DNA from: Lentisphaerota bacterium
GTDB taxonomy: Bacteria > Verrucomicrobiota > Lentisphaeria > Victivallales > Victivallaceae
Length of the DNA: 64,000 nucleotides
Assembly: GCA_015061805.1 (NCBI GenBank)
Contig: SUVV01000010.1
Location: 1-64,000, forward strand
Direction of reading: 5' to 3'
Program-made: the position numbers and the translations under genes
Part shown: positions 1 through 64,000 of the stretch, piece by piece
How the letters are laid out: each line of letters begins with the position of its first letter
How positions within the stretch are numbered: position 1 is the stretch's first letter
Notes under the pieces: model-generated
Database searches by the model: none
What the model saw: the letters and a program-made list of their open reading frames with translations, nothing else
Told to the model about the DNA's origin: nothing

Positions 1-75
1 TCTCAAGCTTATCTAATATAGCACAAAGTTTGAATTCTACGCTATACTGACGCCGTTTCTTTTGTGTTTTCTCCA

Positions 76-122
76 TAAAAAAGTACACCTCAAAAGTTGT
101 GTCCAACTTTTGGGGTGCACTT
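76..122 (-). terminator. Intrinsic terminator of gdhA (IS-end-like hairpin)
   Basis: Two 19-nt arms (81-99 and 104-122) form a hairpin with a 4-nt loop, one mismatch and one G-U pair. On the minus strand it is followed by a U-run (plus-strand A-run 77-82) and lies 60 nt past the gdhA stop. A second 9-bp inverted repeat, ACGCCGTTT (50-58) and AAACGGCGT (130-138), encloses it and is followed on the plus strand by a T-run, so the structure could also stop transcription entering from the left. No gene is seen in 1-181. Confidence 0.6.
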
Positions 123-181
123 CATTTGCAAACGGCGTTTTTTATTTATGCCATACCGGCAGGATATATTGTATCGGAATA

Positions 182-1525
182 TCAGATACCGAGGTCGATC
201 ATCGCATCGGCGACCTTGCGGAATCCGGCGATGTTGGCACCCATGACGTAGTTGTCCGGTTCACCGAATTCAGCGGCGGCTTTCCGGGCGGAGTTGTGGA
301 TGTTGATCATGATCGACTGCAGACGGGAATCGACTTCGGAACTGTGCCAGTTGAGACGGATGGCATTCTGACTCATTTCCAGACCGCTGGTGGCGACACC
401 GCCGGCATTGGAGGCTTTTCCCGGAGCGAAAAGAACGCCCTGTTTCTGGAAATATTCCGTTGCGTCCAGAGTGGTGGGCATGTTGGCACCCTCGCAGACG
501 GCGAAACAACCGTTTTTGACCAGTTCTTTGGCATCGGCAAGATCAAGTTCATTCTGAGTGGCGCAGGGCAGAGCGATGTGACACGGAGCGAGCTGCCACG
601 GACGGCAATCCCGGTGGAATTCAACATTGGGAACCATCTTGGAATACTCTTCGATCCTGCCGCGGCGGACATTTTTCAATTCCTTGATCATCTCCAGTTT
701 CTCCAGAGTGATACCATCTTTGTCAATAACTGTTCCGTTGGAATCCGACATCGAAATCACGATCGCACCGAGCTGGATCGCTTTCTGCGCGGCGTACTGG
801 GCGACATTACCTGAACCGGAGATCAGCACCCGGCAGCCGACCATGTCGCGCTTGCGGGTGTTGAGCATTTCACTGGCAAAGTAGACACAGCCGAATCCGG
901 TCGCTTCCGGACGGATCTTACTGCCGCCCCAGTTGATACCCTTACCGGTAAGCACGCTGTCGTAGGAGTTGACGATGCTCTTGTACTGACCGAAAAGATA
1001 ACCGATCTCCCGGCTGCCGACACCGATATCACCGGCGGGAACGTCGACATTGGCACCGATGTGGCGGTAGAGTTCGCGCATGAAGTTCTGGCAGAACCCC
1101 ATCACTTCACGGGGGCTCTTGCCCTTGGGATTGAAATCAGAACCGCCCTTGGCACCGCCCAGCGGCAGTGTGGTCAGGCTGTTTTTGAAAATCTGTTCAA
1201 ATCCCAGAAACTTCAAAATACCCAGATTCACCGAGGGGTGAAAGCGCAAACCGCCCTTGTAAGGTCCGATCGCACTGTTGAACTGCACGCGATAACCGAT
1301 ATTGATCCGGATTTCGCCACTGTCATCGATCCAGGGCACTTTGAAAATGATCACCCGTTCCGGGATGACGATGCGTTCAAGTATTTTGAACTGCTTGTAC
1401 TTGGGTTCTGCATCGATCAGTTTATCAAGAGAACCAAGCACTTCGGTAACGCTCTGGATATACTCTTTTTCATGGGAATACTGACGGGTAAGGTCAGACA
1501 ACACTGTTGAGATATATGAATTCAT
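182..1525 (-). CDS. gdhA: Glutamate dehydrogenase, hexameric NAD(P)-dependent
   Basis: Interconverts glutamate and 2-oxoglutarate plus ammonium; a cytoplasmic nitrogen-assimilation enzyme. The 447-aa product has the usual length of hexameric GDH. Visible motifs are GPYKGGLRFHP with substrate Lys90, GGAKGGSD with catalytic Lys126, PAGDIGVG with Asp166, and the dinucleotide-binding GSGNVA at 237-242. The start at 1525 is chosen because GAGG lies 9 nt upstream; an in-frame ATG at 1540 overlaps this ribosome-binding site. It is a single-gene transcript with its own promoter (1563-1591) and a downstream hairpin terminator. Cofactor preference (NADP or NAD) cannot be settled by eye, though the overall pattern is that of the biosynthetic NADP type. 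Confidence 0.96.
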   Translation of the reverse strand: MNSYISTVLSDLTRQYSHEKEYIQSVTEVLGSLDKLIDAEPKYKQFKILERIVIPERVIIFKVPWIDDSGEIRINIGYRVQFNSAIGPYKGGLRFHPSVNLGILKFLGFEQIFKNSLTTLPLGGAKGGSDFNPKGKSPREVMGFCQNFMRELYRHIGANVDVPAGDIGVGSREIGYLFGQYKSIVNSYDSVLTGKGINWGGSKIRPEATGFGCVYFASEMLNTRKRDMVGCRVLISGSGNVAQYAAQKAIQLGAIVISMSDSNGTVIDKDGITLEKLEMIKELKNVRRGRIEEYSKMVPNVEFHRDCRPWQLAPCHIALPCATQNELDLADAKELVKNGCFAVCEGANMPTTLDATEYFQKQGVLFAPGKASNAGGVATSGLEMSQNAIRLNWHSSEVDSRLQSIMINIHNSARKAAAEFGEPDNYVMGANIAGFRKVADAMIDLGI

Positions 1526-1562
1526 TTTAGACAACCTCATTTTTTAATTGTGACATTTTTCT

Positions 1563-1591
1563 AATATAGCATTTTTAGCAGATTTTTTCAA
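1563..1591 (-). promoter_or_regulatory. gdhA promoter
   Basis: On the minus strand TTGAAA (1591-1586) and TATATT (1568-1563) are separated by 17 nt. The predicted transcription start is near 1556, about 30 nt before the chosen gdhA ATG. Confidence 0.8.
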
Positions 1592-1647
1592 TAGTACTGC
1601 TTTTGTTAAAAACAAGTTTTTAGCAAATTTTCTATACAGAAAACAGT

Positions 1648-1679
1648 ATAAATATCGATAAAAAATCATCGATATTTAT
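1648..1679. promoter_or_regulatory. 12-bp inverted repeat upstream of gdhA promoter
   Basis: ATAAATATCGAT (1648-1659) and its exact reverse complement (1668-1679) are separated by 8 nt. The centre lies about 108 bp upstream of the predicted gdhA transcription start, a position typical of an activator or remote operator. No regulator gene is adjacent, so the binding protein is unknown. Confidence 0.45.
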
Positions 1680-1726
1680 TTTACCAAAAAATGCGATTGC
1701 TGCAATTTTATTTCCATTCGCGGCAC

Positions 1727-1758
1727 AAAAAAAAGAGGACAGTTGTCAAACTGTCCTC
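1727..1758 (-). terminator. Intrinsic terminator after the Sel1 remnant
   Basis: A perfect 10-bp stem, GAGGACAGTT (1735-1744) with its complement at 1749-1758 and a 4-nt loop, is followed on the minus strand by eight U residues (plus-strand A-run 1727-1734). It lies 28 nt after the stop of the Sel1-repeat remnant. Confidence 0.8.
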
Positions 1759-1786
1759 CGGATAATCGGAAATATTTCAGTCGGTA

Positions 1787-1975
1787 TTATTTGAAAACCA
1801 GATACTTCTTGAAACGCGCCAATTCATCTTTCTGCTTGCCCGGATATCCCTGTCGGGAGGCTTTGCGGAACCATTCCACCGCCGTTTCATAATCCTGTTC
1901 GACGCCATTTTCCTTGTAGTAACAGACACCGAGTTCGTGCTGCGCCTTATCGAATCCCTTATTATATCCTCTTAA
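1787..1975 (-). pseudogene. Remnant of a Sel1-repeat protein
   Basis: The minus strand encodes about 60 residues ending in a stop at 1787. They include the Sel1-like repeat signature AQHELGVCYYKENGVEQDYE followed by AVEWFRKASRQGYPG. Sel1 repeats are alpha-helical solenoid units used in protein-protein contacts. No ATG, GTG or TTG start with a ribosome-binding site exists upstream; the frame runs into AT-rich sequence with a stop near 2020, so the 5' part of the gene is lost. The remnant still has a promoter-like TTGCAA-16-TATTTT ahead of it and a strong terminator behind it. It is probably a decayed gene end, although a short transcript of about 220 nt could still be made. Confidence 0.6.
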
Positions 1976-2106
1976 AATAGCATTATTTTTTACTATTGCA
2001 AGTTGCAGTAAAATATTTCAAAAATTTTTCATCAGAGAAAAACATGGTAAAATTCTGAAAAAACTGACAAATCCGAAGAAAAACGCGTTTTTTTTGTATT
2101 TCACAG

Positions 2107-2135
2107 TTGCAAATTCACCAAACATGGGTTATATT
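2107..2135 (+). promoter_or_regulatory. Promoter of the Leu-Gly-Tyr tRNA array
   Basis: TTGCAA (2107-2112) and TATATT (2130-2135) are separated by 17 nt and lie 39 nt before the first tRNA. The hexamers are identical to those of the pnp promoter. Confidence 0.8.
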
Positions 2136-2174
2136 TAGAAACAGACCCGGATAATAACGGGTTGGCTGAAATAT

Positions 2175-2259
2175 GCCGACGTGGCGGAATTGGCAGACGC
2201 GCACGGTTCAGGTCCGTGTGCCGCAAGGCTTGTGGGTTCGACTCCCACCGTCGGTACCA
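2175..2259 (+). tRNA. tRNA-Leu (CAG)
   Basis: An 85-nt cloverleaf with acceptor pairing GCCGACG/CGTCGGT, anticodon arm CACGG-ttCAGgt-CCGTG, a long variable arm typical of class II tRNA, T-arm GTGGG/CCCAC and an encoded CCA end. It is the first gene of a three-tRNA array. Confidence 0.96.
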
Positions 2260-2263
2260 AATT

Positions 2264-2337
2264 GCGGGTATGGCATATCGGCTGTGCACCAGCCTTCCAA
2301 GCTGGTTAGAGGGGTTCGACCCCCCTTACCCGCTCCA
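2264..2337 (+). tRNA. tRNA-Gly (TCC)
   Basis: A 74-nt cloverleaf with acceptor GCGGGTA/TACCCGC, anticodon loop CTTCCAA (anticodon TCC), T-arm AGGGG/CCCCT and encoded CCA. It starts four nucleotides after tRNA-Leu. Confidence 0.96.
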
Positions 2338-2339
2338 CT

Positions 2340-2424
2340 GGTGGGATTCCCGAGTGGCTAAAGGGGGCAGACTGTAAATCTGCTAGCAGCGCTTTCGGTG
2401 GTTCGAATCCACCTCCCACCACCA
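2340..2424 (+). tRNA. tRNA-Tyr (GTA)
   Basis: An 85-nt class II cloverleaf with acceptor GGTGGGA/TCCCACC, anticodon arm GCAGA-ctGTAaa-TCTGC, a long variable arm and encoded CCA. It is separated from tRNA-Gly by only two nucleotides, so the three are surely processed from one transcript. Confidence 0.96.
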
Positions 2425-2463
2425 TTTTTGACAAATCATTCGCCGGAATCCACTTTCCGGCAA

Positions 2464-2508
2464 ATAAAAATACGCTGTTTCAAAACATTCGTTTTGACAG
2501 CGTTTTTA
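2464..2508 (+). terminator. Terminator after the tRNA array
   Basis: CGCTGT and CAAAAC (2473-2486) pair with GTTTTG and ACAGCG (2491-2502) around a 4-nt loop with a small bulge, followed by TTTTTATTT. The A-rich left side makes it potentially bidirectional. Confidence 0.75.
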
Positions 2509-2514
2509 TTTACC

Positions 2515-2730
2515 GTTGCGCTTCGCGCCTCCCATCTGCCGATGGGAGTGGATTCCTTGGGGTGGTTGCATTGCGCTTCGCGACCTTTCGGTCTGCGATG
2601 CTCATGCTCGTCGGCGCTTCGCGCCTCCGTCGAATCCACCTGTTTACAATACAGGGGAGGACGGCGGAGCAGGAGTATGCGCAAGCATTGTTGGAGTCGA
2701 AACACCTGGTTCGACAGCGCAAAGCGATGT
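2515..2730. repeat. Palindrome-rich non-coding region
   Basis: This GC-rich stretch is open in several frames at once but shows no ribosome-binding site or recognisable protein. It contains small hairpins: CTCCCATC/GATGGGAG near 2529-2548, GCGCTTCGCG three times (near 2519, 2573 and 2615), GACCTTTCGGTC near 2582, and a distant inverted pair GTGGATTC/GAATCCAC enclosing about 75 nt. It abuts palindromic element copy A and resembles the hairpin arrays beside copies B and C. Confidence 0.5.
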
Positions 2731-2892
2731 GCGCGAGTAAGGATATGATGATTTTATATCTCCTGTTTGCGACCAACGGGAGCAAACATATCCCGCTTTT
2801 TTTGAAAAGGGATGGGGGTTCGGGGGAAGGGAAAAACTTTTTTTCTCGTGAAAAAAAGTTTTTCCCTTCCCCCGGGCATCTCCCTTATCGGG
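2731..2892 (+). repeat. Palindromic element, copy A
   Basis: This copy has the conserved block GCGAGTAAGGATATGATG (2733-2750) and GCGACCAACGGGAGCAAAC, then CCGCTTTTTTTGAAAAGGG. Next is a 52-nt palindrome (2822-2873) with perfect 24-bp arms and a TCGT loop, and the end CCCTTATCGGG. It finishes 4 nt past the stop of the CBM9-like gene and lies antisense to it. The rightward hairpin could terminate that transcript. Confidence 0.85.
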
Positions 2893-2895
2893 AAT

Positions 2896-4128
2896 TCAGA
2901 GTGCCGGAGTGATCAGGAGCTGGATCAGCTGGTCAGTTTTGCCGTTGGGAGTATTGAGCGTAACTTTGAGCTGATATTTTCCGGGCTTGAGACCGGAAGT
3001 GGGCAGAGCGAGGAAAAATTCTCCTGCTGCCGGTTTGAATTCGCGGCGGGCGACGATCGCTTTACCATCGCAGATTTCCATGCCGATATTGACATTTTCC
3101 GGTTTGACATAGAGCCGGGAGAAGATATTGAGATCTCTGCCGCTGACGGCAACCGGGAAAGAATTGGCAAGTTCCAGCGGCACATTGTAGTTGATGGTGT
3201 TGGTCCACACATCGGTAACAGTGCCGTCATTACCGCGGAAAAGCACGCGAACTGCGCGGCTTCCGGGTTCAGTTTCGTTGTAGGAAAGGGTGATTTTTTC
3301 AGTTTTGCCCGGCTGGAGAGTGACCGCTTTTTTGGCAAGAATTTTTTCTCCGCCGGCTTTTTCGCTGGCGAATTCCAAAGTACCGGCAATTGCTTTTTTA
3401 GCGGTAACGGTACAAATGGCATCGTTGGCACCGGTCAGCGGAGTGCTGTGAGCGACCGCACCTTCGACCGCCGCCGGAACAACATTGAGTTTGCCGAAGC
3501 GGAAGAAATTAGCAGAAAGAGAAAGGTTCTTTTCCGTATTTTTCGCCAGCACGAAGCGTCCCCAGGGGGCGATGTTGCGGCGGCGGGTGAGGTTCATGGC
3601 GATCTCGCGGTCTTTCATTTCTTTGATGCCGAATGTCTTCCACGGGATTTCCAGAGAGACCACGAAGTTGTCATCGTTATAAGTGATGCGATGGTTCCAG
3701 TAACCGTTCCAGGTAATGGTGTTGACATACTTCGGGTCGCGCCAGATCAATTCGGCACCATCATTGTGGATGTCGGTTACGAATTGATACGCCCGGGTGG
3801 TTCCGTCGAGCAGATCGACAAAGAGTTCAACGCAGTCGTTGACCCAGCAGGTGGAATCGTGCTTGCCGAAACGGAGCTGGGAACGCGCTTCGTTGATATT
3901 GGGTTCACTGCATTCGACCCGGACATACAGGCGATTGTCATCGTACATGAAGCGGGCCTGAGTGGCGATGGGGGGTTCCCCCGGCTGCATCCAGCGGTGG
4001 AACTTCATCGCAGGAACTTTGTTCCAATCCAACGTGGAGGGGTTGCCTTTGGGGATGGAAACCGTTTCAGCGGCAAAAGCGGAGACAACGGCAACAAGAG
4101 CAGTAATTAAAACGGTAATTTTTTTCAT
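2896..4128 (-). CDS. Secreted CBM9-like carbohydrate-binding protein
   Basis: A 410-residue exported protein whose signal peptide begins MKKITVLITALVAVVSAFAA. The first half matches the carbohydrate-binding family 9 / DOMON-like fold, with the DDNRLYVRVECSEP strand and the CWVNDCVELFVD signature; such modules bind sugars and often occur in polysaccharide-degrading bacteria. The second half has a beta-sandwich look and no catalytic motif I recognise. The gene lies 20 nt after the DUF4091 gene and is surely co-transcribed with it, so it probably assists that enzyme. The start is uncertain: an in-frame GTG at 4137 sits closer to the AGGA ribosome-binding site than the ATG chosen here. Confidence 0.75.
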   Translation of the reverse strand: MKKITVLITALVAVVSAFAAETVSIPKGNPSTLDWNKVPAMKFHRWMQPGEPPIATQARFMYDDNRLYVRVECSEPNINEARSQLRFGKHDSTCWVNDCVELFVDLLDGTTRAYQFVTDIHNDGAELIWRDPKYVNTITWNGYWNHRITYNDDNFVVSLEIPWKTFGIKEMKDREIAMNLTRRRNIAPWGRFVLAKNTEKNLSLSANFFRFGKLNVVPAAVEGAVAHSTPLTGANDAICTVTAKKAIAGTLEFASEKAGGEKILAKKAVTLQPGKTEKITLSYNETEPGSRAVRVLFRGNDGTVTDVWTNTINYNVPLELANSFPVAVSGRDLNIFSRLYVKPENVNIGMEICDGKAIVARREFKPAAGEFFLALPTSGLKPGKYQLKVTLNTPNGKTDQLIQLLITPAL

Positions 4129-4148
4129 GATGTTCACTTGTTCCTGAA

Positions 4149-6632
4149 TTATTTTGCTTCCAGTTTCATGATGGCATCGGCGATGAGCATACGGAGATTG
4201 TCAGCGGTGGTATTGTTGAACTTCTGTTTGGAAGTAATACCGTTGCTGCCGGCGAGCGACTCACTGGCGTAGGGGATGCTGTCGATGAGTTCTTTCATCA
4301 TTTTTTCGGCTTCGGCGGCAGATTCAGTGCGTCCGGCTTTTTTGGCGCGTTCAATGGCGCACTTGAGGGTGTAGAGGTATTTGTAGTCGGTGATGCCTTC
4401 ACGCAGACCTTCGTAGCCGACGGTGAAAATATTGACCTTTTCCCCGGCTTTGGGTTTCCTGGAAGCGGCGTAGGCAAGCAGATATTTTTTGCCGCTCTGG
4501 AAGTGGTCGACCGGGTAGCCGGGTTCCTGGAAAGTGTAGGCGAGGTGACCGATAACACCGAGTTTGTATGAGAGGAAACCTGCCAGCAGACGGTTGGGCA
4601 TCAGACCGCCTTCCTGACCGCGGTAGGAACCGCCGCCGAGGTAGATGTATTTGACATTTTTGCGTTTGCCGATCTCGGTCAGCCGACGGTGGGAATCGGC
4701 ATTGGTTCCGATGAACATGTTGTTGGAAATATCGATGTGTTCACCGATATCGTCCACCCGTTCCGGGGGATAGATGGTGGCGACGGATTTGAATCCGGCT
4801 TCTTTGCACAGCCGGAACTGCCAGATGGCACTGGCGAAAGTATCTTTGTGCAAGTGGGCTTCGTCATGGCCGAGATAATACCAGTCATTGTAACCGGGGG
4901 CGCCATATTTTTTGATCAGTGCATCGTAGCGGCGCAGAACATTTTTGAAGCCTTCGCGCAATTCGGGGAATTCAAACCAGAATTTCTCCACGCCATTCTT
5001 TTTATAACGGAGTTTGGTCACACGCTGATAACCGGCTTCCTCTGCGGCGCGGCGTTCAGCCTGAATACCGGCAACGATGAGCGGGCCGTTCATACCGATC
5101 TTCTTACGGGCAGTCTGGATCTTGGACATAGCCGGATCGAGACTCATGCCGTTGTTGAAGTGGATACCGTTCATGCCGTAGTCGGTCATATCGCGGAGAT
5201 AACGTTCATAGACCGGCATGGGGTAGTTGCGTTTCAAGTTGACGTAGGCGTTGCTGTAGGTCGCCCAGAACATGTTGGCAGGCTCTTCCAGTTTGAAGGG
5301 CAGCACCCGGAGCGAAATCGGCAGCGAAATGGATTTTTCTCCGCAGTCGATGGTGATGTTTCCGCTGTAGATGCCGGGTTTCTGGTTTGCCGCGATCCTG
5401 GACTGAAACCAGAAAATCCGGTTGTAAGAACCTTCACCTGCGGCATATTGACCGGAAAGCGGCAGGATCCGTTCCGGAATATTCATGTAGTTGCAGCTGC
5501 TGCTGGGATAATCATCAAAGGTGATGGCGTTGAGGGCGATATCTTTGGCGGCAATGACCGCCTCACCACCGTTGAGTTTGAGGTCGGTGACTTTGGCTCC
5601 GCCGATGCGGCGGCTTCCGACCGGATTGTGAACGGTGAAATACCAGATCGCATATTCGCCGGGAGTGGTGAAGGTGTGACTGACATCGATGAGTTCATGT
5701 TTCTGGGGGATGCTGTCGTTGTAAGTCATGCGGATCGGGCGGCGGAAAACGACCGGAGTGGAGTATTCCACTTTGGGATCGGGCTTGGAATTGCGGGGTT
5801 CAAAGAAGGCCTTGCTGTTACCGATCATCCGCTGTTTGGGGAGTTCCCCTTTGAGATCGCTGAAACTGAAATATTTGAGTTTCAGCGGTTTATTAAAAGT
5901 GATGGAAACGTAGAAAGGATCAGCCTTGGGCTGAACCAGCAGAGTGATGACCTGGGGTTTGCCGGGAATCATTTCGACATTCTTGCTGTTTGAGGAGCGG
6001 AAACGGCGTCCTTTTTCTTTCCACGAACACCGGAGTGTGACCGTCTGGCTCTCATCGGAAACCGCTTCCAGTTCGATCTTGTAGGCCTGATTGGGTTTGA
6101 GGCTGCGCAAAGTGGCGGAAATATAAGAGGATTTGCTATTGGGAGTGAGGATGGCGCCGCCTTCGGGATTGGCTTCGACACGGCATTTGGAGGTATCCCA
6201 GGAAGGCATGGGGGTCGACTTCCAGATCGGAGTCGAGGGAATCTCCACATCGTAGGTGTCGGTGACAAAAGTCACCGGTTTGGTACCGGCAACACCGGAG
6301 AATTTAAGGGTGTATTCACCGGCGATGGGGGTCGGGACCCAGATGCCGCCTTTGCACTTGGTGTCGACCTGAATGGTCTTGCCCTGCGGGTTGATGACCT
6401 CCAGTTTTTTAATGGCTTCCGAACCGGCGGAGTAGCGCAGACGCCAGCGGGTACCGAAAGCGAGCTGCTTTTCCGCTTTGCTCCACTCACCGGCGGGCGC
6501 ATCATATTTAATCCAGATGGTACGTTTCAGCGGCAGTTCAAACCGGTCAAAGAAATGTTTTTTGCCCGATTCGGCTGCAACTGCCATGATGCAGAGCATG
6601 GTCAACGCAGTTGCCGACAACAGTTTTTTCAT
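4149..6632 (-). CDS. Secreted DUF4091-type glycoside hydrolase-like protein
   Basis: An 827-aa exported protein with signal peptide MKKLLSATALTMLCIMAVAA. After N-terminal beta-sandwich regions comes GIYSGNITIDCGEKSISLP leading into a TIM-barrel-like part, then GHDEAHLH, and near the end EGLREGITDYKYLYTL. This order is typical of DUF4091 proteins, related to GH123-like hydrolases. The acidic pair in GHDEAHLH is a reasonable candidate for the active site. The substrate is unknown. The start at 6632 has a strong AAAGGAG six nt upstream; an upstream in-frame start at 6701 lies within the promoter region and lacks a site. It is the first gene of a two-gene operon with the CBM9-like protein. Confidence 0.75.
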   Translation of the reverse strand: MKKLLSATALTMLCIMAVAAESGKKHFFDRFELPLKRTIWIKYDAPAGEWSKAEKQLAFGTRWRLRYSAGSEAIKKLEVINPQGKTIQVDTKCKGGIWVPTPIAGEYTLKFSGVAGTKPVTFVTDTYDVEIPSTPIWKSTPMPSWDTSKCRVEANPEGGAILTPNSKSSYISATLRSLKPNQAYKIELEAVSDESQTVTLRCSWKEKGRRFRSSNSKNVEMIPGKPQVITLLVQPKADPFYVSITFNKPLKLKYFSFSDLKGELPKQRMIGNSKAFFEPRNSKPDPKVEYSTPVVFRRPIRMTYNDSIPQKHELIDVSHTFTTPGEYAIWYFTVHNPVGSRRIGGAKVTDLKLNGGEAVIAAKDIALNAITFDDYPSSSCNYMNIPERILPLSGQYAAGEGSYNRIFWFQSRIAANQKPGIYSGNITIDCGEKSISLPISLRVLPFKLEEPANMFWATYSNAYVNLKRNYPMPVYERYLRDMTDYGMNGIHFNNGMSLDPAMSKIQTARKKIGMNGPLIVAGIQAERRAAEEAGYQRVTKLRYKKNGVEKFWFEFPELREGFKNVLRRYDALIKKYGAPGYNDWYYLGHDEAHLHKDTFASAIWQFRLCKEAGFKSVATIYPPERVDDIGEHIDISNNMFIGTNADSHRRLTEIGKRKNVKYIYLGGGSYRGQEGGLMPNRLLAGFLSYKLGVIGHLAYTFQEPGYPVDHFQSGKKYLLAYAASRKPKAGEKVNIFTVGYEGLREGITDYKYLYTLKCAIERAKKAGRTESAAEAEKMMKELIDSIPYASESLAGSNGITSKQKFNNTTADNLRMLIADAIMKLEAK

Positions 6633-6691
6633 AAAATTCTCCTTTGGTAAATGTTGTTTACAAACAGCATAATTATTCATACGGCGGTATA

Positions 6692-6720
6692 AGTATAGCA
6701 CTGATTCATAAAATATGCAA
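6692..6720 (-). promoter_or_regulatory. Promoter of the DUF4091-CBM9 operon
   Basis: On the minus strand TTGCAT (6720-6715) and TATACT (6697-6692) have 17-nt spacing, giving a start near 6685 and a leader of about 50 nt. The rest of the gap to 6845 is AT-rich and holds no further feature I can support. Confidence 0.7.
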
Positions 6721-6845
6721 GTATTTTTAGTTTATTCCCCTTGTAATACACGAATATTGCATTATTTTTTAATGTTGTCGAACCGGGAAAACTGATGAAA
6801 CCGGATTTTTTGATTTCAGAACAATTTTTGTGAAAGGATCTGCTG

Positions 6846-8027
6846 ATGAAAGTCGATGTTCTGGAATACTATTCCAAAGCGGAATGGAGCGCCATCAAAA
6901 GCGAAAGCTCCAAACATGAAACCCCCTGTGTCATCATCGATCTTGATATCGTTAAACGCAAATATCAGGAACTTGGAGAACATTTTCCGTTTTCCAAAAT
7001 CTACTATGCAGTAAAAGCCAACCCGGCGATACCGGTACTGGAACTTCTGCGCGACCTCGGTTCCAACTTTGATATCGCGTCACGCTACGAACTCGACCGC
7101 ATCCTGTCGCTGGGGGTATCTCCTGACCGTATCAGTTACGGCAATACCATCAAAAAACGCGCCGACATCCGCTATTTTTATGAAAAGGGCGTGCGGCTGT
7201 TTGCTACTGACAGCGAACCTGACCTGCGGAATATCGCCAAAGAAGCTCCCGGAGCAAGAGTCTTCTGCCGGATCCTGACCGAAGGAAGTTCCACTGCCGA
7301 CTGGCCGCTTTCGCGGAAGTTCGGCTGTCACCCGGATATGGCGATCGATCTGCTGGTACTGGCAAAGGATCTGGGATTGGTTCCGGCAGGTATATCTTTC
7401 CATGTGGGTTCCCAGCAGCGGGAGATCGGAGCGTGGGACTCTGCGATAGCCAAGGTACGCTACATCTACGACTACCTCGAAAGCGAAGGTATTCATCTGA
7501 CTTTGATCAATATGGGCGGCGGTTTCCCGGCTAACTACATCAGCAAGACCAACTCCATGGATGTTTACGCCAGTGAAATCACCCGGTATCTGACCGAAGA
7601 CTTCGGCGACGACCTGCCGGAGATCATCCTCGAACCGGGCCGTTCTCTGGTCGGCGAATCCGGAGTCATTGTCAGCGAAGTGGTGCTGGTCAGCAAGAAA
7701 TCTTCCACCGGTCTTGACCGCTGGCTCTATCTGGATGTCGGCAAATTCAACGGCCTGATCGAAACCTGGGACGAAAGCATCAAATATCCGCTCTACTGCG
7801 AAGCCAGAGGCGACGATTGCGAAGACTACATCATCGCCGGTCCCACCTGCGACAGTCAGGATATCATGTATGAATTCTACCGCAATCCGCTGCCCTCCTA
7901 CATCAAACCGGGCGACCGGGTCTACTGGCTGAGCTGCGGGGCATACACCTCAAGTTACGCTTCGGTCGAATTCAACGGTTTCCCTCCGATACCGACCTAC
8001 TTTGTCAACTCCGGTTCAGTCGAATAA
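6846..8027 (+). CDS. PLP-dependent ornithine/lysine decarboxylase, fold III
   Basis: Decarboxylates ornithine (possibly also lysine or a related basic amino acid) to the diamine, the entry to polyamine synthesis. The 393-aa protein is an alanine-racemase-fold enzyme. Lys57 in YYAVKANP binds PLP; HVGSQ (186-190), GGGFP and EPGR (263-266) are conserved. Cys335 in GPTCDSQD is the catalytic cysteine contributed across the dimer, and GAYTSSYASVEFNGF closes the barrel. These features match the eukaryote-like ornithine decarboxylase group rather than diaminopimelate decarboxylase. A GAAAGGA site precedes the ATG. The stop overlaps that of convergent cysK by 12 bp. Confidence 0.9.
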   Translation: MKVDVLEYYSKAEWSAIKSESSKHETPCVIIDLDIVKRKYQELGEHFPFSKIYYAVKANPAIPVLELLRDLGSNFDIASRYELDRILSLGVSPDRISYGNTIKKRADIRYFYEKGVRLFATDSEPDLRNIAKEAPGARVFCRILTEGSSTADWPLSRKFGCHPDMAIDLLVLAKDLGLVPAGISFHVGSQQREIGAWDSAIAKVRYIYDYLESEGIHLTLINMGGGFPANYISKTNSMDVYASEITRYLTEDFGDDLPEIILEPGRSLVGESGVIVSEVVLVSKKSSTGLDRWLYLDVGKFNGLIETWDESIKYPLYCEARGDDCEDYIIAGPTCDSQDIMYEFYRNPLPSYIKPGDRVYWLSCGAYTSSYASVEFNGFPPIPTYFVNSGSVE

Positions 8028-8933
8028 CCAGGTTGACAAATAGCGTTCTCCGGAATCCGGAAGCAGAACCACAATGCGTTTTCCGGCAAATTCTTTACGG
8101 CGGGCAACTCCGGCGGCGGCGTGAAGAGCCGCTCCGCCGGAAATACCGATCAGCAACCCCTCCTCTGCCGCTGCTTTGCGGGCAGCGTTTCCGGCATCGG
8201 ATGCGGAAACGGTGATGACTTCGTCGATAATGGAAGTATTCAGCACCTCCGGGATGAATCCGGCACCGATGCCCTGCAGCTGGTGGACTCCGGGCTTGCC
8301 GCCGGAAATAACGGCGCTGGTATCCGGTTCAACTGCGATTATCCTGATTTCCGGATTGAACTCTTTGAGAACTTCGCCTACGCCGGTCAGAGTGCCGCCG
8401 GTACCGACTCCGGCAACAAAAGCATCGATCCTGCCGTCGGTATCAGCGATGATCTCTTTTGCAGTCGTCCGGCGGTGGATATCGGGATTCGCCGGGTTGC
8501 TGAACTGGGCGGGAATGATGGAACCGGGATTGCTTTTCTGCAATTCATTGGCTTTGGCGATGGCACCTGCCATGCCGTCAGCACCGGGAGTGAGAACGAT
8601 TTCAGCACCGTAAGCGCCGAGCAGTTTGCGCCGTTCGATGCTCATGGAATCGGGCATGGTCAGAATAAGTTTGTACCCCTTGATCGCGGCGGCGAGCGCC
8701 AATCCGACACCGGTATTGCCGCTGGTGGGTTCGATGATAACGCTTCCGGGCTTGAGCAGACCGGACTTTTCAGCGGCTTCGATCATGGCGATGCCGACCC
8801 GGTCTTTGGCAGATCCGCCGGGGTTGAAAGATTCGACCTTGGCGACCAGTTCCGCATCGGGAGTGTTGAATTTGTGCAGTTTGACCAGCGGAGTATTGCC
8901 GACCGTTTCCAGAAGATTTTCGTAGATTTTCAT
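8016..8933 (-). CDS. cysK: Cysteine synthase A (O-acetylserine sulfhydrylase)
   Basis: Makes cysteine from O-acetylserine and sulfide with PLP. The product of 305 aa is typical. Lys43 in SFNPGGSAKDR is the PLP lysine, TSGNTG (70-75) is the substrate loop, and GTGGTLTG binds the phosphate. The family-typical start MKIYENLLETVGNTP lies 4 nt after the pdxB stop, so the two are translated from one message. A longer reading frame to 9053 is only the overlap with pdxB. Confidence 0.95.
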   Translation of the reverse strand: MKIYENLLETVGNTPLVKLHKFNTPDAELVAKVESFNPGGSAKDRVGIAMIEAAEKSGLLKPGSVIIEPTSGNTGVGLALAAAIKGYKLILTMPDSMSIERRKLLGAYGAEIVLTPGADGMAGAIAKANELQKSNPGSIIPAQFSNPANPDIHRRTTAKEIIADTDGRIDAFVAGVGTGGTLTGVGEVLKEFNPEIRIIAVEPDTSAVISGGKPGVHQLQGIGAGFIPEVLNTSIIDEVITVSASDAGNAARKAAAEEGLLIGISGGAALHAAAGVARRKEFAGKRIVVLLPDSGERYLSTWLFD

Positions 8934-8937
8934 AGTG

Positions 8938-10047
8938 TCACCCGATGTTGAAGCCCAGCAGGGCAAGAGATTTCTGCGCTTCGACCGAAGCGCCGTAAAC
9001 AGTATATGCGGAAAATTCCCGGCGGTTCCAGTAACTGCCGCGGATATTTTCAAACTCTTCCGGAGCGGCGCGCAGAGCGTCAGAATCGCGCCGGATATCG
9101 TACGCGTGAATAATTGCCTGATTTATCTGCTGCCAGAGCAAAAGAGTGGAATCAATTTCAATTTTCTCCGGATAGACCGGACGCGGCAGAGATTTCACTT
9201 CAAATCCGGCAAGTCCGGGGATGTTGAACTTCTCTGCCACCGCCCGGACACAGGCGGTCGTACCGTTGGCTTTGCCGTCTTTGGAATAACCGGCGATATG
9301 CGGAGTACCGATATCGACCACGCTGACCAGTTCCGGGTCGAGTTCCGGTTCATCGGGCCAGACATCGATCAGCGCCCCGGCGATATGACCGGAACGTTTG
9401 GCTCCGATAAAACTTGTTTTCTCCATAACTTCGCCGCGGCAGCTGTTGAAAAACCAACTTCCCGGCTTCATTGCGGCAAAGAAATCCCGGTCAGCCAGAT
9501 CGGCAGTCGGGTATTTGCCGGAGCGCTCCAAAGGAACGTGAAGCGTGACGATATCTGAAACTGCCAGCAGTTCATTCAAATCGGTGAATTGTTCATCCCC
9601 CTCGACTTCGGCGCGCGGCGGGTCATTGAGCAGAACTTTCATCCCGAATGCCCGGCCGACATCAGCGATTTTTTTGCCGACATGACCGACACCTATGATT
9701 CCCAACGTCGCTCCGGCAAGATCCCGGTTCTGCAGAGCCAGCGCCGCTGAAATATAATTTTTCACGCTGTCGGCATTGCATCCGGGGGCGTTGCGCCATT
9801 GGATACCGAGTTCATCCAGTTCAGCACTATTCAAGTGGTCGATACCGATGGTGGCAGTGGTGACCAGTTTGACTTTACTTCCGGCAAGCAGAGCCTTGTC
9901 ACATCTGGTGCGGGTGCGGGTGATCAGCACATCGGCATCGGCAAGATCAGAAGCCGTGATCTTGCTTCCGGGCAGATATACCACTTCAGCGAATGGTTCA
10001 AACACCCCTTTGAGGTAGGGTATCTTGTCATCGGCGACTATTTTCAT
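8938..10047 (-). CDS. pdxB: Erythronate-4-phosphate dehydrogenase
   Basis: Oxidises 4-phosphoerythronate in the DXP-dependent route to pyridoxal phosphate. The 369-aa product (E. coli PdxB is 378) starts MKIVADDKIPYLKGVFEPF. It carries the D-2-hydroxyacid dehydrogenase Rossmann motif GIIGVGHVGKKIADV, the catalytic Arg in NSCRGEV, and the dimerisation C-terminus. The start at 10047 follows GGAG with 7-nt spacing; an upstream start at 10077 is inside rng. Its neighbours cysK and the decarboxylase both need PLP, which may explain the clustering. Confidence 0.92.
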   Translation of the reverse strand: MKIVADDKIPYLKGVFEPFAEVVYLPGSKITASDLADADVLITRTRTRCDKALLAGSKVKLVTTATIGIDHLNSAELDELGIQWRNAPGCNADSVKNYISAALALQNRDLAGATLGIIGVGHVGKKIADVGRAFGMKVLLNDPPRAEVEGDEQFTDLNELLAVSDIVTLHVPLERSGKYPTADLADRDFFAAMKPGSWFFNSCRGEVMEKTSFIGAKRSGHIAGALIDVWPDEPELDPELVSVVDIGTPHIAGYSKDGKANGTTACVRAVAEKFNIPGLAGFEVKSLPRPVYPEKIEIDSTLLLWQQINQAIIHAYDIRRDSDALRAAPEEFENIRGSYWNRREFSAYTVYGASVEAQKSLALLGFNIG

Positions 10048-10063
10048 AACAGAACTCCGCAAG

Positions 10064-11662
10064 TTAAAGTTCGACACCGGTTTCGGTATCGATCAGTTTG
10101 AATTCCTCATAATGAAGCATCGGATCGGCACGGAAAGAGAGTTCATTTTTGTACTTTGACTCCAGCGCATCGAGCAAATGGGCATCTTCATTACGCAGAC
10201 GGGTCAGCACCTCCGGGTGCATGAATACCCGCAGCGGAACTCCCTTGTACTTCCGGTCGCGCATGACCGAATTGAGTTTGCGCTGGATCTCCGCACTCAT
10301 CGTCACCGGAGATTTGACCAGACCGCTTCCGGAACAGTAGGGACAGGGGGTATAAACCTGTGCTTGAATACTTTCATGTTCCCGTTGGCGGGTCATCTCC
10401 ATAAGTCCGAGTTTGCTCAAGGGCAGCAGCCGGGTCTTGGCACGGTCATCCTTGACCAGTTTTTTCATGGTACGCATAACTTCGTCACGTTCACCGGCGG
10501 TACGCATATCAATAAAGTCGATGACCACCAGTCCGCCGATATCCCGGAGCCGGAGCTGGCGGGCGATCTCCTCGGCGGCTTCCAGATTGGTCTTGAGAAT
10601 GAAATCAGGATGTTCGGAAGCCTTTCTGCCGTGTCCGGAGTTGACATCGATCGCGATCATGGCTTCAGTTTCGTCGATAACGATCTCGCCGCCGCCGGGA
10701 AGTCTGACCTTGCGCTGGAAGACCTGCGAAAGCTGTTCATCAATGTTGTAGTACTCAAAGATCGGCTCGTTTCCGCTGTACAAATGGACTCTGGAAACCA
10801 GTTTGCTGCCGCCGATACGTTTGAGTATTTCCCGGATTTTTTTGTATGCTGCCGGGTCATCGACGGTGATACCGGCGATCTCTTCGGTAACGAAATCACG
10901 GACGGTGCGGTCAATAAGGTTGGGTTCAGTGAAAAGCCGTACCGGAGCAGAGGAACTTTCCATACCGGAAGCGATCTTTTCCCAATAATCCAGCAGCAGT
11001 TCCAGATCCCGCTTGAAAAAAGTCGCCCGTCGTCCCTCTCCGGCAGTCCGGCAGATGACGCCCATGCCTTCAGGGATATTCAGCGCGTCAATAATTTTGC
11101 GGAGGCGGTCGCGTTCAGCGGTGCTTTCAATACGGGTGGACAAGCCGATGTGACCGCAGTATGGCATCAGCACCAGAAATCTGCCGGGGATGGAGATGTC
11201 GGTAGTGATTCTGGCGCCTTTGGTACCGATCTGTCCCTTGACGACCTGTACGAGCAATTCCATGCCCGGCTTGAAAATATCGGGGATATCGGCAGCGGTG
11301 ATCCGTTTTTTCCGGCGCGCCTGTTCCTGTGAAAGTTTGGCTCCCGGCTTTTTGGAATTTTTCTTCGGATTTTCCGGAGCGCGGGCGCTCTGCTCAAGTT
11401 GAAATTGTTCGATCAACTCCGAGTTGCCCGGGATCATATCCCGGAAATGGAGAAAGGCATTTTTCCCGACACCGATATCGACGAATGCCGCCTGAAGTGA
11501 ATGATCCAGATTGACGATACGACCGAGGAAAATATCCCCCGGAGCCGGATCATTGCTGTCGCGTTCGATTTTGTATTCTTCAAGTTTTCCGCCGCACATC
11601 AAGGCGAAACGCCGTTCCATTTTTTCGCAGTTAAGTATGATCTCCCTTATTTTGTTTTCCAT
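10064..11662 (-). CDS. rng: Ribonuclease G/E family endoribonuclease
   Basis: Endonuclease for rRNA maturation and mRNA decay. The 532-aa protein has an N-terminal S1 domain (about 38-165) interrupted by a basic low-complexity insert near 90-120 (PENPKKNSKKPGAK). The RNase E/G catalytic domain follows, with metal-binding Asp339 in IDVNSG and Asp382 in VVIDFIDM, and the zinc-link cysteines Cys440 and Cys443 in CPYCSG. There is no long RNase E-type C-terminal scaffold, so RNase G is the better name. It lies 13 nt downstream of fmt and just before pdxB in an apparent fmt-rng-pdxB-cysK operon. Confidence 0.92.
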   Translation of the reverse strand: MENKIREIILNCEKMERRFALMCGGKLEEYKIERDSNDPAPGDIFLGRIVNLDHSLQAAFVDIGVGKNAFLHFRDMIPGNSELIEQFQLEQSARAPENPKKNSKKPGAKLSQEQARRKKRITAADIPDIFKPGMELLVQVVKGQIGTKGARITTDISIPGRFLVLMPYCGHIGLSTRIESTAERDRLRKIIDALNIPEGMGVICRTAGEGRRATFFKRDLELLLDYWEKIASGMESSSAPVRLFTEPNLIDRTVRDFVTEEIAGITVDDPAAYKKIREILKRIGGSKLVSRVHLYSGNEPIFEYYNIDEQLSQVFQRKVRLPGGGEIVIDETEAMIAIDVNSGHGRKASEHPDFILKTNLEAAEEIARQLRLRDIGGLVVIDFIDMRTAGERDEVMRTMKKLVKDDRAKTRLLPLSKLGLMEMTRQREHESIQAQVYTPCPYCSGSGLVKSPVTMSAEIQRKLNSVMRDRKYKGVPLRVFMHPEVLTRLRNEDAHLLDALESKYKNELSFRADPMLHYEEFKLIDTETGVEL

Positions 11663-11675
11663 ATAAATTTTTCCG

Positions 11676-12644
11676 TTAAATTGATATTTCCTCCGGGAAA
11701 ACCGGAAGTCCGCCGCGCAAACCGTTCCGGAAAGCCGCCGCGTTCATCCGTTTTGCTCCGGACGGGATAAGTTCGAGAATCTCCAGTGCCGTATTGCCGC
11801 CGCAGCCGACGATCAGCCGTCCGGGCAGTTCGGCACATTCGCCCGGTGCGAGTTGGAATCCGGAAACCACTGCGGCTTTGCAGATATTCAGCACTCCGGC
11901 ATTTCCGGCAGGATTGAGGTATTCGCACAGCGCTCCCGGCCACGGGAAAAACGCCCGGGTCATCCGTTCGATTTTTTCCGCGTTGAAGTTCCACGAAAAG
12001 CGTCCTTCGCTCTTGGAAATCTTGCGGCAGACGGTGACCAGACTCTGATCCTGCGGGATGCCCGGAAGTTTCTTTGCCGCGATATCGCACAAAGTTTCCG
12101 GAGCGACTGCCGCCGCGATCTCACCCAGTTTGAGTTCGAGGGAATCGGCATATTCACTGCCGTTGAGGGGGCAGTATTCTGTGCGGTAGACCGGACCGGA
12201 ATCCAGTCCCTTTTCCATCTCCATAAAAGCTACTCCGGTCTGAATGTCACCGTTGAGCAGGCATTGGGTTATCGGAGACGCCCCCCGATAGCGCGGCAGG
12301 ATCGAGGCATGCACATTGACACAGCCGTACTTCGGCAGCATCAACAGCGGAGTTTTGAGTATCTGTCCGAAAGAGACCACACAGAGCATATCCGGAGCGA
12401 TTTTCCCCATGAATTCGAGAAAATCCGGTGCATTCACATCGGGTATCCGCAACGGTTCCAGCCCCAGTCGGATCGCGGCATCGCCAAGCGGAGTCGGGGT
12501 CATGACCCGCTTGCGCCCGGCAGGACGGTCAGGCTGGGTGATAACTCCGGCAAGTTCGATACACTCCGCCTGATGCAGCGCTTGAAGAATAGGTACTGCG
12601 ATCGGGCCGGAACCGAGAAAAACAACTTTTAAAGGATTTGACAC
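11676..12644 (-). CDS. fmt: Methionyl-tRNA formyltransferase
   Basis: Formylates initiator Met-tRNA using 10-formyl-THF. The 322-aa product has the formyltransferase loop with Asn110 and His112 in NVHASILPRYRGASPI and the family sequence GLDSGPV. No ATG fits: the chosen start is GTG at 12644, 9 nt after AGGAG; a TTG two codons upstream is only 3 nt from the same site. The neighbour folK, read divergently, is also a folate gene, so both may share the intergenic promoter region. Confidence 0.93.
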   Translation of the reverse strand: MSNPLKVVFLGSGPIAVPILQALHQAECIELAGVITQPDRPAGRKRVMTPTPLGDAAIRLGLEPLRIPDVNAPDFLEFMGKIAPDMLCVVSFGQILKTPLLMLPKYGCVNVHASILPRYRGASPITQCLLNGDIQTGVAFMEMEKGLDSGPVYRTEYCPLNGSEYADSLELKLGEIAAAVAPETLCDIAAKKLPGIPQDQSLVTVCRKISKSEGRFSWNFNAEKIERMTRAFFPWPGALCEYLNPAGNAGVLNICKAAVVSGFQLAPGECAELPGRLIVGCGGNTALEILELIPSGAKRMNAAAFRNGLRGGLPVFPEEISI

Positions 12645-12677
12645 TTGCAAAAACTCCTGTAAAGATTCATATTAGAT

Positions 12678-12706
12678 AATATACACCAATAACCGGAAAA
12701 AGCGAA
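12678..12706 (-). promoter_or_regulatory. Probable fmt operon promoter
   Basis: On the minus strand TTCGCT (12706-12701) is 17 nt from TATATT (12683-12678), which is only 33 nt before the fmt start. The -35 is weak. The 69-bp fmt-folK gap must also hold the folK promoter, which I cannot place. Confidence 0.5.
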
Positions 12707-12713
12707 TTTTTTT

Positions 12714-13178
12714 ATGACTGAATGTGCAATAATGTTGGGAGGCAATCTTCCCGGAACCCCGGAGGCGATGGAATTTGCCCTCCGTGAATTGGAAAAAGGC
12801 GGATTTTCCGTCAGCAAAGTCAGCTGCCCGTTTTATTCGGCGGCAGTAGATTGTGTCCCCGGAACTCCGGATTTCATTGATACGGCAGTCACCGGAATTT
12901 GGCAGAAAAGCGCCCATGAATTGCTGAAACTCACCCAAAGTATCGAAATTGCCGCCGGCAGACCAGCTCAACACAGCAGCCGGGAATCCCGCATACTGGA
13001 TATCGATATCATCCTCTTCGGTGAAGACATCGTTGAAAGTGCGGAATTGACCATTCCCCACCCCCGCGCCGCCGTCCGGGAATTCGTACTGGCGCCGCTC
13101 AATGAGATCGCTCCCCGATGGCGTTTCCCCAACGGGATGTCGATCCGGGAAACTCTGGAAAAGATCAAATCCCGCTGA
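12714..13178 (+). CDS. folK: HPPK, 6-hydroxymethyl-dihydropterin pyrophosphokinase
   Basis: Transfers pyrophosphate from ATP to the pterin, a step in folate synthesis. The 154-aa product has the HPPK signature: FYSAAVDCVPGTPDF near the pterin site, then the metal-binding SRILDIDIILFG and IPHPRAAVREFVLAPL. No Shine-Dalgarno sequence precedes the ATG; the leader is a T-run. It overlaps the convergent FAD-protein gene by 14 bp. Confidence 0.92.
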   Translation: MTECAIMLGGNLPGTPEAMEFALRELEKGGFSVSKVSCPFYSAAVDCVPGTPDFIDTAVTGIWQKSAHELLKLTQSIEIAAGRPAQHSSRESRILDIDIILFGEDIVESAELTIPHPRAAVREFVLAPLNEIAPRWRFPNGMSIRETLEKIKSR

Positions 13179-14745
13179 TTTTCAGCATGGCTTCTGCCGC
13201 GCGCATGCCGTCACATGCCGCTGAAACGATCCCTCCGGCAAGTCCGCAGCCTTCACCGGCAGGATAGAGTCCCGGAAGTTCCGGATTTTCCATCGTCTCA
13301 AAGTCCCGGAGCAGCCGCACCGGCGAAGAGACAAAACTTTCCGCGCCGATGAATTTGCCGTATTTGATAAATCCCGGGATCTTATGTTCAAAATTTTTCA
13401 CCGCCGGAATCAGGGCATTTTTAAGCTGTTCCGGGAGCAGTTGATCGAGCCTGCCGGGGACAATACCGGTGTCACAGCCGTTTGCGGAATTATTCAAACC
13501 GCTTTTCCCGGCAAGGAAAGCTCCTGCATCCTGCGCCGGAAAGGTGTAATCTCTGCCGCCGGCACTGAAAATCGATCTTTCCACTCCGGCAAAAAATTCA
13601 AACACCCGCCCGGCATCATTCCCGAAATCCTCCGGATCAATGGTGGTGATAAGGCAACTGTTGGCAAACTCATCCGCCCGGGCAAAACAGCTCATACCGT
13701 TGGTAATACTGCGGCCTTCCCAGGCGCTGGCATTGACCACCCGCCCGCCGGGACACATGCAGAATGAACTGACATTGCCGACCTCCGCCCGGGAAACAAT
13801 ATGGTATTCAGCGGCACCGAGGGCATCCGGACGGCTGGGCAGGTGATACATGGCGCGGTCGATGATCGTTTGCGGATGTTCCACCCGGCATCCGGTCTGG
13901 AACGGTTTCAGTTCCCACGCGGCACTCCGGCAGACCCGGCGGAGCAGTTCCCTGCCGCCCAGTCCGGGGGCGAAAAGCACCGCCGGAGCTTCGATCACTT
14001 CGCCGGAAGCGAGTATCACCCCGCGACAGGAGCCGTTTTTGATCAAAAGGTCAACCACCTCCGTACCGAAACGGAACGTGCCGCCCATAACTTCGATTTT
14101 TTTCCGCAGCCCGGCGCAGAGTCCCAGCAGTTTATCCGAACCGATATGAGGCCGGGAAAGATAAAGTATCTCTTCCGGAGCGCCGCATTCGACCCAGAGT
14201 TTTTTCAGAAATCTGCCGCGCCGGTCTTTGGTTCCGGTGTGCAGTTTACCATCGGAAAAAGTTCCGGCACCGCCCTCACCGATAAGCAGATTGCTTTCGC
14301 TGTCCAACCGGCGGCTGTCGAGGAACTTCCGGTAATCCGCCGCCCGCTTTTCCACCGGAAATCCCCGGTCGATGATCACGGGCGCACATCCGGCGGCGGC
14401 GAGCAGATAAGCCGCTGATATTCCGGCAGGTCCGGTGCCGACGACTATCGGGTGACGCAAAGTGGTAGTGTCCGGCAGTTCAGGGTCGGGAACGGCAAGA
14501 GCAGCGATCTCTTCCGGAGAAGCCGGAGCGAAACGGGAAAGTTTCTGTCCGGTTTCAAAGAGAAGTTTCAAAACCAGTTTGGGCGTGCCGCGCCGGGAAT
14601 CGATACTGGAGGAAATTATTTCACAATGGCTGATCTGCCGGGGATCGATATGCAATTCGCGGCCGATGAATGACGGAAGCAGTGCGGCATAGTTGCGCGG
14701 CAGTTTCAGAGCATTGAGTTGAAGTTTTTCAATAATGTATATCAT
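13165..14745 (-). CDS. FAD-dependent dehydrogenase, COG2509 family
   Basis: A 526-aa cytoplasmic flavoprotein of the uncharacterised COG2509 family. An N-terminal alpha/beta domain of about 95 residues is followed by the FAD-binding GTGPAGISAAYLL at 103-115. Further on are GGAGTFSDGKLHT, the hallmark of this family, and PAGEGCGLAGGIVSAACDG near the C-terminus, which contacts the flavin. Its substrate is unknown; members are linked loosely to electron transfer. It starts 6 nt after xerD ends and is probably co-transcribed. Confidence 0.85.
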   Translation of the reverse strand: MIYIIEKLQLNALKLPRNYAALLPSFIGRELHIDPRQISHCEIISSSIDSRRGTPKLVLKLLFETGQKLSRFAPASPEEIAALAVPDPELPDTTTLRHPIVVGTGPAGISAAYLLAAAGCAPVIIDRGFPVEKRAADYRKFLDSRRLDSESNLLIGEGGAGTFSDGKLHTGTKDRRGRFLKKLWVECGAPEEILYLSRPHIGSDKLLGLCAGLRKKIEVMGGTFRFGTEVVDLLIKNGSCRGVILASGEVIEAPAVLFAPGLGGRELLRRVCRSAAWELKPFQTGCRVEHPQTIIDRAMYHLPSRPDALGAAEYHIVSRAEVGNVSSFCMCPGGRVVNASAWEGRSITNGMSCFARADEFANSCLITTIDPEDFGNDAGRVFEFFAGVERSIFSAGGRDYTFPAQDAGAFLAGKSGLNNSANGCDTGIVPGRLDQLLPEQLKNALIPAVKNFEHKIPGFIKYGKFIGAESFVSSPVRLLRDFETMENPELPGLYPAGEGCGLAGGIVSAACDGMRAAEAMLKISGI

Positions 14746-14751
14746 AGATCA

Positions 14752-15648
14752 TCACTTTCGGGGATGGAATTTACGGTGTACCGCCAGCAGACGGCTTTTG
14801 TCGACATGGGTGTAGAGTTCCGTTGTTGAAATATCGCTGTGACCGAGCATCTCCTGGATCGCCCGCAGATCAGCGCCGTTTTCCAACAGATGGGTGGCGA
14901 AACTGTGACGCAGAGTATGCGGATGGATCTCTTTGTTGATTCCGGCGATCAAAGCGGCTTCTTTGATGATCGCCCATATCCGTTCCCGGTCGAGCCGCCG
15001 CCCGGTGCGGGAAACGAACAGGTATGGCGAAAGCGGTATTTTGGCAGTAAGTTCGTGCCGGCTGACGGAAATATATTTCCGGAGCAGAGTCAAGACCGCC
15101 GCCGCCACCGGAACCAGTCGTTCTTTGGAACCTTTACCGATCACCCGGAGCATACCGGAATCAAAATCAACATCGGCAAGTTTCAGATCGGCAGTTTCCG
15201 AAACGCGCAATCCGGAAGCATACATCACTTCAATTATCGCCCGGTTGCGGATCGTCAGCGCTTCGCCGCTGTTTTCCGGGAACGCCTTGAGCAGACGTTC
15301 GGTTTCGCGGATCGAAAGCATATCCGGCAAGATCCGCCACAGCCGGGGCGAATCCATTGCGGCAGTCGGATCAACGGAAGAAAATTTTTCAGCATACAGA
15401 TAACGGAAAAAGAGCTTTATCGCCGCGAGCGACCGGGCAATACTGCTCTCTTCCAACCCCTGTTGGCGTTGAAAATCCAGATAATCCAGCAAAGCATCCC
15501 GGGTCGCAAGTTCCCATTTGTTCACCCCGTTGTCCATGAGGAAATCCCCCAGCGAACAGAGATCATTGCGGTAAGCGATGACCGTATTGCGGCTCAATCC
15601 CCGTTCGACTTTGAGATGTTCGATAAAGTATTTCAGATATCTTTCCAT
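14752..15648 (-). CDS. xerD: Tyrosine recombinase XerD
   Basis: Resolves chromosome dimers at dif together with XerC and FtsK. The 298-aa length equals E. coli XerD, and the catalytic residues fall at the same positions: Arg148 (ASGLRVSE), Lys172 (GKGSKER), His244 and Arg247 (HPHTLRHSF), His270 (GHSD) and Tyr279 (TELYTHV). An N-terminal core-binding domain covers about 1-100. It is a housekeeping recombinase rather than a phage or integron integrase, given its length and operon context. Confidence 0.93.
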   Translation of the reverse strand: MERYLKYFIEHLKVERGLSRNTVIAYRNDLCSLGDFLMDNGVNKWELATRDALLDYLDFQRQQGLEESSIARSLAAIKLFFRYLYAEKFSSVDPTAAMDSPRLWRILPDMLSIRETERLLKAFPENSGEALTIRNRAIIEVMYASGLRVSETADLKLADVDFDSGMLRVIGKGSKERLVPVAAAVLTLLRKYISVSRHELTAKIPLSPYLFVSRTGRRLDRERIWAIIKEAALIAGINKEIHPHTLRHSFATHLLENGADLRAIQEMLGHSDISTTELYTHVDKSRLLAVHRKFHPRK

Positions 15649-15690
15649 GATGACAACAAAAAATTATCGGATTTTTTTCAAAAAACCATT

Positions 15691-15719
15691 TGCATTTGTA
15701 CCGAATAGAATTTAGATTT
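15691..15719 (+). promoter_or_regulatory. Promoter of the WalJ-kinase-rnhC operon
   Basis: TTGCAT (15691-15696) and TAGATT (15714-15719) with 17-nt spacing lie about 50 nt before the first ATG. Confidence 0.6.
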
Positions 15720-15773
15720 AGTAATTGCTTTTTTCCAGTGACAAAATAAATTTTTTGAGGATTTTTTACAAAT

Positions 15774-16580
15774 ATGACGAATGAAACGGTTTTTCTGGGT
15801 GCGCTCGGCAGCGGAAGTTCCGGAAATGCCTATGTTATCGAATATCAGGATGAGGCGCTGATCATCGATCAGGGCTTCTCGCGCCGGGAACTGCTCAAAC
15901 GTATGGAGTGTTCCGGATTCGTTCCGGAAAAACTGTGCGGCGCGCTGCTGACCCATGAACACAGTGACCACTGCAAGGGTTCGCGGGTATTCTGTGATGC
16001 GTTGTCATTACCGCTGTATACAACCGCCAAAACGGCACGTTATCTCTCCACACACGGCACTTTGCCCAGGCATGTCTGCGCGTTTGAAGCCGGAGAAGAG
16101 TTTGATTTGGGCAACTTCAAAATCAAAAGTTTTTCTCTGCCCCACGATGCGGTCGACCCGGTCGGCTTCCAGATCAGCTGCGGCAATGTGCGGATCGGTA
16201 TCGCCACCGACTTCGGTCACGCTCCGGAGAATATCCGCCGGGAACTGCGCAACTGCAACGCGCTGGTACTGGAGAGCAACTATGACCGGGAGATGCTGTT
16301 GAATTCCGACCGCCGCCTCGAACTCAAACGGCGGATACTCGGTGTGCGCGGCCATCTGGGAAATTGTGAAAGTTGTCAGCTGCTCCCCGATCTCATCGGC
16401 GAACAGACCCAACTGCTCCTGCTGGCTCATATCAGCAGCGAATGCAACACCCCGGAACTGGTGCGCGAAAACTGTCTCTCCATGCTTCAGCTGCTGGATA
16501 TTGAGGAAAAACTCCATTTTGAAATACTTTCCCAGGATCAACCCTCTTCAAAATTTGAGATCACAGGAGGCGGTCAATGA
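15774..16580 (+). CDS. MBL-fold hydrolase of the YycJ/WalJ family
   Basis: A 268-aa metallo-beta-lactamase-fold protein. HEHSDH at 61-66 binds the metals, with further ligands in GIATDFGH and AHISSECNTPE. The start FLGALGSGSSGNAYV is typical of YycJ/WalJ/VicX. Family members usually sit beside the WalRK two-component system, and a Bacillus member has been reported as a DNA exonuclease. Here the partner genes are a Ser/Thr kinase (4-nt overlap) and RNase HIII, which fits a nucleic-acid role. The function in this organism is inferred. Confidence 0.82.
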   Translation: MTNETVFLGALGSGSSGNAYVIEYQDEALIIDQGFSRRELLKRMECSGFVPEKLCGALLTHEHSDHCKGSRVFCDALSLPLYTTAKTARYLSTHGTLPRHVCAFEAGEEFDLGNFKIKSFSLPHDAVDPVGFQISCGNVRIGIATDFGHAPENIRRELRNCNALVLESNYDREMLLNSDRRLELKRRILGVRGHLGNCESCQLLPDLIGEQTQLLLLAHISSECNTPELVRENCLSMLQLLDIEEKLHFEILSQDQPSSKFEITGGGQ

Positions 16581-17485
16581 GCGAAGGAGTCAAAATAAAC
16601 TGCCGTCAGTGCCGCGCCAGATATGATGTAAGCGATCTGCCGCCCTTTACCAAATTCGCCTGCCCGGAATGCGGAGCGATCATCCGCACACCAAAGGTTT
16701 TCGGCAGATATTTTCTGGAAAAATTGTGCGGTCACGGCGGCATGTCCGCGATTTACCGGGCGATCGATCCGGTTCTGATGCGCCGGGTCGTGGTCAAAAT
16801 CGCCAAGACCGAAAGCGAATTCGGCAATATGATGGAACGCTTCCACAACGAAGCCAAACTGCTTGCCCCCATATCCCACGCCGCAGTTGTTCCGATCTAC
16901 GATTGCGGAGAGATCGGCGATGAATCATTTATTGTCATGCAGTATATGGACGGCGGCGATCTGGAACAGCACATGAAACGCGAAACGCTTCCCGCTCCGG
17001 AAGAGTTGATCAACCATCTCCGCAATGTGGCATCCGGACTGCACTTTCTCCATCTGGGCCACGGCATCGTCCATCACGATGTGAAACCGTCCAACATTAT
17101 GTTGAGCAGTGACGGTTCAGCGCGTATCGGCGACTTCGATCTCTGCGATGTCCGCAAGGCAGGAGATATCACCACCCCCTGCATGCTCTGGGGAAGTCCG
17201 GGCTACCTCTCACCGGAACGTCTCCAGTACGGCGGCGAAGATTACCGGGGCGACATCTACAGCCTGGGAGTGACGATCTACGAATTATTCAGCCGGAAAC
17301 TTCCCTTCGGCATCCACGGCGAACCGGCAGAACTCTATCAGCGCCGCCAGGAACCTTTCACTCCTTTGATCCGGCTCTGTCCGGAAATCGGCAAAGAGAT
17401 ATCGCAATTGGTGGACGGTATGCTTTCTTTTGAAGTGAACTCCCGCCCGGCATACCCGGAAATCATCCGGACTCTCCACCTTTGA
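16577..17485 (+). CDS. Ser/Thr protein kinase with N-terminal zinc ribbon
   Basis: A 302-aa Hanks-type kinase lacking a transmembrane segment. It begins with a zinc ribbon (Cys9, Cys12, Cys29, Cys32), then the kinase domain from about 43: glycine loop GHGGMSAIY, Lys74 (VVVKIAK), Glu92, catalytic Asp168 in VHHDVKPSN, and SPGYLSPER. Two departures are visible: HRD is HHD (a non-RD kinase) and the DFG motif at 186-188 reads DFD. Lys, Glu and both Asp are kept, so activity is likely. It overlaps the WalJ-type gene by 4 nt and precedes rnhC by 22 nt. Confidence 0.88.
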   Translation: MSEGVKINCRQCRARYDVSDLPPFTKFACPECGAIIRTPKVFGRYFLEKLCGHGGMSAIYRAIDPVLMRRVVVKIAKTESEFGNMMERFHNEAKLLAPISHAAVVPIYDCGEIGDESFIVMQYMDGGDLEQHMKRETLPAPEELINHLRNVASGLHFLHLGHGIVHHDVKPSNIMLSSDGSARIGDFDLCDVRKAGDITTPCMLWGSPGYLSPERLQYGGEDYRGDIYSLGVTIYELFSRKLPFGIHGEPAELYQRRQEPFTPLIRLCPEIGKEISQLVDGMLSFEVNSRPAYPEIIRTLHL

Positions 17486-17507
17486 CAACAATTTTTCAGG
17501 ACAGATC

Positions 17508-18428
17508 ATGGCAAATAACAATTATGTCTGCACAATAAATGCGGAACAGGCCGCAGAACTGCGGGTGATACTGGAAAATTCCGGCTGGGAATTTTCAGCG
17601 CTGCCCTACGCCAGATTCAAGGCGGCAAAAGATCACACCACCATCGCCGCCTACGAAAGCGGCAAACTGGTAGTTCAGGGGCGCGGCACGGAGGAGTTCG
17701 TACTCTACACCCTCGAACCGGAGATACTTCATACCTTCACCTACGGCTACGAAGATGTGGTCGATCCCGCAAAACCTGAAACGGTCATTGAAATCACTCC
17801 CCACGGCGGCATTGACGAAAGCGGCAAGGGTGACTTTTTCGGGCCATTGGTCATTGCCGGAGTATGTGTGGACGAAAACACCGGAAAAGAGTTGCAGAAA
17901 CTCGGAGTATGCGACTCCAAACTTATTCACAGCAGCGCCAAAATCACCAAACTTGCAGAAGCGATCAGAAGCATCGCCGCCGGACACTATTCCAGCGTGG
18001 TGCTGATGCCGGAGACCTACAACCGCCTTTATGAGAGAATCGGCAATCTGAACCGTCTGCTCGCCTGGGGTCATGCCCGGATCATTGAAAATCTTCTGGA
18101 ATCAACTCCGGATTGCCCCCGGATGCTTTCGGATAAATTCGGCAGTGAACACCTCATCCGCAACGCCCTGATGGAACGCGGACGGAAGATCATCCTCGAT
18201 CAGGAAACCAAAGCGGAACGGGACATTGCGGTTGCCGCCGCCAGTATTCTTGCCCGGGACGGTTTTCTGCGCGGAATGAAAAAACTGGAAGAACTCTGCA
18301 AATGTGAACTCCCCCGCGGCGCCGGACCGCAGGTCAAAATTATCGGCAGTCAACTGATCCTGACCCATGGCAGAGAAATTCTGCGCAGTTGTGCCAAACT
18401 GCACTTCAAGACCGCCAACGAAATTTGA
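17508..18428 (+). CDS. rnhC: Ribonuclease HIII
   Basis: Cleaves the RNA strand of RNA-DNA hybrids. The 306-aa protein has the N-terminal TBP-like substrate-binding domain of HIII enzymes (about 1-90) and the catalytic GIDESGKGDFFGPLV, where Asp103 and Glu104 start the DEDE site. Later acidic residues are in CDSK and in LDQETKAERDIAVAAASI. The DESGKGD form distinguishes HIII from HII. It is the last gene of the WalJ-kinase-rnhC operon, and its 3' end is followed by a G-rich tract. Confidence 0.93.
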   Translation: MANNNYVCTINAEQAAELRVILENSGWEFSALPYARFKAAKDHTTIAAYESGKLVVQGRGTEEFVLYTLEPEILHTFTYGYEDVVDPAKPETVIEITPHGGIDESGKGDFFGPLVIAGVCVDENTGKELQKLGVCDSKLIHSSAKITKLAEAIRSIAAGHYSSVVLMPETYNRLYERIGNLNRLLAWGHARIIENLLESTPDCPRMLSDKFGSEHLIRNALMERGRKIILDQETKAERDIAVAAASILARDGFLRGMKKLEELCKCELPRGAGPQVKIIGSQLILTHGREILRSCAKLHFKTANEI

Positions 18429-18465
18429 TATTTGCGTACAGCGTGACTTGCTGATTTGGCTCCCC

Positions 18466-18507
18466 GGGGTGGGAGGAGTGGGAAGTTTTGGGAGGATTTG
18501 GGAGGGC
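18466..18507 (+). other. G-quadruplex-type G-tract cluster
   Basis: Six runs of at least three G occur within 42 nt on the plus strand, separated by loops of 1 to 7 nt, directly after rnhC. This fits the canonical G4 pattern and would lie in the rnhC mRNA tail. The rest of the 161-bp gap before the convergent GH36 gene has a weak inverted repeat (GGCGG/CCGCC near 18550-18575) and no gene. Confidence 0.5.
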
Positions 18508-18589
18508 GTGAAATTACATGCAACGCCCCCTTTGCCGGCAATAAAAGCAAGGCGGCTTGCAATTTGCTCACCGCCGCGGCAATGCCTTT

Positions 18590-20185
18590 TCAAACCTTGC
18601 TGGAGTCAAGAAATGCTGTGTCGCCGGGGGCGGCTTCGCATTCGTTGAGGCGGAGCGTATCGGCAGAAACATTGAGCAGAGTAAGTTTCCGTCCGGCAGA
18701 AGCCTGTCCGACTTTGGGCAGCAGACTGCCGTCCATGATCACTGCCAGCATTTCGTTCTCATTTTCCACCATGGCAACTCCGGCATTTCCGGAACTGAAA
18801 ATAATGCTCCAATGACCGTAGTTGAGCAGAGATTGTTTTTCCCGGTAGAGATCGAGGTAGAATTTGACGATCGCAAGGTGTTCTGCGGGCATGGTGTTCA
18901 CATCCATGGAGAGCATGGGAACTCCCAGGAACATCACCATCATGTGGCGGGCAACGTTGACCGGGTATTCATCCGGTGACCAGTACGCCGGGTCGGCGTG
19001 GACCGGAACCCCGTCCCCGAGCGCCAGCCGGAGATCGACCAGCCGCCGGAAATTCATCATCCAGTCAAAGGGGACATCCCCGGCACGGAACTGGGTGGCG
19101 TAGGGAAGCATGGACAAAGTGGCGTAACCCTGCCGGAATTCGATCAATGAATCCGGAGCATTTCCGCGCAGACCGTTGGAAAGTTTTTCGATCAGGACGC
19201 GGTTATCTCTGCCGATGGGATCTTCCGCAGAGGGGCTGACCACATCAATAAAGTCGATTTTCAGACCGTCCAGATTGTTATCGGAAGCAAGTTTCACCAG
19301 TTTTTCAGAAATGAGATCGACCGCATCACGGCATTTGATATTCAAGTGGGAACAGCCTTCGTGGAGATTTCCGATCGTCCATTCCGGGTGCTGGCGATAG
19401 AGTTCACTGTCAACACCGAAAAAGTGCGGAGCCACCCAGAGCAGATACTTCAAACCGATATCCTGAACGCGTTTGACATGTTCTTTGAAATCGGGGAATT
19501 TCACCTCTGAAATCTCCCAGTCGCCGATCCGGTTGTACCAGTTGACCAGAGTTTCCGGAGTGACCCGTTTGGATTCATCGTAGCACCAGCCGTCGTCGAC
19601 GATGAGGGTGGAGAAACCCAGCGCCTTGACTTTACGCATCTGACTTTCGACCCACTTGGCGGTAACTTCACCGTGGACAGCGTACCAGGTACAAAAGACC
19701 GGTTCCCACGCTCCGGCGGGGAATTCCGGGAGTTCCGGCATGACGCTTTTGCGCCATTCGGCAACGCTCTGCTGGAAACTGATTTCGTAACGCCGGTCAA
19801 CGGTGAGGGTAAACGGCTGATTTCCGGTGACAACGATTTTTATATCATAGGTACACTCCTGCTGATTGAGTTTGGCGGAAAATGCGGTGTCATCGGTAAG
19901 ATTATCGGTCGCAATGGCGCAGGTCAGTTGCCGTTCCAAATTGAAAAACGCGAGATAGGGCATGCCGTGGTTGAATGCGGAGGTGAAATCGACCTTCCAC
20001 ATCAGCTGCAGCTGGGAGGTATTCATATTGCAATACCAGAAGCCATGGATATCCACCATCGGTATCGCCATGGTGATAACCGTTTTACCGGCTTCCGGGG
20101 TTATGCTGAAAGTATTGACGACTCCATTGAAAGCATCATAGTTGGTGTCAACCTTGCCGGAAAGTACATTTACATCTATTTTCAT
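18590..20185 (-). CDS. GH36-type alpha-galactosidase-like glycosidase
   Basis: A 531-aa protein without a signal peptide, so probably cytoplasmic. After a beta-sandwich domain (about 1-150) comes a TIM barrel with TLIVDDGWCYD (Asp198, Asp199) and the nucleophile motif LDGLKIDFID (Asp311), both typical of clan GH-D (GH27/GH36/melibiase). The likely reaction is hydrolysis of terminal alpha-galactosides. It is shorter than classical 700-aa GH36 enzymes, so another alpha-glycoside is possible. The start at 20185 has GAGGAAA upstream and overlaps the isomerase stop by 4 nt. Confidence 0.8.
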   Translation of the reverse strand: MKIDVNVLSGKVDTNYDAFNGVVNTFSITPEAGKTVITMAIPMVDIHGFWYCNMNTSQLQLMWKVDFTSAFNHGMPYLAFFNLERQLTCAIATDNLTDDTAFSAKLNQQECTYDIKIVVTGNQPFTLTVDRRYEISFQQSVAEWRKSVMPELPEFPAGAWEPVFCTWYAVHGEVTAKWVESQMRKVKALGFSTLIVDDGWCYDESKRVTPETLVNWYNRIGDWEISEVKFPDFKEHVKRVQDIGLKYLLWVAPHFFGVDSELYRQHPEWTIGNLHEGCSHLNIKCRDAVDLISEKLVKLASDNNLDGLKIDFIDVVSPSAEDPIGRDNRVLIEKLSNGLRGNAPDSLIEFRQGYATLSMLPYATQFRAGDVPFDWMMNFRRLVDLRLALGDGVPVHADPAYWSPDEYPVNVARHMMVMFLGVPMLSMDVNTMPAEHLAIVKFYLDLYREKQSLLNYGHWSIIFSSGNAGVAMVENENEMLAVIMDGSLLPKVGQASAGRKLTLLNVSADTLRLNECEAAPGDTAFLDSSKV

Positions 20186-20994
20186 AACAGTTTCCTCATC
20201 GCTGAATAGTTTTCTTCGATCGCCGCCAGACATTCCGGGGCTTCGGCATTGGCGCGGCCGGTTTCGTAGTTAAAGGGACCGGTGTAACCGATTTCGTCCA
20301 GCGCTTCCAGCATCGCCTTGAAGTCGATCACGCCCCGGAACGGCATCCAGTGTTTTTCATCCACGCCGTCATAGTCGCAGATGTGGAGGGTGAAAAGTTT
20401 ACTGCCCAGCGCCCGGATGATCGCCGGAATCTCCGGATACTGATCCATGATATGATTCACATCCAGGCAGACACCGAAGCGGTCACTCATACCGTCGAGC
20501 ATTTTCTCCATATCATCAAGGGTGTTGCCCATGCAGAGCCGGGGGAGGAATTCGAGAGCGATCTTCATATTGTTGAGTTTGAGTTCGCCTTCGATCTCGA
20601 GCATGCTTTTGCGAAGTTGAGCAATGTAGACATCCCGTTTGCTCTGATCGATCGGCTCGGTACTGGGATGGATTATAAGCAGTTCGGAATTGAGCCGCGA
20701 TGCTTCGTGGATATGGGTACGCAAGCGGCTCATGGCACGCAGGCGTACTGTTTCATCCGGATCGGCAATATCATCGACCTTTTTGAACGGGACATGATAA
20801 GAGATCACCCGTTTCCCGGTGCGCTGGATCATTTTGATAAATTCGGTACGGATCTCTCCGTCATAGTCAGTCCAGAAACACCATGGACTCCATTCAAAGG
20901 TGGATACGGTGGATTTTTCCAGAAGTTCAATGATTTCATAATCCATGACGCCGGTGATGGCATCGATGGAAACGCCGAGTCCAAGATCGAACAT
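20182..20994 (-). CDS. Xylose-isomerase-like sugar isomerase/epimerase
   Basis: A 270-aa TIM-barrel protein of the AP-endonuclease-2 / sugar phosphate isomerase family. Metal-ligand candidates are Glu in ALEFLPR, Asp and His in CLDVNHIMDQ, His in LHICDYDG, and Glu in FNYETGR. Such proteins isomerise or epimerise free or phosphorylated sugars; the substrate is unknown. GGGAG precedes the start. It is the first gene of a two-gene unit with GH36, divergent from the lacI-family gene, which suggests shared sugar-responsive control. Confidence 0.78.
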   Translation of the reverse strand: MFDLGLGVSIDAITGVMDYEIIELLEKSTVSTFEWSPWCFWTDYDGEIRTEFIKMIQRTGKRVISYHVPFKKVDDIADPDETVRLRAMSRLRTHIHEASRLNSELLIIHPSTEPIDQSKRDVYIAQLRKSMLEIEGELKLNNMKIALEFLPRLCMGNTLDDMEKMLDGMSDRFGVCLDVNHIMDQYPEIPAIIRALGSKLFTLHICDYDGVDEKHWMPFRGVIDFKAMLEALDEIGYTGPFNYETGRANAEAPECLAAIEENYSAMRKLL

Positions 20995-21097
20995 AATTAC
21001 TCCCTTTCAGTAAAAACTGGTCTGTTTATAATTTAATGCCGGATCCACTCCATATCAAACGACAGAAAAAAATATTCAAAAAAATTTTTTGGTTATA

Positions 21098-21126
21098 TTG
21101 ACATCCGGCAATTACGGATGTATCTT
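21098..21126 (+). promoter_or_regulatory. Promoter of the LacI-family regulator
   Basis: TTGACA (21098-21103) and TATCTT (21121-21126) are 17 nt apart, predicting a start near 21133, just before a perfect palindrome. For the divergent isomerase-GH36 unit I find only AT-rich sequence and no convincing promoter. Confidence 0.75.
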
Positions 21127-21137
21127 ATCGTTAGAGC

Positions 21138-21153
21138 GGTTGCGCGCGCAACC
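21138..21153. promoter_or_regulatory. Probable LacI-type operator
   Basis: GGTTGCGCGCGCAACC is a perfect 16-bp palindrome with a central CG, the usual form of LacI-family operators. It begins about 5 nt after the predicted transcription start and 21 nt before the regulator's ATG, fitting autorepression. Outer sequences ATCGTT (21127-21132) and AACGAT (21155-21160) extend the symmetry imperfectly. Confidence 0.7.
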
Positions 21154-21173
21154 AAACGATACAGGAAAAAGTT

Positions 21174-22274
21174 ATGCCGATAACAACCAAAGATATAGCA
21201 GAGATGGTCGGGGTTTCCCGGCAGGCGGTCTCGGCGGTATTGAATGGACACCCGGAGAAAGTTTCTCCGGAAAAACGCCGCAAAATATTTCATATTGCAA
21301 AAAATACTCAATACCGTCCCAACGCTGCTGCATTGAAATTGTCCGGACACGCTACCAGGAAGTTTGTCATAATCGATACCGGCTTGTTCCCGCCGGTGAA
21401 ACTTTCAGTTTTGGAACAACTTACCCAGATTTTATCAGAAAACAGCATTGATATCCGTCTGACTCCTCCGGGAGATAAGGGCTGTAAGATAAGAGCACTT
21501 TATGATGCGGCGGCTGAAGGAGCATCGGCGGCAGTAACTGATTTGAAAACCGAACTCTTTGATGCAAAAAATTTCCCGGTACCGCTGATCGTCATGGGTA
21601 ACTGCAGTGAACCGTGCGATATAAGTTTCGACTATGAAAATGCCGTGCGCCGGGTGATCAAACATCTGCAGCAGAAACACGGTCACCGTAAATTTGCCTT
21701 GATTTCAGCTGGCAAAGATGCGGTAAGCTGCGGCAAGGAACTTTACCGCAGTTTTGAAAAAGTCCTGCCGGAGTACGGTCAGGAATTCACTCCTGAATAT
21801 TACATTCCGGTACACCGTCAGGAAAATCCCTCTGATTATGCGGCAATGCTTTTCAAAGAGCGCGGCGTCACCGCCTTTTTGTGTGAAAATGATGCTGTTG
21901 CCGCCCGCTTGATCGTCGATTTGAAATTGCGCAATATCCGGGTTCCGGAAGATGTCGCTGTAATCGGTAATGGATGCTCTTATGTGACTGAATTAACGCC
22001 GGTACCGTTGACTTCGATCTATCTGCCGGCGAGAAAATATGCTGAAATTCTTGCAGAGATCGTGCTTGAACGGATTTCCGGAAATATTCCGGCAGTCTCT
22101 GCTCCCCCCCGGCTGGTGCCGACCGGACTTTTCATCGGCGGCAGCTGCGGCTGTCCTCCGGCGGAATTGCCGCAGCTCTACTGGGAAGCCATCCCTCATT
22201 CGCTGGGAGATCAGGAGCAGGAAATTCACAAATCGCCCCGCTTTGAACAATTTATGGAACATATAAATTTCTAA
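21174..22274 (+). CDS. LacI-family transcriptional regulator
   Basis: A 366-aa regulator. The helix-turn-helix (residues about 4-25: [22 protein letters not shown]) is followed by the hinge region [10 protein letters not shown] and a periplasmic-binding-protein-like effector domain; [11 protein letters not shown] is the conserved segment near the dimer interface. The tail after about 320 is longer than usual. It sits between a GH36/isomerase unit and a pseudopilin/heparinase/glycosidase operon that starts 22 nt downstream, so both are candidate targets. A perfect palindrome overlaps its leader. Confidence 0.9.
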
Positions 22275-22296
22275 TCCACATACAGGAGAAAAAATT

Positions 22297-23208
22297 ATGA
22301 AAAATCACAAATCATCAACCATTATCGAACTGCTGGTGGATACTGTTATCTCATCAATGTGTATTTTCAAATGCGGCGACAAACTGGAGCCGCAAAATAC
22401 TCCGCTTTTCTTGAAAAAGGGTGAGGGTTTGGGAGAGGGGAAAAACCTCTTTTCCCGTGAAAAGAAGTTTTTCCCCTCTCCCATAAAGCCTTTCACTTTA
22501 ATCGAATTGCTGGTAGTGATTGCTATCATAGCAATATTGGCAGCAATACTGCTGCCCGCTCTGCAGAGCGCCCGTGAACGCGGACGCGGAGCCAGTTGCA
22601 TCAACAATCTCAAACAGCTCGGTATGTCGTTCCAATCCTACAGCAACGAATATGACGGTTGGGCACCCAGTCCCTTCAACCAGAGCAAGGTTCCGAATTA
22701 CATCTGGTTGAACGCGCTTTACCGTACCGGTCACATTCCGGCAAAATTGTGGACACTTACTCATCCCAAAGAAAATTACGATCTCAACAAAGTTGCAGAA
22801 GCTGACCGCAAGACCACTCAAGTCCTCGCCTGTCCCTCGGCTCAATGGGAAAATATGCAGTTGCGCGGCTGGGCAAGCGGTGATCCCTCCAACTGTCAGA
22901 GTGACTACGGTGTAAATGATTATATGGGCGGTATTGAGGATGATAATATCAAACTCATGCGTAATGGCGGTTTTGCCATTAAAAGGGTGAAGAATCCTTC
23001 CCGGATCATCATGCTCACCGGTGCCAGAAACTTTGTTATCACCTCCAAAAACTGGTACAGTAATGATGCTTCGACCTATACTATCCAGTTCCGTCATAAC
23101 AAGAGCACCAATATCTGTGCAGTTGACGGCAGCGTGACCCCCTTTACTTACACCCAATCTCTCAACTTCAAAAAGAATGAAAATCTGCTCGGCGGTTACT
23201 TCAAATAA
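22297..23208 (+). CDS. Prepilin-type H-X9-DG protein with repeat-extended leader
   Basis: A 303-aa pseudopilin-like protein. The class III signal [16 protein letters not shown] starts only at residue 66 (Glu70 is the +5 Glu); the residue before the cleavage site is Pro, not the usual Gly. Residues 34-65 (from [14 protein letters not shown] through [15 protein letters not shown]) are encoded by palindromic element copy D. Residues 7-18 ([12 protein letters not shown]) look like a decayed second prepilin start. The C-terminal [13 protein letters not shown] fits the H-X9-DG motif of Lentisphaerae/Planctomycetes pseudopilins. AGGAG precedes the ATG. It likely heads an operon with the heparinase and glycosidase genes; its role at the cell envelope is inferred. 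Confidence 0.82.
22399..22502 (+). repeat. Palindromic element, copy D (inside a prepilin gene)
   Basis: The 52-nt palindrome is at 22431-22482 (24-bp arms with one mismatch, loop CCGT). It is preceded by CCGCTTTTCTTGAAAAAGGG and followed by ATAAAGCCTTTCACTTTAAT, which leads into the prepilin signal codons. It is the exact reverse complement of copy E over all 52 nt. The insertion is in frame. Confidence 0.85.
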
Positions 23209-23222
23209 GGATGATTTTTACA

Positions 23223-24989
23223 ATGAAACACTGGACTCCCGTCCCTCCGGTTGCCGACCGGGAATTCTGGGATCGCATTGCCGCAACGGTTTACGGCGGA
23301 TTGATTCAGGCTGATGCTGAAAACATTCTGACTCTGCCGATGCCCAATCCATCCGAAGAACTTTATCGGCAGAGTTTTGTCACCCGCGACCGGGCAACCT
23401 ATGAAACTCAAATCCTCGCCCTGATTCAGCAGAGCCGGAGTTTGGCGATTGCCATTCTCTGCAGCCGGAAACCGGAATTTATCGAACGGTTTTCCGCCAA
23501 TCTGGATATGTTCTCCGGGATGAAAAGCTGGCTGCTGCCCGCCCATGACCGCCATCCCCACGTCACCATTGCCCAGGCCAATATCAATCAGCTCATGATC
23601 ACCAACGATCTGGTTTCGCTGGATATTGCCGCCGGACTTTCCATCGCGGTCAACGCGTCGGAATCTCTGCTTGATGCACAAGTCGTTTCAAGATTCCGCG
23701 CCGCAGTTGCCAAACGGGTTCTGGAACCGATCACCCTCATCGCCCGCAACCGCCGTCCATACAACTACTGGATGATTCTGAAGCACAACTGGAATGCGGT
23801 TTGCTACTGCAATACCATCCTCACCTTTTTAGCCGCTGACATTCCGGACGATGAACGCAAACTGGTGATCGATTTTGCTCTTGACCACATCAAATACTTC
23901 CTGACCGGCTTCAATGATGACGGCTACTGTCAGGAGGGCCCCGGCTACTTCGGCTACGGCTTCGGCCACTTCACCTACTTGTCCTGGGCGCTCTATGAAG
24001 CAAGCGGCCACACCCTTAATCTCTTTGACAATGAACGGGTGAAACAGATTTCCGCTTTCCCTGAAAAGATGATGTTGAGCGAAACTCAACTGCCGCTTTT
24101 CTGTGACTGCCATCCCCGGGTTTTCATCCGGAGAGACCTCATGGAGATCCGGGATTACCTCACCGGTAAGATTTCAGGTGTCGATTTTCTGCCGCCCAAA
24201 ATGAAAGAAAGCGGGCGTCCGCAGGATCTTACCTTGAGCCAGCAGCTTATGTTGATCGCTTTCAGCAAGGGAGAAAATCTGCGGAATATCACTCTCAATG
24301 CTTTTGATGCTTTCCCGCAGACCGGTGTTTTCGTCTGGCGTGAAAAGGATCTGTCGTTTTGCATCAAGGGAGGACACAACCGGGAATTTCACAACCACAA
24401 CGATGTCGGCAGTTATGTCATGGTCTATAAGGATGTGCCGCTGCTGCTCGATCCCGGTCAGCCCCGCTACAACATGGACAGTTTCCACAGCGGAAAGAGT
24501 TTCCAGAATAAACTGCGTTCCAGTTACGGACACCCGGTGCCGGTCTGCAATGACGCTCTGCAGCTTTCCGGTTTTGAATCCAAAGGCGTGGTGCAGGAAT
24601 ATTCAGAAAACGGTGTCACCTTTGATATCACCGCTCCCTACCGCAAAACTGCGGTCAGAAAATTGGTGCGTAAAGTTGATTTCAACCGGCAGGATCTTCA
24701 GATCACCATCACCGATCAGGCGGAATTTTCAGAAGCATCAACTTTTGCGGTGCCGCTGATAACTTTCGGCAAATGGGAGGTGTGTGCTCCGGGAATGCTC
24801 CGGATATTCCGGGATGGCGAATGGGAATTTTTCTGCCGCATCGAAGCTTCTTCGGAATATGAAATCAGCGACGAACTTATCGACGATGATATTCTTTTCA
24901 ATGAACCGGTACGCCGGATACTTTTCACTTTCAAAGATAAAGCCCAAAATTTCAAAATATCAACAACCTTTATCATGGAGAAAAAATGA
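23223..24989 (+). CDS. Heparinase II/III family polysaccharide lyase-like protein
   Basis: A 588-aa protein with an alpha/alpha-toroid N-terminal part (ending near 370) and the beta-sandwich domain of heparinase II/III enzymes. HNREFHNHNDVGSYVMVY followed by LLLDPGQPRYN is the family hallmark, with His as a catalytic and metal-linked residue; YNYWMILKHNWN lies in the toroid. Such enzymes cleave uronic-acid polysaccharides by beta-elimination. No signal peptide is evident, so it may act on imported oligosaccharides. The start at 23223 is preferred over an ATG at 23211 that overlaps the AAGGA site. The stop overlaps the next gene's start (ATGA). Confidence 0.85.
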   Translation: MKHWTPVPPVADREFWDRIAATVYGGLIQADAENILTLPMPNPSEELYRQSFVTRDRATYETQILALIQQSRSLAIAILCSRKPEFIERFSANLDMFSGMKSWLLPAHDRHPHVTIAQANINQLMITNDLVSLDIAAGLSIAVNASESLLDAQVVSRFRAAVAKRVLEPITLIARNRRPYNYWMILKHNWNAVCYCNTILTFLAADIPDDERKLVIDFALDHIKYFLTGFNDDGYCQEGPGYFGYGFGHFTYLSWALYEASGHTLNLFDNERVKQISAFPEKMMLSETQLPLFCDCHPRVFIRRDLMEIRDYLTGKISGVDFLPPKMKESGRPQDLTLSQQLMLIAFSKGENLRNITLNAFDAFPQTGVFVWREKDLSFCIKGGHNREFHNHNDVGSYVMVYKDVPLLLDPGQPRYNMDSFHSGKSFQNKLRSSYGHPVPVCNDALQLSGFESKGVVQEYSENGVTFDITAPYRKTAVRKLVRKVDFNRQDLQITITDQAEFSEASTFAVPLITFGKWEVCAPGMLRIFRDGEWEFFCRIEASSEYEISDELIDDDILFNEPVRRILFTFKDKAQNFKISTTFIMEKK

Positions 24990-26770
24990 TGAAAAAACTT
25001 TTGTTCGCATTTACAGCACTCGCCGGAGTTGCCGCATTCGCCGGTAATGTGGTATTCCAGCTGGATAAAAACTTTACCATGACCGGTAAAGTCAATGACC
25101 GCTATATCACCAAACGCTTCAAGGAATTCCCCGCCGAACCCAACACCTGGTACCGGGCAAGCGCCGAAATCCGCTGTGCCATGGAACCAAGCGACGGCAG
25201 ACTGCGTTTCCGCGTCCGCAACGTCGCCAAAGACGGCAAGAGTATCGTCTATGCCAACCCGGCGATATTGAAACCGGTCAAACTGGACTACACGCTCCAC
25301 AGTGATATCTTCATGACCAAACCGAATTGCGCCAGACTGCAGGTCTACTTCATCCTTGACCGGATCAACGGTACTGCTGATATCCGCAATGTCAAAGTCG
25401 AAAAGATTTCCGCAGAAGAAGTGGAAAAAATCCTCGCTTCCAAACGGGTCGAACCCGCCTTTTTCTCACCGGCAACTCTGATTTACTCCGGCGAACGTTC
25501 TCTCTTCTGGGGATACCGGGTCAGCGCCGCCTTTGTCGATCCGAAACTGATCCCCGCCGCCATCACCTTTTCCGTCCCGGCACTCAAAATCAATTCCACC
25601 GCCAAGGTCAAGGTCAATGAACACGTGAAAGTCTGGGCGCGCATCCCACGTCCTGCCAAAGCCGGCAAATATCCCGTGGTCATGAAAGCCCTGGACAAAG
25701 ACGGCAAAGTCCTGCTGGAAAATAAATCCACCCTCACCGTCATCGACCGTCCCGCTTATCATAAGAATTTCCCGGCAAAAACGGTCGCCATCGATGCCGA
25801 TGGCAACGTGCTGGTCAACGGCAAACCGACTCTGATCATCGGCATCTATCACGCTCACAACGCTGCCGGTGCCAGGAATATCGCTGCCGCCGGTATCAAT
25901 ACCGCCCAGACCTGGGCCCCCAATCCGGCTTCCTACAAAAAAGTCCTCGATATCATGGCGGCAAATAAGATCTATGCCAACTGTGTTCTGAAAAATATCA
26001 GAGGCGAAAAACTCGCCACTCTCTACAACGCGATCCACAATCATCCCGCCGTTTTCTCCTGGGATATCGTCGATGAACCGGCTATCCGCAATATCACCCC
26101 GGAAAAAATCATGCCCTGCGTCAATCAGCTTCGCAGTTACAAAAGCGGTAAACCGCTGCGTATCAGTTTCTCTGACTCCACCGTAGTCAAAAAATATCAG
26201 AAGTGCTACGATATGCCCGCCGTTCACAAATATGTCCTGCCCTTCGACGGCATCGCCGCCCAGAGCAAGGTCGTCCGCGCCGTGGTCAACAATATCGCCC
26301 CCGGACAATCTCCCCAGATCACCCTGCAAAGCTGGGTCCACTGGTATGACGAAACCCAGCGACCGCAGAGCGCTGCCCAGACCCGCAGTATCGCCTACAT
26401 CTCTCTGATCAACGGTGCCAAAGGTCTGTGGTGGTATGACTTCCCGGTTGCCTACAAAATCCCGCACCTCTGGGATACGATCAAACAGCTCAACGCTGAA
26501 CTTCTGGATCTGGAAGATGTCATTCTCGGTAAACGTACCGTCGTGAAATGCACTCCCGCTACCGTTGAAGCCGCCGTTTTCTCCAATGGTAAACGCACCA
26601 TCGTCATCGCCGTCAATACCGCCAAACAGGCAGTCAAAGCCACAATCAACGGTATCCCCGGAAACAATCTGACTGAACTCTATGCCGACGGCGCCCAAGC
26701 CGCAGTCCGCAATAACTCATCCATATTCGAAATCCCCGCCGAAACCACCCGGATTTTCGAGGTAAAGTAA
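24986..26770 (+). CDS. Secreted TIM-barrel glycosidase-like protein
   Basis: A 594-aa exported protein with signal peptide MMKKLLFAFTALAGVAAFA. A beta-sandwich region (about 20-260) precedes a barrel that begins DGNVLVNGKPTLIIGIYH. The sequence HPAVFSWDIVDEPA resembles the acid/base strand of clan GH-A enzymes (Glu candidate), and GAKGLWWYDFPV is a barrel end. I cannot assign a GH family or substrate. Translation is coupled to the heparinase gene by an ATGA overlap, with GGAG upstream. Palindromic element copy B follows the stop by 6 nt. Confidence 0.65.
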   Translation: MMKKLLFAFTALAGVAAFAGNVVFQLDKNFTMTGKVNDRYITKRFKEFPAEPNTWYRASAEIRCAMEPSDGRLRFRVRNVAKDGKSIVYANPAILKPVKLDYTLHSDIFMTKPNCARLQVYFILDRINGTADIRNVKVEKISAEEVEKILASKRVEPAFFSPATLIYSGERSLFWGYRVSAAFVDPKLIPAAITFSVPALKINSTAKVKVNEHVKVWARIPRPAKAGKYPVVMKALDKDGKVLLENKSTLTVIDRPAYHKNFPAKTVAIDADGNVLVNGKPTLIIGIYHAHNAAGARNIAAAGINTAQTWAPNPASYKKVLDIMAANKIYANCVLKNIRGEKLATLYNAIHNHPAVFSWDIVDEPAIRNITPEKIMPCVNQLRSYKSGKPLRISFSDSTVVKKYQKCYDMPAVHKYVLPFDGIAAQSKVVRAVVNNIAPGQSPQITLQSWVHWYDETQRPQSAAQTRSIAYISLINGAKGLWWYDFPVAYKIPHLWDTIKQLNAELLDLEDVILGKRTVVKCTPATVEAAVFSNGKRTIVIAVNTAKQAVKATINGIPGNNLTELYADGAQAAVRNNSSIFEIPAETTRIFEVK

Positions 26771-26776
26771 TCTTTA

Positions 26777-26940
26777 CCCGATAAGGGGAATGCATTGTGG
26801 GGGAAGGGAAAAACTTTTTTTCCCGGGAAAAAAAGTTTTTCCCTTCCCCCACACCCCCATCCCTTTTCAAAAAAAGCGGGGTATGTTTGCTCCCGTTGGT
26901 CGCAAACAGGAGATATAAAATCATCATATCCTTACTCGCG
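26777..26940 (-). repeat. Palindromic element, copy B
   Basis: Starting at the outer end, CCCGATAAGGGG is followed by a perfect 52-bp palindrome (26799-26850, centre CCCGGG). Then come CCCTTTTCAAAAAAAGCGGG and the conserved block through TTACTCGCG. It lies antisense to, and just downstream of, the secreted glycosidase-like gene. In this copy the arms pair completely with no loop mismatch. Confidence 0.88.
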
Positions 26941-27040
26941 TAAGCAAGCGCTTCATGTTTGCCACTGGCAAACACTTCACTTTGACTTTTTAAAAACTTG
27001 AACGGCATTTATCTATTTGCAAAGCAAATAGATAAATGCC
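26941..27040. repeat. Small-hairpin cluster between element copies B and G
   Basis: Hairpin GTTTGCC-act-GGCAAAC (26957-26973) is flanked by CTTCA spacers, the complement of the TGAAG spacers seen at 48441-48516. A longer perfect hairpin has 17-bp arms and loop AAA (27004-27040, starting GGCATTTATC). No coding sequence is supported here. Confidence 0.75.
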
Positions 27041-27140
27041 GGGAAAAGGTTTGGAAAAAAGGGGTGGAGTTTGAGGAGGGGAAAAAGGACCTTTCCTCAA
27101 AAGGTCTTTTTCCCCTCCTCAAGTACCGACCCTTATTGAG
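27041..27140 (+). repeat. Palindromic element, copy G (divergent)
   Basis: A diverged member with hairpin 27073-27120 (outer arms GAGGAGGGGAAAAA and its complement, inner GACCTTT/AAAGGTC). It has the same flanks as other copies: GGAAAAAAGGGGTGGAG before and GACCCTTATTGAG after. It lies downstream of pnp and antisense to it. Confidence 0.65.
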
Positions 27141-27152
27141 AACAGAGCCAAT

Positions 27153-27196
27153 AAAAAAGGCTGTTGCTCACCTTTTTTTGAGGTTTTGCAACAACC
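27153..27196 (-). terminator. pnp terminator
   Basis: On the minus strand a 9-bp stem (27196-27188 with 27167-27159) has an inner ACCT/AGGT pairing and is followed by UUUUUUAUU. It lies about 50 nt past the pnp stop. A smaller CGGCAG/CTGCCG hairpin sits between the two. Confidence 0.75.
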
Positions 27197-27248
27197 ATTT
27201 CTATTATTACGGCAGCAGAACTGCCGCCGGAGAAAGAGTCATGAAAAC

Positions 27249-29366
27249 TCAGTTGTTTTCCATCTCTTTGAGTGCCGCTTTGCGGGAGAGGCGGATCTTA
27301 CCGGAATTATCGATATCGATCACCTTGACGGTAACATAGTCACCTTCGGAGCAGATATCGGTAACTTTGGCGACCCGGTAGTCAGCCATTTCGGAGATGT
27401 GGAGCAGCCCGTCCATGCCGGGGAGGATTTCAACGAAAGCGCCGAAATCGCGGATGGTGACGACTTTGCCGCGATAGATCTTGCCGATTTCCGCTTCAGC
27501 GGTGCAGGCGATGACGCGTTCTTTGGCAGCGGTGAGCTGTTCCAGATTGGCAGCCATGATCTTGACGGTACCATCTTCTTCAACGTCGATGGAAGCGTGG
27601 GTTTCATCGGTGATGGCGCGGATATTCTTACCTCCGGGACCGATGAGGGCACCGATCTTGTCGGGGTTGATCTTGACCACATCGATACGCGGAGCGCGGG
27701 GGCTGATGTCGGCGCGTGGTTCAGCGATGCATGCTTCCATGACATCGAGGATCTTCAACCGGGCGACCCGGTCGCGTTCCATACCTTCGCAGAGCAATTC
27801 GATGGGGATGCCGGGGAGCTTGAGGTCGAGCTGGAATCCGGTGATACCGTCGCGGGTACCGCAGACCTTGAAGTCCATATCGCCGAAGTGGTCTTCCGCA
27901 CCGATGATGTCGGTCAGGAGCAGACGTTCGCCGTTGTCACCGGTCACAAGACCGCAGGAGATACCGGCGACCGGAGCGGTGATGGGGACACCGGCGTCCA
28001 TCAGAGAAAGCGTGGCGCCGCAAACAGAAGCCATACTGGTCGAACCGTTGGAACTCATGATTTCAGAGACACAGCGGATGACGTAGGGGAAGTCTTTGGG
28101 AATGACCTTGGAAACAGAACGTTCCGCCAGATTTCCGTGACCGATTTCGCGGCGGCCGGGACCGGCGATACGGCCGACTTCGCCAACGCTGAAGTTGGGG
28201 AAGTTGTAGTGGAGATAGAAACGCTTGACATCGAGTCCGGTTTCGCTGGTGAGGTCATCGGTTTCCTGAGCATCTTTTTCGTTACCGAGGGTGGTGATGA
28301 CCAGAGCCTGGGTTTCGCCGCGGGAGAAGAGCGCACTGCCGTGAACCACCGGAAGCACGTTGACTTCAGCGGAGAGCGGACGGATATCGGTGATACCGCG
28401 GCCGTCAGGACGGAACTGACGGGTGAGGATGATGCGGCGAGTAACGTCGCGGACGTGATCATCAAAACCGATGGCGGTCATGAAAGCGTATTCCTGATCG
28501 GAAAGTTCGGCGAACTGTTCGCGGAGGGCTTCACGCATTTCGGAACGGAGCGCATCCATGGCGACACTGCGGTCTTCTTTACCGGGGATGACGCAAACGT
28601 CATCGATACGGCCGGCGCAGAAATCTTCCATCGCCTTCTGCAGAGCATCGGGAACCAGGTAGAGTTTGTAATCTTTTTTGGGACGACCGGCGATTTTCGC
28701 CAGTTCGATCTGGGCTTCGCACTGCTTGACGATGGCTGCATCGGCGGCGTACATCGCATCGCGCATTTCGGCTTCGGTGAGGAATTCGGCTTCACCTTCG
28801 ATCATGATGACCTGACCGGGACGACCGGCGTAGATGAGTTCGAGGCGGCTCTTTTTCATCTCTTCGCGGGTGGGGTTGATGACGTACTTGCCGTCGATCT
28901 GACCGACGCGCACCGCACCGATGGGACCGTCAAAGGGCAGGTCGGAAAGCATAAGAGAAACTGAAGCACCGAGCATGGCCAGCACGTCGGGTTCATTGAC
29001 ACCGTCAGCAGAGAGCAGAGTGCTGCAGACCTGGACTTCATCAAAGAAGCCTTTGGGGAACAGCGGACGGATGGGACGGTCGATCATACGGCAGGTGAGG
29101 ATCTCCTTGGTGGAGGGACGGCCTTCGCGTTTGATATAGCCGCCGGGGAATTTACCGGCCGCAGCATATTTTTCGCGGTAGTCGACCTGCAACGGGAAAA
29201 AGTCAGTTCCTTCGCGGGGAGCGCCGCTGCAAGCGGTGGTCAGCACGATGGAGTCGCCCATGCGCACCAGACAGCTGCCGTTGGCAAGACCGGCAAGTTT
29301 GCCAGTGGAAATTTCCATAGTTCTGGCATCATCAAGTTGAAAAACGATTTTCTTTTCTTCGCCCAT
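27249..29366 (-). CDS. pnp: Polynucleotide phosphorylase
   Basis: Phosphorolytic 3'-5' exoribonuclease of the degradosome. The 705-aa protein contains two RNase PH domains, with GVPITAPVAGISCGLV and the phosphate site in the second; a KH domain with PDKIGALIGPGGKNIRAI; and a C-terminal S1 domain beginning about EIGKIYRGKVV. This is the standard layout and length. AAGGAAA precedes the ATG. The usual upstream partner rpsO is absent from this window. The gene has a 5' leader of about 220 nt from the promoter at 29592-29620, possibly an autoregulatory region as in enterobacteria. Confidence 0.96.
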   Translation of the reverse strand: MGEEKKIVFQLDDARTMEISTGKLAGLANGSCLVRMGDSIVLTTACSGAPREGTDFFPLQVDYREKYAAAGKFPGGYIKREGRPSTKEILTCRMIDRPIRPLFPKGFFDEVQVCSTLLSADGVNEPDVLAMLGASVSLMLSDLPFDGPIGAVRVGQIDGKYVINPTREEMKKSRLELIYAGRPGQVIMIEGEAEFLTEAEMRDAMYAADAAIVKQCEAQIELAKIAGRPKKDYKLYLVPDALQKAMEDFCAGRIDDVCVIPGKEDRSVAMDALRSEMREALREQFAELSDQEYAFMTAIGFDDHVRDVTRRIILTRQFRPDGRGITDIRPLSAEVNVLPVVHGSALFSRGETQALVITTLGNEKDAQETDDLTSETGLDVKRFYLHYNFPNFSVGEVGRIAGPGRREIGHGNLAERSVSKVIPKDFPYVIRCVSEIMSSNGSTSMASVCGATLSLMDAGVPITAPVAGISCGLVTGDNGERLLLTDIIGAEDHFGDMDFKVCGTRDGITGFQLDLKLPGIPIELLCEGMERDRVARLKILDVMEACIAEPRADISPRAPRIDVVKINPDKIGALIGPGGKNIRAITDETHASIDVEEDGTVKIMAANLEQLTAAKERVIACTAEAEIGKIYRGKVVTIRDFGAFVEILPGMDGLLHISEMADYRVAKVTDICSEGDYVTVKVIDIDNSGKIRLSRKAALKEMENN

Positions 29367-29591
29367 AATAAATTTCCTTTCAATAAGCGATTTTCCGGGC
29401 GGACAGAAGGCGTTTTACTGTAACTTTACCGGCAGACTTCCGCAGGCGGCGGAATCCCGGTGTCGGCACTCGGAACGAACATTTCTCCCGAATGACGAAA
29501 CCGACCTTCCACATACCCGCAACGGCACTGCACGGGAACGATCGTTGACAGTAACGGTTTCCCGCCCTCTATCAGCCATATACTTAATTAT

Positions 29592-29620
29592 AATATATAT
29601 CCAACCGGAGAAAATTGCAA
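29592..29620 (-). promoter_or_regulatory. pnp promoter and leader
   Basis: On the minus strand TTGCAA (29620-29615), a 17-nt spacer and TATATT (29597-29592). The leader 29367-29585 is GC-rich and holds no gene. Confidence 0.75.
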
Positions 29621-29716
29621 CTTTTTATTACAGATATACATCTATATTTGTATTATTGTCGGCAATTCTCCGGCGCAAACAAGCCGCGTGTTTCTGCAGC
29701 TGTTCTCTGCTCCGAA

Positions 29717-29742
29717 CGGCACGCGCCCGTGAACGCGTGCCG
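29717..29742 (-). terminator. Hairpin after the sugar isomerase gene
   Basis: A perfect 9-bp stem, CGGCACGCG (29717-29725) with its complement at 29734-29742, lies 20 nt past the isomerase stop. There is no U-run, so it may protect the 3' end rather than terminate. Confidence 0.4.
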
Positions 29743-29761
29743 CCCATCTCCTGCCAAAGGA

Positions 29762-31135
29762 TCAGCGGATAACGCGGATTCCGTTGATCCTGGCGTAGTT
29801 TTCGATAAGTTCCATGTTGTCGCCATAAGTGACGATGTAGTGCTGACTCATGACGTTCTGGATGAAACTTTCGGATTCGCCGGACTCGAAGAAAACTTCA
29901 AGACTGGGCAGCTGGGGAGCCGGAGGCGCCCAGCCTGCTTCTTCCCAGGTTTCCGGGGTCTTGGCGGTACCGCGGACGGCGTGGATGACCAGATCGCCGT
30001 CGACCTGCGCCAGCCGGACGATCGTAACCGGGCCGGTTTTGACCTTGGAAACGTTGAGCAGACCTTCGCCGAAGGAACCGAAAGCATTGGGCATCACGGT
30101 GATACCGCCGTCGGTGACAGAAGCCGGGACATAATCCGGCACGCCCATATAGGCGCTCTTTTCGGTGAATTCATAGAATTCCATGTAAGCCGGACTCACA
30201 CCGGTGAGGTACTTCATGATCAGTTCCATGACGGCGCCGTAGGAGTCGTTTTCCGGAACGGTGGGGATATCCAGCTCATCATGGAGAAGCGTAAGCGCTC
30301 CGGCGGGAGCGAATTTGAGCAGTTTTTTCACGCCGTCAACATCGCAGAAACTGAAGGCATCGTAGTTGCGTTCTTTGATCTTTTTCTGGAACGCCAGCGA
30401 AAGACGGACGGAATTTTCCACCGTACCGGGCTGGGGATCGCGGACAAACTTCCAGTTGTTGCGGATCTTGGCGGCACCGTCAGCGATCTCCGCATCGGTA
30501 ATGCCGTTGGAAAGTTCCTGGATCTCAAGCAGATCAAAATGTTCGATCTCGGCACCGATCTTCTTTTTAAGCAGATTGCCATCATAAAGGGTTCCGAACA
30601 GGCGCATATCGCGGTAGCCGCTCATGCCGATAAAGGCGCTGTGCATCCTGGCGGAAGCGGAAGCCGCACGCAGGAAATTCGCCGCTTCGTCGTAGCGGGG
30701 AAGCGCATCCTTTTTGTTGACCAGATACTTGAAGTTGTAACCCATTTCCTGCATGGGGCCGCGCAACGCGGTGGTTCCGGCCTGATCGGCGGTGGTAACG
30801 AAGTGGCCGTTTTCTCTCCATCCGCTCAATCCCCACAGCAGCATCGGTTTGTGTTTGAACGGCTCAATGACTTTGATCACCGCCCAGGTGGGGATCCAGC
30901 CGGCGATACAGACCACGAGGGCATCGAAATCGCCTTTGGAAAGTTCTTCAACGGCACGTTTCGCCTGCAAACCATCCGGATCATCGCTCACCGGAGCAGT
31001 TTCAAAGAGTTCGATACCGCGTTTTTTCAATTCATCTGCGGCGGCACGGCAGCGGTTGTCGATGAATTCGCGCGGAGTGTTTACTTCACCGAAACCGACA
31101 AATCCGGCACGGACTACAAAATTCTTTTCACTCAT
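29762..31135 (-). CDS. L-fucose/L-arabinose isomerase family protein
   Basis: A 457-aa protein of the FucI/AraA-like superfamily: an N-terminal region with VCIAGWIPTWAVI and LLWGLSGW, and acidic metal-ligand candidates in CDVDGVKK and PENDSYGAVMEL. Such enzymes convert an aldose to the ketose. It overlaps the FGGY kinase gene by 8 nt, so the pair probably performs isomerisation then phosphorylation of a pentose or deoxyhexose. The start at 31135 follows GGAGG; an in-frame TTG at 31147 overlaps that site. The substrate is not determined. Confidence 0.82.
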   Translation of the reverse strand: MSEKNFVVRAGFVGFGEVNTPREFIDNRCRAAADELKKRGIELFETAPVSDDPDGLQAKRAVEELSKGDFDALVVCIAGWIPTWAVIKVIEPFKHKPMLLWGLSGWRENGHFVTTADQAGTTALRGPMQEMGYNFKYLVNKKDALPRYDEAANFLRAASASARMHSAFIGMSGYRDMRLFGTLYDGNLLKKKIGAEIEHFDLLEIQELSNGITDAEIADGAAKIRNNWKFVRDPQPGTVENSVRLSLAFQKKIKERNYDAFSFCDVDGVKKLLKFAPAGALTLLHDELDIPTVPENDSYGAVMELIMKYLTGVSPAYMEFYEFTEKSAYMGVPDYVPASVTDGGITVMPNAFGSFGEGLLNVSKVKTGPVTIVRLAQVDGDLVIHAVRGTAKTPETWEEAGWAPPAPQLPSLEVFFESGESESFIQNVMSQHYIVTYGDNMELIENYARINGIRVIR

Positions 31136-32609
31136 TTTTTCCTCCAAAAGTTGGCAAAAGCAGTTTATTCAACTGCCGGTATTTTTCAAACGGTTTGATG
31201 TAACTGGCAGCAGCGTTGCCCGGTTCGACCCGGCACGCCACTTTGACCATCGCGGCAACTGCTGACGCAGTATCAGGGAAATCCCCGCAGGCGACCGCTC
31301 CGAGAATGGCGGCACCCAGACTGGTTGCTTCAGCACATTCGGTAACTGTCACCGGCAGATTGAGGACATCCGCCTTGATCTGAAGCCAGAGTTTGCTCTT
31401 GGAAGCTCCGCCCAGCGAACGGATTTCCCGGATATTGCATCCCATGGAACGCAGCGCTTCCACATTATCTTTAAGCAAATATGCCACCGATTCCATAATG
31501 GCACGGGCGAAGTGTCCCCGCTTGTGCGCCAGAGTAATTCCCCAGGCGACTCCTCTGGCATGAGGATTGCAGTCCGGAGAAACTGCTCCGGCGCAATGGG
31601 GCAGCAGGATCAATCCGTCACTGCCGGGAGCAACTGCCGCTGCTTCAGCATCGAAAGTCTTGAAATCCATGCCGCCGGAAAATTCATCGCGGAAATGCTT
31701 CAACAGCATCCCGGCGGTCGGCGCCCAGGGCAGCAGAACATAAGAACCGGGATCAAATCCCATGTAGGTACTCAAACGTTTTTCTTCATCGTAGATGATC
31801 TTGTCAAAGGCGGCACAGAGCGCCAGAGTGCATCCGGTGGTCTCTGAAATCATTCCTTCTCCGGAACAACCGCTGCCCAGATTACCGCAAACGTGATCGA
31901 TGGGAGCGGCAGCAATTACGGTTCCGGCAGAAACCGGAGAGTCATTGGCAATACAAACGGCAGAAGCTTCTCCGGAATTTTTCAATTCCGGCAGCTGATC
32001 CGGCGTGATGCCGAGCGCTTCGAGCATCGGCTGATCGTAGCTGTTGGTACGGATGTCGTAGTAAAGCGCCGAGGGAAGCAGTCCGGAACAGGTGAAATAT
32101 TTACCGGTCAGCCGGAAAGCGATGAAGTCTTCCACCATCAGATATTTGGCAGTTACGGCAAAAAGTTCCGGTTCGTGCCGGCGGTACCAGAGGATCTTGG
32201 GTGCCGGCCAGCAGGGCAGCATCTCGGTTTGACCGGAAAGACGGAAAAGAGCATCACTGCCGAATCGCTCTTCCAATTCCTTTGCTTCAGCGGCAGCGCG
32301 GTTATCCAGCCAGACGATCGCTTTACGCAGAGGTTTGCCATTCTCATCGACCATGATCAAGGTTTCCGCCTGCCCGGTGATGGCAATAGAACGGATATCT
32401 GCCGGAGCGATACCGGCTTGTCCGATGGCTTCAGAGATAGCGGATTTGGCTGATTGCCAATAAATTTCAGCATCAAGTTCGACGATATCCGGCGCGGGAG
32501 TTTCCAAAGTGTATTCGGTCAATCCGACACCGGCCATATTTCCGGAATTATCGAAAACTGCCGCCTTGACACCGGTAGTTCCCATATCCAATCCGAGATA
32601 GTAATTCAT
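31128..32609 (-). CDS. FGGY-family carbohydrate kinase (xylulokinase-like)
   Basis: Phosphorylates a ketose using ATP. The 493-aa protein starts with GLDMGTTGVKAAVFDNSG (phosphate 1 motif), continues with ITGQAETLIMVDENG and IVWLDNR, and has the FGGY signature region around GVAWGITLAHKRGHFARAIMES and the second ATP motif SLGGASKSKLW. Xylulokinase is the nearest familiar subgroup, but rhamnulo- or fuculokinase activity is possible. GGAG precedes the start. It is the first gene of the operon with the isomerase. Confidence 0.88.
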   Translation of the reverse strand: MNYYLGLDMGTTGVKAAVFDNSGNMAGVGLTEYTLETPAPDIVELDAEIYWQSAKSAISEAIGQAGIAPADIRSIAITGQAETLIMVDENGKPLRKAIVWLDNRAAAEAKELEERFGSDALFRLSGQTEMLPCWPAPKILWYRRHEPELFAVTAKYLMVEDFIAFRLTGKYFTCSGLLPSALYYDIRTNSYDQPMLEALGITPDQLPELKNSGEASAVCIANDSPVSAGTVIAAAPIDHVCGNLGSGCSGEGMISETTGCTLALCAAFDKIIYDEEKRLSTYMGFDPGSYVLLPWAPTAGMLLKHFRDEFSGGMDFKTFDAEAAAVAPGSDGLILLPHCAGAVSPDCNPHARGVAWGITLAHKRGHFARAIMESVAYLLKDNVEALRSMGCNIREIRSLGGASKSKLWLQIKADVLNLPVTVTECAEATSLGAAILGAVACGDFPDTASAVAAMVKVACRVEPGNAAASYIKPFEKYRQLNKLLLPTFGGKNE

Positions 32610-32649
32610 TCAACCAGACTCCATCAATGTTTATCTACAGTCACAGGAA

Positions 32650-32678
32650 AATATACACCACAGAAACGAACATTTCAA
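32650..32678 (-). promoter_or_regulatory. Promoter of the FGGY kinase-isomerase operon
   Basis: On the minus strand TTGAAA (32678-32673), 17 nt, TATATT (32655-32650), about 35 nt before the ATG. Confidence 0.8.
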
Positions 32679-32726
32679 ATAAAAAATTTCACTGACGATC
32701 AATGGGTGTTCTGAAATAACGCGATA

Positions 32727-33611
32727 TTATTTCAGGATGATGCCCATCGCGCCGCCGACGGCACGTTCCGCGCCGAGAGCGTGGGAATTCAGTTTACGCA
32801 ATTTGTGCTTTTCCCGGACGATCAGCGTGGTGGAACCGCCGCCGTCCATATTCAAGCCGCTGTAAGCGCCGAGATGCAGGAGGAACTGACCTACTTCATA
32901 AGTGGAAGCTCCCATGCTGTATCCCGGCTGTCTGCCGTCAATGGCAACGATATACATGTAGCGTTTATCTTTGGAAAGTCCATATCCGGTACGGGGCGCC
33001 AACTTGGCTCTGGGATTGTCTTTGGGAGTAAGTTTGCCGTCTCTGAGTACAAATCCGAAACCGCTGATTGCGTGTTGGACCGAACTGATATCATCGCCCG
33101 GAGCAAAGAGTTTGAATTCCATCGTGCCGTCTTTGTAAACGACAAATGATGGTCTGCCCTTGCGGATTTCAGCGACCAACTGACCGTCGGACACGATCAA
33201 TCCCTGATTTCCGGCATATTTGAATGTCCACGGCGCATGGAACGGTCCCCACGGACTGCCATTGACAGAAACCACCATATTTTCGCCATTTTTCACCGCA
33301 TCTTCCATGAATTTACGGCAGGTGACACGACGGGTGCGGATGATTCCTTTGGGATAGTCCGGCATCGGCTTGCCCCAATCCCTGTCGCGCGGAGTCATTT
33401 TGAAACCGAACCTGCCGGAACCCAGATCAACTCTGACCGCCGCCGCCCGGATCAAACGGGGGGATGTCAGTTTGAATTCAGTATAGACCACGCCGGGACA
33501 GACCGTTTTGACCTTATCACGCTTATCCCAGTTGAAGTTTCCCTTGAGTTCGACTCCCGCTCCGAGTGACAGAACAGCGAACAACAACAACACGGTCAGA
33601 AATCTGTGCAT
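32727..33611 (-). CDS. Secreted phosphodiester glycosidase (NAGPA-like)
   Basis: A 294-aa exported protein with signal peptide MHRFLTVLLLFAVLSLGAG. It contains the phosphodiester glycosidase domain: VSVNGSPWG, then RTGYGLSKDKRYMYIVAIDG, and GLNMDGGGSTTL, the family's most conserved motif. The human member uncovers mannose-6-phosphate; bacterial ones act on cell-wall or teichoic-type phosphodiester-linked sugars. It lies 30 nt behind smpB with its own AAGGGG site, an unexpected tail of the grpE-dnaJ-smpB operon. Confidence 0.85.
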   Translation of the reverse strand: MHRFLTVLLLFAVLSLGAGVELKGNFNWDKRDKVKTVCPGVVYTEFKLTSPRLIRAAAVRVDLGSGRFGFKMTPRDRDWGKPMPDYPKGIIRTRRVTCRKFMEDAVKNGENMVVSVNGSPWGPFHAPWTFKYAGNQGLIVSDGQLVAEIRKGRPSFVVYKDGTMEFKLFAPGDDISSVQHAISGFGFVLRDGKLTPKDNPRAKLAPRTGYGLSKDKRYMYIVAIDGRQPGYSMGASTYEVGQFLLHLGAYSGLNMDGGGSTTLIVREKHKLRKLNSHALGAERAVGGAMGIILK

Positions 33612-33641
33612 AACCAGTACCCCTTGTTTGTTAAGGTTGAA

Positions 33642-34106
33642 TTATTTGCGTATTGCGCGACGCATCTCTTTTTCCGAATCCCGCTTACGCAGAGTTTCCC
33701 GCTGATCGGCATGGGTCTTGCCCTGGCAATAGGCGATCTCCACCTTGATCAAGCCGCCCTTGAGATAGAAACGCAGCGGAATAAGGGTTCCGCCTTTGGT
33801 TCCCAGCCATTGATGCAGTTTGAGTATCTCCTTTTTGTGCATCAGCAGCCGCCGGGTCTGCTTGACCTGGTGGTTGAAGCGGTTTCCGAAATCGTACGCG
33901 GCGATATGGACATTGTGAAGCAGCAGCTGACCTTTTTCGATTTTGGCGAATCCTTCATTGAGCTGGATCGCTCTGGCACGGCAGCTTTTGACTTCAGTGC
34001 CGGTAAGTTGAATACCTGCCTCGAAGCGTTCGATCACATTGTAATCGTGAAACGCCTTGCGGTTGGAAGCCAATGTCGGGTCAGGAGCAGCATCTTTCTT
34101 TGCCAT
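33642..34106 (-). CDS. smpB: SsrA-binding protein
   Basis: Brings tmRNA to stalled ribosomes (trans-translation). The 154-aa protein is of normal length, with GIQLTGTEVKSCRARAIQL, KTRRLLMHKKEI-like central strand (VKQTRRLLMHKKEILKL) and the basic tail KTHADQRETLRKRDSEKEM typical of SmpB. The start is 3 nt from the dnaJ stop. The tmRNA gene itself is not in this window. Confidence 0.95.
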   Translation of the reverse strand: MAKKDAAPDPTLASNRKAFHDYNVIERFEAGIQLTGTEVKSCRARAIQLNEGFAKIEKGQLLLHNVHIAAYDFGNRFNHQVKQTRRLLMHKKEILKLHQWLGTKGGTLIPLRFYLKGGLIKVEIAYCQGKTHADQRETLRKRDSEKEMRRAIRK

Positions 34107-34109
34107 GAT

Positions 34110-35255
34110 TTACTCCCCGCGCAGGAAATTACCGGCGCGTTTAACAAATTCTTTGTGGCGCGGAGTATTGTTTTCGGTGAAAGTTTCCGCCAGTTTTTCC
34201 AACAATGCTTTCTGTTCTTTGGAAAGATTCACCGGAGTTTCCACAATGACCCGGATGTGCAGATCACCTCTGCCCATTCCGCGACGGAGTGACGGCGCGC
34301 CCTTGCCCTTGAGCCGGAGGATCTGTCCGCTCTGGGTTCCGGCAGGAACGTTGAGTTTGGCTTTGCCGGAAATCGTCGGAACTTCCACGGCTCCACCGGT
34401 CGCGGCGACCGCAAAAGAGACCGGAACTTCGCAATAAAGGTTATTGCCGTCACGTTCAAAAACAGCGCTCGGCCGGACATGGATGAAAATATAGAGATCA
34501 CCGGCGGGACCGCCGTTGATTCCGCCGCCTCCCTGTCCGGAATCACGCAGCTGGGAACCGGTGTCAACACCCGCAGGAATACGGATGGTGCGCTGACGTT
34601 TCACCTGCACCTGACCGCGGCCGCGGCATGAACGGCAGGGCTTCTCGATCACCTGACCGCTGCCGCCGCAGGCGGGACAGGTCTGACGGACACTGAAAAA
34701 TCCCTGTGAAACGGTATAACTGCCGCTGCCGCCGCAACGGGAACAACTCTTTTTACCGCTGCCTTCGGCACAGCCGGAACCGTGACATTCGGAACATTTT
34801 TCCATTTTGGTGATATCGATGGTCTTTTCGACACCGTACATGGCATCTTCAAAGTCGATCTCCAGATCGTAACGCAGATCATCGCCGCGCCGGGGCGCAT
34901 TGGGGTCACGACGGGAACGGCCGCCGCCGAAGAGGTCTTCAAAACTGAAGCCGCCTCCGCCACCGCCGCCGAAGAACTGACTGAATATATCCTGCGCCCG
35001 CTGGTAATCATAACCGCCTCCGCCGCCGCCCTGACGGGTGTAGGCATCGTGACCGAACTGATCATACTGCTGACGCTTCTCCGGATTGCTCAAAGTTTCG
35101 TAAGCAATGGAGATATCTTTGAATTTTTCTTCGGCTTTCTTATCGCCCTGATTGCGGTCCGGGTGATATTTCAGCGCCAGTTTGCGGTACGCTTTTTTTA
35201 TCTCATCGGCGCTGGCACCTTTGCTGATGCCGAGTGTTTCATAATAATCAGCCAT
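34110..35255 (-). CDS. dnaJ: Chaperone DnaJ
   Basis: Co-chaperone that stimulates DnaK. The 381-aa protein has a J domain with HPD at 31-33, a Gly/Phe-rich linker (GGGGGYDY and [14 protein letters not shown]), and four zinc-finger CxxCxGxG repeats ([32 protein letters not shown]). The C-terminal substrate-binding domain follows. This is a complete type I DnaJ. It lies 6 nt after grpE. dnaK is not in the window. Confidence 0.97.
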
Positions 35256-35261
35256 AATGAC

Positions 35262-35879
35262 TTATTCCTCCTTTTTTTCCGGTTCCTCTGCGGGTGCATT
35301 GCCGGAAGAGACCAGTACGCGGGCGGGGCGAAGCAACTTTTCACCCATGGTGAATCCGCCGCTCCACTCCCGGATGATACAGCCTTCCGGAACAGTTTCC
35401 GAATTCTCATAACCGACGGCATCGTGGAGTGAAGGATCAAATTTTTCTCCGGCGGTTTTCATCCGTTTAACGCCGAGTTCATCCAGCGCCTTGTCGAATT
35501 CGCCGATGATCATATTCATACCCTGCTTGAGCGCTTCGAGGTTGTCCGACTGTTCAGCGGCACTCTGCGCCATTCCGAGGTAATCGACCACCGAGAGGAA
35601 AGGAACGAGCGTGGAAGAAATGGCATAACTTCTGGCATCAGCGACGTCCCGGACGGAACGTTTGCGGAAGTTCTGATATTCAGCCTGCAAATAGAGATAT
35701 TTGGCCTGCAATTCGGCGAGTTCGGCTTTAAGTTTGTCCTCAGCGGAAAGTTCCGGAGTTTCCGGAGCGCTCTCTTCTGCGGAAGCTTCCGGGGCATCAT
35801 TGAGAACGGTATCAACTTTTTCTTCTGCTTCGGGATTGATTTCCGGATTTTCCGGAGAATTATCTTTTTTTCTGAACAT
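35262..35879 (-). CDS. grpE: Nucleotide exchange factor GrpE
   Basis: Releases ADP from DnaK. The 205-aa protein has an acidic, low-complexity N-terminus (residues 1-60), a long coiled coil with LYLQAEYQNFRKRSVRD, and a C-terminal beta domain with FDPSLHDAVGYENSETVPEG, where the HDAV element is characteristic. It is the first gene of the grpE-dnaJ-smpB operon, preceded by a consensus promoter and an inverted repeat over the -35 region. Confidence 0.95.
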   Translation of the reverse strand: MFRKKDNSPENPEINPEAEEKVDTVLNDAPEASAEESAPETPELSAEDKLKAELAELQAKYLYLQAEYQNFRKRSVRDVADARSYAISSTLVPFLSVVDYLGMAQSAAEQSDNLEALKQGMNMIIGEFDKALDELGVKRMKTAGEKFDPSLHDAVGYENSETVPEGCIIREWSGGFTMGEKLLRPARVLVSSGNAPAEEPEKKEE

Positions 35880-35917
35880 AATATGTTAAACTCCATATAA
35901 ATGCTTGTCAAATCAAT

Positions 35918-35966
35918 AATATAAACTGGGAAATGGTAATTTTCAAGTAAAAAACGCTTCTTGAAA
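35918..35966 (-). promoter_or_regulatory. grpE operon promoter with overlapping inverted repeat
   Basis: On the minus strand TTGAAA (35946-35941) and TATATT (35923-35918) with 17-nt spacing. The -35 hexamer is part of an inverted repeat, TTTCAAG (35941-35947) and CTTGAAA (35960-35966), which could be an operator. The CIRCE element of HrcA is not present. The rest of the gap to 36159 holds no gene I can support. Confidence 0.65.
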
Positions 35967-36159
35967 TGATCACTTTTTGTGACTCCCGGTTTTTCCGGTG
36001 ATCTCCATTGTATTGCAGCATATCGTCAACAAAGATTATCGTGGATCTATTGCAGGATACGATTTGCCCGGAACCGGAAAAATAAGGACAATCTCCGTAA
36101 AAAAACGGAAATTGTTCTGATAAATTTACTGCTTGCAGTACAATTGCAAAAATTGCATA

Positions 36160-37257
36160 TCAGCGCAGTTTTATGATGGTTGCGGGTTTACCGGATGTAT
36201 CATTGTACATTTCTGCATCGACAGAGCCGTTGTCCCGGATTTTCAAAACGGCAAACCCCTGCATACTGTCTATGCTGTAAATGACAATCTCCTCAACTTT
36301 CATCGAATCCAAATGCTTCTTTGCCCCGGAAGTGTTGGGAGTTTGTTTTTTACGCCGCGCCAAAGCAGAATAAAATTGCTCTTTGCTGTCCGCAAGAATT
36401 TCGATTTTTTTGCCGTGATTCCACAAATAGCCGAGACTGCTTACAACCAGTTGAGTGAGGGTGTTGTCTCCGACTCTGACCTTCATGAAAGATGGCTGGT
36501 GGGTGTTTCCGGCAAGAATTATGACATTTTTACGTTGAGCGAGAATTTTCGTCACTTCCGGATAACTTGGCAGCAGCCAGCCCGGTTTATTCGTGGAACA
36601 TGGCAGAAGCGGTATATGCGTGATGAAAAAAATGTTGCGCGCATCAGGATTGGCAGCGAGAGTTTTTTTCAGAAAATTGATCGATGTCTGCGGTTGCGGT
36701 TCTGCAAAATCATCGTAAAAAATATAGAGATCATGATTGTAAGAAAATGAAAAATCAGAATTGATGGACTTTCTGCCCAACTCTTTGGCAATCAACGGCA
36801 AAAATGCATCGTTATAAATTTGATGTTCCCATAATGCACTCTGCTGCATAACACCGTCAACGCAGGTGAGCATATACCGCCTGACATCGTGATTTCCCTT
36901 TACCGACAGCAGTTTGTGGTCAGGATAAAATTTTTTGAGTGTCAGAAATGAATCAACCAGCATCCGGTTCAGAAGATCCTGCGTCGCAGCAATACCCTGA
37001 ACGATATCGCCGAGTTGAATGACGAAAGGAAATTTTTCATTCAACTTCTCAGCAGAAGTGCGGAGCAGTTCGGGGGATTGTTTATCCCACATATCGACAT
37101 AAGCTGCAGAATATTTGGTCATTATTCTGCCATCCGGAGCAGTATGATATTTTTTCGCGTCAAAGTGGACATCGCCAAGCAGCATAACCTGATAATCGCC
37201 CGCAATCAATAAACATGATGCACCTGATACCGCCAAAAAAAGAATAATTCTTTTCAT
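36160..37257 (-). CDS. Secreted metallophosphoesterase
   Basis: A 365-aa calcineurin-like phosphoesterase with an N-terminal signal peptide (MKRIILFLAVSGASCLLIAG). Metal-binding motifs are in order: GDVH, GDIV, GNHD, then THIP and GNTH. The Cys in the signal region does not form a clear lipobox. Substrate unknown; periplasmic nucleotide, phospholipid or phosphosugar hydrolysis are all possible. It is transcribed alone from a promoter at 37312-37339, with a 15-bp palindrome in the leader. Base composition is somewhat more AT-rich than its neighbours. Confidence 0.82.
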   Translation of the reverse strand: MKRIILFLAVSGASCLLIAGDYQVMLLGDVHFDAKKYHTAPDGRIMTKYSAAYVDMWDKQSPELLRTSAEKLNEKFPFVIQLGDIVQGIAATQDLLNRMLVDSFLTLKKFYPDHKLLSVKGNHDVRRYMLTCVDGVMQQSALWEHQIYNDAFLPLIAKELGRKSINSDFSFSYNHDLYIFYDDFAEPQPQTSINFLKKTLAANPDARNIFFITHIPLLPCSTNKPGWLLPSYPEVTKILAQRKNVIILAGNTHQPSFMKVRVGDNTLTQLVVSSLGYLWNHGKKIEILADSKEQFYSALARRKKQTPNTSGAKKHLDSMKVEEIVIYSIDSMQGFAVLKIRDNGSVDAEMYNDTSGKPATIIKLR

Positions 37258-37285
37258 TTACAAATTTCCTTTGATGTTGCAAAAT

Positions 37286-37300
37286 GTACTGACACAGTAC
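37286..37300. promoter_or_regulatory. Palindrome in the phosphoesterase leader
   Basis: GTACTG-aca-CAGTAC is a perfect 6-bp inverted repeat just downstream of the predicted transcription start, fitting a repressor operator. Confidence 0.45.
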
Positions 37301-37311
37301 GTATTCCCGTT

Positions 37312-37339
37312 AATATAGCACTATCGGTAAAATATACAA
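37312..37339 (-). promoter_or_regulatory. Promoter of the metallophosphoesterase gene
   Basis: On the minus strand TTGTAT (37339-37334), 16 nt, TATATT (37317-37312). Confidence 0.6.
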
Positions 37340-37434
37340 CCGCATTACCCTTGCCTGATGCAGTCATTTTAATATGTTGTGCAGAAGGTTTATAGAAAAA
37401 TATGCTTTTTTTTCGTTTTTTATTGAAAAACAGT

Positions 37435-37462
37435 TTGAAAAAACCGAATTCAGTGCTATATT
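37435..37462 (+). promoter_or_regulatory. tRNA-Asp promoter
   Basis: TTGAAA (37435-37440) and TATATT (37457-37462) with 16-nt spacing, 56 nt ahead of the tRNA. Confidence 0.7.
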
Positions 37463-37518
37463 ATGTAACTGTTGACAGCGATTGAACTATCAATCCTGAC
37501 AACGCCGCTAATAAAAGC

Positions 37519-37595
37519 GGGGGAGTAGCTCAACTGGTTAGAGTGCCACCCTGTCACGGTGGATGTTGCGGGTTCGAGTCCCGTCTCTCTCGCCA
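37519..37595 (+). tRNA. tRNA-Asp (GTC)
   Basis: A 77-nt cloverleaf with acceptor GGGGGAG/CTCTCTC (two G-U pairs), anticodon arm CCACC-ctGTCac-GGTGG, T-arm GCGGG/CCCGT and encoded CCA. Confidence 0.95.
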
Positions 37596-37647
37596 TTTTT
37601 TTTGCCTTTTTTCCGGGCGGATGACAAAAAATCACTGTAAAAATAAT

Positions 37648-37689
37648 AAATCTCAAGGCAGCAAGTGAACTTGTCTTTGAGATTTTTTT
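37648..37689 (+). terminator. Terminator after tRNA-Asp
   Basis: AAATCTCAA (37648-37656) pairs with TTGAGATTT (37677-37685) with a partly paired interior, followed by a T-run to 37689. It may also serve the convergent GH78 gene. Confidence 0.7.
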
Positions 37690-37702
37690 CTGTTGTTTAC
37701 AA

Positions 37703-40324
37703 TCACCTGGCAAAAATCATTTTGATCTCGTATGAGCCGTTTTCAAGATCCAATTCTTTTGAATCGATAACTTTTCCATTCATGGTGATCTTTTCTGCAT
37801 TCAAATCCGGCAATTTTACCTTTACACAGGTATTGCAGGGCGCAGATATTTTCCATGTCCAGCTGCGTAAAGTAAATTTCCATTCACTTGAAGCTTTGCC
37901 GTAAGGTGTTTCCAAACTGCACTTTATGTATTTCAACCGGCGATCTGGTTCTGCGGCAAAGCAAAGTACCCTTCCTCCGGGAGTATCTTCATCGAAGCGG
38001 ATGCCTCCGGCACAGGAAGTCATCCACTCTGCCACTGCACCATAGGAATAATGGTTGAATGAATTCATATTGACATTGCCGAAACCATCCTTTACAGTAT
38101 AGGAATTCCAACGTTCCCAAATGGTGGTCGCTCCCTGATTTACTGAAAAAAGCCACGATGGATATTCTTCCTGAAGCAGCAGATCGTAAGCTGTTTCCGG
38201 ATATCCGCATTTGCTTAAAGCCGATGTCAGCCATGGTGTCCCGACAAATCCGGTGGAAAGTCTGTTACCATTTTCCCGGATCAGTCTGACCAGCAGTTCA
38301 CCGTTTTTATTTCTCTGTTCAGAAGTGAGCAGATCAAATTGCAGTGCCAATACGCATGCCGTTTGAGTTTTAACTTTAAGCAAACCGTCACTTCCTGCAA
38401 ACTCTTTTTGGAAAGCGTTTTTCACCTCTCCGGCAAGTTCAGCATAGTAAGCCGAATCGCTTTTCTTTTTGAGTATAGCAGCAGTTTTACTTAAAATACG
38501 GGCATTTTCAGCAAAAAATGCGGTTCCGATAAGCGGTGAAGGTGTTTTTATCGCCGACAATGAGAGCCAGTCACCGTAAGCAGTTTCGGGGCGTATAAGT
38601 CCGTTTGAACTCTCTTTCTGGTAATCCACCCACTTTTTCATCGAATCAAAACTTTCGGCAAGGATCACCCGATCACCGTAACGCTGATACATTATCCACG
38701 GTACACGTACTGCCGCATCCGCCCATGCCGCAGCTCCCCAGCCGGTATTGAAAATATTGGGGACGATACAGGGAACTGCACCATCTTTGCGCTGAGCTTC
38801 GCGCAGATCGCGCAACCATTTACGGAAAAAGGAGTTGACATTCATGTTGAATGCGGCAGTCGCAGCAAAAACTTCAGCGTCGCCGGTCCAACCCAGCCGT
38901 TCATCCCGCTGTGGACAATCGGTCGGTATTTCAAGAAAATTATCCCGCTGACCCCAGCAGATATTGCTGTAAAGTTGATTGACTTTTTTCACACCGCATT
39001 CAAAGGAACCGGTAACTTCCAGATCGGAATGCATCACAACTGCGACAACATCGATATCTTCGATCTTCACATTGGAATACTGAAAACCGTTGATTTGAAG
39101 ATAACGGAAACCGTGAAAGGTAAAAAACGGTTCATACTCCACAAACTTATCCACCGGTCCGCTGCAGGTGTAATAATCGGTGGATTTTGCACTGCGGTAA
39201 TTCAAATTATAGAGAGTTCCGTCCGGATTGAGCATTTCTCCGAAATGGAATGAATAAAGTACACCGCGCTGACCTTTGAATCTGATTTTCATCCTGCCGG
39301 AAATATTCTGACCGAAATCCCAGATATAGATATCTTTTTGCGGATTGAGAATATTTACCGGTTTCAGTTCCATGATCCGGCGCACCGGATGACAGCACTT
39401 CTGAACGAGTGCCGGTGATTTGGAAGCAGATTCACTCAATACTGCTTTTTTCCATTTTGAATCATCAAAATCAACACTGTCCCAACCGGGCATTTCAAGT
39501 CTGGCATCGTACTGCTCACCATCGTAAATATCGGATGCTAAAATTGGACCTGAAGTACACTTCCAATCTTTTCCGGAAACGATCATTTCAGAGGAACCGT
39601 CGGCATATTTTATTTCCAACTGAAACAGCAGTTCCGGATGATTTCCATAAGTATTCCGTACTCTGCCGCTCAAATACCCGCAATACCAGCCGTCACCAAG
39701 AATTGCACCGGCGGCATTTTTACCGTTTTTCAACAGATGTGTTACATCGTATGAAACAAATTGTATCTGCTTTCTGAAATCGGTCCATCCCGGAACAAAA
39801 TGGTCATTTCCAACTCTTTTGCCGTTTATTTTTGCTTCAAAAAGACCGCGGGCAGTTATATAAAGCACCGCACGCTCGGGAATACTTTTAAGTTCAAACT
39901 CACGTCGGAAATATGGACATGGAGCTGAAGTTGACGGATTGTTTCCATCAAAAAATATCCAATGCGCTTTCCAATCAGAATTATGCAAAAGAGCTGTTTC
40001 AAATCCGGAAATTTCAGAAAGTCCGGAATTGTTTCCATATTGGTCGCGTACTTCGACCTGCCAGAAAATCTGCTGACGGGATCGCAGTTTTACTCCGCCC
40101 CACCGGATACCACTTGAGCAATCAGACTTTACCCAGCCGGAATTCCAAAGGTCCGGAGTTTTCAGTAAATTGATTGAAGAAGCCGCCAATATCCGGTAAT
40201 ATTGCTGCATAGTACCCGGATCACCGGAAATTTTCCAGGATAAAACCGGAAATTCATCACCGATCCAGTTGTATCCGGGTAAATTATTAACTCTTAAATC
40301 AACGGTATTCAACATTTTTTGCAT
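37703..40324 (-). CDS. GH78 alpha-L-rhamnosidase-like protein
   Basis: An 873-aa protein with no signal peptide, probably cytoplasmic. The N-terminal fibronectin-like and beta-sandwich domains are followed by the (alpha/alpha)6 barrel. The hallmark DCPQRDERLGWTGDA carries the catalytic-site acidic residues, and WERWNSYTVKDGFG and NSFNHYSYGAVAEWM line the cleft. It removes alpha-L-rhamnosyl residues from glycans or glycosides. The start at 40324 is the best ATG but has no good ribosome-binding site; translation may be coupled to the upstream Ntn hydrolase gene 15 nt away. It is the last gene of a five-gene operon. Confidence 0.88.
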   Translation of the reverse strand: MQKMLNTVDLRVNNLPGYNWIGDEFPVLSWKISGDPGTMQQYYRILAASSINLLKTPDLWNSGWVKSDCSSGIRWGGVKLRSRQQIFWQVEVRDQYGNNSGLSEISGFETALLHNSDWKAHWIFFDGNNPSTSAPCPYFRREFELKSIPERAVLYITARGLFEAKINGKRVGNDHFVPGWTDFRKQIQFVSYDVTHLLKNGKNAAGAILGDGWYCGYLSGRVRNTYGNHPELLFQLEIKYADGSSEMIVSGKDWKCTSGPILASDIYDGEQYDARLEMPGWDSVDFDDSKWKKAVLSESASKSPALVQKCCHPVRRIMELKPVNILNPQKDIYIWDFGQNISGRMKIRFKGQRGVLYSFHFGEMLNPDGTLYNLNYRSAKSTDYYTCSGPVDKFVEYEPFFTFHGFRYLQINGFQYSNVKIEDIDVVAVVMHSDLEVTGSFECGVKKVNQLYSNICWGQRDNFLEIPTDCPQRDERLGWTGDAEVFAATAAFNMNVNSFFRKWLRDLREAQRKDGAVPCIVPNIFNTGWGAAAWADAAVRVPWIMYQRYGDRVILAESFDSMKKWVDYQKESSNGLIRPETAYGDWLSLSAIKTPSPLIGTAFFAENARILSKTAAILKKKSDSAYYAELAGEVKNAFQKEFAGSDGLLKVKTQTACVLALQFDLLTSEQRNKNGELLVRLIRENGNRLSTGFVGTPWLTSALSKCGYPETAYDLLLQEEYPSWLFSVNQGATTIWERWNSYTVKDGFGNVNMNSFNHYSYGAVAEWMTSCAGGIRFDEDTPGGRVLCFAAEPDRRLKYIKCSLETPYGKASSEWKFTLRSWTWKISAPCNTCVKVKLPDLNAEKITMNGKVIDSKELDLENGSYEIKMIFAR

Positions 40325-40339
40325 AATCAAATTAAAACG

Positions 40340-41488
40340 TTACAGAGCGCGTTTTTCCAAAAGAGCTGATGCTTCGGTCCAGATTGAATAGGCGATATCG
40401 TTGAGCAGTCTGACTGCTTCAGATTTTTTACCTTCATCAAGCATTGCGCGCGCATCAGCTTTGGCTTTGCTGTACTTAAGCATGGAATTCTTTTCAAATT
40501 CCAGCCACTCTTCCGGGATGTATGCTTCATGACCGAGCAATTCAAAACGTTCAAATGACATCGCTGACCAACTGTAATCTCCCATGCCGGGCAGAATTTT
40601 TTCCGCACAGACCGGAACCGGAATGCAAACTGTATTGCGGGGATGACCGACAGTAAAATATCCGGTTGAAAGCACCCCGGGGTATTGCCGGTCGATTTCA
40701 AGACTGCCGGTCGAATTGGTGCGCTTGTAACAGAGAGAACGCTTTTCCGGAGATTCTTCCGGCATGGTACAGTGGCGGGAAAGTTCCAGCATGGATTCGA
40801 TGCTGATTTTTCCGTACTTGTCCATGATCTCATTCAATCCGGAGAAAGCAATGTATGCTCTGGCGCTGCTGTTGAGATAATTTTTGATATTGTTTCTTGA
40901 AATTGCCTGCATACCGGGATTCTGCCAGATGTTGGCGCGCACAGCATAACCGCTGGTGTAAGGCTGAACATTGATGACTTTGGTATTCAATTCGCAGATA
41001 TAGCCTTCGTTGGTATCCATAAAGAAGAAGATGGAACCTTTCTGATTATGGTGCCAATAATCTCCGGATAAAATGATCTCTTTCAACTTTTCGACCGCCT
41101 GTGCCGCAGTATCGCAGGATTCAATGATCACCTCCATTATCTGCGGAGTACTTTTTTTGGTATCATCGGTCGGATAGTCGATGCATATTTCGCCGCTGTT
41201 CATGATTCCGGCAAGACCGGAAGAATTCATCGCCATATTGGCTTTGGCATCGCTGCCGAGAGAGATCCACTTGCGCGGAGAATTTTCCGGGCTCAGGAAA
41301 ACTGCAACGTTTCTCACCTTTGAATCCCGGTTTTTGTGCAGGACATTGGTGTTGTTACAGGTAAGATCGTTGAAAACCATCCAGCTGGTGCATTCATGAT
41401 CATAAACCGGATTATCATCATCATCGAAATTTCTTACTGATGAAAAATATTTTCTGAAAAAATTTGCGAAAGAGAACAATTTTTTCAT
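40340..41488 (-). CDS. Ntn-hydrolase, C45/acyl-transferase-like
   Basis: A 382-aa protein resembling the C45/penicillin-acylase-type (linear amide C-N hydrolase) Ntn family. After a 32-residue propeptide, Cys33 in [11 protein letters not shown] would become the N-terminal nucleophile by self-cleavage. [25 protein letters not shown] and [10 protein letters not shown] match family segments. The propeptide starts [15 protein letters not shown] and is not a clear export signal. It overlaps araD by 4 nt. Its presence inside a rhamnosidase/sugar operon suggests an N-acylated or amide-linked substrate, but this is inference. Confidence 0.72.
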
Positions 41489-42186
41489 TTTTCAACTTCC
41501 TTCTCTTTTTGACCGTAATAGGAATTTTCACCATGTTTACGGTAATAATGTTTGTCAAGTATGTACTGACGAACTGTTCCGGCTGAAGGATTGAGAGCAA
41601 GTGCGCGGTAATTCATTTTGGCGACCTCTTCCATCACGACCGCATTATGAACGGATTCAAAAGCATCTTTGCCCCATGAAAAAACTCCATGGTTGCGGAC
41701 GATGACACCGGGAATGGCGATGGGATCTCTGCCTTCAAAAGTTTCGATGATGACTTTGCCGGTATTTTTTTCGTATGCACTTTCAGTTTCTTCAGAACTG
41801 AGATTTCTGGTACAGGGAATGGTTCCGTAAAAATAATCGGCATGAGTCGTACCCATCGGAGTGATCGGCATACCGGCTTGAGCAAAACTGGTGGCGTAAC
41901 TCGAATGGGTGTGAGTGATGCCTCCGATACCCGGAAATGCCTTATAAAGTTCGAGATGAGTAGGAGTATCCGAAGATGGATTGTAATTTCCTTCGATCCG
42001 GTTTCCGTCAAGATCGAGTACGACCATGTCTTCGGCTTTCATCGTTTCGTAACTCACCCCGGAAGGCTTGATGACGATATATTCGCCGCAGCGTGCCGAA
42101 ACATTTCCCCAGGTAAAAATGACCAGACCGTACTTGACCAGATCAAGATTGGCCTGAAACACCTCTTTTTTCAAATTTTCAATCAT
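41485..42186 (-). CDS. araD: L-ribulose-5-phosphate 4-epimerase / class II aldolase
   Basis: Converts L-ribulose 5-phosphate to D-xylulose 5-phosphate. The 233-aa product matches AraD length (231 in E. coli). Zinc ligands are His92 and His94 in [10 protein letters not shown] and His166 in [20 protein letters not shown] and the C-terminal [15 protein letters not shown] (with the epimerase-specific Tyr) are conserved. A related aldolase such as rhamnulose-1-phosphate aldolase is less likely given this C-terminus. It sits between pyridoxal kinase and Ntn hydrolase genes in a tight operon. Confidence 0.88.
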
Positions 42187-42194
42187 GGCAGTAA

Positions 42195-43034
42195 TCAGTT
42201 TTTCAAAAGTTTGATAAGTTCAGGAATGGATTTTTCAAAATTTACTCCGTACCAGATATGATTGGGTTCGGAAATCGTCTGGCGCATCGAATCAACTGTA
42301 AATTCAACTGCAGTTTTCAATGCCGACTGCAGACTTTGACCGCACATCAGACCGGCAAAGCAGGCGCTGGCAAATACATCTCCGGTACCGTGGAAAGAGG
42401 TTTTGATATGTTCTGAATAGTATTCATAATATTCATCTTTATTGCTGTCATACGCCATCACGCCATATTGATCATCTCCCAGATGGACACCGGTGAGCGC
42501 CGCTGCCGGAGAACCCAGAGCACACAAACGTTTCAGCAATGCTTTGACATCATCTTTACTGTATTTTTCATTGCCGATATACTTTTCACCGAGCATGAAT
42601 GCTGCTTCAGTAAAGTTCGGCACAATAATATCCGCTTTGCCGCAGAGTTCTCCCATCTTGCGGGCAAATGCTTCATCGAAACCGGGATAAAGTTTGCCAT
42701 TGTCACCCATCGCCGGGTCAACGAAACGGAGCATGCCGGGGCGGTTGAAATCATCAAATATTTTCCCGACCAGATCGATCTGGCGGAATGATCCGAGATA
42801 TCCGGTGTAAATTCCGTCAAAGGTCACATTTTCCATTTTCCAGGTATCGGAAATAGTCTGGATATCATCCGTAAGATCCCGGAAAGTAAAATTTTTGAAT
42901 GCCGTATGAGTCGACAATACCGCAGTCGGCAGGATCGCAGTTTCAATACCGGCAGCTGAAATTATCGGCAGCGCCACCGTCAGCGAACATTTTCCTACAC
43001 ATGAAATATCTTGAATTGACAACACTCTTTTCAT
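42195..43034 (-). CDS. Pyridoxal/pyridoxamine kinase
   Basis: Phosphorylates B6 vitamers in the salvage route. The 279-aa ribokinase-fold protein begins [20 protein letters not shown], the PdxY/PdxK-type start. It has [14 protein letters not shown] near the substrate site and the anion-hole motif [10 protein letters not shown] near residue 220 (Asp as base). Why it lies in a sugar operon is unclear; the HAD phosphatase upstream could be the partner in vitamer turnover. Confidence 0.85.
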
Positions 43035-43045
43035 GTTTTATCACC

Positions 43046-43690
43046 TTAATTTTCAGAAGAAAGATATTTTTTCATATCGCAAACTTTTGTAAATACTTTA
43101 CCGGGATTGATTTTTTCAAGTTCAGCGATCCGCGCCGACTTCGCCCACGCCGCCGAAAGACAATCAACTCCGGCATCGAATGATGAAGTGACATCGGAAA
43201 CCGCGTCACCGACATAAGCGAGTTCCTCAGGTTTCAAATTATTATCAGCCATCAATTTACGAAGTTGAGCCGCCTTGTCGTTCCGTTCAGATGAACCGGT
43301 TTGAATTGATTCAAAAAATTCATTCAAGCCGAGAAAATCCATCGAAATCTTGCAGGTGGTCTTGGATCTGCCGGTAAGAATACCCAGTCTCACTCCGCGT
43401 TGCCGCAAAAATTCCAAAAGTTCTTTCACTTCAGGAAACAACTCCGGACACCACTTGGGATGAAGTTCCCGGTGCCAGTTATAGAAATCATTTTCCGCTT
43501 CTTTGACAATGCTTCCCATATAATATTTGATCACTCCGGGTTCATTCATACCGAAGTTGCGGTAGATATCCTCCCGGGTCGGAGCCTTGTCACCCATGTG
43601 TTTGGCAAATACCAGATCAAAGACCTCCAAACAGAAATCAACACTGTCAGCAAGAGTTCCATCAAAGTCAAAAGCAATAAATTTATACAT
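43046..43690 (-). CDS. HAD-family phosphatase
   Basis: A 214-aa HAD hydrolase of the phosphoglycolate phosphatase-like subgroup: motif I DFDGTLADS (residues 8-16), motif II ILTGRSKTT, motif III Lys in the NDKAAQLRK region, motif IV YVGDAVSDV. A helical cap lies between motifs I and II. Substrate unknown. It is the first gene of the HAD-pdxK-araD-Ntn-GH78 operon. A weak -10 (TATTAT near 43722-43727) with TTTACA 19 nt upstream may serve it. Confidence 0.85.
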   Translation of the reverse strand: MYKFIAFDFDGTLADSVDFCLEVFDLVFAKHMGDKAPTREDIYRNFGMNEPGVIKYYMGSIVKEAENDFYNWHRELHPKWCPELFPEVKELLEFLRQRGVRLGILTGRSKTTCKISMDFLGLNEFFESIQTGSSERNDKAAQLRKLMADNNLKPEELAYVGDAVSDVTSSFDAGVDCLSAAWAKSARIAELEKINPGKVFTKVCDMKKYLSSEN

Positions 43691-44001
43691 GACAGATCAC
43701 CTCTAATCAAACTGCAAATATATAATACATTCAATAAAAATAGCATTGTAAACTGTTTTTTTCAAGTTTTCCTTGAAAAATTGCTTTATCCGGGATATCT
43801 TATTGGAGAAGCCGTACTGCAGAAGAAAAACTTTTCTGACCGGTGCGGCAGTAAATAATATAATAATTGTATATTAAATGTAAATTATATTGATGATATA
43901 GGGTTTGAATTTTTGTAAATAACATACATAACATGTTGATTATCATATATACTATAAAAAAACAAAGTTGTAAAGAACTATGAAATCAACTGTGAAAATA
44001 A
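43691..44001. other. AT-rich intergenic region between divergent operons
   Basis: The region is very AT-rich and has no ORF with a plausible start or product. AAGTTGTAAA (43965-43974) recurs inverted as TTTACAACTT (44043-44052), 68 nt apart and bracketing the PHP-gene promoter. TTATTTAC repeats with an 11-12 nt period near 44051-44079. No DnaA boxes are seen. Confidence 0.4.
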
Positions 44002-44031
44002 TTGTGAACAAAAAACAGTTTTCAGTATATT
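44002..44031 (+). promoter_or_regulatory. Probable promoter of the PHP gene
   Basis: TTGTGA (44002-44007) and TATATT (44026-44031) with 18-nt spacing, giving a leader of about 80 nt. Confidence 0.5.
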
Positions 44032-44116
44032 TAACCAGTTTTTACAACTTATTTACAATGTTATTTACGGATCGATATTTCAATTTCATATTAATTTTAT
44101 TTGTAGAGGTTTATTT

Positions 44117-44986
44117 ATGGCATCCTTTGATCTGCACCTGCATACTGAATGGAGTTACGATGCGAAAACTCCGGTTGTTGACTACTTCCGTTTTGCCAGC
44201 GAAAAGAAAAGCCGTGCTATCGCCATCACCGATCATCACCTGATGGATGCGTATGAAGATGTGCTTGAAAGCGCCGCCCTTTATCCGGAAGTCGGTTATC
44301 TGTCCGGTTCAGAAATTTCTGTAAAATGTGAATTCGGTCCCATCGACCTGGTCTGCCTTAATCTCCCCCGCCGTCCCACTCCGGAAACAGAAGAACTTTT
44401 CACCATTTACCGTAACTGGCAAATTGCCAGCGGTACGGCGGCTTCCAGAAATTTCTGTGCGCTCGGATATGATTTTGATGACGAAAAGAGAATGCAGCTG
44501 CTGCGTTCTTACCGCCCTGAAAAGGCCATTGCCAAACAGGGCAACACCCATGTCAAATATGAATTGCTGGTGGATTACTGCATCCGGCATGGTTTCTGCA
44601 GCGACGAAGAGAGTTATATCGAACTCCGGAAAAAGTTTACCGGCATGGTACCGTATCCCTCTTATGATCAGGTTATACCGCTGGTCAAAGCTGCCGGCGG
44701 CGTGGTGATCATCGCTCACCCGGTGAGATATTTTCTGGAAAACGATCTCAAGCGGATGGATACTTTGCGGGAAATGTTCCAACTGGATGGTATTGAATGT
44801 GCCCACCCGTCGATTCCGGAAGAACTTTCAGTATTTTACCGTGAATATTGTGTGAAACACGGTCTGCTCTCTTCAGCAGGAAGCGATCTGCATGATCCGG
44901 TCATTGAAAAATTTGCCGCATCCGACGGCAAAGATGAGTGGCTCGACGAAATTCTTGAAAGAGTCGAAATCTATCATGGCGCATAA
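44117..44986 (+). CDS. PHP-domain metal-dependent phosphoesterase
   Basis: A 289-aa PHP protein. Metal-binding motifs are DLHLHTEWSYDA (start), AITDHHLMDAY, GSEISVKCE, VVIIAHPVRY, and SSAGSDLHDP near the end. This arrangement resembles YciV/RnaA-type proteins (5'-3' exonuclease or 3',5'-nucleotide bisphosphate phosphatase), but a longer middle region makes the substrate uncertain. GAGG lies 7 nt before the ATG. It is monocistronic and converges on the histidine kinase gene with a 12-nt gap. Confidence 0.82.
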   Translation: MASFDLHLHTEWSYDAKTPVVDYFRFASEKKSRAIAITDHHLMDAYEDVLESAALYPEVGYLSGSEISVKCEFGPIDLVCLNLPRRPTPETEELFTIYRNWQIASGTAASRNFCALGYDFDDEKRMQLLRSYRPEKAIAKQGNTHVKYELLVDYCIRHGFCSDEESYIELRKKFTGMVPYPSYDQVIPLVKAAGGVVIIAHPVRYFLENDLKRMDTLREMFQLDGIECAHPSIPEELSVFYREYCVKHGLLSSAGSDLHDPVIEKFAASDGKDEWLDEILERVEIYHGA

Positions 44987-44998
44987 ACGGCGCTGATA

Positions 44999-46912
44999 TC
45001 ATTTTACTTTCGGCATGAATATTGCAAAGGTGGTTCCGGAATTTTCAACGGAATCCAACTGGATCCATCCTTTGTGGTTGGCGATGATACCGTATGCCAT
45101 CGCCAATCCCATGCCGGTACCGCTGCCGACCGGTTTGGTGGTGAAAAACGGCTCAAATATCCGGTTGGCTATTTCCGGCGGCATACCGCATCCGTTGTCG
45201 CGGATGACAATGGCAAGGTAATCATTAACGTCGGCATTTTCCAGATCACCGGGCGGCGGATTGAAAGATACGGGGCTTTCATTGGCAGTTACGGCAAAGA
45301 GTTCCAGTACCGGTTCAGCGGTGTTGCTGAGAGCATCAACGGCGTTGATAAGCATATTGATCAAGACCTGCTGCATTTGGAAAGTATCTGCAGAAATTTG
45401 CATTTCCGGATCGGGCAGCGTTATTTCAAATGAGATATTGCTCAATTTCTGCGGAGCGATCATCATGCGGCACTGTTCAAAAAGTTCATAGAGTTTGATT
45501 TCAACCACATGATATTTTCCTCTGCGGGCAAATCCGAGCATCTGACCGGTAAGTTTACCTGCCTGTTCAGCGACTTTTCCGATTTTTTCCAACTGCAGTT
45601 GCATGGCTTCAGCGTTGTTCCGGTTGAAAATAGTTGCCACATCGACATAACCTAAAATGGCATGGATGCAGTTATTGAAATCGTGAGCGATGCCGCCGGC
45701 GAGAATACCCAGAGATTCCAGCCGTTGTGAATGGTTGAGCTGTTCGGTAAGAGCTTCACGTTCTCTTGCCAATTCTCTTTCTTTGGTGACATCTCTGGCG
45801 GTCATCACGAATATCCGGCGGTTGTGCAGCTGTATCGGGAAAATCGAACTTTGGAGTATTTTGTTCTCATTTTCAGAAATTTTTGCAATGCATCCCAGAT
45901 GAAGCGGTGCGGAAATATTTACCGGAAGTTCAAAATTTCCGCCGTTTTCCAACTCCAGAAGTTTTTCCAGCTTGACATTGGAAACGTTTCCGTTTTTGAA
46001 ATTTTTGAATAACTCTTTAGCGGCGATATTGGTATCGATTATTCTGCCGGCATCGTCGCAGGTGATGATGATTTCGGTGGAGTGATCGAATACGGCATGA
46101 AAACGGTTCTGCCACTCCTGCAGATGTTTTTCGGTTTCCTGAAGTCTGCCGTAACTTCCGAAAAATGCAAATACGAAGTCAAGTACACCATTACTGCGGT
46201 TGTCGGAAATTTCGTTTTCAAACCTTTCGATGTAGATTACCAGCATTACCGCCAGGATCATTACCGCGCATAAACGGGCGTAAAAATCACCGTTGAATAC
46301 CTGACTCAATCCGTCGCCGGCAATTCCGGAAGCCAGAGAGGGTATGAGTCCTGCCAGAAGCGTAAACGGCAGCGACAGCATGATCGACCATCTCCTTGAA
46401 AATCCGAAACTCAACCAGCGGTTGTAGATGACCGGCAGACACAGCAGTTCAAAGAAGTGTGATACTGAAAGCAGATTCACCGTTGCCCGTCCTGAACTCA
46501 AAAGCGCTTCCAGAGCGCCGCCGTAAAGACCGGGGAAAAGTGAAAATCCGGTCCAGTCACACTGCAGTCTGGTGATTTGTCCCATGTAGATATAGATGAG
46601 AAATGCTGCAATGATTCCGAGCAATACCCGCTGTGCGGTCAGGATTCCCTGCATGATGTAGACCAGCAGAAATGCAGTAAGTGCCGGCAGACCGATCGCG
46701 ACCTCTCCTACCCGGAAGGTTTCATTTCCCCATAGCATCACCCGGATATCCGCCGGAGCGATCCAGCGGTCAAAGGTAAAGAGCAATGCAATGATCATAA
46801 TGAATGCGCTTTCACCGATGACCTTGCGCTGATGATAAAGTGCAAGCAGTACGGTAAAGAGAAACAGCATCTCCATACCGACCATTGAAAGAGCGTAAAT
46901 ATGTTCCAGCAT
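44999..46912 (-). CDS. Membrane PAS sensor histidine kinase
   Basis: A 637-aa hybrid of an N-terminal multi-pass membrane domain (about six to seven helices in residues 8-232), a PAS domain (about 262-380, FHAVFDHSTEIIITCDDAGR), a HisKA dimerisation helix with phosphorylated His410 in GGIAHDFNNCIHAIL, and an HATPase domain (IRDNGCGMP, FEPFFTTKPVGSGTGMGLA). HDFNN is the NtrB/HPK4-like H-box. No receiver or response regulator gene is adjacent. It lies 20 nt after murA, so kinase and cell-wall enzyme are co-transcribed. Confidence 0.9.
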   Translation of the reverse strand: MLEHIYALSMVGMEMLFLFTVLLALYHQRKVIGESAFIMIIALLFTFDRWIAPADIRVMLWGNETFRVGEVAIGLPALTAFLLVYIMQGILTAQRVLLGIIAAFLIYIYMGQITRLQCDWTGFSLFPGLYGGALEALLSSGRATVNLLSVSHFFELLCLPVIYNRWLSFGFSRRWSIMLSLPFTLLAGLIPSLASGIAGDGLSQVFNGDFYARLCAVMILAVMLVIYIERFENEISDNRSNGVLDFVFAFFGSYGRLQETEKHLQEWQNRFHAVFDHSTEIIITCDDAGRIIDTNIAAKELFKNFKNGNVSNVKLEKLLELENGGNFELPVNISAPLHLGCIAKISENENKILQSSIFPIQLHNRRIFVMTARDVTKERELAREREALTEQLNHSQRLESLGILAGGIAHDFNNCIHAILGYVDVATIFNRNNAEAMQLQLEKIGKVAEQAGKLTGQMLGFARRGKYHVVEIKLYELFEQCRMMIAPQKLSNISFEITLPDPEMQISADTFQMQQVLINMLINAVDALSNTAEPVLELFAVTANESPVSFNPPPGDLENADVNDYLAIVIRDNGCGMPPEIANRIFEPFFTTKPVGSGTGMGLAMAYGIIANHKGWIQLDSVENSGTTFAIFMPKVK

Positions 46913-46932
46913 CAGATGATATTCCAGAATTT

Positions 46933-48225
46933 TCAGCCGTTTATTTCATTGACGTCGGCGCCGATCATCCGCAGTTTTTCCGGCAGTTGTTCATAACCGC
47001 GATAGATGATATCGGCCTGATCGATGCGGCTTTCACCTTTGGCGGCGAGAGCGGCGATCACCATTGCCATACCGGCACGGATATCAGGGCTGGACATATT
47101 GATACCGTGGAGCTGAGCTCTGCCGGTGATGACCACGCGGTGCGGGTCGCAGACGATGGCATTGGCGCCCATGCTGATCAGGCGGTCAGCGAAATATATG
47201 CGGCTTTCAAACATTTTTTCAAAGAACATCACAGTTCCCTGACATTGGGTGGCGGCAACGATGGTGCAGCTCATCATATCTGATGGATATTGGGGCCATG
47301 GTGCATCGGATATCTGGGGGATGTGTCCGCCGAAGTCGGTGATGATGGTCCTGGAACTGTTCGCAGGAATATGGATAAGGTCTGGCTGGAGAGTCATGTT
47401 GATACCCAGCCGGTCGACGAATACGCGCCGGAGCATCCAGTAGTTTCTGGCGGCGCCGGTACCGCGGAGAGTGAGTTCAGTGTTGGTAGCTGCGGCGAGG
47501 GCGATGAAACTTCCGGCTTCGATATGATCGCCTCCGATGGTGTATTCACAACCGTGGAGTTTTTCCACGCCGTCGATGATAATAGTGTTGCTGCCGATAC
47601 CGGAAATTTTGGCACCCATTTTTTTGAGCAGTTCTGCCAGATCGCAGACATGAGGTTCGCAGGCGGCGTTACAGAGAATAGTTCTGCCTTTGGCGGTAGC
47701 TGCGGCGATAATGATCTGCTCAGTGGCGGTAACGCTGGCTTCATCGAGAAAGAGTTCCCGTCCGGTAAGACCGTCAGGAGCATTGAATTTGTAAGTTTGG
47801 GTTTCCGGAGACATATCGGCACCGAGTTTGGTAAGTCCGTAGAAGTGCCCGTCCAAGCGCCGTCTGCCGATGACGTCGCCGCCGGGTGGATAGAGTTCAG
47901 CTTTGCCGCAGCGTGCCACCAAAGATGCGGTAAAGAGGATGCTGGTACGGTTGCGCGAACAGAGTTCTCTGGAAATGGTGGTGGTTTTGATTTTTGAACA
48001 GCGGAAAGTCAGGGTACTGTTTTCAAAGGTGTATTCAGCGCCGAGTTCACCTGCGATATCCAGCATGGTGCGGACATCGAGAATATCCGGAATATTGTGC
48101 AATACCACCTCTTCATCGGTGAGCATTATTGCTGAAATTGCCGGCAATGCGGCATTTTTATTACCGGAAATTCTAACTTCACCGCCGGTAACGGATTCTC
48201 CTTTGATGATCAGACTGTGTGCCAT
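46933..48225 (-). CDS. murA: UDP-GlcNAc 1-carboxyvinyltransferase (Asp-type)
   Basis: First committed step of peptidoglycan synthesis: enolpyruvyl transfer to UDP-GlcNAc. The 430-aa protein has the EPSP-synthase-like fold with SGNKNAALP (Lys23), YPPGGDVIGRRRLD and YPSDMM. The residue corresponding to E. coli Cys115 is Asp117. The same substitution is known in Mycobacterium and Chlamydia MurA, which are intrinsically resistant to fosfomycin. The start MAHSLIIKGE is natural. It is the first gene of a murA-histidine kinase operon. Confidence 0.94.
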   Translation of the reverse strand: MAHSLIIKGESVTGGEVRISGNKNAALPAISAIMLTDEEVVLHNIPDILDVRTMLDIAGELGAEYTFENSTLTFRCSKIKTTTISRELCSRNRTSILFTASLVARCGKAELYPPGGDVIGRRRLDGHFYGLTKLGADMSPETQTYKFNAPDGLTGRELFLDEASVTATEQIIIAAATAKGRTILCNAACEPHVCDLAELLKKMGAKISGIGSNTIIIDGVEKLHGCEYTIGGDHIEAGSFIALAAATNTELTLRGTGAARNYWMLRRVFVDRLGINMTLQPDLIHIPANSSRTIITDFGGHIPQISDAPWPQYPSDMMSCTIVAATQCQGTVMFFEKMFESRIYFADRLISMGANAIVCDPHRVVITGRAQLHGINMSSPDIRAGMAMVIAALAAKGESRIDQADIIYRGYEQLPEKLRMIGADVNEING

Positions 48226-48274
48226 GAACTGTTGTCCCCCAGAGTTATATAATTATAAAAAATATCATGGGAAT

Positions 48275-48303
48275 AATATAACCACTGTCGGCGTATTATC
48301 AAA
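48275..48303 (-). promoter_or_regulatory. Probable murA promoter
   Basis: On the minus strand TTTGAT (48303-48298), 17 nt, TATATT (48280-48275), leaving a leader of about 40 nt. Confidence 0.55.
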
Positions 48304-48360
48304 TGGTAAAAAAAATTTTTTGCACCAAAATCCGGAGTTATCTCACGAAAATGCCAACCT

Positions 48361-48412
48361 TGCCGCGACCATCCGCCGTCGCACAAGGCTATGGCGCGAC
48401 AAGCGGAGCGGC
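48361..48412. repeat. Nested palindromic unit N1
   Basis: ACCATCCGCCGTCGC is followed by GGCGCGACAAG, with nested pairings TGCCGC/GCGGCA, CCGC/GCGG and GTCGC/GCGAC. A second version, N2, starts ACCATCCGCCGTCGCTCAGG (from about 48566) and is inserted within element copy C. Confidence 0.65.
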
Positions 48413-48419
48413 ATTTGTG

Positions 48420-48530
48420 TTGGTTTGCGCATCAAACCAACGTGAAGCGCAGGATAAATCCTGCATGAAGCATTGCTTCGCAATGTGAAGCGTTTGCCTT
48501 TGGCAAACATGAAGCGCTCGCTTACGCGAG
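48420..48530. repeat. Array of five unlike hairpins with TGAAGC spacers
   Basis: Five perfect small hairpins: TTGGTTTG-cgcat-CAAACCAA (48420-48440), GCAGGAT-aa-ATCCTGC (48449-48464), CATTGC-ttc-GCAATG (48471-48485), GTTTGCC-ttt-GGCAAAC (48492-48508) and CTCGC-ttac-GCGAG (48517-48530). They are unrelated in sequence, but the spacers are CGTGAAGC, ATGAAG, TGAAGC and ATGAAGCG. The fourth hairpin recurs near copy B at 26957-26973 with a changed loop. Confidence 0.85.
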
Positions 48531-48688
48531 TCAAGGATATGATGATTTTATATCTCCTGTTTGCTACCATCCGCCGTCGCTCAGGGAGCTGTGGCGGGAC
48601 AAGTCGGGAGCAAACATATCCCGCTTTTTTTGAAAAGGGATGAGGGTTTGGGAGAAGGGAAACCTTCCCTTCTCCCAAGTATCACCCA
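48531..48688 (+). repeat. Palindromic element, copy C (with nested N2)
   Basis: This copy has AAGGATATGATGATTTTATA, a nested N2 insertion, GGGAGCAAACATATCCCGC, then a shortened palindrome (48650-48676, 12-bp perfect arms starting GGGAGAAGGGAA). It ends at the stop codon of the DUF4838 gene and lies antisense to it. Confidence 0.8.
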
Positions 48689-51121
48689 TTATTTTTTCGG
48701 GATAAGCAGCAGTTCCATTTCGTCGATATTGATTTTGACCGGAGTCTTGCTGCAGTTTTTGAATTCGACTTTGAACGACTGATTTCCGGCGGGAATAGCG
48801 GTCTGTTTGAAGCGGACTTCATACCACTGCTGATCCCGGTTGAGTTCGCGCGGCAGGACGACCATCGGGAGTTCTTTGCCGCCGAGAGTGACCTTCATCA
48901 GTTTGGCAGGGTCACACGGAGATTTAACGAACATCCGCATTACGGCAGTCTGCGCGGTTTTCGGTGCGATCTGCCGGGTATTGATCAGTACGGCGCTGCT
49001 GTTGGCGCCGAGTTTGATCATAGCGCTGCGGCCCTGAGCGTTGTGATATTGAGCCATCAGATTGCCCGCCGGGTCAAAGTTGACGGCGCTGGTGGTTTCA
49101 AAAGAGCTTTCTCCGGCAGTTTTTTTCCAATCCCAACAGTAGGAATAGTATTCAAAAGATCCGTTGACCAGATAGTTGAACTGGTTGGTATTGAGTTGGG
49201 TGGTGACAAATTCGGAGATGGTTTTCCACGGGCGCAGACGCAGGGATTCGGAACGGAAAACATCGCGGCCGAGCGCATTGTCTGCGGAATACTTCAACAG
49301 GAATCTCAAACGTTTATCGGCATTTTTATAGGCAGTTCCGGCGAGTTTGAGCAGGTTTTCTTTTTCCATGACGACCGCTTCGGCATCCGGTTGGGTAAGC
49401 GGCATATTGACACCGGCGGCGGCGAGTTTGGCGAAACCTTCCATGGCATCGGCGTTGATGGTGCAGTGTTCGATACCGAGTTTGATATAGGCGATCCTGG
49501 CTTTGTGTTCCGGTGTGGCGGCGAATTTGTTGGCTTTCCAGAGATACCGGTTGCACATTTTCCGGAAATCCTGACCGTAATACTTGCGGAAAAAGCGGAT
49601 GCGTTCGGCGTAGACATTAGGATAGTGTTTGAAGACATCACCATTTTCGGTGTTGTCTTTTTGCATCACCATTTCGGTATAATCTTCGATTTTTTCAAAC
49701 ATATCGTACATCACCTTTGCCGACTTTTTGCCGAAGGCCTTTTCGCAGAAGTCCATCAGCAGCGCTTCGCGCTTCAGCGTGGGATCCCAGGAGAGGCGGG
49801 CGAGGATGTAAAGGTCGCTGGCGCGCGGGGCGAAAGCATTACCGGTTTCGCCGTAGACACCGGCGGCATTGGCGCGGTGGAGCAGTTTCAAATTGCGGTC
49901 GATCCGGCGGCTGTGGGAAACCGGAAGATCGAGCCAGTAGTGACATCCCCAGTATTCACGTCCGATGACTCTGGCGCCGGTTTTGCTCAGACCGAGGAGA
50001 GTTTCTTCGAGCTGCTTTTCGGCTTCTTTGCTCATGCCGAGCACCTGATAACAGAAAGAGAGGTACATATTTCCGGGGAACTTCACATCCACGGTTGGAA
50101 CTTTGTTATACAGTGAATAAGCAAACATACCGATTTTGGCATTGGGATCAGCCTTGTAGACCTGATTGGCGATGTCGGCAGCAAAACGGTACATGCGGTT
50201 GGTCAGGTTGGTATTTTTGGCACCGAGCCACGGAGTGTCGCCGTCATCTTTCCGGCAGTTGTCACATTCGCAGAATCCATAACCGTCATTGGGGGAGATG
50301 CTCTGGACTTTGGTGGTTTTGGCATCGATGATCTTTTGGGCGATCAGGCGGCGGACATCGGGATTTGAGGTACAGAACTGCCATGCGCCGTCATTGAAAA
50401 CGGTACGGGCGGCAGTTTCCGGTTTGTTGATACCGATCCAGTTTCCGGCTGTGACGAGAGAGTAGTATTCCGGGTGATCTTTGCCGTAGACACTCTGCGG
50501 CAGAAGCCGGGAAAAGGCGTGGGAAAAGGAACCGATAACGGTGGTTCCGACCTTGTGGTGATCGAGCCAGGAGTCGAGATCTTTCACCGCCTGATCGTCC
50601 ATGTAACTTTTGCCGTAGTGGAAAGATGAGGTCAGGCGCTGGTCGAATGGGGGAATATAGGTTGAAACTCCGTTTTTGACAGTATCGGCAGAACGTTTTT
50701 CAACCACGGTACCGGTTTCGCCGGGCCAGAGCCAGCGGACACCGCAAACATCCTGCAGAAAATCGTACATGGCGAAACGGCTGCCCTGAAGTTTCAGTTT
50801 TCTGTCATCGTTGCCGAAGATGAAGAGCCGTTGATCATCGGCATAACGTCCGATGTAGAGCCGTTTTGCCGGAACTTCAAGTTTAAGATCAGCAGGAACA
50901 ATGCCGATATAGATTCCCGGGGCGTCACTTTTGCCATTGTACTTAGCAGTGGAATAATTTTTACCGTAGATCCGGTTCAAGTATCCTGCCAATTCACCGG
51001 CGGCATTTTGATACTGTTTGGAATAATAAATGACGGCATCTGCTTTACCGATTTCAAAACTGTATACGCAAAATGCGAATACTGAAGCAAGATACAATAA
51101 AACTGTTTTTGTGATTTTCAT
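48689..51121 (-). CDS. Secreted DUF4838 glycosidase-like protein
   Basis: An 810-aa exported protein with signal peptide MKITKTVLLYLASVFAFCVYS. The N-terminal region (about 20-150) resembles the alpha-glucuronidase/hexosaminidase N-terminal fold (GRYADDQRLFIFGND, YDFLQDVCGVRWLWPGETG). The DUF4838 core follows with SISPNDGYGFCECDNCRK, a Cys-rich hallmark. The C-terminal 190 residues form a probable carbohydrate-binding beta-sandwich. Such proteins are abundant in polysaccharide-degrading Lentisphaerae and Bacteroidetes; substrate unknown. GAGAGGG precedes the start. It lies 49 nt after a prepilin-type gene, behind a cobalamin riboswitch. Confidence 0.78.
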   Translation of the reverse strand: MKITKTVLLYLASVFAFCVYSFEIGKADAVIYYSKQYQNAAGELAGYLNRIYGKNYSTAKYNGKSDAPGIYIGIVPADLKLEVPAKRLYIGRYADDQRLFIFGNDDRKLKLQGSRFAMYDFLQDVCGVRWLWPGETGTVVEKRSADTVKNGVSTYIPPFDQRLTSSFHYGKSYMDDQAVKDLDSWLDHHKVGTTVIGSFSHAFSRLLPQSVYGKDHPEYYSLVTAGNWIGINKPETAARTVFNDGAWQFCTSNPDVRRLIAQKIIDAKTTKVQSISPNDGYGFCECDNCRKDDGDTPWLGAKNTNLTNRMYRFAADIANQVYKADPNAKIGMFAYSLYNKVPTVDVKFPGNMYLSFCYQVLGMSKEAEKQLEETLLGLSKTGARVIGREYWGCHYWLDLPVSHSRRIDRNLKLLHRANAAGVYGETGNAFAPRASDLYILARLSWDPTLKREALLMDFCEKAFGKKSAKVMYDMFEKIEDYTEMVMQKDNTENGDVFKHYPNVYAERIRFFRKYYGQDFRKMCNRYLWKANKFAATPEHKARIAYIKLGIEHCTINADAMEGFAKLAAAGVNMPLTQPDAEAVVMEKENLLKLAGTAYKNADKRLRFLLKYSADNALGRDVFRSESLRLRPWKTISEFVTTQLNTNQFNYLVNGSFEYYSYCWDWKKTAGESSFETTSAVNFDPAGNLMAQYHNAQGRSAMIKLGANSSAVLINTRQIAPKTAQTAVMRMFVKSPCDPAKLMKVTLGGKELPMVVLPRELNRDQQWYEVRFKQTAIPAGNQSFKVEFKNCSKTPVKINIDEMELLLIPKK

Positions 51122-51170
51122 GAAAATACCCTCTCATACTTTACGAATTAACTTTATACGGCATGCCGGA

Positions 51171-52106
51171 TCACCATGCTTTCCAGAAGTTGTTGTAGCG
51201 GCTTAGAACAGCCTTATCTGAAGAGCTGCGATCGGCATAAGGCGGAATGTCACGCAGCAAAATATCACTGGCATGTCCGTCTGCATAGGTCAGATTTGCT
51301 TTTTTCATATGCCGGAAACCGATATAATTCAGTCCGGTGACGTGAGTACGGATTTCGTTGTCGCCATCACCTCCGCTATCCAATCCGGTTCCTTCAATAA
51401 GTATCGGCGCTTTAGAGGTATATTTGATTTTGTTGAGTTTAGGTGCAAAATCCAAACCATTGCTGCCTGATTTAGCTGAAACAAATCTGATCCAGGAAAT
51501 CGAGTTGGAAGAATTCACTCCTCCGGAGTAAGTCCGGCGCGTACAGCCGGCATAGATCGGATTGGAACCGTATTTCATATCACCTTTAGCCGCCGGCATA
51601 TTTGGAGATATATATTGTGCGGTCAATTCCCAGTGATATTCATAAGGAAAACTTAAACTTTTTCTTCTTACATAGGGAAAGTAATCATCGTTATCATTAG
51701 TATACATCAAATGGTACGCCATATACTGCTTCAGATTGTTCGAACAACTGGAAGATTGTCCGCGGGCCCGTGCATTCTGCAGTGCCGGCAGCAGCATGGC
51801 AGCCAGAATTGCTATGATCGCGATAACCACCAGCAGTTCTATTAAAGTGAAAGGCTTTATGGGAGAGGGGAAAAACTTCTTTTCACGGGAAAAGAGGTTT
51901 TTCCCCTCTCCCAAACCCTCTCCCCTTTTCAAGAAAAGCGGGGTATTTTTAAGAGATTCGATCAAGCCCGACCAACGGGATGGGCGCGACACTCCCGAGG
52001 CGGCACGTTTGCCGCTCAAGAAAAGCGGAGCATTTTGCGGCTTCCGTTGGTCGCCGCCGGATTCCGGCATCAATGATCGATGCCCCGAAAAGGTAAAGTA
52101 CGCCAT
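51171..52106 (-). CDS. Prepilin-type H-X9-DG protein with double repeat leader
   Basis: A 311-aa pseudopilin-like protein. [16 protein letters not shown] begins at residue 86 (Glu90 is the +5 Glu), again after Pro instead of Gly. The 85-residue leader contains two related segments: [11 protein letters not shown] (24-34) and [17 protein letters not shown] (54-70), the latter continuing [12 protein letters not shown] as in the other prepilin gene. The C-terminal [16 protein letters not shown] fits H-X9-DG. GAAAGGA lies 6 nt before the ATG, supporting the long leader as real. It is the first gene behind the cobalamin riboswitch and heads the operon with the DUF4838 gene. Confidence 0.82.
51841..51946 (-). 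repeat. Palindromic element, copy E (inside a prepilin gene)
   Basis: The 52-nt palindrome (51861-51912) equals the reverse complement of copy D base for base. Flanks also match: ATTAAAGTGAAAGGCTTTAT on one side and CCCTTTTCAAGAAAAGCGGG on the other. Beyond the flanks, the two prepilin genes differ at many synonymous positions. Confidence 0.85.
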
Positions 52107-52138
52107 TGTTTTTTCCTTTCATGTTATGCGCATTTACA

Positions 52139-52253
52139 GTACCGGCTCTTCCGGTACATGCCGTGGCGGAGATCTGACTCGGTCAACACTTTTGACCACA
52201 CAGTTGCGCAACAGTCCAGGATTCACACCTGATTCATCCGTTGATTCCACGAC
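52139..52253 (-). ncRNA. Cobalamin riboswitch
   Basis: Read on the minus strand. P1 is closed by GUCGUGG (52253-52247) and CCACGGC (52166-52160), 7 bp with one G-U. The core contains GGUGUGAAUCC, GCGCAACUGUG and GAGUCAGAUCUCCGCC, the conserved cobalamin-riboswitch boxes in the right order. The peripheral region is a short hairpin, GGUCAA/UUGACC (52196-52181), so it is a compact form. A perfect 7-bp hairpin, GUACCGG-aagag-CCGGUAC (52157-52139), follows and may be P13 or part of the expression platform. The ribosome-binding site and ATG of the prepilin-type gene come 20-33 nt later, which suggests translational control. Confidence 0.82.
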
Positions 52254-52265
52254 CGGATGTCGCCT

Positions 52266-52294
52266 AATATACACCGCAATAAAACTTGATTCAA
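52266..52294 (-). promoter_or_regulatory. Promoter of the riboswitch-prepilin-DUF4838 operon
   Basis: On the minus strand TTGAAT (52294-52289), 17 nt, TATATT (52271-52266). The start would be about 52259, a few nucleotides before the riboswitch P1 stem. Its -35 overlaps that of the divergent phosphatase promoter. Confidence 0.75.
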
Positions 52295-52314
52295 GCCGGA
52301 AACAATGATATATT
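52286..52314 (+). promoter_or_regulatory. Promoter of the LMW phosphatase gene
   Basis: TTGATT (52286-52291), 17 nt, TATATT (52309-52314). TTGATTCAA carries both divergent -35 hexamers. Confidence 0.75.
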
Positions 52315-52340
52315 GAGTAAAAGTTGAAAGGAAATCTGCA

Positions 52341-52784
52341 ATGAAAATACTCTTTGTTTGTCATGGTAATATCTGCCGCAGTCCGATGGCAGAATTCGTA
52401 ATGAAAGATCTGGTTGAAAAAAATCACCGCCAAAACGATTTTTTCATCGCTTCAGCGGCGACCAGCCGGGAAGAACTGGGCAACCCGGTTTATCCTCCGG
52501 CACGCCGGATCATGGAACAGCACGGTATCGACTGCCGCGGCAAATATGCCCGGCAGATCACCATGCATGATTATGAGAAATATGATCTTCTTATCGGCAT
52601 GGATAAATACAATATCAACAATATGAAACGCTTTTTCGGCGGTGATCCGGAAAATAAGATCTCGCTGCTGCTTCAGTGGGCAAATATCGACCGGGAGGTT
52701 GCCGATCCCTGGTACAGCGGCGATTTTGAAGCGACCTGGCAGGATGTCAACACCGGATGTAAAGCGCTGCTCGAGCAACTTTGA
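52341..52784 (+). CDS. Low-molecular-weight protein tyrosine phosphatase
   Basis: A 147-aa protein with the P-loop CHGNICRS (Cys7 nucleophile, Arg13) and the general-acid loop ADPWYSGDF. This is the LMW-PTP family rather than arsenate reductase, because DPWY is intact. In bacteria such enzymes often oppose tyrosine kinases in exopolysaccharide export, but no such kinase is visible here. AAAGGAA precedes the ATG. The stop is one base from the stop of the convergent lipoprotein gene. Confidence 0.9.
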   Translation: MKILFVCHGNICRSPMAEFVMKDLVEKNHRQNDFFIASAATSREELGNPVYPPARRIMEQHGIDCRGKYARQITMHDYEKYDLLIGMDKYNINNMKRFFGGDPENKISLLLQWANIDREVADPWYSGDFEATWQDVNTGCKALLEQL

Positions 52785-52785
52785 C

Positions 52786-53052
52786 CTATTTAACGGGAAC
52801 GGCTTCTGCAAGTTCAACATCATAGCCGGTGGTCTGCTTGCCGACGGTAAATTCATTGGTGGTCTTGACACCACCTGCGGCGGTATCCTTGGTTGATTTG
52901 ACTTTCACGTTGTCTTTTGAACAGGTGAAAGTACCGTAACCGATCGCGCCGTAAGGACAGGCGGCGTAGAGACCTTGAGCGTTGATGTTGTGCGCGCATC
53001 CGGAAGCGATGACCGCCAGAACAGTTGACAGAATTACAATTATTTTTTTCAT
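52786..53052 (-). CDS. Small lipoprotein, end of the phage-like cassette
   Basis: An 88-aa protein with a signal peptide ending in the lipobox IASGC (Cys about 19), so a membrane-anchored lipoprotein. The mature part, AHNINAQGLYAACPYGAIGYG and a Thr/Lys-rich tail, is not one I recognise. It is the last gene of the phage-tail-like operon, in the position where o-spanin-type lipoproteins are often found; that role is only a guess. Confidence 0.7.
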   Translation of the reverse strand: MKKIIVILSTVLAVIASGCAHNINAQGLYAACPYGAIGYGTFTCSKDNVKVKSTKDTAAGGVKTTNEFTVGKQTTGYDVELAEAVPVK

Positions 53053-53066
53053 AAATTTGCTTCTTT

Positions 53067-53273
53067 TTATTTTTGGGGCGGATGGACTTCATCCATCCGC
53101 TCCTTGATTTTGCATACTTCATCATGACAGGGACATTTGTCCTGACGGTCGGAACAATCCCGGTAACTTACCTTGCCGGAAAGTACTATCTCGATCTTGG
53201 CAAGCTGCCGGTTGAGTGTCCAGAATCCACCCAGCAATACGATGATGAGCATGATCCATTCATGGGTTGTCAT
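53067..53273 (-). CDS. Small single-pass membrane protein (holin/spanin-like)
   Basis: A 68-aa protein starting MTTHEWIMLIIVLLGGFW: one N-terminal transmembrane helix, then a polar tail with four Cys (DCSDRQDKCPCHDEVCK). It lies between the HDxxY gene and the lipoprotein gene. Size, topology and position fit a phage lysis-module protein, without family-level evidence. AAAGGAG lies 9 nt upstream. The first 15 nt of the gene equal those of the preceding gene. Confidence 0.65.
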   Translation of the reverse strand: MTTHEWIMLIIVLLGGFWTLNRQLAKIEIVLSGKVSYRDCSDRQDKCPCHDEVCKIKERMDEVHPPQK

Positions 53274-53689
53274 CAGAGATTTTCTCCTTTAATTTTTATA
53301 TGATATTTTTTATCTCTCCATGCGGGTTTCCCGGCAGTACGGAGCAAGTCGTAGTACCGGAGCGCTTTGCGGCGGTTCCAGTAGCGCAAAGGATTGTACC
53401 AGCCGTATCGGTCATGGACGGCAATCAGGCAGTTTGCAAGAAATTCATCGTCGGCACGTCTGCGGTCATTTTCGTCACCGCCTAAAAAATAGCGGATATC
53501 GTGAATCATGCTCGGAATCAAAAACGCCGGATTGATGGCGGTGATAACATCGCACAGACCGCCCATCCACGCCGCACCGATGCCGTTACATTCGGCGACG
53601 GCACGTTCGGTATCAAGCAGAAGTTCCCAGCCGGAAAGTTTCAACCGGATTGCTTCGTGCAAGGCTTCGGTGATTTCATGGGTTGTCAT
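53273..53689 (-). CDS. HDxxY-motif phage-type protein
   Basis: A 138-aa protein. CNGIGAAW and IPSMIHDIRYFLGG followed by RRADDEFL give a glycine-rich loop, HDxxY and acidic residue in the order seen in phospholipase-A2-like and DUF1353-like viral proteins. No signal peptide or membrane helix. The start at 53689 (GAGGA upstream) is preferred to GTG at 53701. It overlaps the next gene by one base. Enzymatic function is unproven. Confidence 0.6.
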   Translation of the reverse strand: MTTHEITEALHEAIRLKLSGWELLLDTERAVAECNGIGAAWMGGLCDVITAINPAFLIPSMIHDIRYFLGGDENDRRRADDEFLANCLIAVHDRYGWYNPLRYWNRRKALRYYDLLRTAGKPAWRDKKYHIKIKGENL

Positions 53690-53697
53690 AATGTTCC

Positions 53698-55575
53698 TCA
53701 CAAATGATACGGCTGTTTGTGCGAAACGATATTGAAAAGATCGTCACCTCTGAAATCAGGCCCAAAATCGTCGCTGCTGGTAAGTTTTGAGTTCCAGACA
53801 GCCAATTGAGCGACATATTTCCATGAACTGTTACCCCCGCTGCAGCCGGGGACAAACAGAAACTCATCGTCGCCGCCCAGCGGAATCGTGTAAGGATGTT
53901 CTTCGACTTTCACCCCGTTTACAAACTCTTTGATGATATCGCTTCCGGCATCGTGAGTAAAAGCATGGTGATACCATTGCTTGTATACCGCATTTTCTGA
54001 TTTCGTACTTGCTTTAACCACGGCCGCTTCGTCAAGGTCTCCGGTTTCATCCCACTTTGTCCGGTTGACAATCACATACCCTCCCCACAGGTCGGGGCGA
54101 TTTTCAGCATTTAAGAACGACCAGAAATCCACCGAAAAGGAGTCCATCAACGGGAGTTTTTTGATAAGAATGGAACCTGCGTCGGATGAGAAATCCTTGA
54201 AGTACATCAGATTACTGGCGAAAATCGATGGAGCGTAAGATGTGTGGGTCATGACGTCGGTATAGTCATGACGCCGCATTTCGCAGTTTCCGGCTTCATC
54301 TATTACACTTCTGGCTTCTTGATCGTTCTGACCACCGTGAACACACCAATGGGTAAGGAGAACCAATCCACCCTCATAATTGTGGTTATTAGCACCGGAG
54401 CCGCGAATACCATTGCCGACATCCCGCGCTCTACCGTAAATAACATCATGCCCCGGTTCAGTACGATAAAAATATCTGCGCCCGATTTGTGGAGTTGTTT
54501 TATAGCCGCTGAGATAGGTGAAGTTATCGAGATTGCCTAACCAGTTGTCCGTTACAACAGCTTCCGCGCCGACTGCTTCATAAGAAGTTTCGGTGACATC
54601 AAGCGTTATTTCGAAAGATGCGCCCCAGTCAAAATCTTCAAAAGTGAAAGTACCGCTGGAGAGCTGCTCATTGCCGGTCAGGTACGTCACACCGCTGGAA
54701 TCGGTGGACTGGCTTATATGCCAATAACCTTCCTCGTATTCCTGATCATATTCTCCCCAAATGTACCATTCAGCGCTCTCGTGTTTGTAAATCCTACCGA
54801 ACGGTTTTTCAATACGTTCGGTTTCGGGTGTAACAAGGTAAGTTCCGTTGGCAGCAGAATATGCAACAAAATCCCCATCTTCCTCGCTGCCGATATCGGT
54901 CATGCCGGAAACAACGATTTGTGACAATCCGGTACATGCCGGATATTCAGGATGCCACGATACAAGCATACCGCTTTGAACTCCTGAATCCATCCTGTCG
55001 CCGTAAACCGGTTTGCCGTTTTGGTCAGCACCGACATACCCCATAATAATCTGATTTTCTCCGGCTGTTATAAAAGAGAGGTCGATATCGCCGCCGGAAC
55101 CTTTATCATAATTCAGTTCTTCGGCGACATATCCGGGAGTGATGGTGACGGATGAATCGGTTTCGGTGACGGTCGCTTCGGCAATGGTTTCCACGCGGTC
55201 AGCAGAAAGGAATCCTGCCGGAACGGTGACTTTGTTGGCTTCAATCACGGATGCGCCGCTTTCGGCAATGGTTTGAGAAAACGCTTCTGCAACGTAACCT
55301 TTGCCAACGGTGAAAGTGTTTTTATTGACGGACGGGGTGACGGTCTGAATATTTCCGGTGACTTTGTTTCCGTCAGCACCGACCGCCACGATGCCGGAAA
55401 GCATCGTGTCAGCAGTAACCGTAACACCGGAAAGGTCGATGTCACCGCTTTCGCCGCCGCCAACGGAGATGTTGCTGACAGCGGTGGTCATGCCGGAAAT
55501 AGAGAGTTTCCCGGTAACACCGGATTTGTCGCGGATGGCATCGGCAAGCGCCGTCATTTCACTATTGATACTCAT
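53698..55575 (-). CDS. Phage tail-fibre-like protein with LamG-type C-terminus
   Basis: A 625-aa protein. The N-terminus ALADAIRDKSGVTGKLSISG and the segment TMLSGIVAVGADGNKVTGNI are typical of tail proteins of gut phages. A repeated beta region follows (VTITPGYVAEELNYDKG). The last 200 residues (SFSVDFWSFLNAENRP, WYHHAFTHD, FVNGVKVEEHPYTIPLGG) look like a concanavalin/LamG domain for glycan or host binding. It is the largest gene of the cassette and the likely adhesin. The start follows GGGAG that overlaps the end of the preceding gene. Confidence 0.75.
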   Translation of the reverse strand: MSINSEMTALADAIRDKSGVTGKLSISGMTTAVSNISVGGGESGDIDLSGVTVTADTMLSGIVAVGADGNKVTGNIQTVTPSVNKNTFTVGKGYVAEAFSQTIAESGASVIEANKVTVPAGFLSADRVETIAEATVTETDSSVTITPGYVAEELNYDKGSGGDIDLSFITAGENQIIMGYVGADQNGKPVYGDRMDSGVQSGMLVSWHPEYPACTGLSQIVVSGMTDIGSEEDGDFVAYSAANGTYLVTPETERIEKPFGRIYKHESAEWYIWGEYDQEYEEGYWHISQSTDSSGVTYLTGNEQLSSGTFTFEDFDWGASFEITLDVTETSYEAVGAEAVVTDNWLGNLDNFTYLSGYKTTPQIGRRYFYRTEPGHDVIYGRARDVGNGIRGSGANNHNYEGGLVLLTHWCVHGGQNDQEARSVIDEAGNCEMRRHDYTDVMTHTSYAPSIFASNLMYFKDFSSDAGSILIKKLPLMDSFSVDFWSFLNAENRPDLWGGYVIVNRTKWDETGDLDEAAVVKASTKSENAVYKQWYHHAFTHDAGSDIIKEFVNGVKVEEHPYTIPLGGDDEFLFVPGCSGGNSSWKYVAQLAVWNSKLTSSDDFGPDFRGDDLFNIVSHKQPYHL

Positions 55576-55577
55576 AA

Positions 55578-56279
55578 TCACCAACTCCCATTCAAAATCG
55601 CTTCATCAACATAGGCTTTGATTTCGGCTTTGTCCTCTTCTGTCCAGTAATCAGTTCCTTTGACCGGGGTGTAACCGTCTTCACCATCTTTACCGCTGAC
55701 AGAAAAGTGTTCTTTCAAATCATTGAAAATCGCTTCACCTTTGGCGTTGAGCAGTGCTTCAGTTTGAATTGCGGTATAATATTCCGGATCATTGACCACA
55801 TTTTCGTCGCCGCCACCGAGATAGACCCGACTGCGGATAGTCAAATCAAATTGCCACGCGAATACTGTCAATCCCCCGGCATCAACGCCTCCGATTTCTG
55901 CGCGGAAATCGGCACTGGGCTGTCCGGCAAGCACTTCAACCACAGCATCGGTATGATTATGTGTAAGTTCGATCACCAGAATCGTATGACCGGCGCTGTC
56001 GGTTTCAAAAGAAATCCCGCTGTATTTGAGCAATGCCGGAACATTGGAATTACCGTTTTTGCTGTCCAAGGCGAAATAATTTGCACAATCGCCAAGTTCT
56101 TCCGGAGAAAACACCGGAAGTTCTCCGTCTGCTTTGCCCATATCCCGGCGCAGATCGAATTCCAGTCTGGCGGCGGTACCGAGCATCAATTCCAAAGTAA
56201 CGCCGTTTTCAGAACCGTATTCGTCAGTCAGACGCGTGCCGCCGGTACCGATTTGTAAAATAGAGTGTAAAACTTGCAT
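55578..56279 (-). CDS. Phage tail-type protein with collagen-like end
   Basis: A 233-aa protein ending GKDGEDGYTPVKGTDYWTEE, a short collagen-like GxxGxx stretch followed by the YTPVKGTDYWT box found at the end of many Gram-positive phage baseplate/upper tail proteins. The N-terminal part (LELMLGTAARLEFDLRRD) resembles their head-binding beta domain. Likely links fibre to baseplate. AAGGA precedes the ATG. Confidence 0.68.
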   Translation of the reverse strand: MQVLHSILQIGTGGTRLTDEYGSENGVTLELMLGTAARLEFDLRRDMGKADGELPVFSPEELGDCANYFALDSKNGNSNVPALLKYSGISFETDSAGHTILVIELTHNHTDAVVEVLAGQPSADFRAEIGGVDAGGLTVFAWQFDLTIRSRVYLGGGDENVVNDPEYYTAIQTEALLNAKGEAIFNDLKEHFSVSGKDGEDGYTPVKGTDYWTEEDKAEIKAYVDEAILNGSW

Positions 56280-56293
56280 AGATCATCCTTTCT

Positions 56294-57238
56294 TCAATCA
56301 ATATATTGATAATTTGGCGGAGGCAGATTTTCCCGGTTTATGAGAATTTCCGTAATATAGTCAGATTCAATCGCGTAAGCGTATTCGTATTTATCATTAT
56401 CGCGGTTGTAATAAGTATTGATGTTTTTAACAGTCAACGGATGCCACGGAATAAAATCACTTTGACTGCCCGAAAAATTTATCTCATAAGTTCCGACATC
56501 TTTCTCGTAGACCGTTTGTGCTTTATCATCGGAGTCGTAAGGGTAAAGCAATTCTTTTCTTATTGAACTGATATTGTATTTTGCTTTCCAATTGCCTTGC
56601 AGTTTGGGGTAACAGATTTCACCGATTACAAATCTACGGTCAACGTGCCGGTGAAAATACCATTCTTTATATCTGGAATCGGCAGCTTGACCGTAGACAA
56701 ATTGGTACTGACCATCATACGTTACAACTGCATTGCCGGTTTCGATACTGACCCTTTCGGTTTTCATACTCTGGTCAAAATATTGGCTGTCAAGGTCAGT
56801 ACTTCCCAGTGCATAAATCAGAACATTGTTCAGCAGATGGTAACACGCCCGGACAAAATTTCCGTCGCTGAATTTGTGCGGTTTCTGCCAGAAAAAACCG
56901 GCAGGGTCGATTCCGGCAGAAGCCAATTCTCCGGCAATGGCAAGGTCAAGTTCATCCGCTGAATAATCTCCGTAAGGATGCCGTTTCGACCATTTCCCGA
57001 AGTTGGCAACCGGGAAGTGGCGTTTATACAACCCCCGAATACCGGAACGGATGTTGTCAAAAAGATTGGCGTGATTGTCAGACGTCATGAAACTGCGGCG
57101 TCGCGGTAACGGGAGAACACCCAAACCGGGAAAATTAGTAGAAATCGGGTCGGTGTAACGCAACCGTTCCAATATGGCGGCGTTAATGCAATTAAAAGCC
57201 GGAATCATTTTACACGGCGGCATATCTGCCCAACTCAT
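56294..57238 (-). CDS. Uncharacterised phage-cassette protein
   Basis: A 314-aa protein I do not recognise. It is mixed alpha/beta with many aromatic residues (YFHRHVDRRFVIGEICYPK, YNRDNDKYEYAYAIESD). No membrane helix or signal. The ATG at 57238 has AAGGA 9 nt upstream and overlaps the preceding stop by 4 nt (ATGA). A structural or baseplate role is inferred from position only. Confidence 0.6.
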   Translation of the reverse strand: MSWADMPPCKMIPAFNCINAAILERLRYTDPISTNFPGLGVLPLPRRRSFMTSDNHANLFDNIRSGIRGLYKRHFPVANFGKWSKRHPYGDYSADELDLAIAGELASAGIDPAGFFWQKPHKFSDGNFVRACYHLLNNVLIYALGSTDLDSQYFDQSMKTERVSIETGNAVVTYDGQYQFVYGQAADSRYKEWYFHRHVDRRFVIGEICYPKLQGNWKAKYNISSIRKELLYPYDSDDKAQTVYEKDVGTYEINFSGSQSDFIPWHPLTVKNINTYYNRDNDKYEYAYAIESDYITEILINRENLPPPNYQYID

Positions 57239-58026
57239 AGAAACCAATCCTTCCCGAAATAGATTGTCCCACCGGAAGTGAAAGACTGATACACATCGCC
57301 GTTTTCGTAAATATCCCCGATTCTGACAGAAGCGAAATATCCGGCGGGCGAAGGCGTTCCATTGGGATCGTCATTGTCGCTGACACGCACAAACGTACTG
57401 TAAACGCCATCGTTGCAGCAAGCACAAAGATAGACATCCGCACCGCTCACATTTTCGGGCAGATAGACAAACTGTCTTGGAACTTTTTCTGCACCGGGAA
57501 GGTCAGTATCACCCGCGCGTGTGCTGTTTGCGTTGGATGTTATTTCCGGGTATGCGCCATTGTAAAGTTCGAAAGTGCGCTCTTTTATCCAACGCAGTTT
57601 GAATGTTCCGGTGTAATCTTCACTTGCTTTATTGCTGTTCATCATGACCCAGCCGGGATTGTTTTCATTGCCGCGATGCAATATCCGGTGTCTTCCCTTA
57701 TCGGATGCCGTAAGACCATTCTTTCCCGGAACCGCATAAATGCCGCCGCCGGAAGTGATAAAGGCGCGCACTACTCCGTTCAACACGATATTCCCGGCAG
57801 TTCCGGGGGCAATATCTTCTGCGGCAATGCCCCAGATACCGGAATCATCTGTCGCCGGTATAACTCCGAAAATAACCTGTTCATAACCGCCGCTGTTGAG
57901 TATCGTCCTGCCGGTCAGCGTTACCGCCGTACACGCCCGGATGGCGCTGCTGCCGGAATTATAGATCAAAAGCGTATTGCGGTCGGTGGAAGGATATGCC
58001 GGAGAAAGGTCATATTTTTCAAACAT
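57235..58026 (-). CDS. Uncharacterised phage-cassette protein
   Basis: A 263-aa protein. The first 90 residues (AIRACTAVTLTG, IWGIAAEDIAPGTAGNIVLNG) resemble small beta-barrel decoration or spike-type phage proteins such as DUF2190-like capsid stabilisers. The C-terminal half has a beta-rich YFASVRIGDIYENGDVY. Function not assigned. GAGGAAA precedes the ATG. Confidence 0.6.
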   Translation of the reverse strand: MFEKYDLSPAYPSTDRNTLLIYNSGSSAIRACTAVTLTGRTILNSGGYEQVIFGVIPATDDSGIWGIAAEDIAPGTAGNIVLNGVVRAFITSGGGIYAVPGKNGLTASDKGRHRILHRGNENNPGWVMMNSNKASEDYTGTFKLRWIKERTFELYNGAYPEITSNANSTRAGDTDLPGAEKVPRQFVYLPENVSGADVYLCACCNDGVYSTFVRVSDNDDPNGTPSPAGYFASVRIGDIYENGDVYQSFTSGGTIYFGKDWFL

Positions 58027-58051
58027 AATACTGTTTCCTCACTCTCTCCGG

Positions 58052-58882
58052 TCAAATATCCAGCACCGAAAAATTGCCGTAATCATAAACCCGGCTTTCG
58101 TAAACGCCGCAGTTGACCGTCGCATTGTTTACGGTGTCCCGGCGGGAAATCGACCAGATGGCATTCCACATTGATACGGCATTGATTGAAATACCATTGA
58201 TTTTGACCCGCTGTGCCGGACGGACGAGAAAGGTGTAGGTGATATCCACCAGTTCTTTTCCGGCAGTATTGGTGAACGGGTCACTCTGGACGGCGCTTTC
58301 AAACAGCACTTCCCCCGGCGCCCAGCGGTGGAATGTGCCGGAATTAAGTTTGCCTGCCAGCGAAAACAGATTTTTCCGGAAAGCAGTATTGACCTGTCTG
58401 GCAAAATAGGTAGCAACACAGATCTCTTTCAACTCCGGTACATTCACCAGTGTACCTTCGATCCCGGAATCACCATCCATTCTGCCATCCCAACCGATGC
58501 GGGTCCCGGGATCAGGCGGAACGATTTTTGGATTTCCCGGATAGATCCGTACCAATTCTTTGGCATCAAAGACCCGGACAGAATGATTTTTCACCTCAAA
58601 AGTCCAAATCCGTTCATTGCCCACCTTTTCTTCGACCGCTTCCGGTAAAGTGTAGTTCACCTCAAACTCATAGGTGCCGTTGCCGGGAATTTTTACCAGT
58701 TCAATGTTCTGTTTGCGGGCGCTGCCGACATAGGCAGGAGCGGTATTGCGAACCAATTCCAAGGCTTCGCTGCTCCGATCGAGATTGTCAGGGGAGTTGA
58801 CCTGATAGCTTAATTTTGCACCGGTACACTGTCCGGTGCGGCTGACTGTCTGTTTTGCTGAAAGTTTACGTTGTATTTGCAT
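58052..58882 (-). CDS. Uncharacterised first protein of the phage-like cassette
   Basis: A 276-aa protein starting MQIQRKLSAKQTVSRTG, not recognised; beta-rich (GNGTYEFEVNYTLP, IWTFEVKNHSVRVFDA) and ending VYESRVYDYGNFSVLD. A baseplate or tail-tube-associated role is possible. The start at 58882 has AGGAGGT 4 nt upstream; the frame stays open to 59242 through repeat DNA, but that extension has no ribosome-binding site and reads through palindromic element F, so I exclude it. Confidence 0.62.
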   Translation of the reverse strand: MQIQRKLSAKQTVSRTGQCTGAKLSYQVNSPDNLDRSSEALELVRNTAPAYVGSARKQNIELVKIPGNGTYEFEVNYTLPEAVEEKVGNERIWTFEVKNHSVRVFDAKELVRIYPGNPKIVPPDPGTRIGWDGRMDGDSGIEGTLVNVPELKEICVATYFARQVNTAFRKNLFSLAGKLNSGTFHRWAPGEVLFESAVQSDPFTNTAGKELVDITYTFLVRPAQRVKINGISINAVSMWNAIWSISRRDTVNNATVNCGVYESRVYDYGNFSVLDI

Positions 58883-58930
58883 GGATACCTCCTGGTTATC
58901 CATACACCCTATCGTCAACATTTTTTTCAC

Positions 58931-59048
58931 GGAGCGATCTTGCTTTGCCGGAGCGCGCCTTGCGGCGTTCGATCCTCCAGTCACGTACACCAGTACGCTC
59001 CTGTCGGCTCTCACTTGCAAAACCCGCCCGGCTGTGCAAGATCGCTCC
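58931..59048. repeat. 118-bp element bounded by 13-bp inverted repeats
   Basis: GGAGCGATCTTGC (58931-58943) and its exact complement GCAAGATCGCTCC (59036-59048) bound a GC-rich interior. It sits in the leader of the phage-like operon. No target-site duplication is apparent. It could be a MITE-like insertion or a structured leader RNA. Confidence 0.5.
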
Positions 59049-59072
59049 TGATTCCGGGTGGCTTGTTTTGCG

Positions 59073-59220
59073 CCTGTCGTTGGGCTGAAGCCCAACAGGC
59101 GAAAAGTTATGCCGCGACATCGGAGCGGCAAAACACCCCCGCTTTTTTCGAAAGGGGTGGGGTGTGGGGAGGGGAAAAACTTTTTTTCTCGTGAAAAAAG
59201 GTTTTCCCCTCCCACAATAC
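59073..59220 (+). repeat. Palindromic element, copy F, with adjacent hairpin
   Basis: Hairpin GCCTGT/ACAGGC with inner TTGGGC/GCCCAA lies at 59073-59100. Then comes CCCCGCTTTTTTCGAAAGGGG and a 52-nt palindrome at 59164-59215 (arms beginning GTGGGGAGGGGAAAA, one indel), followed by CATCTCCCCCTTGTCGGG. It is downstream of the FKBP gene, antisense to it. Confidence 0.75.
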
Positions 59221-59242
59221 CATCTCCCCCTTGTCGGGACAC

Positions 59243-59283
59243 AAAAAAGCGCCCTGCTGCCGGATTTCCCGGAAACAGGGCGC
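59243..59283 (-). terminator. FKBP operon terminator
   Basis: GCGCCCTG (59249-59256) pairs with CAGGGCGC (59276-59283), with an inner CCGG pairing. On the minus strand it is followed by a U-run (plus A-run 59243-59248), 23 nt past the FKBP stop. Confidence 0.85.
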
Positions 59284-59305
59284 TTGAAAGGCGCTTATGC
59301 GATGA

Positions 59306-59935
59306 TCAATTCTTGAAGAAACCGATCAGTTCGACTTCAAAAATCAGCGTGGCATTGGGCGGGATCACGCTTCCGGCACCGTGGGCGCCGTACCCCAGTT
59401 TGGAGGGAATGAAAAGACGGAACTTGCTGCCGATTTCCATCAGCTGCAGCGCTTCAGTCCAACCGGGGATGACCTGATCGACCGGGAACTCAATGGGTTC
59501 GCCGCGGGCGATCGAACTGTCGAAGACCTTGCCGGAAAGCAGTTTGCCTTCGTAATGGACACGCACCACATCCTTGGGTCCCGGACGTTCTCCGCCCTTA
59601 CCGGCGGTGAGGATCTGATACTGCAGACCGCTGGCGGTGGTGATGACGCCTTCGGCTTTGCCGTTCTTTTCCATAAAAGCTTTTTCTTCTTCCAGAGCAG
59701 CTGCGGAATCAGCATTGGAAGCCTGTTCGGCTTCAGCGAGGGCGTCCTGAAGTTTCTGCATATATTCCCGGTATTCAGCTTGAGAAATCGCCGGAGCGCC
59801 GCCCTTGAGCAGTTCAAGCACAGATTCTCCGAAAAGTTCGTAGTTGAGTTTCACCGGCATATGGCGGATGCTGGTCGCCATATTGAGAGCGAGAGCATAA
59901 CTCATACGGTCAAGATCATTTTTCAGTTCGGGCAT
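59306..59935 (-). CDS. FKBP-type peptidyl-prolyl isomerase
   Basis: A 209-aa Mip/FkpA-like protein: an alpha-helical dimerisation region (about 1-90) followed by the FKBP domain with VVRVHYEGKLLSGKVFDSS, VIPGWTEAL, and KLGYGAHGAGSVIPPNATLIFEVEL. Active-site residues (Tyr, Phe-Asp, Val-Ile-Pro-Gly-Trp) are intact. There is no signal peptide, unlike most family members of this layout, so it may be cytoplasmic. It ends the SNF2-GH106-CapA-FKBP transcription unit. Confidence 0.93.
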   Translation of the reverse strand: MPELKNDLDRMSYALALNMATSIRHMPVKLNYELFGESVLELLKGGAPAISQAEYREYMQKLQDALAEAEQASNADSAAALEEEKAFMEKNGKAEGVITTASGLQYQILTAGKGGERPGPKDVVRVHYEGKLLSGKVFDSSIARGEPIEFPVDQVIPGWTEALQLMEIGSKFRLFIPSKLGYGAHGAGSVIPPNATLIFEVELIGFFKN

Positions 59936-59970
59936 AACGATGTTTCCTTATATTTTGTTATGGTTGGAAT

Positions 59971-61200
59971 TCAGAGTTGTTCCGGCATTTTGACCCATTC
60001 CGGAGATTGGGCGGCATTGATGACCGGAATCAGTTCTTCGGCATCCTTGAGTTGGTAACGTTCCATCAGCAAGAGAGTGTTGCGGAGCAGATCATGATGG
60101 GATTGGCAACTGAAAAGATTACGCAGACCGAGGTTGCGTTTGACACCTTCGCGGACGTGCAGTGACTCCGGCAGCACCCGGTTGAAAAGTTGTCCGAGAT
60201 AACCTTTGACTCCGCCTCTGGCGCACCATGCGTTGAAGAGTTTCTGCAGCTGTGCCTCGTCAGCGATCGGCGCGGAAAGATCATCCAGATAGTCAAAGAA
60301 TGCTTCAGTATCTTTTTCATCCATCAAGGTCAGCGCCTGCTTGTAGTTGTAGTACGGCAGGATCTCCAATGCGTAAACTCCGTCGGCATCAAAGAAAAAT
60401 TTGGGGATATACCCGATATACCACTGCGGCAGAGAGGTCGGACGGTTGGGGAAATAGAAGTTGCCCGGAGAATAGATGATCGGCACACCGTTATACACTT
60501 CATAGCCGATCGGACAGTGGCTGTGACAGTTGAATACCGCATCTGCGCCGCAGTCCGCCATGAAGCGGCAGAGTGAACGCAGTCTCGGCGTGGGCCAGGA
60601 ATACTGTTCATGTCCGCCGTGAAGCATCACGGCCACCAGATCGCATTCGGCTTTTTCCGCCTTGATCTGAGCGGCAAGTTTGATGGGGTCCATACCGTAA
60701 GCGCCGGGTTTGTCACCGTAAGCGATACCGAATTCATATTCAGCGGCATTGATGACCGAACAGGTAATACCGTTGTATTCCACGCGCAAAGGTTCAGCGG
60801 CTTCGGCTTCGTTCATACCGGCACCGACGGTACGGATATTGAGTTTGCGGAATGCATCAAAAGTATCTTTCACCCCGGGGTCGCCATAATCGCCGGTGTG
60901 ATTGTTGGCAAGCAGAACAGTATCGATTTCAAGTGCAGAAGCAAAAACAGTACATTCCGGATAGCAGCGGTGATTGGGGCCGCTTTTGTCAATGGGTGTA
61001 TCCTGGCGGGTCACAGTACACTCCCACTGAAGCACCTTCATATCAGCGGAGTGGAAAAAGGGTTTGACCTGACAGGTGATCTCATCGATACGTTCGACCA
61101 GATCTCCGCAGTTTTCTTCTCTGGGGCAGAAATCCCCGGCAACAACCATTGAGAAATTTTTCTCTTTGGCATCACGCAATTTGACAAAACGTGTTATCAT
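59971..61200 (-). CDS. CapA-like metallophosphatase-fold protein
   Basis: A 409-aa protein of the CapA/PGA_cap family. AGDFCPREE, LQWECTVTR, LANNHTGDYG, VMLHGGHEQYSWPTP and FNCHSHCPIGYEVY mark the metal site in order. CapA is needed for poly-gamma-glutamate capsule synthesis, but homologues without capBC are common and of unknown role; no capB/capC is here. No signal peptide or membrane anchor. The last 120 residues form a helical extension. GH106-like gene is 22 nt upstream, FKBP 35 nt downstream. Confidence 0.78.
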   Translation of the reverse strand: MITRFVKLRDAKEKNFSMVVAGDFCPREENCGDLVERIDEITCQVKPFFHSADMKVLQWECTVTRQDTPIDKSGPNHRCYPECTVFASALEIDTVLLANNHTGDYGDPGVKDTFDAFRKLNIRTVGAGMNEAEAAEPLRVEYNGITCSVINAAEYEFGIAYGDKPGAYGMDPIKLAAQIKAEKAECDLVAVMLHGGHEQYSWPTPRLRSLCRFMADCGADAVFNCHSHCPIGYEVYNGVPIIYSPGNFYFPNRPTSLPQWYIGYIPKFFFDADGVYALEILPYYNYKQALTLMDEKDTEAFFDYLDDLSAPIADEAQLQKLFNAWCARGGVKGYLGQLFNRVLPESLHVREGVKRNLGLRNLFSCQSHHDLLRNTLLLMERYQLKDAEELIPVINAAQSPEWVKMPEQL

Positions 61201-61222
61201 AAAATTCTCGCTTCCTTTGAAG

Positions 61223-63271
61223 TCAGATTAAGTAAACGATTTCAGCACCTTCGAGCGGATTTTCATCCGGGAAGATCGGTTCAAACGCCATACAGCGCTG
61301 GAAATAGACGTTATCGAATTTATTATTCCGCAGATATTCGAGATGTTCCGGAGCGGTCATCGCCGGAGCGGGAGTACCGGAAATATCGACATCCAGAGTG
61401 GATTTTCCTGCCGGCAAAACAACTTCACTCCAGCAGTACGGCCGCCAGACTCTGACTCCGGCGGAACTGCCGTTGACCTGCAGGGCACACATGGCACGAA
61501 CGGCTCCCGGCAATACGATCTTCACCCGGCGCTCTTCCGGCAGCTCCACGGTACAGGAATAGCGGATTGTACCGCAGAAATTGGCATCCGGAGAAGCATC
61601 CGGAGCAACTTCGACCAGGCCATCCGGAGAAGCCTTGACCTGACGGACGATCCGGGAGAAACGGAAATCCAGTGCCTTTCCGGCAGATTTTTCTTCTGCG
61701 CCGACCGCCTTGCGTCCGGTTCCCGGGACAGTCAGCAGAACCATACATCCGGCGAAGGGCAATTCCAGAGAAAGCATATCGTCCGCATCGGCAACGGCAG
61801 CCTTGCGGCTTCCGTCAGCAGGATCATACCAGACATTGTATCCGGCAGGCGCTTTGAATTTCACCGTGATCGTATCCAGACCGGCATTGACCAGTATCCG
61901 CCGTTCGCCGCGGGGTGATCTCAAATGGCGGGTACGCAGTTCCGGAACCGGGGAAGCCATTTCGATATCAGGCACTATCTCTCCGGAAATTTCCGGTGCA
62001 TCCGGCTGGTAATCATAAGTTATCTGCCTGGCGGCAAGAGCAAGCCCCTGTTTGAAAAGTTCTGCACCATACTCCGCACCATTGAGTTCACCGCGCTGAA
62101 GTTCCCGGCGGCGATAGGGAACCGTCGCTTTGATCACCGGTTCAGTCCGTTCAAAGAGCTTGGACATCCGGTTGGCAAAACCGGTGTAATACCGGAAATA
62201 TTCCCAGCGCGGGTCGGCACCGGAAAAATTGGATACGGTCGTGATCTGCCGTCCGCCCTGATTGGAGTAGTGCAAAGCCATGGGCGCGACGATGCGGATA
62301 CCGGCCGCGAATTCCATCGCGGCGGTGTATTTCATTTCAGCAATGGACAGATCGGAACCGTAGACAGCAAAAGTTTCACTCAAAGTGCATTTGTTTCCGG
62401 CGGCGGAAGAGACAAAACGCGGATAATCGGTTTCCGGGCAAAGCGGATGGATCTGCCGCCAGATGGCGTCGCATCCGGGAATATCCAGTTCCTTGAGCAG
62501 AGAGAAAATATCACTGCCCAACAGCCATTGCATATTGGTCACACTGTCATCACCGTTGAAGTGTCCGGTGAAAAGCAAATTGTGACGGTGACACCATTCC
62601 CGGATCGGAGTGAGATAATTTTCCACAATGAGTTTAACCCAGATCTCATTGTAATCCTGCCGGGCATCGGGATCGTTTTCATTGAGTATTTTGAGAGCGG
62701 CAGTACGGGCATCATAGCCTTTTTCCGCATTGAATCTCGCCTCAAACACCGGGGAAAACATTATGCTCTGACCGACTTTCAGCGAACCGAAAGAGGGTTC
62801 ATCGGTAAAGAATCCCGGTGCCGCAGTACCGAAAAAATCACCGACGTACTGCCGGTATTTTTCATAGCAGTTTTCGATGTAAAAGCAAGTGACTTCCGGG
62901 TTGAGCAGATCCGGACGGATCGAACTGTAAGTGATTTCGCCTGCGGCATTGATAAACCGTCCGCCCATTTCCGGGTGCTGTTCCATGATCCAGCCGTTGA
63001 GAGTACCGCTGGGCCAGCCGCCCTCATCATAGAGCCATGCCTCCATGCCGTATTCAGCGGCACATTCGATAGCGACCCGCACCATTTTGAAATAGTATTC
63101 GGAAAGATAGCCGGGCATACCGCCGGGGAAATCATCCGCCCGGAACTCCACCGGCATCGGATGGATAAAGAATCCGCCGATATTCTTATCGTGCATATCC
63201 CGGATCTGCCGACGGATCTCATCGGCTTCCAGCGGGGCGTTCCAGAGCCAGAAAATAATTGAACCCTTCAT
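61223..63271 (-). CDS. GH106-like glycosidase
   Basis: A 682-aa protein starting MKGSIIFWLWNAPLEADEI. FWLWNAPL, IGGFFIHPMP and AWLYDEGGWPSGTLNG are the start-of-barrel motifs of GH106 alpha-L-rhamnosidases and related GH2-clan-like enzymes; GFFTDEPSF is the acid/base candidate. The C-terminal 190 residues are galactose-binding-like. At under 700 aa it is shorter than classical GH106 (over 1000). No signal peptide. With GH78 in this window it would be a second putative rhamnosidase. Confidence 0.75.
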   Translation of the reverse strand: MKGSIIFWLWNAPLEADEIRRQIRDMHDKNIGGFFIHPMPVEFRADDFPGGMPGYLSEYYFKMVRVAIECAAEYGMEAWLYDEGGWPSGTLNGWIMEQHPEMGGRFINAAGEITYSSIRPDLLNPEVTCFYIENCYEKYRQYVGDFFGTAAPGFFTDEPSFGSLKVGQSIMFSPVFEARFNAEKGYDARTAALKILNENDPDARQDYNEIWVKLIVENYLTPIREWCHRHNLLFTGHFNGDDSVTNMQWLLGSDIFSLLKELDIPGCDAIWRQIHPLCPETDYPRFVSSAAGNKCTLSETFAVYGSDLSIAEMKYTAAMEFAAGIRIVAPMALHYSNQGGRQITTVSNFSGADPRWEYFRYYTGFANRMSKLFERTEPVIKATVPYRRRELQRGELNGAEYGAELFKQGLALAARQITYDYQPDAPEISGEIVPDIEMASPVPELRTRHLRSPRGERRILVNAGLDTITVKFKAPAGYNVWYDPADGSRKAAVADADDMLSLELPFAGCMVLLTVPGTGRKAVGAEEKSAGKALDFRFSRIVRQVKASPDGLVEVAPDASPDANFCGTIRYSCTVELPEERRVKIVLPGAVRAMCALQVNGSSAGVRVWRPYCWSEVVLPAGKSTLDVDISGTPAPAMTAPEHLEYLRNNKFDNVYFQRCMAFEPIFPDENPLEGAEIVYLI

Positions 63272-63289
63272 ATTCAACAAGCCTTTTTA

Positions 63290-64000
63290 TCAGTTGAGCA
63301 ATGCGCGCAGATCATCCAGGGAAAGTCCGCTGACTGCGCTCTGATTTTCCACGAGATTGAAGAAAAGTTCCCGTTTACGGGCCTGCAGGCGGAGGATCTT
63401 TTCCTCAATGGAGTTGCGCATGACCAGACGTCCGATGGAAACCGGACGGGTCTGACCGATACGGTGCGAACGGTCTGCGGCCTGCAATTCTGCCGCCGGG
63501 TTCCACCACGGGTCATAGATCACCACCGTATCAGCGGAGGTAAGGTTGAGACCGGTACCTCCGGCTTTCAAACTGAGCAAAAAGAGTTGAATATTGGGAT
63601 CGTTGTTGAAGTTATCGATACGCTGCTGACGGTTGCGGGTGGAACCGTCAAGGTATTCAAACTTGATACCGAGGGCTTCCACCTCTTTGATCAGCAGCTG
63701 GAGCATTGAAGTGAACTGGCTGAACAGCAGAACCTTGTGTCCGGAATCGATCGTTTCCGCCAGCAGTTCCGCCAGCAGTTCGGTTTTTGCCGAAGGAATA
63801 CCTTCGCCCTGACCGTCCGGCAGCAGTTCCGGATGGCAGCAGACCTGACGGAGCCGGAGCAAAGTGGCGAAAAGTTCAGCACCGTATTTGCGTTCATCCG
63901 TACCGGGAGCGAAGATGCGTTTTTTACCGTCTTCAAGGATCTGATCGTAAAGTTTGCGCTGTTCCGGAGTGAAATCACACCAGAGGATGTGTTCAAAGCG
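63290..64000 (-). CDS. SNF2-family helicase, C-terminal part
   Basis: The 3' portion (about 236 codons) of a gene that runs past the right end of the window. It encodes the second RecA-like lobe of a SNF2/Rad54 ATPase: CDFTPEQRKLYDQI, LLRLRQVCCHPEL, VLLFSQFTSMLQLL, LDGSTRNRQQRIDNF, LSLKAGGTGLNLT, DPWWNPAAE and motif VI ADRSHRIGQTRPV. Bacterial HepA-like members remodel nucleic-acid-protein complexes. It is 18 nt upstream of the GH106-like gene and probably in the same operon. Confidence 0.93.
   Translation of the reverse strand, partial: RFEHILWCDFTPEQRKLYDQILEDGKKRIFAPGTDERKYGAELFATLLRLRQVCCHPELLPDGQGEGIPSAKTELLAELLAETIDSGHKVLLFSQFTSMLQLLIKEVEALGIKFEYLDGSTRNRQQRIDNFNNDPNIQLFLLSLKAGGTGLNLTSADTVVIYDPWWNPAAELQAADRSHRIGQTRPVSIGRLVMRNSIEEKILRLQARKRELFFNLVENQSAVSGLSLDDLRALLN

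Follow-up and report, generated by a model that had tools for sequence, protein, structure and literature searches.

The GTAG and CGTC families of REP sequences are short stem-loops that carry a constant unpaired tag at one end, with stems of 5-9 bp and loops of a few bases; their stems come in alternative complementary versions, their copies are many, and they lie both between genes and within ORFs (PMC3733652). CGTC-type REPs occur without a dedicated transposase, and head-to-tail dimers are absent or under-represented in the GTAG families and negligible in the CGTC families (PMC3733652). REPINs consist of two REPs in inverted orientation and have a cognate RAYT; they are non-autonomous and are thought to move via single-stranded hairpins (PMC3116915). 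RPEs are single stem-loops of 105-146 bp that lie in frame in many different proteins and also between genes (PMC2229807), and PARCELs, palindromic sequences that spread inside genomes and code for amino-acid repeats, form tandem domains of 25-residue repeats in ORFs, of which some are expressed in surface lipoproteins (PMC2996958). Palindromic repeats with a tag are thus already known, and so are those that lie in frame inside genes (PMC3733652, PMC2229807).

The array that we describe here is a chain of hairpins joined by TGAAGC, found in a 64,000-nt window (the whole stretch of DNA that was analysed) of a Lentisphaerota bacterium. It resembles the GTAG/CGTC REPs in its short tagged stem-loops and its many genomic copies, but its tag is the 6-nt TGAAGC and not a terminal GTAG/CGTC tetranucleotide, its hairpins stand in fixed-order head-to-tail modules and not in the head-to-head or tail-to-tail dimers that predominate among these REPs, and, unlike REPs, the in-ORF copies of its family go to a single codon site in a single gene family (PMC3733652). 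With REPINs it would have in common that both are non-autonomous palindromic DNA that moves by way of single-stranded hairpins, although the array runs head to tail and no cognate RAYT was found for it (PMC3116915). GTAG REPs and REPINs have a cognate RAYT flanked by the repeat, whereas none was found with the TGAAGC arrays of these incomplete MAGs. A literature search, with subscription journals mostly outside it, returned neither a TGAAGC tag, nor such head-to-tail modules, nor palindromic inserts in prepilin leaders. Below, window-type arrays are called class A, arrays in prepilin genes class P, and arrays after tRNA genes class T.

The array and the module it belongs to

The array and its surroundings comprise the following features.

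46933-48225, minus strand: aroA (EPSP synthase)
48419..48441, plus strand: hairpin H1, 9-bp stem GTTGGTTTG/CAAACCAAC, the longest stem and the end of the module
48449..48464, plus strand: hairpin H2, 6-bp stem GCAGGA/TCCTGC (a GCCGGGA-type stem in sister species G035)
48472..48484, plus strand: hairpin H3, 5-bp stem ATTGC/GCAAT, loop GAA on the GCTTCA strand
48492..48508, plus strand: hairpin H4, 7-bp stem GTTTGCC/GGCAAAC, with a homologous unit in pilin-leader arrays too
48517..48530, plus strand: hairpin H5, 5-bp stem CTCGC/GCGAG
48443, 48466, 48486 and 48510 (span 48443..48515), plus strand: four TGAAGC linkers, in spacers of 7, 7, 7 and 8 nt
48533..48564, plus strand: module tail AAGGATATGATGATTTTATATCTCCTGTTTGC, with other exact copies at 2739-2770 (plus) and 26902-26933 (minus)
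48605..48662, plus strand: flanking palindromic repeat D2, a terminator-like stem and then a T run (by eye; unlisted in the terminator scan)
48689-51121, minus strand: DUF4838 gene

Five perfect hairpins, the number given in the initial annotation, occupy 48419-48530, and they measure 13-23 nt and not 14-21 nt; the tag does stand in every one of the four spacers. All five units are oriented head to tail, and the array lies between aroA and the DUF4838 gene, both on the minus strand. When perfect hairpins with 5-10-nt spacers are chained, a chain of five is unique to the array in the window, and the longest chain in 20 windows simulated from the same dinucleotide chain was two (18 times) or three (twice). 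The tag pattern alone, TGAAGC-N10-30-TGAAG, is weakly unusual in the window (4 matches, a number reached by 3 of 100 shuffles); what makes the array improbable is the presence of hairpins between one tag and the next.

A 129-base array query found 52 matches in the array's own 2.29-Mb genome, and a 291-base query found 100, many of which are pieces of flank. Most of the 20 genomic stretches inspected have the same hairpins in the same order, and the module is often amplified in tandem, at intervals of about 126-177 bp; 45 distinct complete five-hairpin modules (34 from the own genome, 11 from four sister species) keep that order fixed. The array is one copy of a whole ordered module, and it is the module that repeats, not the single hairpin. 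Arrays of this kind thus do occur elsewhere in the genome, and the initial idea that units are copied stands, but not as a matter of independent units: hairpin content and hairpin order are shared by the 34 distinct complete modules found in the own genome.

The own genome has 84+79 occurrences of the pattern TGAAGC-N10-30-TGAAGC and 4+6 of the reversed pattern. Among the 78 family genomes scanned, the same-pattern enrichment is strong in many genus genomes, though not in all: G044 has 111+105 against 1+5, a count inflated by a coding-like 24-nt TGAAGC tandem repeat outside the hairpin family (G044:C64 1464-1661), whereas G029 has 5+2 against 10+14. The window module matches 20 of 34 genus genomes and has no match in the other 14. 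In genome contigs at large, a triple-TGAAGC pattern returned at least 117 stretches; most of the titles among the matches listed name unrelated phyla, and judging from those titles we take such stretches to be probable chance matches. The one stretch that was inspected, L146 from a Lentisphaeria MAG, does bear an array like the one in the window. Among viral contigs, two exact hairpin-unit patterns had 0 matches each.

Of the 105 different units that lie between tags in the genus loci, 61 can form a perfect stem of 5 bp or longer; after shuffling, the mean number that can do so is 1.1 and the maximum 3. The stems change on both sides across copies and species, as compared in 44 arrays of class A and 22 of class P. 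For instance, pair 4 of H5 is A-T or G-C and pair 5 of H1 is G-C or A-T, while H4 alternates between G-C and A-T and between G-C and T-A, and H2 between A-T and C-G and between A-T and G-C. Since the stems covary between copies and sister species, the palindromes are maintained.

It had been suggested that the array inverts the logic of CRISPR, and an integron-like cassette array would look much the same: a short constant part, a variable part, a head-to-tail series and, in the prepilin genes considered below, inserts in series. Yet a CRISPR joins a constant repeat to ever-changing spacers, and here identical units recur in the same order genome-wide, while none of 34 genomes has an integron integrase above the TIGR02249 cut-off, the matches to that model being ordinary tyrosine recombinases of the sort seen in all 14 control genomes. 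Contradicted by the fixed unit order and by the lack of an integrase above the cut-off in those 34 genomes, both versions of this idea deserve next to no credence.

Two further parts of the module lie in the window.

26934..26984, minus strand: truncated module copy (H4, H5 and tail), adjoining repeats D2 and D1
2731..2873, plus strand: module remnant (end of H5, tail, D2 and D1), 300 bp past three tRNA genes

The GTTTGCC/GGCAAAC hairpin does recur, on the opposite strand, at 26957-26973, although its linkers are one TGAAGT and one TGAAGC and not the same pair as had been stated; because H5 and the same tail come after it, it is the H4 of a truncated inverted module. That the array adjoins another palindromic repeat in two places was also correct (26.9 and 48.6 kb). 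We note further that a 67-nt near-perfect palindrome (GGGAAGGGAAAAACTTTTTTTC...) has five copies in the window (2823-2889, 22432-22498, 26800-26866, 51862-51928 and 59166-59232), two of which form an in-frame leader within prepilin-like genes. A separate palindromic repeat, CCATCCGCCGTCGC...GACAAG, lies at 48365-48400 and 48563-48600; since the latter copy occupies the loop of a GTTTGC/GCAAAC palindrome beside the array, these repeats are nested.

Copies at gene ends

Class A clusters lie between convergent genes in 14 of 19 cases, as called by a crude ORF caller, compared with 7 convergent pairs among the 50 adjacent gene pairs of the window; the window's own array is an exception to this placement. 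The TGAAGC strand runs along the left-hand gene in 15 of the 19 intergenic clusters. At all 29 sister aroA loci the array is absent from the surrounding 500 bp (212 bp for L299), but the genes there stand in another order, and because the neighbours differ the comparison is uninformative on insertion of the window copy.

One might suppose from the convergent placement and the many copies that the array is a DNA site maintained by the host, bound by gyrase or nucleoid proteins as BIMEs are, and relieving supercoiling between convergent genes. Copy number varies strongly by species, however, down to the 14 genomes without a module match, and the insertion of class P arrays within coding sequence would be unexpected for supercoiling relief; we consider such a site very unlikely.

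In 6 of the 7 loci scanned, a class T array follows directly on a tRNA gene, with GCTTCA-tagged hairpins enclosed in a covarying outer stem (CTGAAAAGGC/GCCTTTTCAG versus CGACAGGC/GCCTGTCG, by eye). The branched outer-stem element (L032, L037, L048, L117 and L270) is found after tRNA-Ser(gct) in two species, after tRNA-Pro and after tRNA-Val, and in L037 a motif CTTGTCCGCCGTAGCC, similar to the CCATCCGCCGTCGC...GACAAG repeat, sits within a class T hairpin loop. At L037 (G000:C11) 178-530 and at L120 (G059), a second copy of the tRNA 3' end lies a few hundred bases further downstream, a small insert separating the two, and after it come a terminator and then a class T hairpin array; these duplications, at tRNA-Pro(ggg) and tRNA-Arg, look like attachment-site duplications.

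Copies within prepilin-like genes

In sister species, class P arrays lie within prepilin-like genes (PF07963) with the GCTTCA strand in sense. They are in frame and stand between two copies of a sequence coding for FTLIELLV, and their terminal hairpin, TCAATCAGCG-TTYA-CGCTGATTGA, itself provides codons for (S)AFTLIE. On the evidence of their sequences, class P and class A arrays are related: both have the tag and a five-hairpin format that ends in the longest stem, both place a hairpin of the GCTYGC type after the GTTTGCC one, and the class A tail AAGGATATGA comes after the class P array of L116 (G053). The order of hairpins is permuted in some class P copies (L113, L129 and L273 compared with L255) and is not the same between array classes, and this last difference points to some modular shuffling over a longer time scale.

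The window has prepilin-like genes of its own.

22297..23208, plus strand: prepilin-like gene with a D1/D2-type (F4) palindromic leader insert between STIIELLV and FTLIELLV; doubled
22492..22514, plus strand: right FTLIELLV-coding copy of that gene, TTCACTTTAATCGAATTGCTGGT
51171..52106, minus strand: prepilin-like gene with PF07963 at residues 86-106 and an F4-type leader; left FTLIELLV copy not recognised
51829..51851, minus strand: FTLIELLV-coding copy of that gene

The own genome has 43 prepilin-type loci, with FTLIELLV doubled in 14 and single in 26, while 3 run off a contig; of 72 such loci in G044, 29 have it doubled and 27 single, and 16 run off a contig or the end of a stretch. These are the motif-fitting loci among 48 and 137 PF07963 matches, and for G044 they come from part of the 137 (30 loci and 40 stretches). 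At least four kinds of insert are found between FTLIELLV copies, the D1/D2 palindromes that flank the window array among them, and L381 has two inserts in series with three FTLIELLV copies. By hand count, 12 among 16 hairpin clusters listed in G044 lie within 100 bp of a PF07963 match. A protein-similarity search for recent prepilin paralogues returned mainly the conserved N-terminus.

A frame-blind test started from 123 right FTLIELLV copies, 47 of which have a left copy 60-500 nt upstream; the test leaves out the other 76. In every one of the 47 doubled genes the distance is a multiple of three with no stop between, over 14 distinct lengths, and 27 of the 47 have an F2/F3-type right end. RPE-like in-frame insertion is therefore seen in class P arrays but not in the window copy, and there is a further difference: an RPE is one long stem-loop found in diverse proteins, whereas class P is a chain of small hairpins between doubled prepilin motifs in one family (PMC2229807). 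The insert lies in the prepilin leader, unlike the repeat domains that PARCELs form (PMC2996958). Between the two FTLIELLV copies themselves, the left matches host codon use and the right is invariant within each insert family as far as its end, except that two right copies (L337 and L340) are partly mosaic with host codons.

A closer comparison comes from one prepilin-like gene with orthologues in eight genomes (61-100% identity). In G055 the gene has a 231-bp class P insert, and in G048 a 95%-identical orthologue has an empty site, the flanks aligning as two blocks with a 231-bp offset and a 32-bp overlap; species thus differ by gain or loss at the one site compared, a comparison of the kind that the initial annotation proposed for strains. 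By hand count, the 36-bp direct repeats around the G055 insert match each other at 31 of 36 bases; when the G048 empty site is set against them, 34 of 36 bases agree for the left copy and 33 for the right. A MITE would have terminal inverted repeats and a short target duplication; here no terminal inverted repeat is visible by eye, and the 36-bp repeats could be target or element sequence. As for the other orthologues, the G037 leader is of another palindromic type, G050 and the own genome have F4 (the own gene being cut by a contig end), G044 has an F3 insert after an apparently decayed class P array, and G038 and G033 have no insert. Taken together, these alleles show turnover of inserts at one prepilin site, and the G048 site could be either virgin or healed, by loss through recombination between the 36-bp direct repeats.

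An alternative is that nothing here transposes: ectopic recombination and slippage might do all the work, leader inserts being swapped or lost between prepilin paralogues through their shared codons, and intergenic arrays being amplified in tandem. The partly mosaic right copies of L337 and L340, the direct repeats around the G055 insert, the tandem arrays and the serial inserts of L381 would all fit. We nevertheless find it doubtful, because genes that share an insert family are unrelated upstream of the left copy, so that every case would call for a pair of crossovers within short and diverged repeats, and because it would leave unexplained how copies reached convergent intergenic sites whose flanks are unrelated.

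A different possibility is that the arrays are cis-acting RNA elements which spread as useful, either as hairpins in 3' UTRs, acting against 3'-5' decay or for termination, or in prepilin mRNA leaders, tuning translation. The 121-nt array stretch folds strongly as RNA (z = -4.0 and -4.6 against shuffles for the two strands), the arrays come after genes, mostly convergent ones, their stems covary, and a repeat that is terminator-like by eye adjoins the window array. As DNA the two strands likewise fold far better than shuffles (z = -4.5 and -4.8). Yet while in the RNA fold H3 is partly paired with linkers, the GCTTCA strand as DNA forms all five hairpins separately, in the minimum-energy and in the centroid structure alike. 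Moreover, the hairpins would have to work from one strand in one setting and from the other in the next, the TGAAGC strand between genes (15 of 19 clusters) and the GCTTCA strand in prepilin mRNA, and tRNAs are the sole Rfam matches in the window. An RNA role of this sort seems to us unlikely.

A putative mobile palindromic element

We favour, with moderate confidence, the reading that the array is a non-autonomous palindromic element, similar to REPs and RPEs, which consists of hairpins and a tag and is tolerated at gene ends and in prepilin leaders. DNA is what the two settings have in common, since the left-hand gene runs along the TGAAGC strand in 15 of the 19 intergenic clusters whereas prepilin genes are transcribed along the GCTTCA strand, and this, with the folding of the GCTTCA strand as DNA into five separate hairpins, argues for an element acting as folded single-stranded DNA, a mode proposed for REPs and REPINs too (PMC3733652, PMC3116915). 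Five hairpins that share one single-stranded tag (TGAAGC / GCTTCA) would be copied as a preassembled head-to-tail module, moving as folded single strands that are recognised by hairpin and tag; its mobility is suggested by comparison of sequences. Copies would persist where insertion is cheap, that is, at the 3' ends of genes here and in the prepilin leader in sister species. The prepilin leader is removed by prepilin peptidase, and where the leader carries an insert, cleavage would fall at the FTLIE site, which the element restores with its last hairpin.

More tentatively, we speculate that the element family may be specialised on the FTLIELLV codon site of an expanded prepilin family, bringing its own FTLIE hairpin as a replacement, and that the window array may be an intergenic offshoot. 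Insertion at the FTLIELLV codons would stay open and in frame, the insert would be discarded with the leader, and the mature protein would be restored because the element brings its own FTLIE-coding hairpin; the GCTTCA tag itself may derive from (S)F-T codons (xGC TTC ACN). Read in this codon-site-specific way, the family would do in protein genes what certain integrative elements do in tRNA genes, whose end they restore.

If the element reading is right, it would add a third, differently tagged class of short bacterial palindromic repeats, in a poorly studied gut phylum, and a clear case of selfish palindromic DNA hidden in protein genes at a point where the translated product should be discarded. 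With many insert and empty alleles at one codon site, insertion, loss and selection would be directly countable. There is also a warning for annotation, in that long prepilin-like N-termini in this genus are repeats at which contigs break: many contig ends in the own genome and G044 lie inside prepilin leader repeats, which therefore probably fragment MAG assemblies.

As to what might move the element, a REP-associated tyrosine transposase had been proposed, and the Y1_Tnp matches of the own genome and the family, being unlinked to the array, speak against it. The sole PF01797 (Y1_Tnp) match of the own genome, L031 (G000:C29 20906-21220), contains one TGA and two TAA, and the Y1_Tnp loci inspected in sister species, all incomplete MAGs, have no TGAAGC array alongside. 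Because the genomes are incomplete, the mover may lie in an unassembled part. The intact g1 copies of Y1_Tnp resemble IS200-type elements with end hairpins of their own, and G040 (L084) has an intact relative of the broken, IS200-like L031 gene.

Follow-up and report, generated by a model that had tools for sequence, protein, structure and literature searches.

The leader at about 52263 to 52114 on the minus strand of the window, the 64,000-nucleotide stretch of Lentisphaerota DNA analyzed here, is a cobalamin riboswitch that most likely switches off translation of B12 uptake genes, and the natural continuation of its operon probably lies at the broken end of another contig, C34, the join that leads the riboswitch into a prepilin-DUF4838 operon in the window being most likely a misassembly. 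We put the probability of this reading as a whole at roughly 0.8. The case is built from the RNA and its covariation, its gene linkage across the family, the repeat at the junction and the contig ends within it, the orthology of the first C34 prepilin and the near-absence of TonB receptors. The initial annotation had placed a pseudopilin-DUF4838 operon under control of a cobalamin riboswitch; the sequence features that it described are all present, on the minus strand, and it is the target that probably does not hold. The features of the locus are collected in Table 1.

Table 1. Features of the riboswitch locus and its flanks, in window coordinates.
Feature	Position	Strand	Evidence or remark
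DUF4838 secreted protein, 810 aa	48689..51121	-	PF16126, 108.6 bits
Prepilin-like ORF, 311 aa	51171..52106	-	TIGR02532, 21.3 bits (cut-off 16.3)
Dispersed in-frame repeat, suspected junction	51826..51992	-	about 45 copies in genome
Cobalamin riboswitch (aptamer and kissing-loop expression platform)	52114..52263	-	match to model R1
Shine-Dalgarno-like GAAAGGA	52114..52120	-	7 nt before ATG at 52106; read from sequence
L13, UGCGCA, 3′ kissing-loop partner, directly 5′ of ribosome-binding site	52127..52132	-	pairs with L5
Junction helix P3, closes aptamer	52160..52253	-	GUCGUGG 52253-52247 / CCACGGC 52166-52160
L5, UGCGCA, 5′ kissing-loop partner	52205..52210	-	6/6 pairing with L13
Sigma-70-type promoter TTGAAT-17-TATATT	52266..52294	-	9 of 12; 3 sites against 0.5 expected
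Low-molecular-weight phosphotyrosine phosphatase, divergent	52341..52784	+	conserved left flank of riboswitch locus

The minus strand reads from promoter through aptamer and kissing loop to the ribosome site, with transcription predicted to start a few bases 5′ of the aptamer. The same type of promoter precedes the riboswitch in four relatives (G033, G045, G049 and G031), and TATATTA is present in most others. The aptamer opens with P3, P4 (CAGG/CCUG), P5 with its loop L5 and P6; the AGUCAGA box follows, and after it come a GC hairpin and then AAAUGCGCAUAACAUGAAAGGAAAAAACAAUG. The core boxes AAUCC, GCAACUGUG, AGUCAGA and a GCCAC-like element lie within the P3-P6 junction, the arrangement that defines cobalamin riboswitches at the clan level. 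The 7-bp helix initially named P1 exists and shows changes on both sides in three of its seven pairs among relatives, though it is the junction helix P3, and there is no separate P1 or P2; the downstream hairpin ACCGGAAGAGCCGGU is likewise real, while half of the relatives are without it. The decisive feature, which the initial annotation overlooked, is the L5-L13 kissing loop; it is 6 bp long, and 6 nt separate it from the Shine-Dalgarno-like sequence downstream. Both the aptamer core and AACAUGAAAGGA at the Shine-Dalgarno-like site are nearly invariant in the alignment of 12 leaders.

At curated thresholds Rfam returns no match in the region, the leader lying below the gathering cut-offs of RF00174, RF01482 and RF01689. 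A relaxed scan recovers RF01482 (AdoCbl core) at 52168-52235 with 33.3 bits (E 2.5e-4, curated cut-off 50). The initial annotation had named RF00174 and RF01689 as the models to search with: RF00174 gives 19.5 bits (E 0.0078) against a cut-off of 31.5, its sole match in the 2.29-Mb genome, and RF01689 has no match anywhere in that genome. A freshwater-2 RNA match in the relaxed scan (E 2.4) was taken as chance. The covariance model R1, which was built from 12 leaders including that of the window, scores the window leader at 117.7 bits (E 3.7e-24), and only one riboswitch is detected in the window genome by the RF00174 and R1 scans.

In the 12-leader alignment, 97.6% of the cells are paired over 24 pairs, nine of which show changes on both sides; none of 500 shuffles was as good as the real alignment, and slid controls pair at 28-45%. 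The kissing loop is 100% paired in the 12 sequences and two of its pairs covary, L5/L13 occurring as UGCGCA/UGCGCA, CGCGCA/UGCGCG and CGUGCA/UGCACG. The folding energy of the single sequence is not special relative to shuffles (z -0.71), and it is comparative pairing, not folding energy, that places the leader beyond chance. Together with the relaxed RF01482 and RF00174 matches, this pairing bears out the initial assignment of the leader as a cobalamin riboswitch, from which we infer that it binds its ligand. The Rfam cut-offs left unreached and the shuffle-like folding energy would suit a decayed or chance look-alike without function, which is very improbable given covariation that includes the kissing loop, a nearly invariant core, and the promoter and ribosome-site spacing that accompany it.

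With the kissing loop lying right against the ribosome site, and a search of the region for an intrinsic terminator negative, bound corrinoid most likely represses translation. A sensing role for the L5-L13 kissing loop has been described (PMC9600662). Corrinoid binding in the P3-P6 core is predicted to stabilize this loop just upstream of GAAAGGA-AUG, which would block ribosome loading, and with plentiful B12 the translation of the downstream genes would be off. B12 binding is thus most likely an OFF signal, both the direction of the switch and its ligand preference being predicted from the architecture.

R1 matches are present in 70 of the 78 genomes of the family (Lentisphaeria, diderm bacteria with many genomes from animal guts) and in 18 of 19 genera; a genome usually has one to three of them. 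By a motif-based reading, in which some gene calls are approximate, a prepilin was scored as the first downstream gene 54 times among 91 sites in the first pass and, with a looser motif, 56 times among 90 in the second; with four sites that were counted in the first pass only, prepilins come first at about 60 of 90 sites, in at least 15 genera. Prepilins make up a few percent of genes, with at least 44 matches in the window genome (G000), 7 in G059 and 8 in G014. Binomial figures are overwhelming, yet they count related genomes as if these were independent, and the number of genera is the safer measure. Among the remaining sites six are followed by btuF-like genes by motif, and several further ones have what by eye resembles a btuF, btuC, cobalamin-synthesis or chelatase gene. 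Of 87 loci with a PF01497 binding-protein match, 35 have a prepilin that ends 29-165 nt before the match; where a BtuF-like motif is present, 28 of 66 loci are preceded by a prepilin, in genera g1, g2, g7, g12, g13 and g18.

The gene order in G014 is riboswitch-prepilin-btuF-btuC-btuD-cob genes. At L266 and L265 (G004 and G005) riboswitch and prepilin are followed by cobalamin-biosynthesis genes (precorrin-methyltransferase-like and CobD/CobC-like), an order from which it follows that a prepilin also heads B12 synthesis operons. A location upstream of B12 uptake or synthesis genes is therefore seen in relatives, and holds for the window genome on condition that its continuation is taken to be the C34 operon. 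In this lineage the riboswitch would control B12 uptake genes consisting of a pseudopilin, often a second pseudopilin, and a BtuF-like binding protein. At three sites within one genus (L276, L264 and L267 of G042, G056 and G060) the riboswitch match is followed by giant repeat proteins (SSSYAAVLEAGGNDRIVVTSGGTV...), which resemble autotransporter or surface proteins and possibly represent a second surface component of B12 acquisition.

The prepilin ORF that follows the riboswitch in the window has an unusually long leader peptide, which is formed by the dispersed repeat. Copies of the repeat (for example L160:5625-6587, L158:3984-4916 and L159:4348-5373, and also L031:8083-9312) are found where many prepilin genes encode their leader peptide, and the FTLIELLV motif is often duplicated 5′ of the repeat, as if it spreads by insertion at this position; contigs are also broken and misjoined by it. 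Searches and sequence stretches were used to examine contig ends, and five other contigs end in the repeat: window positions 51941-51826 match the extreme end of C34 without a difference over 116 nt, and likewise the ends of C6 and C24 over 97 and 92 nt, respectively, while C4 and C9 end inside the repeat from the other side. Contig breaks inside repeats of about 100 nt are a typical outcome of short-read assembly.

The sequence of C34 opens within the repeat: a headless prepilin comes first, then a second prepilin and btuF. The first C34 prepilin shares 82% identity with the riboswitch-linked prepilin of G050 and 80% with that of G033, and the second is 70% identical to the second prepilin of G033; the window prepilin reaches 36-41% identity with its best matches in the G050 and G033 riboswitch loci. 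In a tree of 69 prepilins, the first C34 prepilin groups with the riboswitch-linked ones (support 100/99) and the window prepilin falls in another clade, which includes prepilins beside DUF4838 genes (support 98/94). On the other flank, the divergent phosphatase adjoins the riboswitch in the window as well as in G033, G045 and G050. The assemblies of G031 and G049 also break between the riboswitch and the prepilin body.

Based on the repeat junction, the C34 orthology, the tree, the conserved flank, the breaks in G031 and G049 and the single riboswitch of the genome, we hold the prepilin-DUF4838 continuation to be chimeric. The ORF at 51171..52106 is probably a B12-type leader peptide joined via the repeat to a DUF4838-type pseudopilin body, so that a B12 leader has acquired the wrong body, most likely by short-read misassembly and less likely by recombination; DNA continuity between leader and prepilin body across 51826-51941 is doubtful. 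The continuation seen in the window would have been made through the 92-116-nt repeat, and the natural downstream genes in this genome would be the headless prepilin, second prepilin and btuF of C34. The contig has no break in the repeat, the reading frame is kept across it and about 45 copies could recombine, as they would if the join were genuine and recombination between copies had put the B12 leader before a prepilin-DUF4838 operon that is now B12-controlled. We consider this unlikely, given that the broken end of C34 holds the orthologous B12 operon without a leader, that the same gene is broken in the G031 and G049 assemblies, and that the arrangement is seen in no relative. Misassembly remains our preferred reading, and false operons can arise in metagenome assemblies from repeats that lie within prepilin genes.

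B12 control of DUF4838-mediated polysaccharide degradation, which the initial annotation had proposed, is rejected as the main reading on the basis of the repeat junction, the orthology and the tree. No riboswitch leads into a DUF4838 gene at any other site inspected in the 78 genomes, the window prepilin belongs to a clade in which DUF4838-linked prepilins occur, and in place of the pseudopilin-DUF4838 operon the likely true target is found where C34 breaks off within the repeat of the junction. The DUF4838 protein is probably outside the B12 regulon. It has no close orthologue in close relatives, only paralogues; a peptide-pattern scan of the genome contigs returned no DUF4838 relatives, and a whole-genome search then found paralogues that are at most 48% identical, many of them tandemly arranged in relatives. 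Such arrays, each of several DUF4838 genes, are present at G000 C26:35359-47654, G045 C74, G050 C93 and G033 C29, their copies being 44-48% identical to that of the window. Elsewhere in the window, a histidine kinase (44999-46912, minus strand) has a weak N-terminal match to VUPS, the "vitamin uptake-like sensor" (20.7 bits, cut-off 27). Phage-tail-like and LamG-domain genes occupy 53273-59242 on the minus strand, and homologues of several genes at about 55.6-59.2 kb adjoin the G033 riboswitch locus in the same order.

The window genome contains one btuF-like gene (C34), one FecCD/btuC-like permease gene (C14) and one B12-binding protein, the B12-dependent methionine synthase MetH. The BtuF-like protein matches PF01497 (Peripla_BP_2) with 61.1 bits (cut-off 27.5); the BtuF equivalog gives 64.9 bits (cut-off 234) and IsdE a slightly better 72.4 bits (cut-off 298.65), and since the equivalog scores fall below cut-off, the B12 specificity of the protein rests on gene context. 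TonB-receptor plug domains are absent in 77 of the 78 genomes and were found in one, by a search that was positive in the controls E. coli, Caulobacter and Bacteroides. Secretins occur in 77 of 78 genomes and BtuFC-like proteins in nearly all, and BtuB thus appears to be missing from a family in which secretin channels and pilins are abundant. No efficient passage of large corrinoids across an outer membrane is known without a TonB-dependent receptor.

The hydrophobic FTLIE helix is recognized by TIGR02532 in the first C34 prepilin (22.5 bits) as in the window gene (Table 1). The glycine at position -1 of the prepilin-peptidase site is absent in both (KPFTLIE, with Pro), and several other B12-linked prepilins have Lys, Arg, Asn or Ser there; because this position is not glycine, the proteins are called pilin-like. 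An AlphaFold prediction for the first C34 prepilin with 26 relatives has a pLDDT of 87.4, and all nine of the fold neighbours listed are pilins or a pseudopilus filament, the best being Thermus PilA4 (Z 5.6), with the XcpGHIJK pseudopilus at Z 3.3. Foldseek with the predicted fold gave no significant match (best E 0.23, top rows pilins), and a profile search of the PDB returned only the N-terminal helix of pilins plus marginal matches. No known ligand-binding fold was found for the C-terminal domain, and a corrinoid-binding site is not recognizable in it.

The family-wide linkage to prepilin and btuF-like genes fits the suggestion, also made initially, that B12 acquisition involves the pilin-like protein, and a pseudopilin regulated by B12 could plausibly serve the uptake of corrinoids without TonB. 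A more specific model, which we advance tentatively and at well under even odds, is that the B12-controlled pseudopilins form or load a pilus- or secretin-type device that would capture corrinoids outside the cell and deliver them to BtuF without TonB; as a general scheme, each pseudopilin may serve the substrate of its own operon. The main rival to pilus-based B12 uptake accepts the riboswitch-pseudopilin link as real and gives the pseudopilin no specific B12 role, a prepilin being a common first gene of operons that would act in export, anchoring or translational start-up. A place before btuF is in itself no proof of B12 function because pseudopilins precede many unrelated genes, many of the prepilins in G000 standing before unrelated secreted proteins; the lack of an identified ligand-binding residue in the pseudopilin, and of a relative of known structure for its C-terminal domain by sequence, points the same way. 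Prepilins nevertheless come first at most B12 sites yet are a small share of genes, the link persists in the prepilin-poor genomes G059 and G014, and the tree shows the B12-linked prepilins clustered (14 label changes, where shuffles give 23.3 and none of 500 is as low). On balance, we regard a generic operon-start role as a strong contender that falls somewhat short of an even chance.

The leader shares with the cobalamin riboswitches of clan CL00101 (RF00174, RF01482 and RF01689) the core boxes, the P3-P6 four-way junction, the L5-L13 kissing loop and, in Victivallaceae, a location upstream of btuF, btuC or cob genes; it differs in being very compact, with neither P1/P2 nor an accessory arm after P6, in scoring below the curated cut-offs and in having a prepilin as its usual first gene. 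A BtuF-like protein and a FecCD-type permease, riboswitch-linked in many relatives, are common to this lineage and the E. coli BtuB/TonB-BtuFCD system, from which it is set apart by the near-absence of a TonB-dependent receptor plug and by the pseudopilin that heads the operon. The pseudopilins resemble those of type II secretion and type IV pilins in their N-terminal helix and probably in their predicted fold, in a family where secretins are nearly universal, and differ from known pilins in the large C-terminal domain and in B12 regulation. The nearest precedent is in Planctomycetes of the same superphylum, where dextran binds to pili-like fibres with a suspected role in uptake (PMC5394234); the substrate is a polysaccharide there and a vitamin here, and no riboswitch link has been reported for those fibres. 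Our literature search found no paper that links cobalamin riboswitches to pilins in this way. The kind of riboswitch is already known, while a regulon in which the first gene is most often a pseudopilin, in a family where TonB receptors are almost absent, appears to be new, and the route of B12 across the outer membrane in Victivallaceae becomes a directly testable question.
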